From: Planctomycetota bacterium
GTDB lineage: Bacteria; Planctomycetota; JACQVV01; JASMLP01
NCBI GenBank assembly: GCA_030748635.1
Contig: JASMLP010000004.1
Location: forward strand, 1 to 64,000
Reading direction: 5' to 3'
DNA length: 64,000 nucleotides
Numbering within the stretch: position 1 is the first letter of the stretch; each line of letters opens with the position of its first letter. Positions 1-64,000 of the stretch are shown piece after piece. The notes beneath the pieces were generated by a model. The model saw nothing but the letters and a program-made list of their open reading frames with translations. It made no database searches and was not told where the DNA came from. A program made the position numbers and the translations under genes.

Positions 1-125
1 GCCATCGCCGCCGCGACCGAAACCTGGAAGCGTTCTTCCGGCACGTCCTCTCCATCCGGAGAAACCCCGTCGGTCCCCAGTCCCTGGGGTCGCCTGGGAC
101 ACTGGCGACTGGATGGAGAAAGCCG

Positions 126-638
126 ATGAAACACCAGTACCAGATCGGAAGCACCTCCTACGAGGTCCATCTCGAACCCGGCCCCGAAGGCTCGACCCGA
201 GCCCGGATCGGAGACCACGAACTTATCTTTGATCTCCGCAAACTCTCAGACGAAACCGCTCTCCTTCAGCGCGAGGGATTCCGGGACGAGATCGTCCACT
301 TCTCTCGAGAAGGAGATGTTCTCGATCTTCATCTCTCCAACCGATCCCAGCGACTGGTCGCTCAACGCGTCACCCGCAGAAAAAAGAGTGGATCCACGAC
401 CGAATCGGAACTCCACGCGCCGATGCCAGGCCGAATCGTGAAAATCAACGTGAATGCAGGAGACTCGGTCGAGTCGGGAGATTCTCTCGTGGTACTGGAA
501 GCGATGAAAATGGAACACCACATACGCGCGGGAGGCCGTTCGACAGTCCGGTCGGTCCTGGTGAACCAGGGCGACCCGGTCTCGCTGGGCACCCGACTCG
601 TCGAACTCGATCCGCTCGAATCCGACGCCCAGTCCTGA
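126..638 (+). CDS. Biotin/lipoyl-attachment domain protein (acyl-CoA carboxylase biotin carrier)
   Basis: C-terminal biotinyl domain with PMPGRIVKINVNAGDSVESGDSLVVLEAMKMEHH (EAMKM biotinylation motif). Confidence 0.85.
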   Translation: MKHQYQIGSTSYEVHLEPGPEGSTRARIGDHELIFDLRKLSDETALLQREGFRDEIVHFSREGDVLDLHLSNRSQRLVAQRVTRRKKSGSTTESELHAPMPGRIVKINVNAGDSVESGDSLVVLEAMKMEHHIRAGGRSTVRSVLVNQGDPVSLGTRLVELDPLESDAQS

Positions 639-852
639 GTCCTCCGGACACGCCCTCTCGGCGCACCTGGGTCCCGGCCAACCCCTGAGATCGGGGTTCA
701 ATAAATACAACAAACCAAAGAATATGGGCCAAAAGCCGGGTCCACCCGGCTCTTCCGCTTGCACTTCTGTCTCTGGACACTACAATTCTCACCTTCCGCA
801 TGATGGGTGGAAGACTGGACAGGACCCACGGTCAAGCAGGCGGAGTAGTGTA

Positions 853-2709
853 ATGATGTCCGAGAATGCGACCCTCCACGCCGTTCCCGAAACCCGGACC
901 TTAACCCCGAGCACCCTTCTCGAACTGGTCGAGAGTCGTGCTGCGAACGATACGTGTCGCTTCACGGTTCTATCCGAATCCGGTGCCGAAGAGACCCGGA
1001 CCCTGGCCACCCTCCTCGAAGGAGCCGGTCGCGTTGCCGGAGCATTTCGTGCCAGCGGCATGGAGCGGGGGGATCGATTCCTTCTGATCCTTCCCAGTTC
1101 CTTCGATTTTCTGGAAACTTTTCTTGGCGGTCTCTGGGGCGGCTTTGTTCCGGTTCCGATGTCGCCGCCGACACGCCTCAATCGGATCGGAGATTACGTC
1201 GAACGGATGGAGCGAATCGTCTCCGACAGCGGCGCCCGATTCATCATCACAATCCACGAACTCCGGTCTGTACTGGTTCATGCCACCAAAGGCCTCGAAC
1301 CCGGCGCCATCCTGACCCCCATCGATCTCGCTCGTCGCGGCCAACCGATGCTCCAGCCGGTCGATGCCCAACCCGAAGAGACCGCATTTCTGCAATACAC
1401 CTCCGGGTCGACCGGCGGACCCAAGGGCGTTCAACTCACTCACGCCAACCTGATCGCCAATATCGCCGGAGGATTCGAGGGTCTTTCGATCCGCTCCGGC
1501 GAAGACATCTTCGTCAACTGGCTACCTCTCTTTCACGACATGGGCATGATCGGATGCTTTTTGTTCCCCATTCAAGCCAACTGCCATTCGATATTGATGG
1601 ACCCGCTCACCTTTCTGCGCCACCCGATCCGCTGGCTGGAAGCCATTGACCACTATCGAGGCACAATCTCCCACGCGCCAAACTTTGCCTACCAGATGTG
1701 CGCCAGCAAGATCCGCCCCCATCAAGTCGATGCCCTCGACCTCTCGTGCTGGAAAGTGGCCTTGATCGCAGCAGAACCGGTTCTTCCCGAAACCATGACT
1801 CACTTCGAGGAAGCGTTCGCTCCGATCGGCTTCGAACCCACGACCTGGTTCCCCGCCTACGGATTGGCCGAAATGTGCGTCGGAGCGACCTACAGCGATC
1901 GGGGTCGTGGAGCGATTCTGGATCGTGTCGATCGAGATCTTCTGGAAGTAAAAGGGATCGCCCGTCCTCGAACCGGCCTGCGTAGCCAGACCACCACCCT
2001 GGTCGGCTGTGGCACCCCCCCCTCCAAACACCGGATCCGCATCGTGGATACCGACGGCAACGCGCTATCCGAACGGAAGGTAGGCGAAGTCGTACTCGAC
2101 GGTCCCAGTCGGATGCGAGGTTACTTCGAGCAACCGGAAACCACCGCGAACACCATCCGGGACGGATGGCTTCATACCGGCGACCTGGGCTACCTGGCTG
2201 GAGGTCAGCTCTTCATCATCGGCCGGGCCAAAGACCTCATCATCCGGGCCGGCCGCAACTACTATCCCCAGGATATCGAAGTGGCCGCAGGTCGCGTCGA
2301 AGGGGTACGCCCCGGCGGCATTGCCGCGGTGGGGATTTCCAACGCTGAACGGGGAACCGAAGAGATGATCCTTCTGGCCGAGACCCTGACTACCGACTCC
2401 GATACGCTGGCTTCCATGAAGGTTTCCATCCGCAAATCGATCTCCAGGGCTCTCGACGTGACCCCGGATAAGATCGTCCTCCTTCCTCCACGAACCCTGC
2501 CCAAAACCTCCAGCGGAAAAATCCAACGATCCGAAGCCAAGCGTCGCTACCTCGACCAGACTCTGATCGTGCCTGGACTTCAGGCACGCCTCAAGTTCTG
2601 GCGCATCTGGTTAGGCGGCAAGCTGCGCCTCGGTTGGCTTCGCTTGCGCCAGAACGGATCCGACGACTCGGCCCGAAGGAGCAACCTCCAGTCCGAGTCC
2701 ACTCGTTAA
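853..2709 (+). CDS. Fatty acyl-AMP ligase / acyl-CoA synthetase-like AMP-binding enzyme
   Basis: YTSGSTGGPKGVQLTHANL AMP-binding motif, GWLHTGDLGYL, PKTSSGKIQRSEAKRRYL; ORF opens at 724 but MMSENATLH at 853/856 is the more likely start. Confidence 0.85.
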   Translation: MMSENATLHAVPETRTLTPSTLLELVESRAANDTCRFTVLSESGAEETRTLATLLEGAGRVAGAFRASGMERGDRFLLILPSSFDFLETFLGGLWGGFVPVPMSPPTRLNRIGDYVERMERIVSDSGARFIITIHELRSVLVHATKGLEPGAILTPIDLARRGQPMLQPVDAQPEETAFLQYTSGSTGGPKGVQLTHANLIANIAGGFEGLSIRSGEDIFVNWLPLFHDMGMIGCFLFPIQANCHSILMDPLTFLRHPIRWLEAIDHYRGTISHAPNFAYQMCASKIRPHQVDALDLSCWKVALIAAEPVLPETMTHFEEAFAPIGFEPTTWFPAYGLAEMCVGATYSDRGRGAILDRVDRDLLEVKGIARPRTGLRSQTTTLVGCGTPPSKHRIRIVDTDGNALSERKVGEVVLDGPSRMRGYFEQPETTANTIRDGWLHTGDLGYLAGGQLFIIGRAKDLIIRAGRNYYPQDIEVAAGRVEGVRPGGIAAVGISNAERGTEEMILLAETLTTDSDTLASMKVSIRKSISRALDVTPDKIVLLPPRTLPKTSSGKIQRSEAKRRYLDQTLIVPGLQARLKFWRIWLGGKLRLGWLRLRQNGSDDSARRSNLQSESTR

Positions 2710-4223
2710 CGACCCAGGCGTCCGTCCGAGATCATAACCTTCTTTTCAAGTCCGACCGACTTCTCGGCCGTTCGTCCAGTACCCACCAAGGAAGAACCCA
2801 ACTTCAAGTGGGGAGAGTACTCGATCAGAACGGGGGTTCGGGAAAGGGAGATCGCGGACGGATCCTGCGACTCGCTGGTGAAATTCCCCTCGGCATCGGA
2901 AACCACCGAAGTGACCTGGACTGAAGTCGATCCGCCAGCAGAGATCGCGTAGCTAGTGCCACTTTCCTCTTCACTCCAGAGAACCCATACCCACTTCGAA
3001 GTGAACATCACTCCACCACGGGACTGCTGCACCAAAAATCGGTACGCCCAGACCCCATCTTCTCCCTCCGAAAGAGCCCGGCAACTCTTGAAGTCACCCA
3101 GCACATCCGAAAACAGGGCAAAGCTGTAGTAGGAAAGCGCTTTGCGTCCTCCGGGATGACGTAACCCGAATCCGTACCAGGTATTGCTTTCGGAAATGGT
3201 ATCCGTACCGCTGATATAGGTGTGCCATCCGACCAGATCGACTCCGGATCCAAAACAGATCGAGAGCTTTCGAAAGAGATCGCTGGCCTGTTCGCTTTCG
3301 CTGGCGTCTTCGGTGTGACCGGACTGATCCGAGGCGATATAGGAACTTCCGATCTCGGTCGCCCAGATCGGACGATCCTCGATCCCGAAATCCTCGAGCA
3401 AGTCCTTGAGCGCGTCGATCGCACAGGGGAGTAGCTCCCAGCGATCATAGTAGTGAAAATTGACCACATCGATGACATCCAGTCGACCTCGGTCTTCCAA
3501 CTCTTCGAGAACTTCCTCGAACCAGTCGAGATGATTATAAAAAACACCGTCCACGGTTCCGGCCAGACCCCCGAGAACCAACTGGAGATCGGGATCGACA
3601 TCCTCGAGTGCCGATTTAACGCAAATCAGCAGACGAGCATAATCCTCGGCGGAAAAGTCCGACATTCCTTTGATCTCGTTGGCCACCTCGAAATGCTTGA
3701 CCCAGTACTTGTAACGAGCCGCGACCACCCGGACATACCCTTCAACCTGATCGGCGATCCTGGAGTCGCTGACATCGATCTTGTCGCCACCTGGCGTATA
3801 GAGAGACCGATCGTCGGGAGCTCCATGGCGAACCGCCGAGGTGGCTCCGATCTGAAAGAGTGTCGGGATGATATAGATCTCCGAGTCGTTGGCGATCAAC
3901 TCATCCGAAGCGGAAAAATCGTAATTGCTCGGATCATCGTAGTCGCCCGATCCGTCGTAAATCGAATGCCAGCAAACATCCGCCCCGGGAAGCTGACGGA
4001 TCCCCCCCACCCCAAGAGCCGAGAGGTCTTCGAGCATCCCCGCCGTCCCATCGAGTCCGGCCGACTCGGCTCGACTGACGGTCACGAAGTTGACCCCAAC
4101 CCGGTACGGATGAGACATCTCGACCTCATCGTCTTCACGACAACCGGGCAAAAGAGCGAGAATCAAAAGAGAAAGAATCAAAGAGAACAAAATATTCTGG
4201 GTTCGCTGGGGATACGATTTCAT
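2706..4223 (-). CDS. Lipoprotein with glycoside hydrolase-like TIM barrel
   Basis: Signal peptide with lipobox LLPGC; HFEVANEIKG (acid/base-like NE) and IWATEIGSS (nucleophile-like E) strand-end motifs of clan A glycosidases. Confidence 0.6.
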   Translation of the reverse strand: MKSYPQRTQNILFSLILSLLILALLPGCREDDEVEMSHPYRVGVNFVTVSRAESAGLDGTAGMLEDLSALGVGGIRQLPGADVCWHSIYDGSGDYDDPSNYDFSASDELIANDSEIYIIPTLFQIGATSAVRHGAPDDRSLYTPGGDKIDVSDSRIADQVEGYVRVVAARYKYWVKHFEVANEIKGMSDFSAEDYARLLICVKSALEDVDPDLQLVLGGLAGTVDGVFYNHLDWFEEVLEELEDRGRLDVIDVVNFHYYDRWELLPCAIDALKDLLEDFGIEDRPIWATEIGSSYIASDQSGHTEDASESEQASDLFRKLSICFGSGVDLVGWHTYISGTDTISESNTWYGFGLRHPGGRKALSYYSFALFSDVLGDFKSCRALSEGEDGVWAYRFLVQQSRGGVMFTSKWVWVLWSEEESGTSYAISAGGSTSVQVTSVVSDAEGNFTSESQDPSAISLSRTPVLIEYSPHLKLGSSLVGTGRTAEKSVGLEKKVMISDGRLGR

Positions 4224-4403
4224 GGTGGACCTCCTTGGTTTAAATGGGTCCTACCGATTACGCAATCCCCATGCCGAGACCCCAGAAGATCTGCAAGCGC
4301 CTAATTTATCAACCGCTTACGGAAATTTGGATCAAGTTATAGTCGGCAATGTGTCAACAACCTTGACATCGATTCGTCAAGATCCCCTACCTCGCGGGTA
4401 CGG

Positions 4404-4955
4404 TCAGAGGATGTGACGCATGCGAGGATCCTTGATCGGCACCGGGATCCCGGCAACCACCCAGATCACCTCCCGGGCGATGCGAGTCAACTCCCGATTC
4501 GTCGTACCGAGAAGATCTCGAAAACGCGCAGTGGACGGATCCTCTGGTTCAACCCCAAGACCCACTTCACCTGACACCAGATAGACCGGACAGGGCGGAC
4601 GACGAAGCGCGGCCAGAAGAGCGCGAACCTGCCCGGAGATTTCCCGATCGCTGCGGGTTTCCATGAGATTGGTAATCCAATCAGGTATCCCGTCAATCAG
4701 GATGACATCGCAGGACGAACCCTCCTTTTCGATAATCCCGATCAACTCCTCGCCCTCCTCCACCGTCTCCCAGCTATCCCCACGATCTTTTCGGCGCCGC
4801 TCCACCCGCTCTTGCATTTGAGCATCCGCGACTCGTCGTGTGGCCAGAAACACTCTTCGGCCCGCATACTGACCGGCACCGTGCAGCGCGTAACCCCGCT
4901 TGCCGCTTCGAGCACCCCCCAGCACGAGAACCACCTCCGGGCCGATCCAGGTCAT
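4404..4955 (-). CDS. CobU-like adenosylcobinamide kinase/guanylyltransferase homologue with degenerate active site
   Basis: VLVLGGARSGKR P-loop, VFLATRRVADAQMQERVERRRKDRGDSWETVEE, ILIDGIPDWITNL, FRDLLGTTNRELTRIAREVIWVVAGIPVPIK collinear with CobU. Confidence 0.75.
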   Translation of the reverse strand: MTWIGPEVVLVLGGARSGKRGYALHGAGQYAGRRVFLATRRVADAQMQERVERRRKDRGDSWETVEEGEELIGIIEKEGSSCDVILIDGIPDWITNLMETRSDREISGQVRALLAALRRPPCPVYLVSGEVGLGVEPEDPSTARFRDLLGTTNRELTRIAREVIWVVAGIPVPIKDPRMRHIL

Positions 4956-6652
4956 CGTCTCTCAACACTCCTTTCCAGCAATACCTCCCGAAGGAGGCGA
5001 AGCGGCACCGAACCGTATGAGAGCAGTGCATCGTGAAAAGCCCGCTCGTCAAACGTTTGCCCCGCTTTGCGTGCACGGTCCTCCAGGGCTTGACGAATCC
5101 GAAGGATATCCAGATAGCCGACCAGATAGCTCATCGGCTGATTGGGAGAACGTAAATACCGTGAGACCTCTTTCTTCGCGTTGACCTCGGAGAGACCCGC
5201 TCGTTCCACTAGAAACCGCACCCCCTCCTCCTGAGTCATCGTTCCGGCATGAATGCCGATGTCGATCAACACGCGAGCGCACCGCCAAAGCCTCATCCGA
5301 AGCTGACTGAAACGAACGCGTGGCCCTTTCAGGAAACCGTGACGATACATCAACTCCTCGGAGTAGAGCCCCCACCCCTCGACAAAGAAGGGGGTGTAAT
5401 AACGGCTTCGGAGAGGCGTTTGCTTTTTCCTCGCGATCGCGAGTTGAAGGTGATGTCCAGGGTAGCCTTCATGCACGGCAACCACCTGCATCCAGGGCCG
5501 GTTGAAACCCCGTAATCTCTCCTGGTTTTCAGGGGATAGCTTCTCGCCGACCTTGGCCACCACGAATGCGCCAACCCGAGAACCGGACCGCGGACGCCGA
5601 TAGTACCCGAAGGGATAATTTCCTTTGAGGTCTTTCCCGACCACTTCCATCTCCATCGAATAGTCGGGCAAGGTGATGAATCCGGCCCGCTGAACAAAAT
5701 CCCGAGCATCGAAAGTCACCTGCCGCAAATAAGGAACGATTCCGTCTCGATCAGGATGGTCCTCCTTCAACAACTCCGAAACAGATCGCCAACCCGTCGC
5801 ATGAGGATCGATCACCCGAACCAATCGCTCCATTTCTCTCTCGGTCTCCCGCATCACCTTTCGCGCGGAATCGAGAATCTCTGCCAGAGAATGATCGACG
5901 AGATAGATTTTTTCGAGCCGGTAAACAAATTGTTCCCGGCCGATGCCTAATTGATCAGAAATGGCTCGAGGAAGTAATACGTTGTTCAGATACCCCTCAT
6001 ATTCCGAGAGAGAACCGAGAGCTTCATCCTGAATCCTCTGCGGCGATGTCCCCAGATAACCGAGTACCTTGCAGGCGGCCCCTCCCTCCTTCTCCAGGAT
6101 CTGACGAAGCCCCTTGGCTCGAGCCAAGGCACTCTTGACTTGACTCTTCTGGACTTCCTGGAGAGACCGGCTCCGTGAGAGCCGAATCCATTCGGGGACA
6201 AAGCGCAGCGCGCCATACAACGACTCCAACTCACCGGGATCCCGTTTTTGGAGCATGCGAGTCACCTCGCGAACAGGGAGCAACGGCTCATCGAGTGCGC
6301 TCAAACGCTGGCGCTCACGCGATCTGGATCTGGCAAGCATCGATTTCAGTAGATGCCAGTCGATCCAGTCCTGATCCCCAAGCCCTGCCGGATCCAGCGC
6401 GTCGATCCGTCGCTCCAGACTCCCTTGCAAACCGTTTCGGCGAACCGAAAGAGGAATTGACGAAAGATCCTTCCCGAGCGCCTCCACCCCCGGTTTGGAA
6501 CGCTCCCGAAACTGATCGTACTGTTTGAGTATCTCGCGAAACTCTTGGGACGGATCGGCTCCTGCGGTTGCAGCAAGAGCCAGAAGTAGGGCTAACCCAC
6601 GACCCAAAACCTTCCATCCACGAAAAAACCTCATGATCCCGGCCCTATCCAT
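4952..6652 (-). CDS. DUF885 family protein (HExxH-like putative metallopeptidase), secreted
   Basis: VAVHEGYPGHHLQLAIARKK and FVEGWGLYSEELM; signal peptide; alternative start at 6634. Confidence 0.8.
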   Translation of the reverse strand: MDRAGIMRFFRGWKVLGRGLALLLALAATAGADPSQEFREILKQYDQFRERSKPGVEALGKDLSSIPLSVRRNGLQGSLERRIDALDPAGLGDQDWIDWHLLKSMLARSRSRERQRLSALDEPLLPVREVTRMLQKRDPGELESLYGALRFVPEWIRLSRSRSLQEVQKSQVKSALARAKGLRQILEKEGGAACKVLGYLGTSPQRIQDEALGSLSEYEGYLNNVLLPRAISDQLGIGREQFVYRLEKIYLVDHSLAEILDSARKVMRETEREMERLVRVIDPHATGWRSVSELLKEDHPDRDGIVPYLRQVTFDARDFVQRAGFITLPDYSMEMEVVGKDLKGNYPFGYYRRPRSGSRVGAFVVAKVGEKLSPENQERLRGFNRPWMQVVAVHEGYPGHHLQLAIARKKQTPLRSRYYTPFFVEGWGLYSEELMYRHGFLKGPRVRFSQLRMRLWRCARVLIDIGIHAGTMTQEEGVRFLVERAGLSEVNAKKEVSRYLRSPNQPMSYLVGYLDILRIRQALEDRARKAGQTFDERAFHDALLSYGSVPLRLLREVLLERSVERR

Positions 6653-6731
6653 TTCGCCCGAGGGCTGCGCCCCATCACGAGAATCCGAGATCCTTTAGCT
6701 TTCATCACCAGCGCGATTCCTGACCTGAAAA

Positions 6732-7604
6732 TCAGAGTTGCGCCATCGCGCCATAGGTTTCTGGACGACGATCTCGAAAGAACTGCCAGGTGTTACGAAC
6801 CTCCTCGATCATGTCCAGGTCGAAATCCGCCATCACCAGTTCATCCTGGTCCCTCGAGCCCTCACAGATAAGCTGGCCTCTTGGGTCGCAGAAATAACTC
6901 TGGCCGTAAAACTCACCGATGTCCCACGGCTTTTCACGTCCGACGCGATTGATCGCGGCGATGTAGTAACCGTTAGCCACGGCGTGAGCTGGCTGTTCGA
7001 GTTTCCAAAGATATTCAGAAAGCCCGGCCACGGTAGCTGAAGGATTGAAAACAATCTCCGCCCCGTTGAGCGCGAGCAACCTCGCTCCTTCAGGAAAATG
7101 ACGATCGTAGCAGATATACACTCCGACCTTGGCGTATCGGGTCTGGAATACGGGATACCCCAGATTGCCCGGCTTGAAGTAGAACTTTTCCCAGAACCCC
7201 GGATGACAGTGAGGAATGTGTTGCTTGCGATATTTGCCCAGATAGCTTCCATCCGCATCAATGACTGCCGCCGAATTATAAAGAAAGCCGCTCATCTCTT
7301 TCTCGTAGACCGGAACGATGATGACCATCTGATGTTTTTTGGCGATCTCTTGCATCATCGCAATCGTCGGACCCTCAGGAATTTCTTCCGCCGTATCCGC
7401 CCACCGAAGATCCTGTTCGGCGCAGAAGTACGGACCACAGAAGATCTCCTGAAGACAGAGAATCTGGACCCCCTTCTCGCCCGCTTCCTCGATCACCGGA
7501 AGGTGCTTTTCAATCATCTTCTGTTTGATCTCCGGAACGGAAAATTCCTCGGGAGACCAATCGTTACTCATCTGAATCAAACCGCCTCGGACCATACGTG
7601 GCAT
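6732..7604 (-). CDS. Carbon-nitrogen hydrolase, beta-ureidopropionase / N-carbamoyl-beta-alanine amidohydrolase-like
   Basis: Nitrilase Glu-Lys-Cys motifs (LQEIFCGPYF, GKYRKQHIPH, VYICYDRHFPEGAR), C-terminal FFRDRRPETYG. Confidence 0.8.
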   Translation of the reverse strand: MPRMVRGGLIQMSNDWSPEEFSVPEIKQKMIEKHLPVIEEAGEKGVQILCLQEIFCGPYFCAEQDLRWADTAEEIPEGPTIAMMQEIAKKHQMVIIVPVYEKEMSGFLYNSAAVIDADGSYLGKYRKQHIPHCHPGFWEKFYFKPGNLGYPVFQTRYAKVGVYICYDRHFPEGARLLALNGAEIVFNPSATVAGLSEYLWKLEQPAHAVANGYYIAAINRVGREKPWDIGEFYGQSYFCDPRGQLICEGSRDQDELVMADFDLDMIEEVRNTWQFFRDRRPETYGAMAQL

Positions 7605-8061
7605 GACATCACCCCGAATCGTTTAGGAATGCAAAATCTGTTTTAGCCTAGAGATAAGCCGGAAAAGGGCTGGAATTGTAGTCCTTTGAGACCAGATCTG
7701 CAACGATCGGGCCGTGAAGTCGAACCCAAGCTCCTCCCCACATCAAGAAACTCCCCGCAGAGCCCAACACTCAAAAACCGACCGGACAGACCTTCTGGTC
7801 ATACAATCCGACATCTCGCAGCTCAGGCGAGCAGGGAACGACTCCGGCGACCGAACAGAACGGGAAAAAACCGAACGGATCGCCGCTCGAACAACTCTCG
7901 CCCGCCTGAATCAAAATCGACAACCGAGTCGACCTCCCGAGCCGACTCTTCATGTTCTGTCCCGAGGGGAAGCGTCCCTCTTCGGTTACCGAGAGCCGAC
8001 AATCGTTCGTGGACCGAAAACCCGATCGCCCCGAAGAGATCTTGTAACGACTTTGCTTCTT

Positions 8062-9432
8062 CTAGCCCGAGTCGGTTTCCGTAAAGGCTCGATCCAGAAC
8101 TTCGAGCAAGAAATCGATGTCCTGTTCCGAGAGGCACATGGGAGGCTTGATGCGCAGCACATTGCCCCAGTACCCTCCCTTTCCGATCAACACCCCATGC
8201 TCCTTGGCCCGCTCGAAAATTTCGACCGTCCGAGCTGAATCGGGTTCCTTCGACTGCCGATCCTGAACGATCTCGACTCCGACCATGAGCCCTTGCCCAC
8301 GGACATCGCCGATCGCCGAGTGGCGACCCGCCAACTCCTCCAGGCCGGTTCGCAACCGATCCCCTAAGGTTCGGGCGCGTTCCTGAAAACCCTCCTCCAG
8401 CAAAATATCGAGCGTAGCCAAACCCTGGGCGCAGGAGACAGGGTTACCGCCAAAAGTGTTGAAATGAATCCGGCTGGTCAATGTGGCGGCAACATCCGCG
8501 CGAGTCACGCAAGCCCCCAGCGGAGCCCCATTCCCGATCCCCTTGGCCATCGTCACGATATCCGGCACAACGCCGTGACTTTCGAACCCCCAGAAACCCA
8601 CTCCGGTCCGACAAAACCCTGTCTGCACTTCGTCAGCGATGCAAAGTCCACCCGCTTCCCGAACCGTCCGGTACACCTCCTCCAGGTAACCCGGAGGTAA
8701 TACCACAGCTCCCCCAACTCCCTGAATCGGTTCCGCGATAAAAGCGGCAATCTGCCCACTGGTCCCACGCTGAATCAGATCCTTCACATCCGCGGCATAC
8801 TTCACTCCGGCCTGAGGATCGTCGTAACCGAAGTGTCCATGGTAACGATCCGGAACCGTGGCGTGATGTACTCCAAACCCGGAAGGAACGCTGTATTTCC
8901 AGGTGCTCTGGCCGGTCAATCCCATCGCATGAGGACTGCCCCCATGGTATCCATTGCGCAAAGCGACAACGTCGTAATTCCCGGTATATGCGCGAGCCAT
9001 CAAAATCGCCAGGTCGTTGGATTCGGACCCAGAGTTGGTGAAGTAGCAGACTCCCAACCCGCTGCCCTCGGGAAAAGTACTCGCGAGTTTTTTCCCGAAG
9101 CGCGCGATCGTCGGATGCAAATAGATCGTAGTGGTGTGCTGCAGTCGATCGTTCTGCTCGCGAACCGCGTCGAGCACCTTCGGGTGACAATGACCCACAC
9201 TGACCGATACGATCCCGGCAAACGCATCCAGATAACGTTGTCCTTTTTCATCGAAAAGCCACTGCATGTGACCCTCGACAATCATCACCGGATCTCGATA
9301 AAAAGTGAGCAAAGCGGGAGTGAGAAATTCCCGACGCAGTGCAAGGACCTCTTCCTTCGAAGGCCCCTCGTAGGCGAGAGGTCGGTGATCGCAATCGGGC
9401 ATCCGGAGTGTAGTCTGCGACGTTTCGGACAT
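8062..9432 (-). CDS. Class III aminotransferase (AGXT2-like alanine/beta-alanine:glyoxylate or pyruvate)
   Basis: LCIADEVQTGFCRTG, MAKGIGNGAPLGA (PLP lysine), FNTFGGNPVSCAQGLATLD; likely start MSETSQTTLRMPDCDHRPL. Confidence 0.85.
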   Translation of the reverse strand: MSETSQTTLRMPDCDHRPLAYEGPSKEEVLALRREFLTPALLTFYRDPVMIVEGHMQWLFDEKGQRYLDAFAGIVSVSVGHCHPKVLDAVREQNDRLQHTTTIYLHPTIARFGKKLASTFPEGSGLGVCYFTNSGSESNDLAILMARAYTGNYDVVALRNGYHGGSPHAMGLTGQSTWKYSVPSGFGVHHATVPDRYHGHFGYDDPQAGVKYAADVKDLIQRGTSGQIAAFIAEPIQGVGGAVVLPPGYLEEVYRTVREAGGLCIADEVQTGFCRTGVGFWGFESHGVVPDIVTMAKGIGNGAPLGACVTRADVAATLTSRIHFNTFGGNPVSCAQGLATLDILLEEGFQERARTLGDRLRTGLEELAGRHSAIGDVRGQGLMVGVEIVQDRQSKEPDSARTVEIFERAKEHGVLIGKGGYWGNVLRIKPPMCLSEQDIDFLLEVLDRAFTETDSG

Positions 9433-9586
9433 GGGACGAACTCCCCGTGACCCGGTAATCAAAACACGACAGAAATCTATATCCAAGCCCCCTGTACGGC
9501 CGGGTCCAAGCTCGTAGACAGAGAGACGGAACGATCGAGGATGGGATGATAAACCATCCCGCAATCGACGAACAGGCCCGAGAACT

Positions 9587-12500
9587 TTAACGAAGCGCAG
9601 CCACCGCCCGTTGATAGTATTTTTCAGCTTTCTCGGTCTTTTTTTCACTCGCGGCCCGGGCCGCTAAAATCCGGTAAACCAAGGCCTGCGTCGGCCGATG
9701 ATCGCTACGACGAGCGATTCTTCGAGCCAGGGAGAGATAGGGAGCCACGCGACCCTCTTGCTTCTCGCTTTCCGCCAGAGAAGCGAGGTCGAGATAGAGC
9801 CCAGGAACCCTCCATTCGACCCCCAGTTCCGCGTGCAATCGCAAAGCGTCGTCCAGGTGCTCACCAGCCTCCTGGGAACGCCCTCTCTGCAATTCCAGTC
9901 GACCCAGAAGATGAGAACAGTCGGCCAATCCCCGAGAACATGAAAATGTCTGAAACCGAGCCCACGCATCCCGAGCCCAACGGTGCGCTTCCTCGATTTT
10001 CCCCTCGGCATCAGCGATCCACCCCAACCCTTGCATGAGAAAAGGGAGAACGAGAGCCTGACGATAATTTCGAGCCCGCTCCAAAGCGATCTCGTAGCTC
10101 GATCGAGCCTCATCCCAGCGCCCCCCGAGGAACGCCACCTCACCACGAAGACCGTACAAACCCACCTCGACACGGGGCTGTGATGAAACCGAAAGCGCGA
10201 CATTGACCCGACCGAGGAGACTTACCGAACGCGCCAATTCGCCTCGGGCCAGATGAACCCGGGCTTCGTCCAGAAGAAGAGAGGGCATCTCCTCTTGAAG
10301 ATCTTCTTCCAGCACCAGAACCCGAGCCTCCAAAAGATGAGCCAAGACCGATTGCCACTGCCCAAGATGAAATTCGATCGCGGCTCTGGCGCGATGCCAG
10401 CGAACCCCCAGAATCGCTCGTTCCAAGCCGACAGACACGATGCTATCCAGCAATCTGCGGGCCTCACCGTAACGATCGGAAAGAATCTCGGACTCCGCCC
10501 GGGCCAGGATAACCCACGGATCGGAATCGAACCCGGGTGGACTCGCACGCAACAGATCCAGTCGAGCTTCCACTACCTCTCCCCCCTGAAAACGAGCCCG
10601 GCCGATCGCCGACCCCAACGCCAAACTGGGACTTTTCCCCAGGGCCTGAGTCTGCCTCAAAACCTGATCCAAGATCTCTCTCGATCGAAGAACACCCCCA
10701 GACTCCAACTCGATTTCGCCCAGCAGACGCTGAACTTCCAGAATTGACAATTTTGGATCGTCAATGGGCGCTGTTTCATCTCCGACATTCACCGGAGCCG
10801 GATCCGGAGCCTTCTTCTCGACAAAAGGGTGAAAGAACTCCCGAGCCTCCAAAAACCGCCCCTGCGAAAAGGCGTGTCGCGCCGCCATTCCCCGATACAG
10901 GTAAGATTTATCCTGCATGCCACACCCCGAGGCATGGCGAACCAGATCCGCGGCAACCTCCTCCAAATGATCCGAACTAGTGTCCTCCATTCGCTGAAGT
11001 ATCCGGGCATGGACCTCCTTGCGCTGAAGCTCACTGAGCGATTCCACACACATCTCCCGCACAGACGCGCAGGGAAAACGGTACCGAGAAATCCCTCGAA
11101 CCTCCTGAACCGTTAGCAGATTTTTTTCCAGAAACGGACGGATCTTTTCGAGTAATCCCCGAGAATCTTCCCGAGAAACATGCACCATATCTTCGAGTGT
11201 CATCGGCATCGAAAGCAAAGCCAAGGTACCGAGGAGTTCACGACTCGCCCCCTCGAACTCAGCCAGAGAATCTACCCATTGCTTTTCCAGTCGTTTCGAA
11301 AAGAGCCCCTCTGGATAGGCTCCTTTCCCAAATCCGAGCATTTCCCAACAGCCCGCTCGCCCCTCCACCATCCACCCCAAGCGATAGGCTTCCTTCACGA
11401 ACGAAATCACATCGACTGGGTACGGCGAATACAAAGAGCAAAGCTCTCCCGCCAGTTCGACATTCACCCGGTCGGTACCCAAAACCTGCTCAAACAGCTC
11501 CAGAATCTCCCCATGAGAAAGTTCACGATCTATATCTTTCGAGTCGCCGGAGACCCAACGTTCAAGCCGTCGAGATTCGGACCGATTTTCATGATATATC
11601 TCCAGATCTTTACGAAGACGCTCCTGAAAACTTTCCATATGAGCCGAAAACAGAACACTTCGCTGATCTGGTCGGACCTCGATCGACCCACACTGGGGAC
11701 AAACTCCACCGCCACCCGCACGCACCGGACCCGAAACGTTGAAACTTGCTCCACATCCGATGCATTCGTATAAACTTTGCCGCTGACAGGCCAGAATCTC
11801 GAGAACATCATCGGAAGTCAGAACTCCCATCTCCGTCAGAATCTCTCCCAAACGACGAGCGGGAGCCCCGCCCTCTCCCACACTCACCTCTTGAGCCTGC
11901 CGCCGCAACGCTCGACGCACTTCCTCCGGAGCGGCGCGGGCCAGACGAATAGCGAGACGCCCAAATGAAGTCTCCCCGGTTCGAAGCCCCTGAATGACAG
12001 GAGAGGGCCGAGCGCTACGAACCGCGCGCAACCTCAAGCAGTCTGCCAGCTGCGAACGAGTCATCATGCCCTCCTGAACCAGGACCTCTCCCAGCGGAAT
12101 AGGCTCCGAATACGTAGCCTGAATCTGAAGAGCCGTGTAAAGCTGTTCTCGACTCAAGAAAGACTGTTCAACAGCAATCTCACCCAGAAGAAGAATCGCA
12201 GCGCCAGGGTCCGCCTCGACTGCTGACTCCTCCACCCGGGGTAGGGTCCGGACAGAATTTTCAAGTCCCTCCTCTTCTAGCAGAGCGAGAAGACGCTCCG
12301 CCGCTTCATCTCCATCTGCGGGCCGAGCCTCCCGATTCTTGGACAGCATATCCATAACGAGTGATTCAACCGAAAAAGGAAGATCAGGAACCTTCGGACC
12401 CAGTGGCGGAGGGTCATCTCGAACATGCTTATAAATCGTTTCCAGGTTGGTCTTCCCTTCAAAGGGCTTCGTACCCGAAAGAGTGATGTACGCGGTGACT

Positions 12501-13180
12501 CCAAGAGCATACACATCGACTCGAACATCCAACCCTCCCCCCTGAACCAACTCCGGAGCCATGAAAGCCGCCGTACCCACGATCTGGTCGGTACGTGTCA
12601 AATCATCCACCCCTTCCACTCGCACCAAGCCAAAGTCGAGGACCTTCACTCCTCCGTCCTCGGTGAGCATGATATTTCCAGGCTTCACATCCCGATGAAT
12701 CACTGGTGGCAACTGACGGTGCGCCGCTCCCAGTCCTCGTGCGGCCTGAGAAAGAACATTTACCGCCTTTTTCCACGGAAGAGCTCCCCCCTGCTGAACC
12801 CTCTCGGTGAGCGTTTCGCCACGCAGCAACTCCATCACCAGATAGTGCTCTCTCTCGGTCCTCCCGATACCCAAAATCCGCACCACATTGGGGTGTTCTA
12901 TCTGTGCTCCGAGTCGAGCCTCACGCTGGAATCGTTCGATATCCTGCTCACGGATCGTGGCAGAAATCGGCAAAACCTTGACCGCGACATCTTTTTCTAG
13001 CGTTCGATGGGATGCCCGAAAGACGATCCCCATCCCTCCCCTTCCGATCTCCTCCTTGAGCAAGCAAGCCCCGAGAGTACGGCCAATGTACTGGTCCGAT
13101 CGGCTTCCAGAGCCGGAATCTGAATTGGAAGATCGAGACACAAAACGCTCCACAGAAAGTAAGTCACGAGAACTACCCAT
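9587..13180 (-). CDS. Serine/threonine protein kinase with MshEN-like repeats, zinc ribbon and C-terminal TPR/MalT-like helical repeats
   Basis: GRGGMGIVFRA, VIHRDVKPGNIMLTEDGGVKVLDFGLV; RLGEILTEMGVLTSDDVLEILACQRQ; CIGCGASF...CPQCGS; long helical repeat C-terminus. Confidence 0.9.
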   Translation of the reverse strand: MGSSRDLLSVERFVSRSSNSDSGSGSRSDQYIGRTLGACLLKEEIGRGGMGIVFRASHRTLEKDVAVKVLPISATIREQDIERFQREARLGAQIEHPNVVRILGIGRTEREHYLVMELLRGETLTERVQQGGALPWKKAVNVLSQAARGLGAAHRQLPPVIHRDVKPGNIMLTEDGGVKVLDFGLVRVEGVDDLTRTDQIVGTAAFMAPELVQGGGLDVRVDVYALGVTAYITLSGTKPFEGKTNLETIYKHVRDDPPPLGPKVPDLPFSVESLVMDMLSKNREARPADGDEAAERLLALLEEEGLENSVRTLPRVEESAVEADPGAAILLLGEIAVEQSFLSREQLYTALQIQATYSEPIPLGEVLVQEGMMTRSQLADCLRLRAVRSARPSPVIQGLRTGETSFGRLAIRLARAAPEEVRRALRRQAQEVSVGEGGAPARRLGEILTEMGVLTSDDVLEILACQRQSLYECIGCGASFNVSGPVRAGGGGVCPQCGSIEVRPDQRSVLFSAHMESFQERLRKDLEIYHENRSESRRLERWVSGDSKDIDRELSHGEILELFEQVLGTDRVNVELAGELCSLYSPYPVDVISFVKEAYRLGWMVEGRAGCWEMLGFGKGAYPEGLFSKRLEKQWVDSLAEFEGASRELLGTLALLSMPMTLEDMVHVSREDSRGLLEKIRPFLEKNLLTVQEVRGISRYRFPCASVREMCVESLSELQRKEVHARILQRMEDTSSDHLEEVAADLVRHASGCGMQDKSYLYRGMAARHAFSQGRFLEAREFFHPFVEKKAPDPAPVNVGDETAPIDDPKLSILEVQRLLGEIELESGGVLRSREILDQVLRQTQALGKSPSLALGSAIGRARFQGGEVVEARLDLLRASPPGFDSDPWVILARAESEILSDRYGEARRLLDSIVSVGLERAILGVRWHRARAAIEFHLGQWQSVLAHLLEARVLVLEEDLQEEMPSLLLDEARVHLARGELARSVSLLGRVNVALSVSSQPRVEVGLYGLRGEVAFLGGRWDEARSSYEIALERARNYRQALVLPFLMQGLGWIADAEGKIEEAHRWARDAWARFQTFSCSRGLADCSHLLGRLELQRGRSQEAGEHLDDALRLHAELGVEWRVPGLYLDLASLAESEKQEGRVAPYLSLARRIARRSDHRPTQALVYRILAARAASEKKTEKAEKYYQRAVAALR

Positions 13181-13270
13181 GAACCTGATTCCGGACTATA
13201 ATAAAAATACGTAGGCAATTGGAGTGCATTAGAAGATCGGACCAAGGAAGGTTCGGAGGGGAGTTATGTC

Positions 13271-13972
13271 ATGAGCCTGGAAGCCATCCAGGCCACGATT
13301 CGAGTTGAACGTGCGTCTCGGGTGCGCCGAACGCTCGTACCGAGAATCCAGCAAGAGGCCGCCAACAAACCGGTACAAGACGCACGGGACGCTTTCGAAG
13401 CGGAAGTGGCCCGCCGTCAGATCCCTATCTCCCTGCGTCACATCGAGGAAGAAATCCGTCACGTCGGCCGCAACCTCGTTTCCCTTCTCGACGTACGAGA
13501 ACGCCTCGAGCGGGCGCAACCGGAACTGGAACGCATGGCTCGAATCACCGAAAGAGCCACTCAGGACATCGATGAAACCGAGCGGAGTGTTTTGACCGCC
13601 CTCGTGAACGAAGCCAGCCAGCGAATCGCCGTCGATCTTCCTGAAGAGGAAGGACTCCAGGACCTCCTCGAATGGATCGATCTGGATTCCCCCGAAAATA
13701 TCCACCGAAGCCAGCAAACCATCGATCGTCTTCGGAGTCGACTGACTGGTCACCAGGAACAATTCGATGCCGTGCGCGACGAACTTCTCGATGACCTGGC
13801 CTACTTCTCCCACGAACGTCGACTTCATTTCGACCCAGCACACCAACTTCCTGCCACGTCGCTGGAGCAGGAAGCCCGAGACCTTGCCCTCCAATTGACC
13901 GAAGACCCTCTTTCTGCCCGTCGAGCCCAGGCCCATATCCCACGTGGCGTGGCTCTTCATCTTCTCGACTGA
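13271..13972 (+). CDS. Putative divergent flagellin-like protein
   Basis: LERAQPELERMARITERATQDIDETERSVLTALVNEASQRI resembles flagellin N-terminal D1 (LxRMxxLxxQAxNGTxxDxDRxxxxxExxxLxxEI); IDRLRSRLTGHQEQFDAVRDEL and C-terminal AQAHIPRGVALHLLD resemble flagellin C-terminal D1/D0; followed directly by FliS-like gene. Confidence 0.5.
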   Translation: MSLEAIQATIRVERASRVRRTLVPRIQQEAANKPVQDARDAFEAEVARRQIPISLRHIEEEIRHVGRNLVSLLDVRERLERAQPELERMARITERATQDIDETERSVLTALVNEASQRIAVDLPEEEGLQDLLEWIDLDSPENIHRSQQTIDRLRSRLTGHQEQFDAVRDELLDDLAYFSHERRLHFDPAHQLPATSLEQEARDLALQLTEDPLSARRAQAHIPRGVALHLLD

Positions 13973-13975
13973 ACC

Positions 13976-14365
13976 ATGCCTTCAACCCCACCCACCATCC
14001 GCCCTCGCGCTGCCCGCGGGTACCGTCGTATCTCGATCCTCACCGCCGAACCGGCCAAGGTCATCATGGAACTCCTTCAGGGAGCCATCACCTCCCTGTC
14101 ACAGGCTAACCGTGAGGGATCCATTCACCCGGAACTCGACGTGGCACGAGCTCTTTCAATCGTAGGTGAACTGGATCTGTTTCTCGATTTTGACTCCGAG
14201 CCTCAGGTCGCCAAGAACTTCATGACCCTGTACGCTCACCTGCGACAACGACTAGGGCCTTGCTGCAGAAAATTCGACCCCGAAGTTTCGAAAGAAGTCC
14301 TCTCGGTACTCTCGATTTTGAAAGAAGGGTGGGTCGAGGTACACCGCAAAAGAGAGCGTCGATAA
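13976..14365 (+). CDS. FliS-like flagellin chaperone family protein
   Basis: ILTAEPAKVIMELLQGAITSLSQA...ARALSIVGELDLFLDFDSEPQVAKNFMTLYAHLRQRL...VLSILKEGWVEVH aligns along the full FliS fold. Confidence 0.7.
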   Translation: MPSTPPTIRPRAARGYRRISILTAEPAKVIMELLQGAITSLSQANREGSIHPELDVARALSIVGELDLFLDFDSEPQVAKNFMTLYAHLRQRLGPCCRKFDPEVSKEVLSVLSILKEGWVEVHRKRERR

Positions 14366-14404
14366 GCGGATTTCCCGACAAGCGGTGTATTCTCTCCTCG
14401 AGTC

Positions 14405-15475
14405 CTACACCACGCGCACGAGCCAGTTGTGCCGATCTTCTGCCCGACCTCTCTGGATATCACACAACGTCCGATAGAGCGTGCTGGTAATCGATTCCGG
14501 TCCTCCGACAGGAACCTCATGTTGCTGACCCTTGTGCAAGATCATCCCCACAGGTGTAACCACAGCGGCCGTTCCGCAAGCGAAGATCTCCGTGACCCGC
14601 CCCTCAGCGACTCCAGACAGGACCTCATCGATAGCCAGTTGCCGTTCCTCGAACCCGACTCCATGATCCTCACAGAGAATACGAATCGAATCCCGAGTTC
14701 CGCCCGAAAGGATGGTGCCGCCTAATGGCGCGGTGCACACCACCCCATCCACAACGAACATGACATTCATTCCACCCATCTCTTCAACGTATCGACGTTC
14801 CTGAGCGTCGAGCCACAAAACCTGCTCACATCCGGACTCGCTCGCCGTTTTCTGGGCCAGAAGACTCGCGGCGTAATTGCCGGCGGTCTTGGCTTCTCCC
14901 ATCCCCCCCTTGCAGGCCCGCACAAAATCTTGACTCGTCGCGATCTTTACCGGCTTCCAACCATCCTTGAAGTAACTTCCGACCGGACTCAAGATGATGT
15001 AATAGAGGTATTCGGTCGACGAACGCACCCCCAGAACCGCTTCGGTCGCGATCATATTGGGACGAAGATACAAAGCCCCTTCTCCTCCGGGGACCCAGTC
15101 CTGCTCGAGCTCGACGAGACGCTTCATGGCCTCCAAATTCGCCTGAACATTCAGTTCCGGCATGCACAACCTGCGAGCCGACCGGTTGAGCCTCTCACAG
15201 TTGTATTCGGGTCGAAAAAGATGGATCGATCCATCCTCGTGACGAAACGCCTTGAGCCCCTCGAACACCTCCTGGCCGTAGTGCAACACCAAAGAGGCTG
15301 GGTCCATCGAAAAAGGGGCGTAAGGCTCGATACACGAATTTTGCCAGCCCTGATCCGGCGTCCATCGAGAAGTGAACATATTGGCGGTAAAGTACTTCCC
15401 GAACCCCAGGGTCCTTGGATCCAAATCGATGTCCGGATTTTTGTTTACGGCACGATCGATAATCTCCATGCGCAT
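14405..15475 (-). CDS. ilvE: Branched-chain amino acid aminotransferase
   Basis: YGQEVFEGLKAFRHEDGSIHLFRP, KTAGNYAASL, EEMGGMNVMFV; AGGAAGGAG Shine-Dalgarno before MRMEIID; ORF upstream extension to 16180 judged spurious. Confidence 0.9.
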   Translation of the reverse strand: MRMEIIDRAVNKNPDIDLDPRTLGFGKYFTANMFTSRWTPDQGWQNSCIEPYAPFSMDPASLVLHYGQEVFEGLKAFRHEDGSIHLFRPEYNCERLNRSARRLCMPELNVQANLEAMKRLVELEQDWVPGGEGALYLRPNMIATEAVLGVRSSTEYLYYIILSPVGSYFKDGWKPVKIATSQDFVRACKGGMGEAKTAGNYAASLLAQKTASESGCEQVLWLDAQERRYVEEMGGMNVMFVVDGVVCTAPLGGTILSGGTRDSIRILCEDHGVGFEERQLAIDEVLSGVAEGRVTEIFACGTAAVVTPVGMILHKGQQHEVPVGGPESITSTLYRTLCDIQRGRAEDRHNWLVRVV

Positions 15476-15691
15476 GGACTCCTTCCTGTTCGTCAGTAAT
15501 TTCAAGTTTCGAGAAGATTCAACATGATACATGGCCCGGCCTGCAGTTTCTTCCCCCATTCCTGAACGTTTCTTTTGCTTACCGCCTAAACCCTTGATTA
15601 CCCTGGGGTGTGGGAGAGGTTTTTTCGCGATGCTTGTTCGCCCCCCCCATCCTCGATACCATTGACAGTTTAGGCGCCGATCCACCTTGCG

Positions 15692-18600
15692 ATGATGCCT
15701 CCTGAGAAGCCCCTTCCCATCACGGTCCACGAGGACCTCTTCCTGCGCATCGCGCTGAGAAAAGGGCTCATGCCCAGCGAGTTCCTGACAACAGGACTCG
15801 AGGATGCCTACGAACAGGACGGTCGGCACATCGGACTTGTTCTCTTGCGTCAGCGATTGCTCGACACAGAAGACCTGCGAACCGTCTGTCGAGAAATCCA
15901 GAAGTTCTTGAGCTCCAAGGAATACGCCGATCGACTTCACGCTGAAGAAGAGCAAGTCGCGAAACAGATTGCGCGACGACAACTGATCCCCGAGAGGAGA
16001 CTCCAGGAGGTTCGGGGAGAACAAGAGTCCCTCCAGGAAAAAGGCCAGCCGTACAGCCTCGGGTTTCTCCTCATGGAAAAAGGCGATCTCGATCCGATTG
16101 AGTACCTCGAATTCTTCAAGGATACCCTTGTCGAGGAGTATCAAAGCGGCGTGATCCCGACAACTTCTCCTCAGAAGCAAATCGTGAGTTGTAGCGAGTG
16201 TAGCGCGCGATTCCGGGTCAAAAAATCTACTGAACGAAAAGGATTCCGCTGCTCTCGCTGCGGAAATACCGTACGAATCAATCGAGGCCAGAAGGACACG
16301 AAAGGCAGCGGTATCCTAACCGGAAAAACCACCCGGCAAACGCGGCCAACCAAACACAGAAAGCGAAAAGAAGCCCGTTCGTCCGCATTCGACAAGGAAA
16401 ATTTTGCCGGCTACCAGATCCTGGGAGAGATCGCCCGCGGAGGCATGGGAATCGTTTACAAAGCCTCACAAAAAAATCTCAACCGAATCGTCGCCCTGAA
16501 AATTCTCAAAGAAGGAGACCGAGCGACCAAAGCGTCGATCGAACGATTCATGCGAGAGGCCCGAGCGGCGGGAAAATTGCGACACCCCAACATCATTGCG
16601 GTTTATGAAGTGGATCGATTCCAGGGGGTTCCCTACTTTTCCATGGAGTACATCGAGGGAGACAGCCTAGACACGTTGATCAGTAAAAAACGGCTAGGCG
16701 TTCAAAAAAGCCTTGGACTCCTGATCGATGTGGCCAAGGCCGTTCATCATGCCCACAGCGAAGGGGTCATCCATCGGGATCTCAAGCCCGGAAACATCCT
16801 AGTCGATGCCGATGGGGCCGCCAAGATCACCGACTTCGGACTGGCAAAAAATACGGAAGTCAAAGGACGGTTGACTCGAAGCGGATTCGCCATCGGAACC
16901 CCTTATTACATGAGTCCGGAACAGGCAAGAGGAGATCTCAAGCGAATCGGAGCCCGGTCGGATGTCTACAATCTCGGTGTTATTCTCTATGAATGCCTTA
17001 CCGGACGGGTTCCCTTTACCGGAAGATCCAATGTCGAAATTTACGAAAAAATCCGCCACGAAGAGCCACGCCCACCTCGAGAGCACCAGCCCTCCGTTCC
17101 CAGGGACATCCAGACCATCTGCTTGCGGACGATAGAAAAAGACCCTTCAGCTCGATACCCGACCGCCCTCGACTTCGCAGAAGATATCGAACGATTTCTT
17201 GCCGGCGAACCGATCCAGGCCCGCCCGGTACCGATTCAGGCGCGCATCTTCAAAAAGATCGTCAAACACAAACTCGTCTCATCACTCGTTCTTCTGCTCG
17301 CTCTTGTGGTTATCGGCTCCGGAATGGCGATTTACTACTTCCAGTGGAAAACCGAAGAAGAAAGGGCCGATCGACAGCAAGGAAGTCTTGTCGATCAACA
17401 GAGAAAAAAACGAGAAGTCGAACGACTGCTTCGATCCGGGCAAGAAGCCATGGAGGAGTACCAGATCGAATCCGCCCTTCGATTCTTCCAACAGGCCTAC
17501 GACCTTCTTCCCAACCATCCAGCGACCCTGATAGAACGAGGAATCGCCTACTACTACCAGGGAGACCACCTGAGCGCTGTCGCGGACCTCGAAATCGCGG
17601 CCCAGAAAGCTCCAGGCAGAGTTCGAGCTCACTTTTTCCTCGGAACCGCTTATTCACGGCTGGGTCAATACGATCGATCCCTCGGCAAATTCAACCGGGC
17701 CATCGACCTCTCCCCCAAAGACGCGCGCATCTACTACTACCGTGGACAGTCCATGTTGGCCGTGGGAGAAGACCGCAAGGCGTTCAAGGACTGCAAAAAA
17801 GCCCTGGAACTCGACAAAAACTACTATTTGGCTCTTTGCTCCCGCGGACTTCTTTATCTCCTTCATGATTCGCACGAAAAAGCCCTCCAGAGTTTCCAGA
17901 AAGCGTCCGCCCTCCGCCCTCGAGATCCACGAGCCCACCTCCTTATCGGGATGACACACCTCCAGGCCCGACGTCCCCGACAAGCCATCATTCATCTTCA
18001 TCAGATGTCCAAAATAGAAACCGATTACAGTGAACCGCTCCCTCCTCACTATCGAGAAAAAACCGACGGAGGCCTCCTCTATAAAGCGGCTCGCTTGAGT
18101 CAACTCGAACCGATGCTCAGCCCCGACGAGTTCCTGGTCGAATCCAACTTCTGGAAGACTTTCGGCATGAACCCCCAGTCGGTTTCAGCTAAAAATCTGA
18201 TCCAGTCCATTCAAGTGGCTCTGGGCAATCTCATCTACAAAACCTATGCGGGACAATACGAACTGGCGATGAGTAACCTCTCGCTCGTTTTATACTTCGT
18301 CAAACCTCTCACTCAGTTTCTTCTCCACATGTCCGAAGAAGGAACTTCCTACATGGAAGAGTTTCATAACCTGACCGACCTCGAGGTTTACTATCTCTCT
18401 CGTTGCCTGATCCATCTAAAAAAATACGAACTGGCGGGCTCGACGATTGATCGGTACCTTCGAGAAACGACAACCGATTCCGCCATGCTACATGTCGCCC
18501 GAGGCCTCGCCCACGAGAGCATTCGGGGGCGCGAAGACCTGGCGCTCGACCAGTTCAACAAAGCCATCCGCAAAGACCCCGCAATCGCGCGGGCTTACGT

Positions 18601-18853
18601 CTTGAGAGGCCGCACCTATATGAATTCGCGACAGCAGACTCGGGCCCGGTCCGATTTCCTGAAAGCTCTTGAAATCGACCCCCTCCGCTACGAAGCTGCG
18701 TACTATCTGGGAAGAATGGCCCAAGAAAAAGGCGACACCGAAGGCCAGAGAAAGTGGTGGAAACAAGCGACCGAGCTTTGCCCGGATCTGATACGACTAC
18801 GAAGTCGCCTTTCACGAATTAAACCCCTCCCCAATACGGAGAAAAACCAATGA
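15692..18853 (+). CDS. Serine/threonine protein kinase with N-terminal MshEN-like repeats and zinc ribbon, TM helix, C-terminal TPR array
   Basis: [87 protein letters not shown]; multiple TPR motifs. Confidence 0.9.
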
Positions 18854-19788
18854 GAGTCGTCATCACTGGAGGCGCAGGATTCATAGGAAGCCATCTTTGT
18901 GATGTCCTCCTCGAAGATGGACATGAAGTCGTTGTACTGGACAACTTGATCACCGGCTCACTCGAAAACATCTCACACCTATTCGGCCACGAACGATTTC
19001 GCTATCTGAAAATGGATGTCACCGACTTTCTTCATGTAGAAGGTGAAGTTACCCACATCTTTCATATGGCCAGCCCAGCCAGTCCCGCCGATTTTCCACA
19101 GTTTCCGATCCAGATCCTCAAGGTCGGCTCACTGGGAACTCACAAGGCGTTGGGGCTTGCCAAGCAAAAGGGGGCTCGATTCCTCCTCGCTTCGACCAGC
19201 GAGGTCTACGGCGACCCGGAGGTCCACCCCCAAACCGAAGACTACTGGGGCCGGGTCAATCCGGTCGGTCCACGTGGAGTCTATGACGAGGCCAAACGCT
19301 TTGCGGAGGCCATGACCATGGCCTACCATCGCACCCACGGAGTCGAAACCCGGATCGTGCGTATTTTCAACACGTTCGGACCCCGTATGCGACTTTGTGA
19401 CGGACGCGTTCTCCCCAATTTTTTGACCCAGTGCCTCTCCGGAGAACCTCTTACCGTGTACGGAGACGGCTCCCAGACCCGAAGTTTCTGTTTCGTAGAC
19501 GACCTGGTTGAAGGGATCATCCAACTCATGGCCAAGGGCCCCTCCGACCCGGTCAATATCGGCAATCCCAACGAGATCACCATTCTGGAGTTCGCCGAAA
19601 AGATCAAAGCCGCAACCCAGAGCTCCAGCGAAATCGTTTTCCGCCCTCTTCCTCAAGACGATCCCAAAGTCCGCCGTCCAGATATCACCCGTGCTCGCAA
19701 CCTCTTAGGCTGGGAGCCCAAGATCTCGATCGAAGAGGGCCTCGACCGAACCATCCCTAATTTCAAAGCCCGGCTGAAAATGTCGTGA
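18850..19788 (+). CDS. UDP-glucuronate decarboxylase (UDP-xylose synthase)-like NAD-dependent epimerase
   Basis: [77 protein letters not shown]. Confidence 0.85.
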
Positions 19789-19904
19789 ACCGGAAGCCGG
19801 GTCGGAATGTACAACTCCCCGGCAAATCGCTATGCTCCCCATAGAAACTCAAATTCATTAAAGTATGATTCGAGTTGGACACCCCCGCTCGACAGGTCTC
19901 CTCG

Positions 19905-21149
19905 ATGTCAACGATCGATCAATCTGTAAATAGGCAGCCCAAGATGTCTCGATCCGCTTTCTCTTGCAGAAATCGGATAGGGTGCGCCTGTATCGGCCTG
20001 ATCCTCTTGTGGACTTCCCCTGGAGCCTCGGGGCAAGACCCGACTCCCCCTCAGACGCCACAACAGTTCACTCGTAAAAGCGAGCTGAAGCTAACCTATA
20101 CGGCCAACGAAGCCAGTTTGAGTCGTATCCGACTCTGGACCACTTGGGACAGAGGACGCACCTGGAAGATCGAAAAGGAGCAGACTGGCCCGTTTCCTGG
20201 ATACTTTCTATACCGCCCCGATCGCGACGGAGTCTTTGGCTTCCGGGCCCAATCCATCGATCTGGCCAATAACTCGGAAGCCGCGCCGATTTCAGGTGTC
20301 ACCCCACCCATCGCCTTGATCGTGGTCGACCGAACCCCTCCCAGCCCTCGACTCTTCAAACCTCTGGAGAATAGCCAGGTCCTCGGCGGACGTTCCTACT
20401 CCGTCTGGTGGGAAGTTCGAGACGCCTACCTCTCCGAAAAACCGGTTACGATCAAGCTTCGGGTCGGCGAAAGCGGAACGTGGGAGTCGGTTCCCGGCGG
20501 ACCTTTCCCTCCCCGAGGGAAAGCAGCGGTCGAACTCCCCGACCTTCACAGTCCGGCCGAAATCGAAATCACCTGCTCAGACCGAGCCGGAAACCGAGCC
20601 CGACTCCTACGCCGATTCAACATCATCCCCCTGCACGACCCCTCCAACCCCCAAGCATCGACGTCCCCGGACAACAAACTCCTGCGCGCCCAGGAGTACT
20701 GCCGAGAAGGACAACGATTCTTTCGTGAAGGGCGATACGAAAACGCCGTCGCCTCCTACCAGAAAGCTCTGGATATCGAGCCGCAACTCGCCGTCGCCAT
20801 CCACGACCTGGGAGTCGTTCATTTTCATCGCGCAGATTACGTACAAGCTTTTTCCTACCTACAAAAAGCCCGAAAGCTAAAACCCAAAAACGCGAAATTC
20901 AGCCTGTACCTTGGGCGAGCTTACTTCAAGATGAATCGCCTCCAACAAGCTCTGCAAGAATTCGAATCTTCCCTGGATCATGCACAAAACGAATACCAGA
21001 AAGCCGAAGCTCTCTGGGATGCCGCCCGGGTCTTTCAACGCCTCGGACGTGGCCCCGAAGCCCGTCGCCGATGGAGGCGAATCATTGAAATTGGCAATAA
21101 CCCACGGGCAGTTCCCGCCCGCTACGAACTGGAAAAGGCCTCGAAATAA
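19905..21149 (+). CDS. Secreted protein with Ig/FN-like N-terminal region and C-terminal TPR repeats
   Basis: Signal peptide GCACIGLILLWTSPGASGQ; TPR motif AQEYCREGQRFFREGRYENAVASYQKALDIEPQ; start uncertain (19875/19905/19944). Confidence 0.65.
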   Translation: MSTIDQSVNRQPKMSRSAFSCRNRIGCACIGLILLWTSPGASGQDPTPPQTPQQFTRKSELKLTYTANEASLSRIRLWTTWDRGRTWKIEKEQTGPFPGYFLYRPDRDGVFGFRAQSIDLANNSEAAPISGVTPPIALIVVDRTPPSPRLFKPLENSQVLGGRSYSVWWEVRDAYLSEKPVTIKLRVGESGTWESVPGGPFPPRGKAAVELPDLHSPAEIEITCSDRAGNRARLLRRFNIIPLHDPSNPQASTSPDNKLLRAQEYCREGQRFFREGRYENAVASYQKALDIEPQLAVAIHDLGVVHFHRADYVQAFSYLQKARKLKPKNAKFSLYLGRAYFKMNRLQQALQEFESSLDHAQNEYQKAEALWDAARVFQRLGRGPEARRRWRRIIEIGNNPRAVPARYELEKASK

Positions 21150-21194
21150 GCCGAACAAACCGATCTCTATCGAGATTCTCAGGAGAATCAGGGC

Positions 21195-21806
21195 GTGACA
21201 AAAGAATCCAAACGCGAACCCACCCAATCGAGACGCCGTCGTGGCGCCAATCCATCCTCTACCAGTTCCCGCAAACGCCGACCGGCCGAGGAAGAGCAAG
21301 ATCCGGCCCAGCTCGAATTGGCAAAAAAACAGTACCGAAACCAACTTCTACTCTGGGTAATCGGACCGGTTCTGTTTCTACTTTTTGCCGTCTCGGTCTT
21401 TGTCGGGTGGATCCCCAACCCTCTCGCTTCCAGCCCCTCCGCCCCTGAGGGACCCAAGGGACCCTCTTCAAAAGAGTTGTGGGCGAAAGCGGAAGAACTC
21501 TTTTCCAAAAGTGACACGTTGTTCCTGGAGGCCAATGACCTCAAAAGCGAACACGAACAGGATCTTCAGGCCGCTCGGGAAGAGATCAACGACAAGTTCG
21601 ATCAGGCTGAAGCCAAGATCTACGAAGCGATCGCGAAAGCCAACGAGGTACTCGAAAAAGATGCCGAGGTCTATCGAAAGCGCGGCAAGAGTGAGCCCTG
21701 GATCAAGGCGACTCAAAAGAAAAGTCGTCAGATCATCACCACCTGGGAGTTGACAATAACCGACATTCAAAATCTCCGGGTCAAGAACGAGGATGACCAA
21801 GAGTAA
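21195..21806 (+). CDS. Hypothetical single-pass membrane coiled-coil protein
   Basis: GTG start; basic N-terminus, TM LLLWVIGPVLFLLFAVSVFVGW, helical tail. Confidence 0.6.
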   Translation: MTKESKREPTQSRRRRGANPSSTSSRKRRPAEEEQDPAQLELAKKQYRNQLLLWVIGPVLFLLFAVSVFVGWIPNPLASSPSAPEGPKGPSSKELWAKAEELFSKSDTLFLEANDLKSEHEQDLQAAREEINDKFDQAEAKIYEAIAKANEVLEKDAEVYRKRGKSEPWIKATQKKSRQIITTWELTITDIQNLRVKNEDDQE

Positions 21807-22902
21807 CCTGATGCGTTTCGTCGCGATCCTATGCCTGCTGTCCCTGGGGTGTGTCATGCAACCTCGACCCCCCTCGACCCCGCCGACCGCCTCGGTCTCT
21901 GCGCCCGAGCCCCCCGGCCCGCTCGACAGCCTGATCGAACCGGCAGATTTTGCCCCGATCACACGCGGTCAATCTCCGTCAACCGATCCATCCACTCGTG
22001 TTGTTTCGACCAAGACGCCCCAGACTCTCCCGGCCTCTCCAGCACCCCGACAGCCTGCTTCCACCCAAAACCCCGAGCAGAGCGGCAGTAACATTCTCTG
22101 GGTTCGCACGGTTCCCAAAGAGGAGGTGAACCCCAAGACGAAGACCCAGTCGGCCCCCGATCCTCCCCGGCAACCGACCCCCACTCTTCCCCGAAAAACG
22201 GCCCCCGCAACACCCACCCCCAACCCGATTCCGGTCTCTACCGAAACTCGCCTCCTGAGTGCGTTGCGCTCCCAGACCGGCGATTTCCGTACAAATCTTC
22301 TCCGATTGCTCGAACACTTCCTTCTCGTTGACAATCCGATCGGCGCCCGACAGATACTCGAAGAATTCAAGGACCAGATTCCCGAAAAAGACTACGAACT
22401 GACCCTCCTGCAATCTCAGATCTATCGCCGCCTCGGCGACAACAACGCCGCGACGAAGCACCTCCACGAGGCGATGGAGTCCGAACGCCGGTATCTCCCC
22501 CTGCGAGTGCGCGAAATCCTGTTCATCGAAGGGGTGATGGAAGGATATGGCCGCTACAAACCTCGGCCAAGTTCGATCTTTCGCCCCGGAGACGTGGCCA
22601 AGATTTACTGCGACCTGGAAAACTGCACTCTCCGTGAAGACTCTCCCCTCTTTCACCTCGAACTGACCCTGAACTGGGACCTGATCCAACCCGACGGACG
22701 AATCACCCCCATTCCCAGCCTCCCCACCGAACGAGTCAAGGTTTCCTATCGAGTGGCTCGCAAGGAAAATTGTCTTACCAGCCAGATGATCCTTCCAAAA
22801 AACATTCCCCCTGGAAGCTACCGGATTCGACTGACCGTCATCGATCTGAACAAGACTCGTCTTTCCCGAACCACGATTGAGCTTCCCTTCGAACTCGAAT
22901 AG
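21793..22902 (+). CDS. Hypothetical Pro-rich lipoprotein
   Basis: MRFVAILCLLSLGCVMQP lipobox; Pro/Thr-rich linker then helical and beta C-terminal domain. Confidence 0.65.
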   Translation: MTKSNLMRFVAILCLLSLGCVMQPRPPSTPPTASVSAPEPPGPLDSLIEPADFAPITRGQSPSTDPSTRVVSTKTPQTLPASPAPRQPASTQNPEQSGSNILWVRTVPKEEVNPKTKTQSAPDPPRQPTPTLPRKTAPATPTPNPIPVSTETRLLSALRSQTGDFRTNLLRLLEHFLLVDNPIGARQILEEFKDQIPEKDYELTLLQSQIYRRLGDNNAATKHLHEAMESERRYLPLRVREILFIEGVMEGYGRYKPRPSSIFRPGDVAKIYCDLENCTLREDSPLFHLELTLNWDLIQPDGRITPIPSLPTERVKVSYRVARKENCLTSQMILPKNIPPGSYRIRLTVIDLNKTRLSRTTIELPFELE

Positions 22903-22923
22903 CCCCACCCTGGAGATTCCAAC

Positions 22924-23583
22924 GTGAAGTTCTTTATAGATACCGCTGATGTCCAAGAGATCCGTGCTGCCCATGCTCTGGGAATTCTCGACGGAGTCAC
23001 CACCAATCCGAGTCTGGTCGCGAAGACCGGACGCCCTTTTCGTGAGGTGATCGCCGAAATCTTGGAAATCTGCAAAGGTCCAGTTTCGGTCGAGGTTGTC
23101 GCCACGGAAACCGAAGCCATGCTCGCGGAAGCCCAAGAGATCTCCACGATGGGAGAAAACGTCGTCATCAAGCTGCCGGTCACTGCCGACGGACTCCGCG
23201 CGACCAAAACCTTGAGTGATCGGGGCGTCCCGGTCAACAACACACTCTGCTTCTCCGCGCTACAAGCCCTGATGAGCGCCAAGGCCGGAGCCGCCTACAT
23301 CAGCCCCTTTGTGGGGCGCCTAGACGATGTCGCTCATAACGGAATGGAGCTGATTCACGACATCCGAACCATCTACGATAACTACGGGTATACGACCGAA
23401 ATCCTCGTCGCCTCCATCCGTCACCCCATGCATGTCCTGGAAAGCGCCCAGATCGGCGCGGACGTCTGCACGATTCCCTTTGGGGTCTTCGACAAGCTGA
23501 TCAAGCACCCCCTGACCGACCTCGGCCTGGAAGCTTTTCTGTCGGATTGGGCCCAAACCGGCGAAAGCGTTCTGTCCTCTTAA
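22924..23583 (+). CDS. tal: Small transaldolase / fructose-6-phosphate aldolase family
   Basis: [65 protein letters not shown]. Confidence 0.92.
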
Positions 23584-23601
23584 AGCCGCTCGACCCGGTC
23601 G

Positions 23602-24363
23602 CTACTTGCCCTCCACCCCCAGAAGCGGATTCCACATCACAGTACCCCAGGAACTCCAACCACGCCCTCCGGCGTTGATCCCCGCATTACCGGCCGCGTC
23701 GTATTTCTCGACATTCCCGGCAAAATAGAGAATCATCGTAGTCCCCTCGCCATGGCGCATGGCATCGGTACTCCCCTTGACGCCACACGGCTGACTCCCT
23801 GTCGTCCCGTCGCTCCGTCCACCGAAGAGCAAAACCGTCTGCTTCTTCTTCTTGCACCGATCGAACGGGAAAAAATAGTAGCCGCTGGATACCAATCCGG
23901 TCACCGGGTACCTCTTCCCAATCCGGATGTGATTCGTGTAATCGACGAAATTCACACCCCAGCAGATTCGCTCGTTCATCTTGTAGCTGTGTTTCTGAAG
24001 AGTGGGGTTGTTCTCATCTCCCAGCGTGCTTCCGGTTCCGGCCCAGAGTGGACATTGCTTGGAACGAGTTTCACCGGAATCTCCCCAGTGATCGTCGATC
24101 TTATCGAACCAGCAGTACTTGGGCCCTGGAGCTCCTGAATCCGCGTCGGTATGGGGAAGATAGCCATTATTGTTGGTCACATACGACATCATGGCCACAT
24201 GAATCTGTTTCAGATTGCTGATGCAAACCGCTTCGTTGGCCTTGAACTTGGCGCTGGTGATCGCCGCGAGAATCATGCTCCCGATGAGTCCGATGATGCC
24301 GATCACCACCATGAGTTCGATGAGAGTGAATCCTCTGCGATGCAACGACGGAATCCGGGTCAT
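23602..24363 (-). CDS. Type II secretion/pilin-like prepilin with N-terminal methylation motif
   Basis: RRGFTLIELMVVIGIIGLIGSMILAAITSAKFKANEAVCISNLKQIHVAMMSY. Confidence 0.85.
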   Translation of the reverse strand: MTRIPSLHRRGFTLIELMVVIGIIGLIGSMILAAITSAKFKANEAVCISNLKQIHVAMMSYVTNNNGYLPHTDADSGAPGPKYCWFDKIDDHWGDSGETRSKQCPLWAGTGSTLGDENNPTLQKHSYKMNERICWGVNFVDYTNHIRIGKRYPVTGLVSSGYYFFPFDRCKKKKQTVLLFGGRSDGTTGSQPCGVKGSTDAMRHGEGTTMILYFAGNVEKYDAAGNAGINAGGRGWSSWGTVMWNPLLGVEGK

Positions 24364-24568
24364 GAAATAACCTCTATTTGGAGTAAAACAATATCCACCT
24401 GGAAGAAACGACTAGCGATCCTACGTGGGATTCACGGGTTTAGCAAGATCATCCCCTCTCCTCATCGAACCGAAACCGCTTGACTCACCGCGAACCTCAT
24501 GATACCGTTCGACCTTTTGTTTTTCACCCATATAGTCCATCCAGACAAGGACTTACGGAGCATCAAGC

Positions 24569-26509
24569 ATGGCCAACTACATACCCAATCTGATCAGCCT
24601 TCTGGGAATTCTCTCCATCTTGTTCATCGGTTATCTGGCAAGCACACACCGTTCCAAGATCCAATGGCGCATCGTGATCTGCGGACTCGCACTCCAGCTC
24701 GCCTTCGCCATCATCATCCTCAAGACCCCGATCGGCTTTCCGATCTTTGATGGCGTCAAGGAATTCGTCAACCAGATCCTGGATTTTACCCATCAAGGAG
24801 GCTCCTTTGTCTTTGGCAGCATGGCCAACGAATTCGGGCAGGGAGGGATCTTCGCTTTTCGGGTCCTGACCACGATCATCTTCTTTGCCAGTCTCATGTC
24901 CGTCCTCTATTACCTAGGTATCATCCAGTGGATCGTTGTCGGTATGGCCAAGATCATGACCCGCTTGATGGGCGTCTCCGGAGGAGAATCGCTTTCGGCC
25001 GCCGCCAACGTCTTTGTCGGTCAAACCGAAGCCCCGCTGGTCGTCAAGCCCTACGTCTCCACCATGACAACTTCCGAACTGATGGCGCTCATGACCGGAG
25101 GGTTCGCGACCATCGCCGGCGGTGTCCTGGTGGCCTATGTCGCCTTTGGAGTCAGCGCTGGCCACCTCCTGGCCGCCTCGATCATGTCCGCACCCGCCGC
25201 TCTTCTTCTGGCCAAAATCTTTGTTCCCGAAACCGAAGAGTCGGTGACCGCGGGCGAGGTCAAGATCGAACTGGAGCAACCCAACGCGAACGTGGTCGAC
25301 GCCGCGGCCGCCGGCGCCGCGGATGGAATCCAGCTCGCCATCAACGTCGCCGGCATGTTGCTCGCTTTCATCGCTCTGGTCGCGATGCTCGACTGGAGTC
25401 TTTCCTTGCTCAAAGACGCGCTTCTTTGGACCACGGCCGGATCCAGTTGGATCCAGGCCTACTGGCCTGGGTCGCTCAAACAATTCTTCGGATACGTCTT
25501 CTGGCCGCTCGCCTGGGTCATGGGGGTCCCCGCTGCCGACTGCTCGTCCTTCGGAAATCTGCTGGGTACCAAAATCGCCGTGAACGAGTTCGTGGCGTAC
25601 ATGAGTCTCACCGCAGAACGTCCCATGACGCTCCTCGCCGCATCCTTCAGTCCACGCGCCTTCATGATCGGCACCTACGCTATGTGCGGTTTCGCCAACT
25701 TCAGTTCGATCGCCATCCAACTCGGCGGCATCGGAGGCATCGCTCCGGAACGTCGCCACGATCTGGCCAAGCTGGGCCTCAAGGCGATGTGCGCCGGCGC
25801 CATGGCCAGTTTCATGACCGCCTGTCTCGCCGGGGCCTTGATCACCGTGCAGGAAAGCGATTACCGCTACGTTCGCGACGCATCGAGTGCTCTCGAAAAG
25901 GGCACCGGACACGGAAACGCGCTCTGGGTCGCCGATGAATTCATCCTTCGTTACCAGCAAGCCGATCCCGATTCGAGCTGGCTCAAAGAAGCCCAAACCC
26001 TGCGCGAGAAAACGATCCTCGCCTCGATCGAGAAGAAGGTCGCCGAAGCGATGGAGTCTGCAGCCGGAGCTTCCTCCGACGAACTGGAATCGATCGATAA
26101 AGGCCTGGACGCGCTGCGCGCGATCAAGAAAGATCTGTTGATAGAGGGACACCTGAGATCTGCTCTGGAAAAGCTTCTCGGCTCCTTAGGAACCGGAGAC
26201 CAGATCGCCTCCCTCCACCGCCAGGCTCACGGCGCCGAAGAAGGCTTTGAAGCCCTTTCGTCCGAGGACAAAAACGAGGGAGTCGCCACTCTCTCCAGTC
26301 AGCTTCTGAACGCTGTCACCAGCGACCAGGACCCCACGGTCGACCTCATGAACCAGATTCCTGAAACCTCCCGCGAACGGATCGCAACCCTCGTCAGCCA
26401 TTGGCGTACTCTCTGGAAAGACTCCGCGGCCAACCGCGAGCTCGATGGCGTTGGCTCTCGGATCCGTGAACTGGAAGCCATGAAAACCGGGATGGGGAGC
26501 CAGGAATGA
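24569..26509 (+). CDS. Concentrative nucleoside transporter (NupC/CNT family) with long C-terminal extension
   Basis: Hydrophobic core with QTEAPLVVKPYVSTMTTSELMALMTGGFATIAGGVLVAYV and MCGFANFSSIAIQLGGIGGIAPERR; C-terminal ~220 aa hydrophilic extension. Confidence 0.9.
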   Translation: MANYIPNLISLLGILSILFIGYLASTHRSKIQWRIVICGLALQLAFAIIILKTPIGFPIFDGVKEFVNQILDFTHQGGSFVFGSMANEFGQGGIFAFRVLTTIIFFASLMSVLYYLGIIQWIVVGMAKIMTRLMGVSGGESLSAAANVFVGQTEAPLVVKPYVSTMTTSELMALMTGGFATIAGGVLVAYVAFGVSAGHLLAASIMSAPAALLLAKIFVPETEESVTAGEVKIELEQPNANVVDAAAAGAADGIQLAINVAGMLLAFIALVAMLDWSLSLLKDALLWTTAGSSWIQAYWPGSLKQFFGYVFWPLAWVMGVPAADCSSFGNLLGTKIAVNEFVAYMSLTAERPMTLLAASFSPRAFMIGTYAMCGFANFSSIAIQLGGIGGIAPERRHDLAKLGLKAMCAGAMASFMTACLAGALITVQESDYRYVRDASSALEKGTGHGNALWVADEFILRYQQADPDSSWLKEAQTLREKTILASIEKKVAEAMESAAGASSDELESIDKGLDALRAIKKDLLIEGHLRSALEKLLGSLGTGDQIASLHRQAHGAEEGFEALSSEDKNEGVATLSSQLLNAVTSDQDPTVDLMNQIPETSRERIATLVSHWRTLWKDSAANRELDGVGSRIRELEAMKTGMGSQE

Positions 26510-28953
26510 GAAGCCAAGCGTTCCTCCCAACGCTTTTTCTACTTGGCAGCCTCCTGGTCGTCGGTTGCGGTCCGGAATACAAACTACCGGATGAACGCAC
26601 CGACGCCCTGGTCCGGATCACCATTCTGCACACGAACGACATCCACGGTCAGATCCTTCCCCAGAAAGGATTCTGGGTCGACCCCGCCAACCCGCCCCTG
26701 ATCGGCGGGCTTCTGTCGGCCGCCACCTACATCCACAAGGTCCGCGAAGAGGTCTCCCGAAAGGGAGGCCACCTCCTGGTCCTGGACTCCGGGGATCTCT
26801 ACCAGGGCACACCCGAAGGAACCCTGACCAAGGGCGATGTCGTCGTGGACATCATGAACAGCATCGGATACGACGCCGTCGCTCTGGGCAATCACGAATT
26901 TGATCACGGCATCGACAACGCCCGACGACTGGCGAAACGAGCCAACTTCCCATTCCTTGCGGCTAACTGCCGAGAAACCGCGTCCGGACGCGCTCCTCCT
27001 TTTCTTCAATCACACCTTCTGCGTGAAATCGAGGGCATTCGCCTCGCGGTCATCGGTCTCACGACCAGCGACATGGAAAACGTGGTCGGCCCCGGACTTA
27101 CCCGGGGCCTCGAGTTTCTCCCCGAAAAAGAAGGGATTTTGAGTGCGGCCGAGGAGCTTCGCCCGACCCAACAAGACTTTGTTCTCCTCATCTCTCACTC
27201 TGGGATCGAGAAAGAGCAGGAACTTGCCGGTCTTTTCCCGCGCATCCCTCTCATCCTGGGTGGACATTCCCATACGGGTCTTCCCGGCGGCTGGCGTCAT
27301 CCCGACACCGGAGTCTGGTACTTCCAGACTTTTGGGAAAGCCTCCGCGATCAACCGAGTCGACCTGGTATTCAGTGCGCGCAGTCATAAACTGCTCGAAC
27401 TTTCCGGTGAACTGGTGAGCCTGAACTGCAAAGACTACCCACCGGACGAAAATGCTCAAAAAATCTTTACTCCCTACCAGGAGGACATTGGGCGGATCAT
27501 GGATGTCCGGGTCGGAAAATCCACGATCCCACTCACCAGGAACCGGGGATTCCTCTCCAGCCCGGTGGGCAACTGGGTCACCGACCAGATGCGCAAACGC
27601 ACCGGAGCCAGTATCGCTCTTACCAACAAGACCGGATTGCGAACCGATATTCCCGCCGGGGAGATTTTCCGTCGCAACCTATTCGAACTCTCTCCCTTCG
27701 GAAACACCCTGGTCACCATGGAACTCACCGGCACCGAAATCAGGCAAGGGCTGGAGTACAACCTCAGCCAGGACAAGTTTGTTCTGGAGGTGAGCGGGAT
27801 GAGCTATACCCACGACGAACGGAGGCCCGTGGGCAACCGGCTGATCGAGGTCTGGGTCGATGGACAACCTCTGGTCGACTCCAGAATCTACCGTGTTGTC
27901 ACCAACGATTTTCTCGCTTCGGGCGGAGACGGGCACATCATGTTTACTCGCGGTCGCAACCGAACCAAAACAGGCATCGTCCTGCGCGAACTCGAAGAAG
28001 AGACCCTCCGGACGAATCCCCCCGACCGTTCTATCGAGGAAAACCGAATCCGTAGCATCACGCCCGCCCCGACCCCGCCGGACCCGAAAAACACCCCGAC
28101 CGCCAAAGCCCGGGGCATCGGCGTAGCCAGTCCCGTATCAGCCGCCGGCATGCGCTGGATGGAAACCGAAGCCGACCGAGCTCTCTCGGAGTGGACGCGA
28201 CGTCACGAAGTCCCAACTCGACGCATCGAAGTGAACGCCGAAGACGAACGAATCGACACCCTACGAATACTGGCCAGCCGCACCGACCTGGGAATCGTCG
28301 TCGCTCTGGGACGCGGCTACAGGAAAGCGCTTCTTCATGTCGCTCCTAGTTATTCGGACGTGTTGTTCTTGTGGGTCGACGCCTCGGCCCCCAACCCGTC
28401 ACTCCCCCCTCTGGCGACCAATGTGATCACCCTACCGATGGACCGACGTGCGCCAGGCTATCTCGCCGCTCTGTTGGCTGCTCGACGTTCTCCCGGTCAA
28501 CCACTTCTCTTTCTCGCCGGAGGAAAACACCCTTCAAGCATTGAGTACGAAACGGGCATCCAGGCCGGCGCTCGTGCCACGAACGTATCTCGAGTTCGTA
28601 TCGAACACCTCGACCAGGGAGCTTCTGGATACCAGGATTGGAAGACGATACGAAATCGTCTGTCCGAACTGATTCCCGACAACCAGGCCGGGGCGATCTT
28701 GCACATGGGATCTGAGCCGGCCTCCAGATCCTCCAACGAAATCCTTCTCGGATACGATGTCCGGATCGACCTCCATCACGCACTCCTGGACGTCTGGACC
28801 CGACTCTGCCGAAACCGTAAAACCGTGGGGCAAAACCTCCCCATATTGAGCCGAGTAGCGTACGATCTAAAAGATGAACTCCCCAGTTCATTGCGCCAAA
28901 AACTGGATGCGACCATCCAAAAACTAAACGAGGGAAGCATCGAATACCGATGA
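26506..28953 (+). CDS. Lipoprotein fusion: 5'-nucleotidase (UshA-like) + BMP/PnrA-like periplasmic nucleoside-binding domain
   Basis: LVVGC lipobox; ITILHTNDIHGQ, ALGNHEFDHG, GGHSHTG; C-terminal TDLGIVVALGRGYRKALLHVAPSYSDVLFLWVD...YLAALLAARRSPGQPLLFLAGGKHPSSIEYETGIQAGARATN resembles BMP family. Confidence 0.8.
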   Translation: MRSQAFLPTLFLLGSLLVVGCGPEYKLPDERTDALVRITILHTNDIHGQILPQKGFWVDPANPPLIGGLLSAATYIHKVREEVSRKGGHLLVLDSGDLYQGTPEGTLTKGDVVVDIMNSIGYDAVALGNHEFDHGIDNARRLAKRANFPFLAANCRETASGRAPPFLQSHLLREIEGIRLAVIGLTTSDMENVVGPGLTRGLEFLPEKEGILSAAEELRPTQQDFVLLISHSGIEKEQELAGLFPRIPLILGGHSHTGLPGGWRHPDTGVWYFQTFGKASAINRVDLVFSARSHKLLELSGELVSLNCKDYPPDENAQKIFTPYQEDIGRIMDVRVGKSTIPLTRNRGFLSSPVGNWVTDQMRKRTGASIALTNKTGLRTDIPAGEIFRRNLFELSPFGNTLVTMELTGTEIRQGLEYNLSQDKFVLEVSGMSYTHDERRPVGNRLIEVWVDGQPLVDSRIYRVVTNDFLASGGDGHIMFTRGRNRTKTGIVLRELEEETLRTNPPDRSIEENRIRSITPAPTPPDPKNTPTAKARGIGVASPVSAAGMRWMETEADRALSEWTRRHEVPTRRIEVNAEDERIDTLRILASRTDLGIVVALGRGYRKALLHVAPSYSDVLFLWVDASAPNPSLPPLATNVITLPMDRRAPGYLAALLAARRSPGQPLLFLAGGKHPSSIEYETGIQAGARATNVSRVRIEHLDQGASGYQDWKTIRNRLSELIPDNQAGAILHMGSEPASRSSNEILLGYDVRIDLHHALLDVWTRLCRNRKTVGQNLPILSRVAYDLKDELPSSLRQKLDATIQKLNEGSIEYR

Positions 28954-30317
28954 ACATCACAACAAAGATTACGTATCCGATTCTCGTTGCGCTGACAGTT
29001 CTGGGAATCGCCCCGACTTCGGCGCAAAAATCATCTCCTTCCTCGAAAACCTCCGCCCCCAAAAACGTCATCATCATGATCGGTGACGGAATGGGGCTGA
29101 ACCAGGTGGCTCTAGGTCGGATTCTCGCCGGCGACCCAGGAACTCCACTCTCCTTCGAAAAGCTACCGATACGAGGCTACCTTTCGACCCACTCGTCGAG
29201 TCACATCGTGACCGACAGCGCGGCATCAGCCACCGCGCTGGCCACCGGACAAAAGGTGCCCAATCACGTCATAGCGATCACCGGAGAAGGGAAGCCGATC
29301 CGCAATCTGTTCGAGGCCGCCCACGACCGAGGCTTGAGAACCGGGATCGTCACCAACACGCGACTCACCCACGCGACTCCCGCGGCGTTTTCGGCTCATG
29401 TAGTGCACCGTTCACAAGAAAAATCGATCGCCGCCCAGATGACCCGAAACAAATCCCATGTCCTCCTCGGCGGAGGTGGACGTGTGTTCAGCGCAGAAAT
29501 GCGCAAGGAGTATGTCCAAGCCGGCTACGACCTGGTCACCGACCCCAAATCCCTTGCAAAGAGCCGAAAATCCCGAATTATCGGTCTCTTTCATTCCAGC
29601 CACATGTCTTTCGAGCAAGACCGGAACCCCGAGACAGAACCCTCCCTCGCGGACATGACCGCCAAGGCGCTGAAGGCCCTTTCCATTCGGAACCCCGGCT
29701 TTCTTTTGCTGGTCGAAGGGGGACGGATCGACCACGGCGGACACGCACACGACGGGTGCGCGATCGCGCACCAGACCATCGCCTTCGCCAAAGCGGTCGA
29801 AGTCGCCGTTTCTTTTGCCCGCAAGAATAAAAATACCCTGATCTTTATCACCGCCGATCACCCAACGGGCGGTCTCGCGATCAGCGAGAGTGTCGATCCA
29901 AAAATGATACGGAGCGTTCCCCACTCCAGCGAATGGATCAGTAAGAAGATCAAAAGCGGCGCCGATCTCGCATCGGCCTGGAAAGAAGGGACCGGCCTCG
30001 ATCCGCTCAACGAATCGGAACGAGCCACGATCGAAAACCCGAACCTCAAACTGCGTATGAACACGAAAATCGGGCATGTTCTTTCGGCCCGAGCGGGTCT
30101 GCACTTCTATCCTCTGGAAGTCCAAGCCACCCATTACAATACCAGCGGCCACGACGGCCTGTTCGTGCCCTATTACGCCTACGGCACTCGCGCCACCTCC
30201 TTGATCGGGATGATGGACCAGACAGATGTCCCCAAGCGTATCGCCCGATTGCTCGGCTTGAATCTCCACTCTTCCTCGAAATCCAAGAAGAAATCGACCG
30301 CGAACGGGAAGAAGTGA
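28950..30317 (+). CDS. Alkaline phosphatase (PhoA family)
   Basis: VIIMIGDGMGLNQVALGR, VTDSAASATALATGQK, VEGGRIDHGGHAHD, TADHPTGGL. Confidence 0.92.
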   Translation: MNITTKITYPILVALTVLGIAPTSAQKSSPSSKTSAPKNVIIMIGDGMGLNQVALGRILAGDPGTPLSFEKLPIRGYLSTHSSSHIVTDSAASATALATGQKVPNHVIAITGEGKPIRNLFEAAHDRGLRTGIVTNTRLTHATPAAFSAHVVHRSQEKSIAAQMTRNKSHVLLGGGGRVFSAEMRKEYVQAGYDLVTDPKSLAKSRKSRIIGLFHSSHMSFEQDRNPETEPSLADMTAKALKALSIRNPGFLLLVEGGRIDHGGHAHDGCAIAHQTIAFAKAVEVAVSFARKNKNTLIFITADHPTGGLAISESVDPKMIRSVPHSSEWISKKIKSGADLASAWKEGTGLDPLNESERATIENPNLKLRMNTKIGHVLSARAGLHFYPLEVQATHYNTSGHDGLFVPYYAYGTRATSLIGMMDQTDVPKRIARLLGLNLHSSSKSKKKSTANGKK

Positions 30318-31150
30318 TGGCGCCACTCTCCCAACAACTCGACGAATCGACCGTCGCGATCCGAGATGTCAATTCCCTCCAACCTCGAGTCGGCTTGATT
30401 CTCGGCTCCGGTCTTGGCAGTCTCGCAACTCGCATTAAAGAGGAAGACCCCCAGGCCACCACTCTTCCCTACGACCAGATCCCCCACTTTCCCAGTTCAA
30501 CCGTAGAGGGACATGCCGGCGAACTGATTCTGGGAACCCTGAACGGAACGCCCCTGGCCTTGATGGCCGGACGTTTTCATTACTATGAAGGGTATCCGCT
30601 GGAACGGGTGGTCTATCCTGTCCGAGTTCTGGGACGTCTGGGCATCACGCAGTTGATCGTTACCAACGCGGCCGGAGGAATCACCCCGGAACAGTCCCCT
30701 GGCTGCCTGATGTTGATCCGAGACCACATCAACATGCTCGGAGCCAATCCGCTCCGTGGAAACAACCCAGAAGATCTCGGCCCCCGATTTCCCGACATGA
30801 CCGAAGCCTACAGCGGACGCTTGCGGACGTTGGCCCGTGAAGTCGCCGCGAAACAAGCCCTGTCGATCGGTGAAGGAGTCTACGCGGCCTCACTGGGTCC
30901 TTCCTACGAAACTCCAGCCGAAATCGAACTGCTCGCCAGAAGTGGCGCCAACGCGGTCGGCATGAGCACCGTTCCCGAAGTCATCGCCGCTCGGCATATG
31001 GAGATCGAGGTCCTTGGAATTAGCTGTATTTCCAATCACGCCGCCGGGATCAGTCCCCACCCACTCACCCACGACGAGGTGATGGAGACCGGTCGAGAGG
31101 CTGCCCCAGCCTTCGAAAAGCTTATCCTGGGAGTATTGGCCCAACTATGA
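30314..31150 (+). CDS. Purine nucleoside phosphorylase
   Basis: GLILGSGLGSLATRI, MAGRFHYYEGYPLERVVYPVRVLGRLGI, TNAAGGI, NAVGMSTVPEVIAARH. Confidence 0.93.
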   Translation: MMAPLSQQLDESTVAIRDVNSLQPRVGLILGSGLGSLATRIKEEDPQATTLPYDQIPHFPSSTVEGHAGELILGTLNGTPLALMAGRFHYYEGYPLERVVYPVRVLGRLGITQLIVTNAAGGITPEQSPGCLMLIRDHINMLGANPLRGNNPEDLGPRFPDMTEAYSGRLRTLAREVAAKQALSIGEGVYAASLGPSYETPAEIELLARSGANAVGMSTVPEVIAARHMEIEVLGISCISNHAAGISPHPLTHDEVMETGREAAPAFEKLILGVLAQL

Positions 31151-31530
31151 CCGACCAGGAACTGATCGAACAAGCGTTCGAGGCCCGGCAGAAAGCCTAC
31201 GCCCCGTATTCCAAATTCCAGGTCGGAGCCGCGTGCATCGACCGCGCAGGCAATCTGTTTACCGGCGCCAACATGGAAAATGCGAGCTACGGCCTCACCG
31301 TGTGCGCCGAACGGGTCGCCCTATGGAAAGCCCACAGCGAAGCTTGCGAGCCCATCCTCAAAATAGCCGTGGTGGCCGAAGTCTCCGAGGGACCGGTTCG
31401 CCCCTGTGGCGCCTGCAGACAGGTGCTGGCTGAACTGGCCCCGGACGCGACTGTGATCATGGCCAATACCGCCGGCGAACAGGAGTCGAAAACTGTCGAC
31501 CAACTTCTTCCCCTCGCTTTTCACTGGTAG
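31147..31530 (+). CDS. cdd: Cytidine deaminase
   Basis: AYAPYSKFQVGAACIDRAGNLFTGANMENASYGLTVCAERVAL...PCGACRQVLAEL. Confidence 0.95.
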   Translation: MTDQELIEQAFEARQKAYAPYSKFQVGAACIDRAGNLFTGANMENASYGLTVCAERVALWKAHSEACEPILKIAVVAEVSEGPVRPCGACRQVLAELAPDATVIMANTAGEQESKTVDQLLPLAFHW

Positions 31531-31551
31531 ACCGATTCCGGAGGAATTGTC

Positions 31552-33105
31552 ATGAGTTCGACTCCAGACAAATTCGAAATTCTTGCCCAACTCAAAGAGC
31601 GCGCGCGTGAAGGCGGAGGAGCCAAGAGAGTCGAAGCCCAACACGAACGTGGGAAAGGGACTGCCCGGGAACGAATCGACTTACTCCTCGACGAAGGATC
31701 CTTCGAAGAGATGGACATGCTCGTGGAACACGACTGCTCTCATTTCGGGATGGAGAAGAAAACGTTCCCCGGAGACGGCGTCGTCACTGGATACGGAACC
31801 ATCGACGGCCGACCGATCTTTCTCTTCAGCCAGGATTTCACTGTCTTTGGCGGCAGCCTTTCGAAACGAAACGCCATGAAAATTTGCAAGGTCATGGATC
31901 TCGCGTTGAAAGCCGGAGTTCCCATAATCGGCCTGAACGACTCCGGGGGAGCTCGTATTCAGGAGGGAGTCGAAAGCCTAGGAGGCTATGCGGACATCTT
32001 TCTCCGCAATACCCTGGCCAGTGGAGTCATTCCCCAGATCTCCGCCATCCTCGGCCCCTGCGCGGGCGGCGCGGTGTACAGCCCAGCCATTACCGACTTC
32101 ATCTTCATGGTGGACCGTTCCAGCTACATGTTCGTGACCGGCCCCAACGTAATCAAAACCGTCACCCACGAAGAGGTCTCCTTCGAAGAACTAGGGGGAT
32201 CGAAGACCCACAATGAAATCAGCGGGGTTGCTCACTTCCGCTCCTCCAACGAACTCCTGTGTATCGAGTCCCTCCGGACCCTGCTCTCCTACCTCCCATC
32301 GAACAACATGGAAGACCCGCCCGCCCAGGACCTGGGAGATGACCCGGCTCGAGAAGATCCCGAACTCGACACCCTCATCCCCGACAACCCGCGCACGGGC
32401 TACGACATGAAAGAGGTTCTCCACCGAGTGGTCGACCAGGGCATATTTTTCGAGGTCCAGGAGCATTACGCGCAAAACATTCTGATCGGATTTGCTCGCC
32501 TAGACGGTCGTTCGGTAGGAATCGTTGCCCAGCAACCGATGGTTCTAGCCGGTACTCTCGACATCAACAGTTCGATCAAAGCGGCGCGATTCATTCGCTT
32601 CTGCGACGCGTTCAATATTCCGCTTGTCACCTTTGTGGATGTACCCGGATTTCTTCCGGGTGTGGCCCAAGAGCACGGCGGCATCATCAAAAACGGGGCC
32701 AAACTCCTCTACGCATGGTGCGAAGCGACTGTACCCAAAATCACGGTAATCACCCGCAAAGCGTACGGCGGCGCGTACGATGTCATGAACTCCAAGCACA
32801 TCCGGGCCGACTTCAACTTCGCCTGGCCGTCCGCAGAGATCGCCGTCATGGGACCCGAGGGTGCGGTGGAGATCGTCTTCAAGAAAGAACTCGCCGATGC
32901 GAAAGATCCAGTCGAACGCCAGACCGAACTGGTAACCGAATATCGCGATACGTTCGCCAATCCCTACGTCGCCGCGCGCCTGGGCTATCTCGACGACGTG
33001 ATTCGTCCCCGCACGACTCGCCGTCGCCTATGCCGAGCCCTCAGCCTTCTCGAGAACAAAGCAGACCGGAACCCGTCCAAAAAGCACGGCAACATTCCTC
33101 TGTAA
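31552..33105 (+). CDS. pccB: Propionyl/acyl-CoA carboxylase carboxyltransferase (beta) subunit
   Basis: [71 protein letters not shown]. Confidence 0.92.
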
Positions 33106-33111
33106 AAAAAA

Positions 33112-33144
33112 GAAGCCGGGGGAAACAACTTCCACCCCGGCTTC
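33112..33144 (-). terminator. Hairpin terminator downstream of gdhA (minus strand)
   Basis: GAAGCCGGGG...CCCCGGCTTC 10-bp perfect stem, A-run on the + strand 5' side (U-run for the minus transcript), between convergent genes. Confidence 0.8.
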
Positions 33145-33163
33145 CTCGAAAAAACGTTTGTTC

Positions 33164-34597
<1,434 letters not shown>

Positions 34598-34653
34598 CTA
34601 CGGAGCCGAGGCCTATGCGTCAAGTGGTACCGAGAAAAGAACTTGCAAAAAAC

Positions 34654-36237
34654 TCAGAACGAGGGTTCGCGGTATCTCCCCCAGATTCGCTCCAGGCAGC
34701 CGCTGATCTCGCCCAAAGTGGAATAGGCTTTCACGCACTCGAACATCGGATCCAGAATATTGGCCTCTGGTTCCCGGACAGCCTCCTCCAGAGTTGCCAA
34801 ACAGCGCGCAACCTCTTCTTCGCTACGACGACCCCGAACACCTTCCAAACGATCGATTTGCCGCTTCCGAACCCCCGGATCGATCGGCTGCAAGGGAGGC
34901 TCGACCTCGGCATCGGGCGCTCGATGACGATTGACCCCGACGACCACCTGATCCCCCCGATCGATCCGCTTCTGCTCCGCATACGCTTTCTCGTAAATCG
35001 CCTTCTTGAAATAACCATTTTCCACCGCGGCGATCGATCCCCCCATCTCCTCGATCCGGTCCATCTCGACAATCGCAGCCTTTTCCAAACGATCGGTGAG
35101 ATCTTCCAGATACCAGGATCCTCCCAGCGGATCGACCACATCGGGAACCCCGCTCTCCTCACCCAAAATCTGCTGGGTTCTCAGAGCGATTCGAGCGCTT
35201 TCCTCGGTCGGAAGGGCAAGCGCCTCATCCAGAGCGTTGGTATGCAACGACTGGGTTCCCCCCAGAATCGATGAAAGCGCCTGAAGAGTTACGCGAGAGA
35301 CATTGTTTTCCGGTTCGATCGAAGTGAGCGTCGAACCACAGGTCTGGGTGTGAAAACGGAGCATCCACGCCTTGGGATTGGTGGCTCCGAATCGTTCCTT
35401 CATGATTCGCGCCCACATCCTCCTCGCGGCCCGAAACTTGGCCACCTCCTCGAAGAGATGGTTGTGCGCCCCGAAGAAAAACGAGAGCCGAGCCCCGAAA
35501 CGATCCACTTCCAACCCTCGGTCCAGAGCCGCCTTCACATAGGCCACGGCATTGGAAAGCGTAAATGCCACCTCTTGCACCGCGGTGGAGCCCGCTTCTC
35601 GAATGTGATATCCCGAAATCGAAATCGTGTTCCAGCGTGGAGCCACACGACCACAAAAATCGAAGACATCCGTGACCAGCCGAAGCGAGGGGCGCGGAGG
35701 ATGAATATACGTTCCGCGAGCGATGTATTCCTTCAAGATATCGTTTTGAACCGTACCCGAAACTCGAGACAGATCGGCTCCTTGAGCTTCGGCGACCGCC
35801 AGATAAAAACACAAAAGGATGGGAGCCGTCGCATTGATCGTCATCGACGTACTGACTTCGGCCATAGGAATGCCGTCAAAGAGCACCTCCATATCTGCCA
35901 GGCTGTCGATCGCCACCCCCACCTTGCCCACCTCCCCTTCGGCCATGGGATGATCCGAGTCGTATCCCATCTGAGTCGGAAGATCAAAAGCGACCGAAAG
36001 ACCGGTCTGACCATGATCTAGCAGATATCGATACCGACGATTGCTCTCCTCGGGTGTTGAGAATCCCGCATACTGGCGCATGGTCCAGAGACGACCTCGA
36101 TACATCGATGGATAGACGCCACGAGTGAAGGGATATTCTCCGGGAACCTCATTCTCCCTAGGCGCCTCGGCAAAATAGCAGGGGTCAAGCTCCAGATCAC
36201 TTGAAGTCCTACGTTCATTCGGCGAGCCAGAGTTCAT
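34654..36237 (-). CDS. Methylmalonyl-CoA mutase large (catalytic) subunit, without B12-binding domain
   Basis: [63 protein letters not shown]; 527 aa, no C-terminal DxHxxG cobalamin domain. Confidence 0.93.
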
Positions 36238-36749
36238 CTCGAAAGCCTCACCAGTACCTGCCCCTTCTCCACCGCATCCCCTTCACAAACCAGGATCTCT
36301 TCGACCCGTCCCGCCGCCGAGGCCACGATCTCGTTCTCCAGTTTCATGGCATCGAGTACGAGCAGACACTGACCCGCCTCTACCGTCTGCTGAAGTCCGA
36401 CATCAACTCTCACCACCAGACCGGGAATCGGAGCCTCGACCCGACACTCGCTGTCATCCTCATCCTCTTGCGTGGACACTTGCTGGAAACGAGCCATACG
36501 AGCATCCACCACAGAAACCTGATAATCGTTTCCATCCAGTCCGATGTGGTAATTCCCTTCTCCTGAGGATTGAAACCCGAACTCCCTCTGGGAGTCGCCC
36601 AGAACGAGACGCCGGATCGCCCCCCCGCCTCGCTCCAGCAGCACCGGGATCGTCTCTCCATCTACCTGAAGTTCGAACGGGCCGTCTTCGCCTCCTCCCC
36701 GGACTTCGATATCCCACCCGGAGCCTTCACAAGTAACTCGATATTTCAC
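36234..36749 (-). CDS. Biotin carboxyl carrier protein of acyl-CoA carboxylase
   Basis: [48 protein letters not shown] before GTG at 36749, overlapping upstream TAG stop. Confidence 0.85.
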
Positions 36750-38251
36750 TAGGACCTCCGCCCCTTCATGCGATGCACCATCTTCCACGGATTCCAGGAA
36801 GCAGATTCCCCTGGATTCCGGGTCCGGGCTCCGGCAACCGAACGCCGAACGTGCTCCAGAGCCACCGCGATCAATGCCGCTTCCCGAGGATCCGGTCGCT
36901 CGATCCCATCGACGAGAGACTCCTCCAGAAACCGGATCGAAACATCGCCGGAAATAAAGTCAGGATGATTCATGACCGCGAGATGAAACGGCACAGAAGT
37001 TTGAATACCCACCAAGGTGTATTCCGACAGTGCCCGACGCATCCTGCTGATCGCTTCGGACCGACTCCGACCCCAGACGATGAGTTTGGAAATCATCGGG
37101 TCGTAATACATCGTAACCTCACTTCCCTGACGCACCCCCGAATCGATGCGAACAAAAGGACCGTCCGGACGCTTCATGCCTTCGACCCGACCCGGTGAAG
37201 GGATGAACCCTTGATAAGGATCTTCCGCATAAATCCGGCATTCGATCGCGTGTCCTCGGAAGTCGATCTCGTCCTGAGTCAGCGGCAAGGACTCCCCCTC
37301 CGCAACCTGAATCTGAAGCGCCACCAGATCGATTCCGGTCACCATCTCGGTCACCGCATGCTCGACCTGCAGTCGGGTATTCATCTCCAGAAAGAAATAT
37401 TCACCGTTGGGAAGAAGTAGGAGTTCTATGGTACCGGCTCCCACATATCCGACTTCCTGGGTCAACCGAACCGCAACCTCTCCCATCGAAGCCCGAAGCT
37501 CTGGCGTGACCGCAGTCGAAGGGGATTCCTCGACCAGTTTTTGATGACGACGCTGAATGGAACAATCTCGCTCCCCCAGGTGAATGGCGTTGCCGTGGGT
37601 ATCCGCAAACACCTGGATTTCGACGTGACGAGGCCGCTCGAGAAACCGCTCGAGATAGACCGTGCCGTCCCCAAAAGCCCCCTCAGCTTCTCCTCGGGCT
37701 TGACGCAACGCCCCTTCGAGGTCTTCCGGGGACCGCACCACCCGCATCCCCTTTCCCCCCCCACCGTAGGCCGCCTTGACCAGCAAGGGATACCCGATCG
37801 ATTCGGCCTGTCCGACCGGATCCTCCCCCTCTTCAAGGGGCCCCGGAGATCCCGGAATGATCGGCATGCCGCAACGGGAAGCCGCCTCTCGGGCCGCCAC
37901 CTTGTCTCCCATTCGGCGGATAACCTCCGGTGAAGGTCCGATAAACAGAAGCCCGGCCTCGATCACCGCTTCAGCAAAATCTCCGTTTTCAGCCAGAAAG
38001 CCGTATCCAGGGTGGATCGCATCCGCTCCAGACTTCCGCGCCACTGCGATCAATTTTTCGATATCCAGATAACTCGCGGAGGATTCTGCCGGCCCCAAGC
38101 GATAAGCCTCATCGGCAGCCAAGACATGAGGAGAGCCGTTATCCACATCCGAATACACAGCCACACTACCGATACCCATCTCGCGACAGCTCCGGATGAT
38201 GCGCAGGGCGATTTCCCCGCGATTAGCAATCAGGATCTTGTGGATCTTCAT
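36749..38251 (-). CDS. Acetyl/propionyl-CoA carboxylase biotin carboxylase subunit
   Basis: MKIHKILIANRGEIALRIIRSCREMGIGSVAVYSD, AAYGGGGKGMRVV, FLEMNTRLQVEHAVTEMVTGIDLV. Confidence 0.95.
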   Translation of the reverse strand: MKIHKILIANRGEIALRIIRSCREMGIGSVAVYSDVDNGSPHVLAADEAYRLGPAESSASYLDIEKLIAVARKSGADAIHPGYGFLAENGDFAEAVIEAGLLFIGPSPEVIRRMGDKVAAREAASRCGMPIIPGSPGPLEEGEDPVGQAESIGYPLLVKAAYGGGGKGMRVVRSPEDLEGALRQARGEAEGAFGDGTVYLERFLERPRHVEIQVFADTHGNAIHLGERDCSIQRRHQKLVEESPSTAVTPELRASMGEVAVRLTQEVGYVGAGTIELLLLPNGEYFFLEMNTRLQVEHAVTEMVTGIDLVALQIQVAEGESLPLTQDEIDFRGHAIECRIYAEDPYQGFIPSPGRVEGMKRPDGPFVRIDSGVRQGSEVTMYYDPMISKLIVWGRSRSEAISRMRRALSEYTLVGIQTSVPFHLAVMNHPDFISGDVSIRFLEESLVDGIERPDPREAALIAVALEHVRRSVAGARTRNPGESASWNPWKMVHRMKGRRS

Positions 38252-38410
38252 GACTGGAAGCGACCGACAGTTTCCGGTGAATCCCTTTTCTTGTCGAGGC
38301 CACATGTTACAACGCAGCCCCACTCACCGCTACAATAGCCCTTCGTCCCCAGATAGAAAAGACAGATCGTATTCCCTCTCACCCAGCTCATCGACCACAG
38401 GAACAACTCC

Positions 38411-38812
38411 ATGCAACTGGATCACATCGGCCTCGCAGTACAGGATATCGAAAACACCTCAAAGTTCTGGAGCGAAGCGATGGGCTACCAACTCCTCCTC
38501 GAAGAGGATGTCCCCTCGATGGCCGTCCGGGTACAAAAACTTGCGTCCCACGGAACCACCATCGAATTGCTCCAACCCACCGGTAACGAGGGGGCCATTG
38601 CCAAGTTCTTGCAAAAGCGTGGCCCGGGAATCCACCATCTCTCCTTTCACATCGAAAATATCGAGGAGGCAACCGCTCGGTTTGCCGCCCTGGGATACAC
38701 GGCGCTCTACCCCCAACCGCGCGTGGGAGCCGGTGGATGTCTGGTCAATTTCTTTCACCCGAAAGATACCCACGGCGTCCTGATCGAAATCGCGCAGGAA
38801 CCTTCAGCGTAG
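38411..38812 (+). CDS. mce: Methylmalonyl-CoA epimerase
   Basis: LDHIGLAVQDIENTSKFW, GPGIHHLSFHIENIEEA, VNFFHPKDTHGVLIEI. Confidence 0.93.
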   Translation: MQLDHIGLAVQDIENTSKFWSEAMGYQLLLEEDVPSMAVRVQKLASHGTTIELLQPTGNEGAIAKFLQKRGPGIHHLSFHIENIEEATARFAALGYTALYPQPRVGAGGCLVNFFHPKDTHGVLIEIAQEPSA

Positions 38813-38866
38813 GTCCCAAGCTCCATCAAGAGCCCGGCCCCATAACGCCACTCCGGAACAGCCAGA

Positions 38867-39970
38867 CTACTTCTTGTAATTCATCCGCGCGTAAGGGGAT
38901 CCACCGTACTGAGCCTTGAGGCGACCGTACAAAGACACCGCCCGCTTCCTCCACTCTGGATTGCCCTCCTGGTCCGAAAGGACATGAAAGCATTTGGCCG
39001 AATTGAACAACGCTTCGGGCATCTGGGACTGAACCCCCTCGTAGAGAGTCACCACCCGCAAGTAAGCGAGTAGTGCGTCTTTCCATTCTCCCTGGGAAAC
39101 GTGGTACCCACCGATTCCGTTGTAAGCGCCGGCGAGGACTTCCATCTCCTCCGACCCCGCAGCCTGGAGAACCTGCTTCAGGATGGTCCGAGACTGTGAA
39201 GCCTTCCCTTCCTTCTGAAGGCAACGAGCCTCCCCGAGTTTAGCCATTCGGGAAATTCCGGGATAGCTACTTCCACTATCGGAGGCAACACCCTGATAGA
39301 GCTTGAGGGCGGGCCCCGTCTTACTCTGATTTTCCAGAAAACCGGCCTTTTCCAGCTTGGCCTGATATCCCCACTCGTCTGCAAGCTCCGTCCTTCCCGC
39401 CGTCGCGATGAGTGTATCCAGAGCCGACATCGCCGCCGCGGTATCCCCAAGACTCACATGAATCCGGGCCATCGCGGTGTACGCTTCGCCATAAAATCGA
39501 GAATCGCTCTCCTTTTTCAGGAGGGCCTGAAAAGATTTCATCGCCTCGGCCCGCTTCCCCATCCTGAGGTAGCATTGCGCGATGTTGTAGTAGCAATACT
39601 GAGAAACCCAGGCCGCGGCCTTCCGCTCCTTGAGAGCCTTCTCGTAGTATTTGATCGCATCCTTATACATCCCCCGCCGTTCGTCTTCTTCGGCTCGCAT
39701 ATAACTGCTGGGCTTGTAGGTAAAGACGATCTCTTTGATATTGGAAAGTTTCTCTTCCTGCGCTCCGGCTCGACGCATACCCGAATCCATGTATTTGAAA
39801 TAAACCGTCGAGTATGTAATTCGAGAAATTTCAACATCCATGAAAAATCGAGAGGTCTTCTTGGCCTTCTTATGATGAATTTCATCGGCCAAAAGAGGTG
39901 CTGTACCCCAGAAGAGAAAGACCAGGGTCAGAAAACGAACAAAGTGGCAACGCTGCATCATGGACCTCAA
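38867..39970 (-). CDS. Secreted TPR-repeat protein
   Basis: Signal peptide LTLVFLFWGTAPLLADEI; repeated TPR helices (AIKYYEKALKERKAAAWVSQYCYYNIAQCYLRMGKRAEAMKSFQALLKK). Confidence 0.75.
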   Translation of the reverse strand: MRSMMQRCHFVRFLTLVFLFWGTAPLLADEIHHKKAKKTSRFFMDVEISRITYSTVYFKYMDSGMRRAGAQEEKLSNIKEIVFTYKPSSYMRAEEDERRGMYKDAIKYYEKALKERKAAAWVSQYCYYNIAQCYLRMGKRAEAMKSFQALLKKESDSRFYGEAYTAMARIHVSLGDTAAAMSALDTLIATAGRTELADEWGYQAKLEKAGFLENQSKTGPALKLYQGVASDSGSSYPGISRMAKLGEARCLQKEGKASQSRTILKQVLQAAGSEEMEVLAGAYNGIGGYHVSQGEWKDALLAYLRVVTLYEGVQSQMPEALFNSAKCFHVLSDQEGNPEWRKRAVSLYGRLKAQYGGSPYARMNYKK

Positions 39971-40090
39971 AGAAATCGACTGTTGGGAAGCAGTATTTGT
40001 TGAAGAGAAGCCTTAGAGAATAAAACGACCGCCGCCCTCCTGCAAGCGCAACGGTCGATGCTTTTCATTGAAATAGGCGGTAAAGAGGAA

Positions 40091-42379
40091 CTAGCTCCCC
40101 TTGCGGGACGCCATTTCTCGATCGGCGACCTTCTTGGAGAGTTTGACTCGTCCCAGATCGTCGATCGAAAGGACCTTAACCCAGATCTCCTCTCCTTCCC
40201 GGACCACATCCCGAACATTGCCGACAAAATCCTCGGCGAGTTCGGAGACATGAACCAGACCATCCGTCTTGGGAAGGATTTCTACGAATGCGCCGAAATC
40301 CTTGATGGAATTCACCTTACCGAAGTAAAGCTTGCCTACCTCAGCCTCGGCACAGATATCCTCGACCCGCTTCTTGGCGGTTTCGGCACCATCCATCTCG
40401 ACGCAGAAGATCTCGACCGTCCCATCGTCCTCGATTTCGATGTTCGCTCCGGTTTCCTCCTGGATAGAACGAATCGTCTTTCCACCCGAACCGATAACCA
40501 GCGAGATCTTTTCCGGATTGATCTGAATCCGGAAAGTCCTGGGAGCAAAAATAGAGATATCTCGACGCGGCCTTTCGAGCGGCGTCAACATCTCACCCAG
40601 AATATGAAGACGACCTTCTCGAGCCTGCTCGAGAGCTTGACGCATCACATCTTTACTGACTCCCGCAACCTTGCAATCCAGCTGCATTGCGGTGACACCC
40701 TCCGTTGTCCCAGCAACCTTGAAGTCCATGTCCCCGCAGTAATCTTCGGTTCCGAGAATATCCGAGAGAATCTGAAATTTCTTTTTCCCGTCGCTCACCA
40801 ACCCCATGGCGATCCCGGCCACCGGGCGCCGAATCGGAACACCGGCATCCATGAGAGCCATCGTGCCCCCACAAACCGAGGCCATCGAACTGGATCCGTT
40901 GGATTCGAGAATCTCGGAGATCAAGCGGATGGTGTAGGAAAAATCGCTCGCGTCAGGAAGCACCGGCGCCAATGAACGTTCAGCCAGATCCCCGTGCCCG
41001 ATCTCCCGTCGTCCTGGCCCTCGGATGGGTCGCACGTCGCCAACACAAAAGGGAGGAAAGTTGTAGTGAAGCATGAACCGCTTCGATACCGGATCGAGAA
41101 GGCCGTCGACTTTCTGTTGATCCCGAGCCGACCCAAGAGTTGTCGAAACAAGAGCCTGAGTCTCACCACGAGTGAAGAGAGCTGAACCGTGAGTTCGGGG
41201 AAGGACATTGACATCGGAATGGATCGGTCGGATATCTTGCAACCCACGTCCATCGATGCGTAACGACTTCTTCAGGATCATGTCCCGAACGATCGCTTTT
41301 TCCAGTTTCCCGAATCCGGCCATGAGATCCTTGGACTCGTACTGACCGCTTCCAACTTCCCCGGTTTCCGAGTCTGGACCGTGGTCTTCGAGGATTTGCT
41401 TGCGCAACGCCCGAATAGCTTGACCCGAATCCCGTTTGGGAGAAAGCGTCAAACCCGCTTCGAGCTCCTTGCGATAGGTCTTCTCGATAAAGCGGTTGCA
41501 GTCCTCGTTGACTTCCGGGGGTTGCACCTCTTCCTTGACCGGACCCACTTTGGCCTGAAGCTCCTCGATCGCCTCGATAATCGGCTGCGCCGCTTCGAAG
41601 CCGAAGAAGAGGGCTTCGAGAACAACCTCATCAGGCACCTCTTTCGCCGCCGCTTCGACCATGACGATGGCATCCTTGGAACTGGCCACGACAAGATCGA
41701 GATCGCTCTTTTGCAGGTCCTCCTGAGTCGGCATGAGTACGAATTCCCCATCGACTCGACCCACTCGAACCGCCCCCAATGGGCCCATGAAAGGAACATT
41801 GGCCACCGAAAGAGCGGCGAAAGCGCCATTCATCGAAAGGATATCGGGATCATTCTTCTGATCGGACGAAAGGACCAGAGTCTGAACCTGAAGCTCCTTC
41901 TTGTAGCCGTCGGGAAAAAGTGGACGGATAGGACGATCAGTCAGACGGCAAGTCAGAATTTCCTTGGTCGTAGGACGACCTTCTCGCTTGAAAAAACCGC
42001 CGGGAAACTTACCGACAGCCGCAGTCTTCTCACGATAGTCGATCGTGAGCGGGAAAAAACCGAGATCTCGACGCAGATCTGCGCTCTGCGCCGCGACGAG
42101 TACTGCCGTGTCTTGATACTGGACATAGACGGAACCGTCCGCTTGACGAGCCATTCGGCCGGTCTCAAAACTCAGGCGACGTCCACCAAGATCGAGATCC
42201 ACTCGATGAATCGGCGACGGAAAAGTATTTCCCGTTTTGGACGGAGTTTTTTTCACGGTTCTCTTGGAACTTTTCTTGGAACTCTTCTTGGAGCTCTTCT
42301 TGGAGCTCTTCTTGGGACGGCTTGTTGCCGACTTGCTTCCACGGGAAGCCTTGGTTTCTTGTGTAGCTTTTCTTACCAC
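40091..42379 (-). CDS. pnp: Polyribonucleotide nucleotidyltransferase with Lys/Ser-rich N-terminal extension
   Basis: RNase PH domains, FTRGETQALVSTTLGSARDQQ, KH and S1 domains (VIGSGGKTIRSIQEETGANIEIEDDG; FGAFVEILPKTDGLVHVSEL). Confidence 0.95.
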   Translation of the reverse strand: MVRKATQETKASRGSKSATSRPKKSSKKSSKKSSKKSSKRTVKKTPSKTGNTFPSPIHRVDLDLGGRRLSFETGRMARQADGSVYVQYQDTAVLVAAQSADLRRDLGFFPLTIDYREKTAAVGKFPGGFFKREGRPTTKEILTCRLTDRPIRPLFPDGYKKELQVQTLVLSSDQKNDPDILSMNGAFAALSVANVPFMGPLGAVRVGRVDGEFVLMPTQEDLQKSDLDLVVASSKDAIVMVEAAAKEVPDEVVLEALFFGFEAAQPIIEAIEELQAKVGPVKEEVQPPEVNEDCNRFIEKTYRKELEAGLTLSPKRDSGQAIRALRKQILEDHGPDSETGEVGSGQYESKDLMAGFGKLEKAIVRDMILKKSLRIDGRGLQDIRPIHSDVNVLPRTHGSALFTRGETQALVSTTLGSARDQQKVDGLLDPVSKRFMLHYNFPPFCVGDVRPIRGPGRREIGHGDLAERSLAPVLPDASDFSYTIRLISEILESNGSSSMASVCGGTMALMDAGVPIRRPVAGIAMGLVSDGKKKFQILSDILGTEDYCGDMDFKVAGTTEGVTAMQLDCKVAGVSKDVMRQALEQAREGRLHILGEMLTPLERPRRDISIFAPRTFRIQINPEKISLVIGSGGKTIRSIQEETGANIEIEDDGTVEIFCVEMDGAETAKKRVEDICAEAEVGKLYFGKVNSIKDFGAFVEILPKTDGLVHVSELAEDFVGNVRDVVREGEEIWVKVLSIDDLGRVKLSKKVADREMASRKGS
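42259..42316 (-). repeat. 12-bp tandem repeat encoding (KKSS)n in the PNPase N-terminus
   Basis: Near-identical TTCTTGGAGCTC / TTCTTGGAACTC units in tandem. Confidence 0.85.
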
Positions 42380-42472
42380 AATGAAATCTCCTCTAGTAAA
42401 TCCACTTGCAGAAAGACTCCGCGCTCATTCCTTACCTGGAGTGGGCGGTTAGACCTTCCTCGCAATGGAGCC

Positions 42473-42505
42473 ATATTCAGAAACGTACCAACGCTCTGAA
42501 TATGA
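42473..42505 (-). promoter_or_regulatory. rpsO-pnp intercistronic hairpin (possible RNA processing/autoregulation site)
   Basis: Perfect 10-bp inverted repeat CATATTCAGA...TCTGAATATG directly after rpsO stop; no U-run. Confidence 0.6.
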
Positions 42506-42510
42506 AATAA

Positions 42511-42780
42511 TTATTTACGCAACCCGAGAGAAGCGATCAAATCGCGATAGCGCTGAAAGCTTCGGCTCTTCAGGTAACGCAGTAGTCGACTACGCTGACC
42601 CACGAGCATCATCAGCCCGCGGCGAGTTGCGTGGTCCTTGCGATGGGTTTTCAGATGCTCGATGAGGTGACGAATCCGATCCGTCAACAGAGCGACCTGA
42701 ACTTCCGGGCTCCCCGTATCGAGGTCATTGCGCCGATACTTTTCGACGGTGGCCCGGGTCTTCTCCTTGGTTGCCGACAT
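42511..42780 (-). CDS. rpsO: 30S ribosomal protein S15
   Basis: [71 protein letters not shown]. Confidence 0.96.
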
Positions 42781-42981
42781 TTTTCTTACAAAACACCTTA
42801 TTGTGTAACACTTTGCGTTGCAGCCCCCCACAATAGGGAACCCCACAACACTTCGAGTCCACCATGGACTCCTTCTCTTTTCAATTCTGGAAAGGCGACA
42901 ATGTAACGACCCGCTCAGGACTTGTAAACCTCGAAATTCCAGAATGTTTCGAAGCTCTTTCTGCCAGGAATCGACCCGGAA

Positions 42982-43398
42982 TCAGGTTCGACCGACCTCG
43001 AGCCAGTCCTGCAAAAGAACCTGAGCTGCAATCCGGTCTCGATGCTTTTTCCGATCAGGGCCGCGTATCCCGACTTCATCCAGTATCCGATCAGCTTCCA
43101 CACTGGTCAGCCGTTCATCGAATAATTCCACTGGGATCTGAGGCATGTGCCCTTCCAGTCGTTCCGCAAAATGCCGAACGGTCAAGGCTTGCGGCCCCTC
43201 GGAGCCGTCCATGTTGATCGGGAGCCCCACCACGATGCGCTCCACATCCCGCTCAGTCACCAGTTCCTGAATATCTCGCAACAGTTTTTCCTGATCCTTC
43301 CCATCCATCGTTCCGACCCCCTGGGCTGTGATCCCCAGCCAATCGGTAATCGCAACTCCCACCCGACGACTCCCGTGATCCAAGCCCAAGACTCTCAT
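42982..43398 (-). CDS. ruvX: Holliday junction resolvase-like YqgF/RuvX
   Basis: MRVLGLDHGSRRVGVAITDWLGITAQG, IVVGLPINMDGSEGPQA, LFDERLTSVEADRIL. Confidence 0.92.
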   Translation of the reverse strand: MRVLGLDHGSRRVGVAITDWLGITAQGVGTMDGKDQEKLLRDIQELVTERDVERIVVGLPINMDGSEGPQALTVRHFAERLEGHMPQIPVELFDERLTSVEADRILDEVGIRGPDRKKHRDRIAAQVLLQDWLEVGRT

Positions 43399-44489
43399 GT
43401 CCGATCCTCGCCACCCTGCTCCCGAAGCGCCTCGACCAGACGTTTCACCTCTTCGGCCCGATCACGAGAGCAAACCAGAGTGACATCCGCGGTTCGTACG
43501 ATCACTAAATCGCGAACGCCCAGAGTCGCCACCAGATGGTCCCCTTCGGAAAAAACGACCGACTCCTCGGTATCGATCCCGAGGTGTTCCCCCACAACAA
43601 CATTCCCACAATCATCTGCAGCCCGATGACGGGGCAATGCGGCCCAACTCCCCACGTCATCCCAATCAAAGGAGACCGGCAGAACAACCACCGAACTCGC
43701 TTTCTCCATCACACCGTAGTCGATCGAAGTCTTGGGCAAGGATTCGTAATCCCGCTTTTGTTTTTCTAGGGACGCGCCCGCTTCCGCAAGACCCTCGAGA
43801 CATTTTCCGGTTTCAGGCCACTGTCGACCGAATTCCGAAAGCAAATCCTCTACACGCCAGAGAAACATACCGCTATTCCAGTAACAACGCCCCCCCTCTA
43901 CGTATTCGCGAGCTTTTTCCAGCGAGGGTTTTTCAATAAACCGATCCACCGAAAAAATTCCTTGGGCATCGGACCCCTCGAGAGCAGATTCCCGTTGAAT
44001 GTATCCGTACCCCGTATGGGGAGAGTCTGGCAAGATCCCGAAGGTCAGTAGCCCCCCGGTCCGATCAATGTACCGATCGGCCCGCCTCACCGCCTCCTGA
44101 AACGCCTCCGGAGGAGAAATGGCATGATCGGCCGGAAGGACGAGTGTTCGAGCCTTCGGATCGACCGATCGGACACGCAGAGCACTCCAAACTATCGCCG
44201 GCGCGGTATCCCGGGCGACCGGTTCGACGAGGACCTGTTCTTCAGGTAGTTCGAGATTGAGCTTGCGAACCTGATTGGCCCCGATCGAGTCGGTAACGAT
44301 CCAGCGCCTCTGGGGGGGAATCAGTTCACCAAGACGGTCGAGGGTGCGCTCGACCATCGTGGCTCCCCCGAGAATGGGCAGAAACTGCTTCGCACGCTCT
44401 CTCCTGGAAGCTGGCCAGAAACGGGTACCAGCCCCTCCAGCGAGAATCACCGCGTGGAGAGATCGTGTTTCGGATTCAGAATTCGACAT
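43395..44489 (-). CDS. manC: Mannose-1-phosphate guanylyltransferase
   Basis: HAVILAGGAGTRFWPASRRERAKQFLPI, VLPADHAI, FIEKPSLEKA, NSGMFLWR. Confidence 0.93.
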   Translation of the reverse strand: MSNSESETRSLHAVILAGGAGTRFWPASRRERAKQFLPILGGATMVERTLDRLGELIPPQRRWIVTDSIGANQVRKLNLELPEEQVLVEPVARDTAPAIVWSALRVRSVDPKARTLVLPADHAISPPEAFQEAVRRADRYIDRTGGLLTFGILPDSPHTGYGYIQRESALEGSDAQGIFSVDRFIEKPSLEKAREYVEGGRCYWNSGMFLWRVEDLLSEFGRQWPETGKCLEGLAEAGASLEKQKRDYESLPKTSIDYGVMEKASSVVVLPVSFDWDDVGSWAALPRHRAADDCGNVVVGEHLGIDTEESVVFSEGDHLVATLGVRDLVIVRTADVTLVCSRDRAEEVKRLVEALREQGGEDRT

Positions 44490-44572
44490 CGCTCGCGTAT
44501 TCTACACGAGGGACTCCTGGAACTCCGTCTGTCTTGACAGAAACCGTTTACAAAAGAGAATCAAGATCAGCC

Positions 44573-45019
44573 ATGCTCCTTCTCCCCTCCGAAATCATTT
44601 CCCGACATCAGATCGCGTCACTGCTAGCTCTCGCCGCAATCATCGCCATCTTTTTGCCCGGTTTCGAGCGGGCCAAAATCGCCAATGGCGAACTTGACGC
44701 GGTCAGAATTCTCGAATCGATCTCGGTCCGCAAACTCGCCGAGCACGCCGAGCACTGGCAAACGGACACCTATAATTTCCGTTTTCGAAAGACAACAGGT
44801 GATTCCCGGTGGCAAGCGATCGCCTGGCCTCGCTTTCCCGGAAAAAGTGGACTCCGAGCTTTTTTCGTGATTTCCGGTGGTGTGATTCACTACCGACTCG
44901 ATCCAGAGACGACCCCACCCGACCAATATCTCCTTCCTCTCCTCACCCCCTCCTCGTCGCTTTCCTCGGCCGGATGGACCTCACTGGGAAGCCGCCTGCC
45001 TTCCCAACGCCCCCAGTGA
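44573..45019 (+). CDS. Pseudopilin-like protein lacking canonical prepilin peptidase site (putative)
   Basis: HQIASLLALAAIIAIFLPGFERAKIANGELDAVRILESI collinear with type IV prepilin helix; WQAIAWPRFPGKSGLRAFFVISGGVIHYRLDPET resembles C-terminal domain of planctomycete-style pseudopilins. Confidence 0.5.
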   Translation: MLLLPSEIISRHQIASLLALAAIIAIFLPGFERAKIANGELDAVRILESISVRKLAEHAEHWQTDTYNFRFRKTTGDSRWQAIAWPRFPGKSGLRAFFVISGGVIHYRLDPETTPPDQYLLPLLTPSSSLSSAGWTSLGSRLPSQRPQ

Positions 45020-46155
45020 CTCACCGCCCCCTCTACCTCCTGGAATACCCCACCTTCTCAGGCGGAGAACGCTCACTTCTGGAGATCGCCAAAAAGACCC
45101 CTGGCGGGACGCTCTTGGCGCCGCCCGGACCGGCCGCCGAAGCCTATTCGAAAGCAGGTCTCGAAGTCGTACCCTTTCGCATCGAACGAGGGGCAGAGGG
45201 TTCCCGAAAAACAGTCGAGTCTCTGCAAGCCCTCGCCTCTTCTCACCGATCCACACTGATCCATACCAACACTCTCATGACCGCCGATATCGCGGCGGAT
45301 TTCGGCCAGAAGACAGGGCTGCCAACCGTCGCTCATATTCGCGATATCATGAATATCTCCGCTCGACGAATAGAAAAAATTTCGAAGGTGAACCGCTTGA
45401 TCGCGGTGAGTCGAGCTGTGGCTGAATTTCTGGTGCGACAAGGAGTCCCCACTCCCCCCATCCGCCAGATTTATAACGGCATCGATCTCGAAACCGTACA
45501 CCCCCAACAGATCCCCACCGACCGTTTCGAACTCCCCTCTCTCTCCCCGCGAGAATCGGATTTTCGAACCGTTTCCATCCTGGGCCAGATTTCCCTGCGT
45601 AAGGGCACTGACATCTTCCTCGAAGCGGCCGCGCGTTGCGCTCGAAAATGTCCGCAAACTCGGTTTCTGATCGTCGGCGCACGCTTTTCCGTCAAACAAG
45701 AAGCCAGGGATCTTGAACAGTCGATTCGATCGCGCGCTCATCAAGATCCCGATCTCAAAGGACGGGTTCATTTTTCCGGATGGATCGAGGATCCCCTGCC
45801 GGTCATCGCGCAAAGTGATATCGTGGTATCGTGCGCTCGCGAAGAACCCTTGTCTCGGGTTCTCCTCGAAGCAACCGCCCTGGCTCGCCCCATCGTAGCC
45901 ACCCAGGTGGGGGGAACGCCCGAAATCGTCAACCACGGATTGAACGGGCTCCTGGTCCCCCCCGACGACCCCGAAGCTCTCGCTCGAAGCCTTGAAGACC
46001 TCCTTCAGAACCCTTCCACTCGTCGGTCCATGGGAATCGCCTCCCGCGAAATTGCGAAGAGGCAATTTGACACCCGAACGACGACTCCTGAGGTCCTCAA
46101 TCTCCATGCCGAGTTGACAGGGGAAGACCTCTCTGCCCAAATAGGGATTCCATGA
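44974..46155 (+). CDS. Glycosyltransferase family 4 (GT-B)
   Basis: VSILGQISLRKGTDIFLEAAARC, FSGWIEDPLPVIAQSDIVVSCAREEPLSRVLLEATALARPIVATQVGGTPEIV. Confidence 0.9.
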   Translation: MDLTGKPPAFPTPPVTHRPLYLLEYPTFSGGERSLLEIAKKTPGGTLLAPPGPAAEAYSKAGLEVVPFRIERGAEGSRKTVESLQALASSHRSTLIHTNTLMTADIAADFGQKTGLPTVAHIRDIMNISARRIEKISKVNRLIAVSRAVAEFLVRQGVPTPPIRQIYNGIDLETVHPQQIPTDRFELPSLSPRESDFRTVSILGQISLRKGTDIFLEAAARCARKCPQTRFLIVGARFSVKQEARDLEQSIRSRAHQDPDLKGRVHFSGWIEDPLPVIAQSDIVVSCAREEPLSRVLLEATALARPIVATQVGGTPEIVNHGLNGLLVPPDDPEALARSLEDLLQNPSTRRSMGIASREIAKRQFDTRTTTPEVLNLHAELTGEDLSAQIGIP

Positions 46156-46859
46156 ACGCTTTACCCCTTCATAGAACAGCTTTCACCCTGATCGAATTCC
46201 TGATCGTTTTCGCAGTGATCAGCCTCCTGGCCGCTCTGGCCGTTCCAAGTCTAGTTCGGGCGCAGCGCATGGCCAATGAGTCGGCAACCCAAAGTCTTCT
46301 TCACGAACTGGTACAGGCCCAGGAATCTTTCCGGGTTGCTGTCGTGGTCGACCAGGATGAAGACGGTATCGGTGAATACGGTTTCCTTCCCGAACTGACC
46401 GGCCTGGTCTCCGGGCGAACCGACGGAGCATTTGACGGACCGCGACCCGATCCTCCCTTTTTGCCCCAACCCCTTGGAGTGACCGATGCCTGGGGACACT
46501 CCAGTCGCGGTGGTTTCAAGCTCATGGTCTACCTTCCCACTCCAGAAAAACCGCTTGCCTATAGTCCACAACTTCGCGGCGGAAATCGAAACCACGCCGA
46601 GCTTCAAGAGCAATTCTGGGTTGCTTACGCCTGGCCTGCCGCCACTGAACCAGACGGGCTCCGCCGCTTCGCCGTAGGACCTCGGGGCCACATCTACACC
46701 CTCACGCCCGGACCCGAAGGCTGGAACCCGAAGGAACCTCCGCAAGCGAACTCCTGCCCACCCGCATTCAGAAAACGTCCTCCGAAACAAAACCCACCCC
46801 CCGATCCGACCGACGAAAACCTGAATAACTTTACCGGTGGATGGACACTCGAAAAATAG
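46152..46859 (+). CDS. Type IV pilin/type II secretion pseudopilin-like protein
   Basis: RTAFTLIEFLIVFAVISLLAALAVPSLVRAQRMANE; C-terminal FWVAYAWPAATEPDGLRRFAVGPRGHIYTL. Confidence 0.85.
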   Translation: MNALPLHRTAFTLIEFLIVFAVISLLAALAVPSLVRAQRMANESATQSLLHELVQAQESFRVAVVVDQDEDGIGEYGFLPELTGLVSGRTDGAFDGPRPDPPFLPQPLGVTDAWGHSSRGGFKLMVYLPTPEKPLAYSPQLRGGNRNHAELQEQFWVAYAWPAATEPDGLRRFAVGPRGHIYTLTPGPEGWNPKEPPQANSCPPAFRKRPPKQNPPPDPTDENLNNFTGGWTLEK

Positions 46860-46868
46860 CTCTGACCG

Positions 46869-48605
46869 TTACGGTTTTCCCCTACGTCCTCTTCTCACCA
46901 GATCTAGACCCCACTCTGCGATCAGAAAAAACACCGCCAGAGCGATACAGAGAGGGCGCAGATCAAACTCGAAGTCCACCCCGATGTGACTTGGACTCTC
47001 TACCGGGAGTCCGGTCGTGACCTCCCCACCCGGGTCGAGCCTGATCTCTTCTGGCGACCTGGCCTGTACCGCCCGGTCCGGATTCATTGTGGCCACCTGC
47101 TCGAGCAACCCTTCCAGAAGCAGAGGAAACGCCGCCAGCGCGGCCAGATTGCTCTGGGAAAGCGAAAAAGCCAGATACACCCGAAGACTCTCCGGCCCCT
47201 TCTCGGCCAGCACCAAAGGATGTCCCCCCTGAGTAGAAACAATCGGATTCATGCCTGGCCAAGAGGTCAAATTCACGTGCTGGCGCACGATCAGATCGTG
47301 GAGATTGGCCCAACCGGACCAAAGCGGTTCCTGCTGGACCCGAACCGAACGTCGAGGTGACGTTACAAGTTCCTTTTCGACTCCCAGGCGCTGACAGAGA
47401 AGATCCGGGTCGAGACACAGGGTCACCCCTTTCTCCCGCACCCCCAAGGTTCCGCCTTCCTGAACAACCACCAAGCACCGCTTCTGGCGAGACAACGACG
47501 GCGGTGAGTCGCTTTCCAGACGAACGGACTCCTTGCGATCCACCCGGTCCCCCAGTGCAAACAGCGCCGCGTCCAGCGCCGATGCTTTCCCCTGGGGCCC
47601 CCCGACCACAACAACCGGAATCGGAAGGGGCGCTGGAATCTTCACCTGAAATCGATTGTCGGCGCTCAGAGCGTCTTCCGGATCGAGAACGATCTCCAGC
47701 GCCCCTTCTCCAAGATCGTCCATTTTCACCCGGTGCCGGATCACTTCGGATCCCGGCACGAGATTCAAGGTTTCCTGGTAATGGATTTTTCGACCCTCGC
47801 GAACCACGATCGTTTTCTCGCGAGCGCGTCCACCATCACAGACGAGGTCCAGAACAAGAACTCCTCCAGGTCCTCGGATATTGCGAACCGAACGAACCGT
47901 CAAGATCCCGTCGTTGGGAACCGGTTGTCCGAGTTGCTCCCATTCCACCCATTCGAGTCCCGAACCCGCTGGATTCGGAGAGGCGACACGATCGGACAGA
48001 ACAACCACGCGAGTCGGTGTTCGACCCGCCATTTTCTGTACCCATCGAGCCACATCCAGTGGATCCTCACCAGGAAGACCGGACACCGTGATGTCCATCA
48101 GGCCGGACCTCACCTCCCGGGCCGTCTCTCCTTCACGAAATCGTACCCGCATTTCCGGAGACGTGGTCACCACCGTCACGGTTCGTCCCTCTCTCGCCCA
48201 TCGGGCCCAGTCTCGAGCTCGCTTCAGAGCCCGGTCCAGACGACGACTTCCCGACGGATCTTCTCTCGCACCCATCGAAGGGCTGTTATCGATCACCAGA
48301 ACAAGCCGACTCGGAGTTTGCTCCCCGCTCTTCTCCGCCCCTCCCCATCGGGGTCCGCTCCAGGCAGCCAAAAAACAGACTACAACAAGAATCTGCAGCA
48401 GAAGAGACAACCAGCCGGACAGCCGCGATCCCAGCCGAATTCGCCTCGAATGGGATTCCTCTTTCCAGAGAAACAGACTCGAAACCTGAACTCGGAGGGT
48501 TTTGCGACGATACAGCGCGAAAACAAACAACGGAAGAACGAGTACGATCCAGATCCACGCACCCGGCTGTTCGAACGTCACCGTGCAAAACACCCAGGAC
48601 CTCAC
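46869..48605 (-). CDS. BatA-type membrane protein with vWA domain
   Basis: FEQPGAWIWIVLVLPLFVFALYRRKTLRVQVSSLFLW N-terminus, VLVIDNSPSMGAREDPSG MIDAS, C-terminal TM. Confidence 0.8.
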   Translation of the reverse strand: MRSWVFCTVTFEQPGAWIWIVLVLPLFVFALYRRKTLRVQVSSLFLWKEESHSRRIRLGSRLSGWLSLLLQILVVVCFLAAWSGPRWGGAEKSGEQTPSRLVLVIDNSPSMGAREDPSGSRRLDRALKRARDWARWAREGRTVTVVTTSPEMRVRFREGETAREVRSGLMDITVSGLPGEDPLDVARWVQKMAGRTPTRVVVLSDRVASPNPAGSGLEWVEWEQLGQPVPNDGILTVRSVRNIRGPGGVLVLDLVCDGGRAREKTIVVREGRKIHYQETLNLVPGSEVIRHRVKMDDLGEGALEIVLDPEDALSADNRFQVKIPAPLPIPVVVVGGPQGKASALDAALFALGDRVDRKESVRLESDSPPSLSRQKRCLVVVQEGGTLGVREKGVTLCLDPDLLCQRLGVEKELVTSPRRSVRVQQEPLWSGWANLHDLIVRQHVNLTSWPGMNPIVSTQGGHPLVLAEKGPESLRVYLAFSLSQSNLAALAAFPLLLEGLLEQVATMNPDRAVQARSPEEIRLDPGGEVTTGLPVESPSHIGVDFEFDLRPLCIALAVFFLIAEWGLDLVRRGRRGKP

Positions 48606-49540
48606 CGAAACAAGCGGCCATCGCGCAGAAGAGAAAGTACAGCCTCCTCCATCGGCTCATCCGTTTGTAGCAACACATGAGCGATCCCACGCTTCAATGC
48701 GGCTCCCCGAATGGCATCGAGGTGTTTTTGAAAGCGTTGTCGATAGGTTTTCCGAACCGTCTCATCCACCTCCAGCACCAGAGGCTCCCCCGTCTCCGAA
48801 TCGACCAGTTCGATTCGGCCAGAAAGCGGAGGATTCACCTCTTCAGGTGCCGCCAGATGAATCACGTGAGTCCGAACAGAATGACGTGCGGCCAGCGTAA
48901 AGAGAGAATCAAAATCTGCGGGAGGCCGAAGTAAATCGGAGAGCAGAACCGTTACCGGCCGGGTCGAACGCATCTCCCGTCGACGAAAGAATTCTCGCAA
49001 ACCTAGCATCTCCCGATCTCCGCCTCCCGCCTCCACTCCGTCGAGTTGATCTATCAACTCCATCAACCGAGACCTTCCCCGGAAACTGATACGTTCCGGC
49101 GCCCGATCCCGATCGCTGACAAGCAAAGTCACTCCGTCTCCTCTCCAAAGAACCAGCGCCCCCAGCGCCGCTCCGATATCGAGTGCCAACTCCAATTTAC
49201 TGGGTTGTCCGTCTCTTCGGACCCCCATCGAAGCGCTTCGGTCGATCACCAGAACCAGATGCATCGACTCCTCTGCGGCAAATTCCTTCACCTGCATTTC
49301 GCCCAGACGCCCGTACACACTCCAATCCACATAACGAAGATCGTCTCCGGCTACGTAACGACGATGGTCGACGAATTCCTGTCCCATCCCTCGACGATCT
49401 CCGGGGGCACTCCCACCTTCCTGAGCTCCTCCCAGACGGTGCATCGAAAGATTCAACCTTTTGAGTCGAGAAAGAAATTCCGGGGTTCTTCGACGGGGTG
49501 AAGTCACGACCGGACCTCCCCCCAAACAACCTCGCTCCAA
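48602..49540 (-). CDS. DUF58 domain protein
   Basis: RRGMGQEFVDHRRYVAGDDLRYVDWSVYGRLGEMQVKEFAAEESMHLVLVIDRSASMG. Confidence 0.88.
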   Translation of the reverse strand: MERGCLGGGPVVTSPRRRTPEFLSRLKRLNLSMHRLGGAQEGGSAPGDRRGMGQEFVDHRRYVAGDDLRYVDWSVYGRLGEMQVKEFAAEESMHLVLVIDRSASMGVRRDGQPSKLELALDIGAALGALVLWRGDGVTLLVSDRDRAPERISFRGRSRLMELIDQLDGVEAGGGDREMLGLREFFRRREMRSTRPVTVLLSDLLRPPADFDSLFTLAARHSVRTHVIHLAAPEEVNPPLSGRIELVDSETGEPLVLEVDETVRKTYRQRFQKHLDAIRGAALKRGIAHVLLQTDEPMEEAVLSLLRDGRLFR

Positions 49541-49567
49541 AAGACATCTCTTCCGCGTCCCACAATA

Positions 49568-50170
49568 TCAATCTCCGGCCAACCAAAAACTCATCAATAC
49601 ATGAATCAGGTAAGCCAGCCCCAGAGCTCCCAAGAGGACCAGTCCGTGAATCACCCACTGGTCCACGACCCCCCGCTGTCCAAGCTCTTCCCGCAAAAAC
49701 CCTCCTCTCGATTCATCTCTCTTGAAGGAATCCCCTTGCAACTCGGACCATCCGGGACTGACAGGAGATGGCTTCGGAGACTTCTTCACAGGGGGAGATG
49801 CGGGTAAGGGATCCGGAGGTCGAGGGGCTGGGGCCTCCTTCGTTTCTTCCACCTTGACTGAAGGAGACAAATCCCCGGAGTCCTCCTGAAAGCGGAGTGA
49901 GGTCTCCCCCACCCGGAGTTCATCCCCGTCGCACAATCGTTGCCGATGAGCCAGTCGAGTACCGTTGACGAACGTACCGCTGGTACTTCCCAGATCTTCC
50001 ACATGGACCCCCGAGCGGTCCACGAGCAGACGCAGATGAGTACGCGAAATACTTTCCTGACGAAGGACGAGATGATTACCCTCTGAAGCGCGTCCTATAC
50101 GGATCTCACTCCTTTCAAGAGCAATCTTTTTGCCGTTATAGCGACCTCCGAGAATCACCAGATGGGGCAC
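49568..50170 (-). CDS. FHA domain protein with C-terminal TM anchor
   Basis: IRIGRASEGNHLVLRQESISRTHLRLLVDRSGVHVEDLGSTSGTFVNGTRL; TM LVLLGALGLAYLIHVLMSFWLAG. Confidence 0.9.
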   Translation of the reverse strand: MPHLVILGGRYNGKKIALERSEIRIGRASEGNHLVLRQESISRTHLRLLVDRSGVHVEDLGSTSGTFVNGTRLAHRQRLCDGDELRVGETSLRFQEDSGDLSPSVKVEETKEAPAPRPPDPLPASPPVKKSPKPSPVSPGWSELQGDSFKRDESRGGFLREELGQRGVVDQWVIHGLVLLGALGLAYLIHVLMSFWLAGD

Positions 50171-50232
50171 AGCGACCCTCCCTGTCGAGAGATTCGAATA
50201 CGGTCACTCGAACCTGTTCTGCATTGGAACAT

Positions 50233-51003
50233 CTACTCCTTGCTCTGCGCAGCCTTCTTCAAAGTAGAGCCCTTCTTCTTCTTCTCTCCATCTCGTTTAT
50301 TCTTGCGGGGAGCCGCTTTTTTCTCTGGGCTTCGCGAATCGTTAGACTCCCGGTCGAGCCGGAGTTCCGCGCGCCGCAATCTTATTTCAATCAAGCCTTT
50401 CTTCCGATCGATCTCGTGAGCTTTCATTTCATGCTCGATCCGTAGCATTTCGAGATGTCGCATTTTCATTTCGATCTCGATCCGGTTCGCCTCGATCTGA
50501 AGTCTTTTGGATTCGAGTTCGAGAAACTCTTTCCTCAACATCAAGACAGCCATTCGCATCTCATCGCTGGGTTTCTTCGGATTTGGAACCTTTTTGGGGG
50601 ATGGTTGTCGGTTTTTCTGGGGAAGATCTCGGAGCCCTCCCTTCCTGGGAGAAGGATTTTCGAGTTGCCGCCCCAAACTGCGAACCATCTTCAGTACCCG
50701 CTCGGGGATTTCGATTTTCTCGGCCCCCTTCGACTTTTTCATCACCCCTTCGAGTATCGCGACCACCTTGCGAAGAATTACGATTCGTCCGTGGCCACGA
50801 TCGATCACCTCCTGCTCCTGAGGACTGAGCGCGCGACCGACAATCTGCAACCGATTGACCCGTTGCTGGAGCCGATCGATCTCCTGCTTGGTGTTTTCTA
50901 TCTTGGTTGCCAGATCCTCACGGGGCACAACCTCTTGGGCCAAAAGACCCGAGGAAAAACACAAGAGAGAAAGAACAAGTGTATGAACGATGAGTCGGCG
51001 CAT
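50233..51003 (-). CDS. Secreted coiled-coil protein, hypothetical
   Basis: Signal peptide MRRLIVHTLVLSLLCFSSGLLAQ; long charged heptad-like helix. Confidence 0.65.
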   Translation of the reverse strand: MRRLIVHTLVLSLLCFSSGLLAQEVVPREDLATKIENTKQEIDRLQQRVNRLQIVGRALSPQEQEVIDRGHGRIVILRKVVAILEGVMKKSKGAEKIEIPERVLKMVRSLGRQLENPSPRKGGLRDLPQKNRQPSPKKVPNPKKPSDEMRMAVLMLRKEFLELESKRLQIEANRIEIEMKMRHLEMLRIEHEMKAHEIDRKKGLIEIRLRRAELRLDRESNDSRSPEKKAAPRKNKRDGEKKKKGSTLKKAAQSKE

Positions 51004-51119
51004 ATCTGCGGCTCCTTGAAATACTCGACCGGCCCACAGGCAAAGCGACGCCGGTCCACAAAAAATGGGGAGACCACGATTGTAGTACACACCAAGCCGC
51101 TTCTGCCAGTCCAGTCCGG

Positions 51120-51653
51120 TCAGGACGGCTCCCAATCCGAGCGAACATGGCGCTCAAGCAGAAAGAAACTGACCGGCACCCGAACCGCTGGCAACTGCAG
51201 GTAAGCCTTACCCAGCAGCAGATCGGGCTCGATCTGAACCAGAAAATCTCTCAATTTTCGGGAAGGATCCAGAATAAAGTTGCGAGAGCTAGCACCATAA
51301 TCCAGAAGAAGAGAATCCGGATGGGGCCGTCCACTCTCCGGCTTGCACTCACTGACCAGGTAAAAACCAAATCTTTTGGGGTGATCAACACTCGGCTTCG
51401 GAACCCACTCCTCCTCGAAGGCGTTCTGACGAATCGGTATGTTGTACCCCTCCACCCCGGATTCACCCCGGAAAAACCCCTTCATGAATTTCGAAATTCC
51501 GATGAGTCGGCAGAACCAGGGAGGATTCCACCCACGAAACGTCCAGCCGACCACCGAATCCATCTCCGGCGCGCGGGACTCCTGAAACAGAGTTTCAAGA
51601 TCCTGGGTCGGGGCTCGGCAAAGCCGGGTAAATCGTTGATCGGTTTCACTCAC
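51120..51653 (-). CDS. Conserved hypothetical protein
   Basis: VVGWTFRGWNPPWFCRLIGISKFMKGFFRGESGVEGYNIPIRQN...RFGFYLVSE...LLLDYG...LDPSRKLRDFLVQIEPDLLLGKAYLQL; ORF upstream of 51653 would read through a tRNA, so GTG at 51653 or ATG at 51563. Confidence 0.6.
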   Translation of the reverse strand: MSETDQRFTRLCRAPTQDLETLFQESRAPEMDSVVGWTFRGWNPPWFCRLIGISKFMKGFFRGESGVEGYNIPIRQNAFEEEWVPKPSVDHPKRFGFYLVSECKPESGRPHPDSLLLDYGASSRNFILDPSRKLRDFLVQIEPDLLLGKAYLQLPAVRVPVSFFLLERHVRSDWEPS

Positions 51654-51703
51654 GAATTGTTCTTTTCCCAAAATCGGATGCTGACCCTGGACAGGACAAG
51701 AGT

Positions 51704-51791
51704 TGGCGGAGGGGACAGGAATCGAACCTGCATATCCCGAAGGACCCTGGTTTTCAAGACCAGTGCACTCACCATACTGTGCGACCCCTCC
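51704..51791 (-). tRNA. tRNA-Ser (anticodon UGA), CCA encoded
   Basis: Minus strand GGAGGGG...CTGGT CTTGAAA ACCAG...GCAGG TTCGATT CCTGT CCCCTCC G CCA, with class II variable arm. Confidence 0.93.
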
Positions 51792-51991
51792 AACTACAGA
51801 CGAGGTTGGAATAAACCCACTCCTCGGGCGCCAAGAATACGACCGAATTCCCTCCAATGTCAACGAAGACCAAACGAGCAAACCGGTTCAAAGGCTGTTT
51901 TCCCACTCTTCTTGTTGACAGCGGAGCCCAGGTCACCAGAATGCGCGGATTCCCAGTCGACACTCCGTCGCCCCAAACCAAGGATATTCCG

Positions 51992-53449
51992 ATGGCCGAA
52001 GAAGACCTGAGGCAAAAACGCCTGAACAAAATCGAACGCCTGCGCGAAGCAGGATGCAACCCTTATCCGGAACGATTCGAACGTACCCACCGCCTGAATG
52101 AAGCGTGTCAACTGGAGGAAGGGACTGAGGGGGTTCGAATCGCTGGACGCCTGACTGCATTTCGCCCTTTTGGCAAATTGAGTTTCGGGCGCCTCCAGGA
52201 CATTCACGGTTCCATGCAGATCGCCTTTCAGCGAGACCTGATCGGAACCGAAACCTACCAGTTGATCAAGAAGACTATCGACATCGGCGACTTTATTGGG
52301 GTCGAAGGAGAGGTGTTTCGAACCAAAACCGGCGAGTTGACTATACGCGTCGCACACCATGAATTTCTCGGAAAATCGCTCCGTCCTCTCCCAGAAAAAT
52401 GGCACGGCCTTCAGGATCGAGAAACCATCTATCGTCAACGTTATCTAGATCTCATTGCCAGTCCGGAATCCCGAGAACGCTTCCTCCTACGTACCCAGGT
52501 CATCCAGACCCTTCGACGATATCTGGACGAGCACGGTTTCCAGGAGGTCGATACCCCCATCCTTTGCAACAAGGCCACCGGGGCCCTGGCTCGACCATTC
52601 AAAACTCATCACAACGCGTTGAACATGGAAGTGTTTCTGCGCATTGCTCCGGAAACTTACCTGAAACGACTCATCGTGGCCGGTTATGACCGAGTCTACG
52701 AGATGGCCAGATGCTTCCGCAACGAGGGGATGGATCCCTCTCACCTTCAGGATTTCACGATGCTGGAGTACTACGCCGCGTACTGGAACTACGAAGACAA
52801 CATGCGATTCACCGAGGAACTCTTCCGCTTCATGCTGGAAACCTGCCTGGGATCGCTTCAGATCGAAATCGCTGGAGAAACCATCGACTTCTCCAAGAAA
52901 TGGAAGCGCGTCTCCCTGCGGGAGGGTCTTCTGGAGGAAACGGGCATCGACGTCGACGAATGCCCCGATGCCGATGCCCTCAGAGAGAGAATCTCCGCGG
53001 CCGGAATCGAGATAGAAAAGGCCGGGACTCTCGGACGCGGCGCCCTGATCGATTCGCTCTACAAGAAGACCGTACGCAAAAAACTCATTCAACCGACCTT
53101 CTTGGTCCAACACCCGATCGACCTCTCCCCACTCGCACGCCGCAGCGACAAGGACACGAATCTGACCGATCGGTTTCAGTTGGTTGTCGCCGGATGGGAA
53201 ATCGTCAACGCGTACTCGGAACTGGTCGATCCGATCGACCAGAGAAATCGCCTGGAAGAACAAGCCGCTCTTCGTGCCGCTGGCGATGATGAAGCGATGG
53301 AACTCGATGAAGACTATCTACTTGCCATGGAACACGGCATGCCTCCGATTTCTGGCTGGGGCATGGGCATCGACCGGATCGTTACCCTCCTGACCGGCCA
53401 AGACAATCTCAGAGACGTGGTTCCGTTCCCCCTGCTGAAAAATCTATAG
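51992..53449 (+). CDS. lysS: Lysyl-tRNA synthetase, class II
   Basis: GRLTAFRPFGKLSFGRLQDIHGSMQIAF, RFRNEGMDPSHLQDFTMLEYYAAYW-type motif 2, MPPISGWGMGIDRIVTLLTGQDNLRDVVPFPLLK motif 3. Confidence 0.95.
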   Translation: MAEEDLRQKRLNKIERLREAGCNPYPERFERTHRLNEACQLEEGTEGVRIAGRLTAFRPFGKLSFGRLQDIHGSMQIAFQRDLIGTETYQLIKKTIDIGDFIGVEGEVFRTKTGELTIRVAHHEFLGKSLRPLPEKWHGLQDRETIYRQRYLDLIASPESRERFLLRTQVIQTLRRYLDEHGFQEVDTPILCNKATGALARPFKTHHNALNMEVFLRIAPETYLKRLIVAGYDRVYEMARCFRNEGMDPSHLQDFTMLEYYAAYWNYEDNMRFTEELFRFMLETCLGSLQIEIAGETIDFSKKWKRVSLREGLLEETGIDVDECPDADALRERISAAGIEIEKAGTLGRGALIDSLYKKTVRKKLIQPTFLVQHPIDLSPLARRSDKDTNLTDRFQLVVAGWEIVNAYSELVDPIDQRNRLEEQAALRAAGDDEAMELDEDYLLAMEHGMPPISGWGMGIDRIVTLLTGQDNLRDVVPFPLLKNL

Positions 53450-53510
53450 CGAGCCCAAATCGATCCTCGCTGGAACTGATGAGTTCGATCCTCGGCCTAT
53501 TTTTCAAAAA

Positions 53511-54041
53511 TCAGCATCCGGTTTTTCCATATTTCTCCATCGGGGACCGGGTCCACCCCACCAGCTGTTCATCTCGGTCGTACTCGAAGTGAGCCTGGAA
53601 CAGGGGAGCCGAGCGATCAAAAATCCAGGGCCAGAAGATTCGGTCCGCCTGGGGAATCGGCAGGACATTCTCCAGAACTTGATCCACCCCGACCCACTGG
53701 AACACCCCCTCCGAACACTGTTCCCGGATCGAACCGTCCTCGAGATCACACACGAAAAGATGGTGTCTCCACCCCGGTGCCCCCGCGACAGTCTCCAGGA
53801 GAATCCCAACGAAGGACCGGGCCACCACACGACGTCCCGTTTCCTCCAAAAGCTCTCGATCGAGCGCTTCGAACGGGGATTCTCCCGGCAAACACTTTCC
53901 TCCCGGAGGCGTCCAGAGCCCGCGATTGGGGTCCTGACTCCGGTGCATAAGAAGAACCTCGTGTTCTCGAATAATCAGGCCGAGAACCGCTTCCACTCGA
54001 TCTTCACTTCCCGATTCTGACATCGTTCCCCCCCGCTTCAT
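53511..54041 (-). CDS. NUDIX hydrolase
   Basis: GLWTPPGGKCLPGESPFEALDRELLEETGRRV Nudix box. Confidence 0.92.
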   Translation of the reverse strand: MKRGGTMSESGSEDRVEAVLGLIIREHEVLLMHRSQDPNRGLWTPPGGKCLPGESPFEALDRELLEETGRRVVARSFVGILLETVAGAPGWRHHLFVCDLEDGSIREQCSEGVFQWVGVDQVLENVLPIPQADRIFWPWIFDRSAPLFQAHFEYDRDEQLVGWTRSPMEKYGKTGC

Positions 54042-54140
54042 GACCCGAGATTCAGTCTAACGAAGCCCCTCTGGAGCCACCAGTCCAGACCTCTTGCTGG
54101 ACGGGAGAAGCAAAGCACGTACAATCTGCGCTCTTCTCCC

Positions 54141-55544
54141 ATGAGCACCCCCATCATCACCATCGTCGGTCGACCCAATGTCGGGAAATCGACCCTCTTC
54201 AACGCCATGATCGGCAAGCGACTGGCAATCGTCGACCCGACCGCTGGAGTCACCCGAGACCGACTTTCGGTTGAACATCAACACGAGGACCGAACGATCG
54301 AAATCGTGGATACCGGCGGAATCGGTATCATCGACCACCCTGGCCTGGCAAAGCAGATCGAACAGCAGATCCGCTACGCGCTCGACGCGGCGGATCTCAT
54401 CCTTTTTGTGGTCGACTCTCAGGTCGGAGTCACTCCGCTGGACCGAAAAGTCGCGCAACTCCTTCGAAGTCGTACGATTCCCATCATTCTTGTCGCCAAC
54501 AAATCCGACAACACCTCTCTCGAAATCGCGGCCAACGAATTCCACGCGCTTGGATTTGATACTCCATTCCCAATTTCTGCTCGTGGGCGCATGGGGATCC
54601 GTGCCCTCCTGGATCAGGTGATCGAACGACTTCCGGAGTCATCAAAGGATCCGGTCGACAAACCGGAACCGATGAAAATCGCGATGGTCGGAAAACGAAA
54701 CGTCGGTAAAAGCACCTTCATCAATGCGCTCGCCGGCGAAGAACGAGTCATCGCCAACGAGATCCCAGGAACCACTCGCGACTCGATCGATGTACAGTTC
54801 GAAAAAGGTGGTCTCTCTTTTGTGGCCATCGATACCGCGGGAATTCGCAAAAAGCGAAAAGCCGAGGGCTCCATCGAATACTACGGCATGGTTCGCTCAG
54901 AGCGCTCCATTCGCCGAGCCGATGTGGTTCTCTTTCTGGTCGACGCCGCCGAACCGGTCGGTCAGGTGGACCGCCGGATCGCTGATCAGATCCGCACCGC
55001 ATGCAAGCCCTGCGCTATCGTCGTCAACAAATGGGATCTTGCTCAAGAAAGAGGAATCGTAACGGAACGTTATGACCAATACCTGGCCAAGACCCTGCCC
55101 GGAATGACCTTCGCCCCCATCATCTTCACCACCGCCATGGATGGACGAAATATCTTTCGAGCCATCGACCTGGCCCGTTCGCTCTTCAAGAAAGCCCAGA
55201 AGCGCATTTCTACCGGCCCCTTGAACCGCGCGGTCAAGGAAGCCTACATGCGCCGGCGACCCCGAGTCCGCAAGGGACTGATAGGAAAGATTTACTACGC
55301 GGTCCAGGTACGTACCCTTCCCCCCACCTTCTTACTCTTTGTCAACAGCCCCAAACTGTTTGAACAGGCCTACTACCGATACATGGAAAACAGCCTGCGC
55401 GAAGACCTCGGTTTCGAGGAGATCCCCCTGCGAGTCGTATTTCGAACCCGCAAACGCTTTGCCAAGGGAAGTGGAGCCCGGCACGAAGTCGATCTGCTCG
55501 AAGCGGATATCGACTCCTTTCCTGAAGACGACGAGATGTTTTAA
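54141..55544 (+). CDS. der: Ribosome biogenesis GTPase Der (EngA)
   Basis: Two tandem GTPase domains: GRPNVGKSTLFNAMIG...DTGGI and GKRNVGKSTFINALAGEERVIANEIPGTTRDSIDV. Confidence 0.96.
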   Translation: MSTPIITIVGRPNVGKSTLFNAMIGKRLAIVDPTAGVTRDRLSVEHQHEDRTIEIVDTGGIGIIDHPGLAKQIEQQIRYALDAADLILFVVDSQVGVTPLDRKVAQLLRSRTIPIILVANKSDNTSLEIAANEFHALGFDTPFPISARGRMGIRALLDQVIERLPESSKDPVDKPEPMKIAMVGKRNVGKSTFINALAGEERVIANEIPGTTRDSIDVQFEKGGLSFVAIDTAGIRKKRKAEGSIEYYGMVRSERSIRRADVVLFLVDAAEPVGQVDRRIADQIRTACKPCAIVVNKWDLAQERGIVTERYDQYLAKTLPGMTFAPIIFTTAMDGRNIFRAIDLARSLFKKAQKRISTGPLNRAVKEAYMRRRPRVRKGLIGKIYYAVQVRTLPPTFLLFVNSPKLFEQAYYRYMENSLREDLGFEEIPLRVVFRTRKRFAKGSGARHEVDLLEADIDSFPEDDEMF

Positions 55545-55585
55545 AACCCGGGAGCGGATCGGACTCCAGGAGGTCACCCCACAAA

Positions 55586-55621
55586 AAACTCCGGGGACCC
55601 CTGACAGGGACCCCGGAGTTT
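55586..55621 (-). terminator. Hairpin terminator between convergent der and secreted-protein gene
   Basis: AAACTCCGGGGACCC-ctgaca-GGGACCCCGGAGTTT, 15-bp stem with one mismatch, A-run at + strand 5' end. Confidence 0.8.
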
Positions 55622-55658
55622 GAACGATATCCGGATAAAACAGCGGGCTCGCTTCGGC

Positions 55659-56396
55659 TTACTTCTTCAGTTCCATCTGCTGACCGCAGCAGAATTTCTT
55701 TTCCGAAGATACCTTGCCACAGAAAGAGCACTGGAAACCTTCGCCGGTGACCTTGGGAGTCGGAACCGCTTCGTCAGATCCGGCTTCGTTTCCGCAGGAA
55801 TCGAGCTCGAAAGTGACTTTCTGCTCCATCTGCTGTCCCTGCATATCGACCTTCGAGGTCATTTCCATCCGAACGATCCCGTTGACCGGAACCGTCTTGC
55901 TGAACCACTGAATCGCGATCGTCTTGGCCTGAATCTGGTTTCCCATCATCTCCTGAGCGATATTGGCATGAATTTCGACCTTCTTGCAGTCGTAATCCGT
56001 CCCAGCGTGCGAGACCTTTTCGTCGGACGAATCGATCTTGCTGATGTCGATGTTGACATTCTGACCGGCCATCTTGCCCTGCATCAGGCCGAGCTTGAGG
56101 TTGTCCAGAAGCGTTCCGGTCCGGGGAACCGTGTTCTTCTGGGTCTGCTTCCTTCCCATGAGTTCGATGGTGGTCAGGACAGTTGCCTCGGTTTCAGTCA
56201 GAGCGACCACCTTGACCTTCATGACGCTATTACCGAAATTCTGTCCCATCATGCTCACATTGAGACGATACTTGGCGAAATCCCCAACCTTGGCATTCTG
56301 GAGAGGGTTGGGTATAGCAGCAAGCGCCTGCTCATCAGCGAACACTACGGGAGTCGCAAAGATCGCGACGAGAGTGAGGAGAACGAGCTTCTTCAT
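55659..56396 (-). CDS. Secreted hypothetical protein with C-terminal Cys-rich (CX2C...CCGxxM) tail
   Basis: Signal peptide MKKLVLLTLVAIFATPVVFA; C-terminus FQCSFCGKVSSEKKFCCGQQMELKK. Confidence 0.7.
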   Translation of the reverse strand: MKKLVLLTLVAIFATPVVFADEQALAAIPNPLQNAKVGDFAKYRLNVSMMGQNFGNSVMKVKVVALTETEATVLTTIELMGRKQTQKNTVPRTGTLLDNLKLGLMQGKMAGQNVNIDISKIDSSDEKVSHAGTDYDCKKVEIHANIAQEMMGNQIQAKTIAIQWFSKTVPVNGIVRMEMTSKVDMQGQQMEQKVTFELDSCGNEAGSDEAVPTPKVTGEGFQCSFCGKVSSEKKFCCGQQMELKK

Positions 56397-56532
56397 AGGA
56401 GAGATTCCTTCTTTCTATTGGAGCAAAGCGACCCCGAACAGAACGTCACCGACGATCGGGCCGCAAATTTCGTTGTTGGTTGCTTTTTGGGTAATACTGT
56501 TTTACGCAAAAGATTATCGATTGTTTGCAATT

Positions 56533-57489
56533 TCAATGGGTAAATGCGTGACCGGGATAATGCTCCTGAATGGGGGCATTATCGGTATTGATCGGCGCAT
56601 CTCCTTTTTCCATGACTTTCCGTAACGACATGGGAAGACAGAACATAGAACGATGTGCCAATCCATCATAGTGCATCAATTCACCATCGATCCTCTCCGC
56701 GATGCGACGATCGATCTCTTCGGGAGCGATCCCTTCGACACCCTGAGTGGCGCCAGCGAGAGCAAATCCCCAGAGAGTGGAGTAACTGGGAACATAGGCT
56801 GCATAGGGGACCACCGAACCGAAAACAGATTCCAGTGTTCGCACCAGACGGGGAAAAGTCCCCGCGTGAAGGGGATTGGCCGTATCGGCCTGAATGGCGA
56901 GAAGTCCCCCCTCGGCGAGACGAGAGCGTACCACCTGATAGAATTCCCGAGTAAAAAGTCGGGTTGCCGGCCCATCGGCTCGAGGATTGCTGATGTCGAT
57001 CCAGATCAGATCGTAAAAGTCAGGGCTGGACTCCAGGAAATTGCGACCATCCGCGTGAATCAAATTCACGCGATCACTTTCATAGGCTCCTTGGTGCCAT
57101 GAAGTTAGGTATTTCAAACTAATCTGGACCATGGCTGGGTCGATCTCGACCATATCGATCTGCTCAAGGGACCGGACGCGAAGAGCCTCCCGGAGGGTAG
57201 CGCCTTCTCCACCTCCGATCACCAGACCGCGCAACGGGCGAGGGTGAAGCAATCCGATCGGCAAGACGAGAGATTCGTGGTAAATCGCCTCATCGACCTC
57301 GAACGTTTGCACCTCTCCATCGAGTACCAGACACCGACCCAACGATTCGGTATCGAAAACCGAGATATCCTGAAACTCGGAACGCTCGGTATGCACCCAG
57401 GATTTCACCGCATGCATACAGGCCTGACTGGGCCCGATGTGATCGGCGAACCAATGAACGGAAGGGCGGGAATCGACATGAAACATCAA
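56533..57489 (-). CDS. speE: Spermidine synthase family (polyamine aminopropyltransferase)
   Basis: QDISVFDTESLGRCLVLDGEVQTFEVDEAIYHESLV, LVIGGGEGATLREALR, DLIWIDISNPRADGPATRLFTREFY. Confidence 0.92.
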   Translation of the reverse strand: MMFHVDSRPSVHWFADHIGPSQACMHAVKSWVHTERSEFQDISVFDTESLGRCLVLDGEVQTFEVDEAIYHESLVLPIGLLHPRPLRGLVIGGGEGATLREALRVRSLEQIDMVEIDPAMVQISLKYLTSWHQGAYESDRVNLIHADGRNFLESSPDFYDLIWIDISNPRADGPATRLFTREFYQVVRSRLAEGGLLAIQADTANPLHAGTFPRLVRTLESVFGSVVPYAAYVPSYSTLWGFALAGATQGVEGIAPEEIDRRIAERIDGELMHYDGLAHRSMFCLPMSLRKVMEKGDAPINTDNAPIQEHYPGHAFTH

Positions 57490-57772
57490 ACCGGTTCTCC
57501 GAATGGCGGGAGGGGTGAATTTGCGGACGAAAAGGGCGCAATGATCGAAAAAGCCTCCGGAGGTTGCAAGAAATTTTCATTCCACCGACCTCATCACCAT
57601 GCGATCGAAGGCCCTTCCCCCCTCCCTCCCAAAAAATAAAGGCGCATAAACCCATGCAGGATAACAACCTACAAATTGAACAAATTCTTGTCACACCCCA
57701 TCGGGTACAATTCCCTTGTCGAAAGCCCATTCGTCTCCCTCAGCGGGATGCGAAATAGAGAGGACGCAAGCC

Positions 57773-58072
57773 ATGAAAAGCCATATGCAAAAATTGTCCG
57801 ACGGTTCGATCGAGGTTCGCCTCCCCACCACCCCCGCCGCTCGTCGCTGTCTCGAAGAGAGATTCGAAACCCTACGTCAGGAGTTGGACGACCCCACACT
57901 CGATGACGGCCTTTGCTTGGGTCTCCTCATGCTTCAGAAGGTCGTCGAAGAAACAGATTCCGAACTGCAAAGCGGTTCCACCGAGCCGTGGACCTCACGG
58001 TCAATCGACAGTCTGCAGATTTGTGGGCAACCCTCTGGGGAAGGAATAAACGACCGGAATCTTCAGGCCTGA
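57773..58072 (+). CDS. Small hypothetical protein
   Basis: 99-aa ORF MKSHMQKLSDGSIEVRLPTTPAARRCLEERFETLRQEL; overlaps the 3' end of the convergent RNase Z-like gene by 72 bp. Confidence 0.4.
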   Translation: MKSHMQKLSDGSIEVRLPTTPAARRCLEERFETLRQELDDPTLDDGLCLGLLMLQKVVEETDSELQSGSTEPWTSRSIDSLQICGQPSGEGINDRNLQA

Positions 58073-58921
58073 TCGCGAAACGACCTCCTGAATCACTTTC
58101 CGAATCTCCGACCTGCGATATCGGGTCGAAAGGTGAAAAAGAAGCAACCCCTTCACGCCCGCCTTTCGGGCCACCTCAACCGCTTCTTCCACCGTGGCGT
58201 GCGTTTTTTCCTGACGATCTTCCGGAAAGAGAAAGGTCGCGTCGTGGAGCAAAACCTCCGCTCCTTCGACATAGTGGGTCGGAATCGGCATCGAGTCGCC
58301 ACCGTAAATCAATAACGGTTTGTCGTAGGTTTCGCTCATCTCTTGGCGGCCTATTTCCCGAATGCGTTCGACGATCTCGGATTGAGAAAGATCTCGGTAT
58401 TCGTGACGCAAGCGATTTCGAGTCTCGAGAATCCGGTATCCAAGACTGATGCCGCTACGAATATGTTCGGTCGGAAAACAGTCGATAAATCGATTTTCAG
58501 CCGGCAACTCGATTCGATCCCCCGGAGAAAGCCCTCTCCAGGTCAACTCGAACGGAGGATCTCGCAAGATCCCTTGCACATAGGAAATCATCTTCTGTAC
58601 ATTCCGATCGCCCTTGGGATAACAGATCTCCAGCGGTTTCTCGACATCCCCCATGGAAGAAGCTCGACTGAAAAGAAACCCGGGAATACCCCCGATATGG
58701 TCCCCGTGTCCGTGCGAAATCAGAATCCTTTCAACCCCGTAAATCCGATTGGAAAGAGTTGTACTCACCCCCTCGCCGGCATCGAAAAGGGTGTTATCCG
58801 GACGAAAATAGAACCAAGTCGAATACTTGGCCCGGGAATACCCCTCGATAGAATTCAGAAGGTTCAGTGCAAGCGACATGATAAATTCGTTGTTGAGTCC
58901 TGGAGGAAGACGGGTGAGCAT
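58001..58921 (-). CDS. rnz: Ribonuclease Z-like metallo-beta-lactamase fold protein
   Basis: LISHGHGDHIGGIPGFLFSR, LLHDATFLFPEDRQEKTHATVEEAVEVARKAGVKGLLLFHLSTRY. Confidence 0.87.
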   Translation of the reverse strand: MLTRLPPGLNNEFIMSLALNLLNSIEGYSRAKYSTWFYFRPDNTLFDAGEGVSTTLSNRIYGVERILISHGHGDHIGGIPGFLFSRASSMGDVEKPLEICYPKGDRNVQKMISYVQGILRDPPFELTWRGLSPGDRIELPAENRFIDCFPTEHIRSGISLGYRILETRNRLRHEYRDLSQSEIVERIREIGRQEMSETYDKPLLIYGGDSMPIPTHYVEGAEVLLHDATFLFPEDRQEKTHATVEEAVEVARKAGVKGLLLFHLSTRYRRSEIRKVIQEVVSRSGLKIPVVYSFPRGLPTNLQTVD

Positions 58922-59021
58922 GGAACCTCACACGATCAAGAGAACGTCCCGACGAGCGAGAGTGATTTGCCGTCCTTTCGATCGGAAGGGAATCGATTCG
59001 GAATTATAGAGGACACGCTGC

Positions 59022-59921
59022 GTGACGCAACGCAACTTCGATAAGAGCCCGCTCTCTTCATCCACGATTTCTCGCCTTCGCGGACTTCGTCCGGGAAGCC
59101 TGCGAGCCTATCGAGGTCACGGTCCGGGAGAACAAAGCGGTCGATCAGCCGGAAGCGGGCTGGAATGGAGAGACCTCCGCCCCTACACCCCCGGCGACGA
59201 TCTACGACATCTGGACTGGAACCTCTACGCCCGCCATGAGAGCCTCCATATCAAGGAAAGAATCCGGGAGGAGGCGGTCCCGATCCTGATCATCCTAGAT
59301 GACAGCGCCAGCATGTCGATGGGACTTCCGAACAAATGGGACCGTGTACGAGAACTCACTCTGGCCCTCTCCCATGTCGCTCATGCCAACTCGAGTCCCC
59401 TGGAACTGTTCGCCACATCGGCCGAAAATCCATCTCGAATCCAGCGATTCGCGCCGACCGCCCGGACCCCCCAGCAAGTTCAGCGTTGGTTCGAAAACCT
59501 CGAGCCCAGCGGACTTCACTCTCCCGCGAACGCGCTGAAACAGTTAGGCAGCGGACGCCATCGCCCTCGTTTCACCCTGCTATTGACCGACGGCTACGAA
59601 AAAGAGCTGACCCCGCAAGCTCTGCGCATCCTGTCCCACCGGGGACACGAAATCTCCACCATCCTCATTCACGCTCCAGAGGAGATCGAACCGACCCTTC
59701 ACGGCAACCTCGAACTGATCGACGAGGAAACTCAAGAGGTCGAGCATTTCTCCATCACCGAACAAGAGGTCGAACTCTATCGCAAGGAGATGTCCGCCTG
59801 GATCCAGGATTGGAGACAGTTTTGCCTGGAACATCACCTGAAGCATGTCCACCACAACACCGGCACTTCTCTGGCCCAACTCCTTTTTCAAGATCTGATC
59901 CGAGCTGGCATCCTACGCTGA
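59022..59921 (+). CDS. DUF58 domain protein (second, unlinked paralogue)
   Basis: GLEWRDLRPYTPGDDLRHLDWNLYARHESLHIKERIREEAVPILIILDDSASMS. Confidence 0.85.
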   Translation: MTQRNFDKSPLSSSTISRLRGLRPGSLRAYRGHGPGEQSGRSAGSGLEWRDLRPYTPGDDLRHLDWNLYARHESLHIKERIREEAVPILIILDDSASMSMGLPNKWDRVRELTLALSHVAHANSSPLELFATSAENPSRIQRFAPTARTPQQVQRWFENLEPSGLHSPANALKQLGSGRHRPRFTLLLTDGYEKELTPQALRILSHRGHEISTILIHAPEEIEPTLHGNLELIDEETQEVEHFSITEQEVELYRKEMSAWIQDWRQFCLEHHLKHVHHNTGTSLAQLLFQDLIRAGILR

Positions 59922-59959
59922 ACGGATGTCTCCGAAGGCCGAGAGCGACGCGATCGAAA

Positions 59960-60151
59960 TCAACCGATGAGTTGACTGCCCTCGATCATTCGACCCAAAT
60001 AATCTTCGTAGGTCGGCAACTCCCGAAGTCGCCGAGTAATCGAATCGATCGCCCGCCGCCGCAACCGCTTCTCCTGGCCCACCCCGAAATGCAACGAACG
60101 TCGCATCGAACTCTGAAGATTTAACAGAGAAACGAATGTCTCGTAGCTCAT
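59960..60151 (-). CDS. Small hypothetical protein
   Basis: 63-aa ORF MSYETFVSLLNLQSSMRRSLHFGVGQEKRLRRRAID, overlaps the stop of the small ORF upstream. Confidence 0.35.
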   Translation of the reverse strand: MSYETFVSLLNLQSSMRRSLHFGVGQEKRLRRRAIDSITRRLRELPTYEDYLGRMIEGSQLIG

Positions 60152-60289
60152 TGTGCAAAAGCCTCCTCATGGCAGAGGGTTCCTGAACCCTCGAATCCGA
60201 AATCGGTCGCGCTCCCCATCCGTTCAACTTTCTCCTCAAGAATTTCGAGATCGTTGACGATCAAAGGGTACACACGGAGTTTTTCTTTC

Positions 60290-60469
60290 ATGACCAGTCC
60301 CAGCATGTCCATGTCGGTCGCCCAGATGACGACCCAGCAGGTGCAAAACCAGGTAGAACTGGCTGCCCAGACACGACTTATGGCCAAACAGCTCGACCTG
60401 AAAGAACAGACGGCTCGGGATCTCTTCCAATCCATCGGCCTGGGACTACGTATCGATCTCACCGCTTGA
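60290..60469 (+). CDS. Small YjfB-like putative motility protein
   Basis: SMSVAQMTTQQVQNQVELAAQTRLMAKQLDLKEQTARDLFQSIGLGLRIDLTA resembles the short YjfB motility family. Confidence 0.5.
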   Translation: MTSPSMSMSVAQMTTQQVQNQVELAAQTRLMAKQLDLKEQTARDLFQSIGLGLRIDLTA

Positions 60470-61970
60470 CCCTCCGGGTACGACGACGTGTCGACTTGCG
60501 CTTGAGCAGTCGCCGAGATGAAGTTCGCTTCCGAGCCGAACGGGAGGGTTGAGGAGATTTACTCCAGAACCAGACCTGGTTGCGTCCTCCCTCTTTGGAA
60601 CGGTAGAGAGACTGATCCGCCCGACTGATCAGTCGGGCCACATCGGTGAGATCGGACTCACATTCAGCCACTCCAAAGCTGGCGGTAATTTTCAATTCTT
60701 CGCCCTGCTCCCCGATAAATGCCTCGCCGGCAATCCGCTCACGCAAACGCTCAGCCAAACCGACCGCTTGCTTCAACCCGGTTTCAGGTAAGACGAGACA
60801 GATCTCTTCGCCCCCGTACCGATACGCCGAATCGCACTCTCGGGCCGTTTCTCCGACCCGGCTTGAAACCTGCTTGAGCACCTCGTCTCCGGTCGGATGA
60901 CCGTAGGTATCGTTAATGCTCTTGAAGTGATCCACATCCAGGAGGATGAATGAGAACTGCTTGCCGTGACGCCGTACGATCTTGAACAAGCTAGCCAACT
61001 CGTGCAAAAGATGTCGCTTGGTATAAAGACCGGTCAAACCGTCCACAACCGCCATGTCGTAGAGGGTCGGAGTTTTGATCGCCAGAGAGATATGCTCCAG
61101 GAAATTGGAGATCACCCGTTCGGTCTCCTCGATCATCCCCAACCGCTCCTGAAAATCTCCAGCCAGCGAAAGAGTGACCTTCAAAACTCCCAGAGTTTCC
61201 GAATCCGCTGCCAGCGGAAACACGAGGCTAAGGACCCGCCCCTCCACCAACCGGATCACTGTCTGGTGGTCCACCGCATCGGTAACCCCCGATGAATCCA
61301 ATTCTTCGGTGTCGATCTGATCCCCAAAATGGAGAGTCGATCCTCGCTGATGAACTCGCGGCTGTAGCGTTTCGTCCAGAAAAACCCAGATCGCGATCTC
61401 TTCACTGCGTACCAGAGCGTGAACGATCTCCAGAATGCGTCCCCAGATCCGATCGAACTGGACATCGTCGTTGAGAATCCGACTGACATCCCGCATCGCG
61501 GTCAGTAGATCCACATCCTCCTCGAGACGTAAAATCCGCCCTCGCTGCTCCAACTCTCTCTTCTCGTACCGATGCCCCTCTTCGATGAGTTCCCGTCGCT
61601 CTTCGGTCAAAGAGCCCACCCAGAAGAGCATCAGGAGCGTAAGAGCCGCGTTCACCGCCGCCAGGGCAAAAAGGGCTGGAACCGATTCGACCGAAACGAC
61701 TCCGGTCCCCGAGCGAAGAAGCCAACCGATCGAACCGATCGGCATCACCAAGAGCCCCAGCGCCACCGCCAAGCGTGGATTCTCCTGAACACTGTCCAAT
61801 CCGACCCGCAACACGTCGCGCCCTTTTGACAGCCAGCGCTTGATACGCCCCGGAATCGACTGCCTCAGAACCACTTCGAATCGATCCGAGATCGATTCCA
61901 CCGAACGGACGATGACCTCAGAAGGATCGACCGCGGGGGTGTTGAGAACGGGGGGTTGGCTGTCGGGCAC
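60459..61970 (-). CDS. GGDEF diguanylate cyclase with N-terminal TMs and GAF-like domain
   Basis: FILLDVDHFKSINDTYGHPTGDEVLKQV, AYRYGGEEICLVLPETG; two hydrophobic segments; Arg/Lys-rich C-terminal tail. Confidence 0.92.
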   Translation of the reverse strand: MPDSQPPVLNTPAVDPSEVIVRSVESISDRFEVVLRQSIPGRIKRWLSKGRDVLRVGLDSVQENPRLAVALGLLVMPIGSIGWLLRSGTGVVSVESVPALFALAAVNAALTLLMLFWVGSLTEERRELIEEGHRYEKRELEQRGRILRLEEDVDLLTAMRDVSRILNDDVQFDRIWGRILEIVHALVRSEEIAIWVFLDETLQPRVHQRGSTLHFGDQIDTEELDSSGVTDAVDHQTVIRLVEGRVLSLVFPLAADSETLGVLKVTLSLAGDFQERLGMIEETERVISNFLEHISLAIKTPTLYDMAVVDGLTGLYTKRHLLHELASLFKIVRRHGKQFSFILLDVDHFKSINDTYGHPTGDEVLKQVSSRVGETARECDSAYRYGGEEICLVLPETGLKQAVGLAERLRERIAGEAFIGEQGEELKITASFGVAECESDLTDVARLISRADQSLYRSKEGGRNQVWFWSKSPQPSRSARKRTSSRRLLKRKSTRRRTRRVKR

Positions 61971-62043
61971 GCTGGAATGGACCTATCGGGGTAGGGATTC
62001 GTCCGAAACCGTCCACACCCACCGTCGCAATCGAAGTCGATTG

Positions 62044-62355
62044 TTAGCGGCTGGTCCGTACGTTCCGGGCTAATCTGATGACTATTTGTTCCCCGATCCC
62101 CCGGACGTTCTTCAGGTCCTCGACCCTCTGAACCCCCCCCACCGACCGCTTGTACTCAACGATAGCTCGTGCCTTCACCTCACCAATTCCCGAGATGCTG
62201 GCCCATACCACCCAGTCGTCTTCCCCAAGATCGACCCGGTAAGGCGCCAGTACCTGCTCGAAATGCTCCCCGTTCGCCCGAAACCCCACGCACAGGAGGA
62301 GTCCCGAAAAAACAGCAAGCGCCACGACCAGACACTCTCGAAAAGTGATGTGCAT
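62044..62355 (-). CDS. ComEA-like helix-hairpin-helix protein
   Basis: DDWVVWASISGIGEVKARAIVEYKRSVGGVQRVEDLKNVRGIGEQIVIRLARNV, N-terminal TM/signal. Confidence 0.8.
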   Translation of the reverse strand: MHITFRECLVVALAVFSGLLLCVGFRANGEHFEQVLAPYRVDLGEDDWVVWASISGIGEVKARAIVEYKRSVGGVQRVEDLKNVRGIGEQIVIRLARNVRTSR

Positions 62356-62510
62356 ACGTCACAAACCTCGTTCAACCGGTCAGGTGTACTCCGGTTCGGG
62401 GGGAAGTATATCCCAGGGTTGAGACGAGTCAAACGGGACCGAAACATACTCAAAGAGGTTTCAAACCGTACCCTCAGAAGCCCCATACCGGGAAAAACCT
62501 ACCGGAGGAA

Positions 62511-63329
62511 CTATCCCTCGAGAGCGGCCCGAATACGGACCAAACTGGCCAGAAGCGGCTCGAGATCATCCATAGGGAGCATGTTGGGGCCGTCGGAGGG
62601 AGAACTCGCCGGATCGGTATGAACCTCCAGAAAAACCCCGTGCGCCCCTGCGGCCACCGCAGCTCGGGCCAGCGTGGGAATCATTTCTCGTTGGCCGCCC
62701 GTCCGGTCTCCCAGGCCCCCCGGCTGCTGCACGGAGTGGGTCCCGTCAAAAATCACCGGAGCAAACTCGGACATGACCGGGATCGCTCGCATATCGCTGA
62801 CGAGCGTGTTGTAGCCGAAGGAAGCGCCTCGTTCGGTGATCACGACCCGGTCGCAACCGGCTTCCCGCACCTTTCCGACCGCGTGGCGAATATCCCAGGG
62901 GGCCAGAAACTGGCCCTTCTTGACGTTGACAGCGGCCCCGCTTTGCGCCGCGGCTACCAGAAGATCGGTCTGGCGGCACAGAAACGCTGGAATCTGAACG
63001 ATATCGACCACTTCTGCCGCCGGAGCAGCCTGCGCAACCTCGTGGATATCGGTCGTGACCGGCACCCCCAACTCCCGCTTGATCCGACCCAACCAGTCGA
63101 GCCCCGTTTCCAGGCCTGGACCGCGTAAACTGTGAATGGAGGAACGGTTCGCCTTGTCGAAGCTTGCCTTGAAAATATAGGGCACTCCCAGCCGATTGGC
63201 GACTTCCAGCGCCTTGGATCCGATTTCGAGCGCCATCTCGGGGGTTTGTAGCACACAGGGTCCCGCGATCAGAAAAAGAGGCGATCCGTCTCCGATCGAA
63301 ACCCCACCTACCTCGAAAGGAGATGTCAT
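62511..63329 (-). CDS. kdsA: 3-deoxy-8-phosphooctulonate synthase (KDO-8-P synthase)
   Basis: LIAGPCVLQTPEMALEIGSKALEVANRLGVPYIFKASFDKANRSS, TDIHEVAQAAPAAEVVDIVQIPAFLCRQTDLL. Confidence 0.95.
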   Translation of the reverse strand: MTSPFEVGGVSIGDGSPLFLIAGPCVLQTPEMALEIGSKALEVANRLGVPYIFKASFDKANRSSIHSLRGPGLETGLDWLGRIKRELGVPVTTDIHEVAQAAPAAEVVDIVQIPAFLCRQTDLLVAAAQSGAAVNVKKGQFLAPWDIRHAVGKVREAGCDRVVITERGASFGYNTLVSDMRAIPVMSEFAPVIFDGTHSVQQPGGLGDRTGGQREMIPTLARAAVAAGAHGVFLEVHTDPASSPSDGPNMLPMDDLEPLLASLVRIRAALEG

Positions 63330-64000
63330 CTGGCAACCACCAGAGGAACGGAACGAGGCACGATCCGAGCCCGTAACGGGAGGAACCCGGCCGGATCTCC
63401 ATCGATCTGGTAAGGCAGGTCCTCAGCCCCCTCAACGGAAACCTCGCGAGCCTGGAGGTAATCACAGTCAGGCAGTTTCTCGCACTCGTGAAGCAAACCG
63501 GCCCAAAGATACCGAACATGTTGCCACCAGCGATGTCCCCGAAAAACCAGGACATCGAGCAGACCGTCGTCGGGAACCGCGTGGCTGGCAAATTCGAAGG
63601 GACCTCCGTAACTGCGGACATTGCCGACAATCACATGGGCCGCGTCGTAGGGAAGTTCATTCCCGTCGATCGTGACCCGAAGGGGCCGATAACGATACGC
63701 GAAGATTTCCCGAAACAGGGGCACGACGTACTGACGCATCCGCATGGTTCCGCGTCGTTTCTGATGAAATGCGTAGGCGATCGAGGAATCGAATCCGGCC
63801 GAGGTCAGCAAGAGCGAATAGCGCCCCGATCCCACTTCGATGGCGTCGAGATGCCGAACCCGTTTCTCCTGGATCGAACGGCAGATCCGTCGGACGTCCC
63901 AGGGAAGTCCGAACTCCTTGGCCAGGATATTGCCGGTTCCGGCCGGTAAAACGGCGATCGGAACCCGGGTGTCGATATTTCCGTTGACCACCTCATTCAA
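63326..64000 (-). CDS. Diacylglycerol kinase family lipid kinase (5' end beyond window)
   Basis: VPIAVLPAGTGNILAKEFGLPWDVRRI; overlaps kdsA start by 4 nt; open at window edge. Confidence 0.85.
   Translation of the reverse strand: MNEVVNGNIDTRVPIAVLPAGTGNILAKEFGLPWDVRRICRSIQEKRVRHLDAIEVGSGRYSLLLTSAGFDSSIAYAFHQKRRGTMRMRQYVVPLFREIFAYRYRPLRVTIDGNELPYDAAHVIVGNVRSYGGPFEFASHAVPDDGLLDVLVFRGHRWWQHVRYLWAGLLHECEKLPDCDYLQAREVSVEGAEDLPYQIDGDPAGFLPLRARIVPRSVPLVVAR

Follow-up and report, generated by a model that had tools for sequence, protein, structure and literature searches.

Introduction

FliS is usually regarded as a chaperone for flagellin alone. To our knowledge, HP1076 of H. pylori is the one well-studied non-flagellin that meets FliS via flagellin-like features, and it is not known to be encoded beside fliS. 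Solved structures of FliS (PF02561) include 1ORY, 3IQC, 5MAW/6GOW and 6CH3. The D0-C region of flagellin wraps FliS as an extended horseshoe; FliS in turn docks on FlhA through its N-terminus, in Salmonella with Tyr10 (PMC6070490). HP1076 is a flagellin-D1-like protein with an affinity for FliS of about 15 nM; it is a competitor of flagellin and not a FliS client (PMC7248283).

In this work, a two-gene locus of a planctomycete was compared with these systems. An earlier note on the DNA had read it as a cryptic flagellin-FliS pair. The FliS of the locus is like known FliS in sequence family, four-helix fold and N-terminal tyrosine, and modelling predicts that its groove would take a D0-C-like tail as a flagellin-type groove does. 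It differs in belonging to a clade with a long stem, in scoring under the NCBIfam cut-off and in being linked to a partner gene rather than lying downstream of fliD. The partner is like flagellin in its last ~30 residues, which keep the same register and end at the exact C-terminus, and in a suggestive D1-C stretch. However, it lacks D0-N, the LSSGLRIN segment, a D1-N signal and a Pfam match, and it has only 233 residues. Like HP1076 it is a small helical non-flagellin with flagellin-like features, here predicted to serve FliS binding, but HP1076 is described as a mimic of the D1 contact, whereas the partner would mimic the D0-C tail and its gene is probably coupled to fliS. The closest structural counterpart, 4IWB, is an artificial fusion of a genuine flagellin tail with FliS.

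Gene pair and genomic context

The window, that is the whole stretch of 64,000 nucleotides that was analysed, contains the following features:

13255..13263, + strand: Shine-Dalgarno-like GGAGGGGAG, read off the sequence, ending 7 nt 5' of the ATG of the 233-aa gene
13271..13972, + strand: gene of the 233-aa FliS partner, mostly helical and outside known families (codon-position GC; homologue)
13271..13330, + strand: conserved N-terminal 20 residues of the partner, MSLEAxxxxIxxERxxxxRR, 10/20 identical between the two members
13694..13831, + strand: long predicted helix of the partner, residues about 142-187, suggestively D1-C-like (AF2 helix 141-186 at low confidence; weak 9atb_A alignment)
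13877..13966, + strand: flagellin D0-C-like tail of the partner, residues 203-232, predicted FliS-binding segment (sequence PSSM and profiles; docked model like 4IWB)
13976..14365, + strand: gene of the FliS paralogue, 129 aa (PF02561 profile, FliS fold, divergent clade)
14021..14023, + strand: Tyr16 of the FliS paralogue, the near-invariant N-terminal tyrosine (near-invariant alignment column)

The ORF list and the sequence bear out the reported layout of two ORFs on the same strand with a TGA-to-ATG gap of 3 nt, and both ORFs stand in one shared reading frame. Because the Shine-Dalgarno-like element ahead of the first gene is strong and none is evident on inspection of the sequence ahead of the fliS gene, it is likely that the two genes are translationally coupled. 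The homologue of the 233-aa gene, described below, has a purine-rich GAGAGGGGAACC ahead of its ATG. The codon-position GC pattern of the 233-aa frame matches that of the neighbouring genes, and with the homologue this makes the antisense ORF at 13229-13960 most likely spurious. Within 13100-14450 there was no sigma-70 promoter-like site, and the window as a whole gave no sigma-28-like motif.

The divergent gene next to the pair encodes, as had been noticed, a Ser/Thr kinase (1197 aa, Pfam). The pair is in fact flanked by two giant Ser/Thr kinases with TPRs, at 9587-13180 (-) and 15692-18853 (+), and in both of them Pkinase and TPRs occur together with a zinc-ribbon-like segment. By eye, a short stretch of GEIAVEQSFLSREQL type in the first kinase recurs in the proteins of L064:6295-7569 and L064:9769-12660 of the same genome, and a branched-chain aminotransferase-like gene was recognised by eye in the neighbourhood.

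FliS paralogue

The assignment of the 129-aa product to FliS was confirmed by PF02561 (E 6.4e-15, 55.9 bits against a cut-off of 26.7), the match spanning residues 15-122 and profile positions 3-114 of 115; solved FliS chains were also matched in the PDB sequence search. In the AlphaFold model the FliS part has a pLDDT above 95, and its four-helix FliS fold matches 3k1i, 5maw, 6lea and 1ory with TM 0.76-0.85 by target length (Foldseek). On the other hand, the NCBIfam equivalog fliS TIGR00208 gave 36.7 bits, under its cut-off of 53.75, and the window FliS is therefore divergent: by sequence it is a member of the family whose functional equivalence to canonical FliS is not supported by TIGR00208. 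Its Tyr16 is probably the equivalent of Salmonella Tyr10.

In a tree of 23 FliS sequences, the window FliS and the FliS adjacent to the homologue form a long-stemmed clade with support of 100/95; the FliD-linked FliS which the second genome carries in addition falls outside it. Since the FliS copies form a clade of their own, chaperone and partner have apparently travelled together, and this clade, as judged from sequence, favours a dedicated pair. A second FliS per genome may perhaps not be novel in itself; the literature matches concern Pseudomonas and Clostridioides. In the window's own genome (an assembly of 217 contigs, 93.7% complete) this FliS was the only match at E<=0.001. If it is the sole FliS of the genome, a purely dedicated role is disfavoured, because the six flagellins found on other contigs would need FliS too.

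Partner protein

The 233-aa protein has no family in Pfam, NCBIfam or PDB sequence searches. It contains 31 Arg, one Lys and no Cys and has a net charge near -13. A search through 59 relatives, with up to 48 candidates scored per genome, yielded one homologue (L010:236-952) in a groundwater Planctomycetota MAG of the same order and another family, with 30% identity over the full length (E 8e-13). As in the window, the homologue gene immediately precedes a fliS gene. Most of the other planctomycetes checked have a FliD-sized gene 5' of fliS, and in one case a true flagellin stands there. A profile search over 392 genomes of the phylum found only the two members, a weak negative given that at most seven candidates were scored per genome. 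Furthermore, a scan of genome contigs gave no matches with the 233-aa protein as query and only the known homologue with the pair as query. Because a second family also has the pair, and the FliS copies of the pair cluster apart from the FliD-linked copy, FliS and its partner are best regarded as a lineage-specific unit. Between the two members identity is 10/20 at the N-end and 13/22 at the C-end, and 45/187 in the middle; the conserved N-terminal 20 residues could possibly be an export signal.

The earlier note had taken the 233-aa protein for a highly degenerate flagellin, and over its whole length this reading is rejected on the basis of the profile and PDB searches and of the negative D0-N and D1-N tests. 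No flagellin was matched in Pfam (PF00669/PF00700, E<=10), NCBIfam or PDB; the homologue had no Pfam flagellin match at E<=1, and neither protein is among the Flagellin_C matches in its respective genome. The segment LSSGLRINxAxDDAAG is absent, as had been observed, and an anchored N-terminal PSSM gave no significant D0-N match (p 0.16 for the window protein, 0.02 for the other member), with the N-terminal profile showing no signal. The proposed D1-N block starting with LERMARITERATQDIDETERSVL had to be given up, since 13,260/20,000 shuffles score equally high. The IDRLRSRLTGHQEQFDAVRDEL block does align with flagellin D1-C (profile against 9atb_A), although at a non-significant E of 0.16. When the tail is removed one flagellin remains, 9atb_A at E 0.6, so the D1-C-like stretch is merely suggestive.

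The tail is a different matter. A PSSM anchored on the C-terminal LL was built from the flagellins of planctomycetes, 37 in all; an earlier one from nine flagellins gave the same picture. The homologue tail EEVRTRILADPGGASRAQANLPRGLVLSLL scored 17.1 (z 6.45), and 0/200,000 shuffles scored as high. It outscores every non-flagellin 30-mer among the 278,054 distinct ones compared, only real flagellins being higher, and also two Pfam-called flagellins from its own genome. The tail of the window protein is weaker (z 2.98, 547/200,000 shuffles). Thus, the D0-C resemblance proposed from the window sequence holds for the two-member family, whereas the window copy alone supports it weakly. When the two-member profile was searched against PDB sequences, the flagellins 9atb (E 0.16) and 9atl (E 0.27) ranked third and fourth, with alignments that reach the exact flagellin C-terminus. 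Charged helices are abundant in the 233-aa protein, and in the PDB profile search helical designs reach the scores of flagellin. Profile-profile comparison (hhalign) with the six flagellins of the genome placed the tail in the right register at a non-significant E of 0.27. No chain of HP1076 (3K1H/3K1I/6LEA) occurred among the E<=10 PDB matches of the 233-aa protein or of the two-member profile. We conclude that the core finding, a FliS beside a protein with a flagellin-type tail, conserved across two families, is real.

Predicted complex

The common reading frame allows the partner tail and FliS to be folded as a single chain. The fused chain was obtained by reading the TGA as Trp, which is purely a modelling device and is not put forward as what the cell does. 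The alignments for the structure models took FliS rows only, because MAFFT dragged the homologue onto the FliS half of the fused chain. In the full-length read-through model the partner was modelled poorly, with a tail pLDDT of 41-46 and docking that is not confident; helices are predicted at 55-97, 102-121 and 141-186. No flagellin occurs among the 50 Foldseek matches listed for this model. A shorter model, consisting of the last 43 partner residues and FliS, reached a mean pLDDT of 85 and a pTM of 0.76. Its tail forms helices at 5-21, 23-29 and 38-42, the first at pLDDT of about 76-87, and the AQAHIPRG core of the tail lies at about 56-68.

The best PDB matches of the short model are 4iwb_A/B, the FliC/FliS fusion (Foldseek E 2e-5, 176 columns, 22% identity), and they extend over the whole chain. 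The TM by query length is 0.73 for 4IWB against about 0.53 for FliS-only chains, and from this gap we estimate that some 35 residues of the tail coincide with the flagellin tail in the superposition. The alignment behind the short model contained neither flagellin nor the homologue tail, and recall of 4IWB by AlphaFold may underlie the docked model. Docking of the partner tail in the flagellin groove of FliS is accordingly a model prediction in which our confidence is moderate.

Flagellar genes of the genome

The statement that no flagellar genes are nearby holds for the neighbourhood examined and fails for the genome, where other contigs carry a full flagellar set. The genome-wide search for flagellar export genes found FlhA on another contig. 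The gene strings on contigs C209 and C14 comprise basal body, export apparatus, motor, hook and FlgK/FlgL, as judged from sequence reading and gene order; FlhA and a rod-binding protein in these strings were confirmed by profiles. Of six flagellins, five have Flagellin_N and one, cut at a contig end, was recognised through Flagellin_C; a sixth Flagellin_N match, on C14, is a flgL-like gene and was not counted as flagellin. FliW is present in both the window's genome and that of the homologue. Hence the idea that the pair stands apart from any flagellar system is not supported, and a cryptic flagellar system without a flagellum is rejected in view of the flagellar genes and flagellins on the other contigs.

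Matches to FliD_C in the window's genome, on C135 and C69, are all under the cut-off, and the better of them reads as a coiled-coil membrane protein. An assembly gap could hide fliD.

Function of the pair

We hypothesize that the pair is a dedicated chaperone-partner unit of the ordinary flagellar system, the partner most likely being a non-filament export client whose tail wraps FliS, and we give this reading about an even chance. In this role or as the occupant described below, the pair would probably be a specialised offshoot of flagellar export or of its control. A divergent FliS paralogue and a small helical partner would work within the ordinary flagellar system of the cell. The C-terminal ~30 residues of the partner are predicted to imitate flagellin D0-C and to wrap FliS in the groove of flagellin, after which FliS would carry the partner to FlhA, the export gate, in the way that it carries flagellin. 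Since the partner is without an N-terminal D0 and the LSSGLRIN segment, it should not polymerise like flagellin; it is not a canonical flagellin, and the flagellar gene set of the organism is ordinary. The direction of any regulation by the pair is something that we can only infer.

The strongest alternative, less likely though compatible with the same data, is that the partner stays in the cell and fills the FliS groove until flagellin displaces it, as a placeholder, a stabiliser or an anti-FliS regulator, with partner and FliS made 1:1 through translational coupling. The gene of HP1076 is not known to lie beside fliS, and no D0-C tail mimic has been reported for that protein. Moreover, the genome of the homologue has a separate FliD-linked FliS, so that a decoy would be encoded with a different FliS. 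Binding of HP1076 to FliS in competition with flagellin nevertheless sets a precedent (PMC7248283). The distance of 3 nt between the two genes, the presence of a single detectable fliS in a 94% complete genome and the lack of D0-N in the partner fit such an occupant, as does a tail match weaker than that of true flagellin, which a displaceable occupant should have.

It is distinctly unlikely that the partner is an extremely diverged minimal flagellin, a minor filament subunit at a junction, cap or tip. The D0-C tail, the suggestive D1-C alignment and ends that are better conserved than the middle, a flagellin-like pattern, would suit it, and the lengths of the three predicted partner helices may recall those of flagellin D1. 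However, there is no LSSGLRIN-like segment, the D0-N test is non-significant, the D1-N signal is absent, and flagellin appears neither in Pfam nor among the 50 Foldseek matches listed. Most improbable of all is a tail likeness due to chance or composition in an unrelated coiled-coil protein that merely adjoins fliS: the modest window tail, the non-significant hhalign result, the abundance of charged helices and the flagellin-like scores of helical designs speak for it, but the homologue tail is the top non-flagellin 30-mer, matched by none of the shuffles and lying at the exact C-terminus, the gene immediately precedes fliS in both families and the docked model matches 4IWB.

If the dedicated chaperone-partner unit is real, the FliS groove would represent a docking code open to acquisition by further proteins, and the partner would be a second FliS partner, unrelated to HP1076, which copies the D0-C tail and is tied genetically to its own FliS paralogue. 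More broadly, and with somewhat less than an even chance, a flagellated lineage of planctomycetes could have evolved a second FliS system built on a non-flagellin with a FliS-binding tail, either a new export client or a FliS-occupying gate on flagellin export. The pair is also a compact natural test of whether a tail and FliS suffice to route a non-flagellin to the export gate, and the finding gives meaning to two hypothetical genes from little-known planctomycetes.

Other observations

Several flagellar loci showed further features. In the related genome there are two giant flagellins, of about 1390 aa (L060:3138-7310) and 1336 aa (L061:789-4799), and an unusually long FliD-type protein of 911 aa (L063:60-2795) ahead of the canonical FliS. 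On L052, a 202-aa gene without a Pfam match (L052:3-611, -) lies beside a flagellin pair and a TolB-like gene (L052:792-1823, +) that is 48% identical to the TolB-like gene beside fliD-fliS in the related genome; this locus may mark a former canonical fliD-fliS site, or fliD-fliS may lie beyond the contig end. In the window's genome, a gene shortly 3' of flgL (L056:8994-9620) encodes a product of 208 aa that has a bacterial microcompartment (BMC) domain, and fliW follows on the opposite strand.
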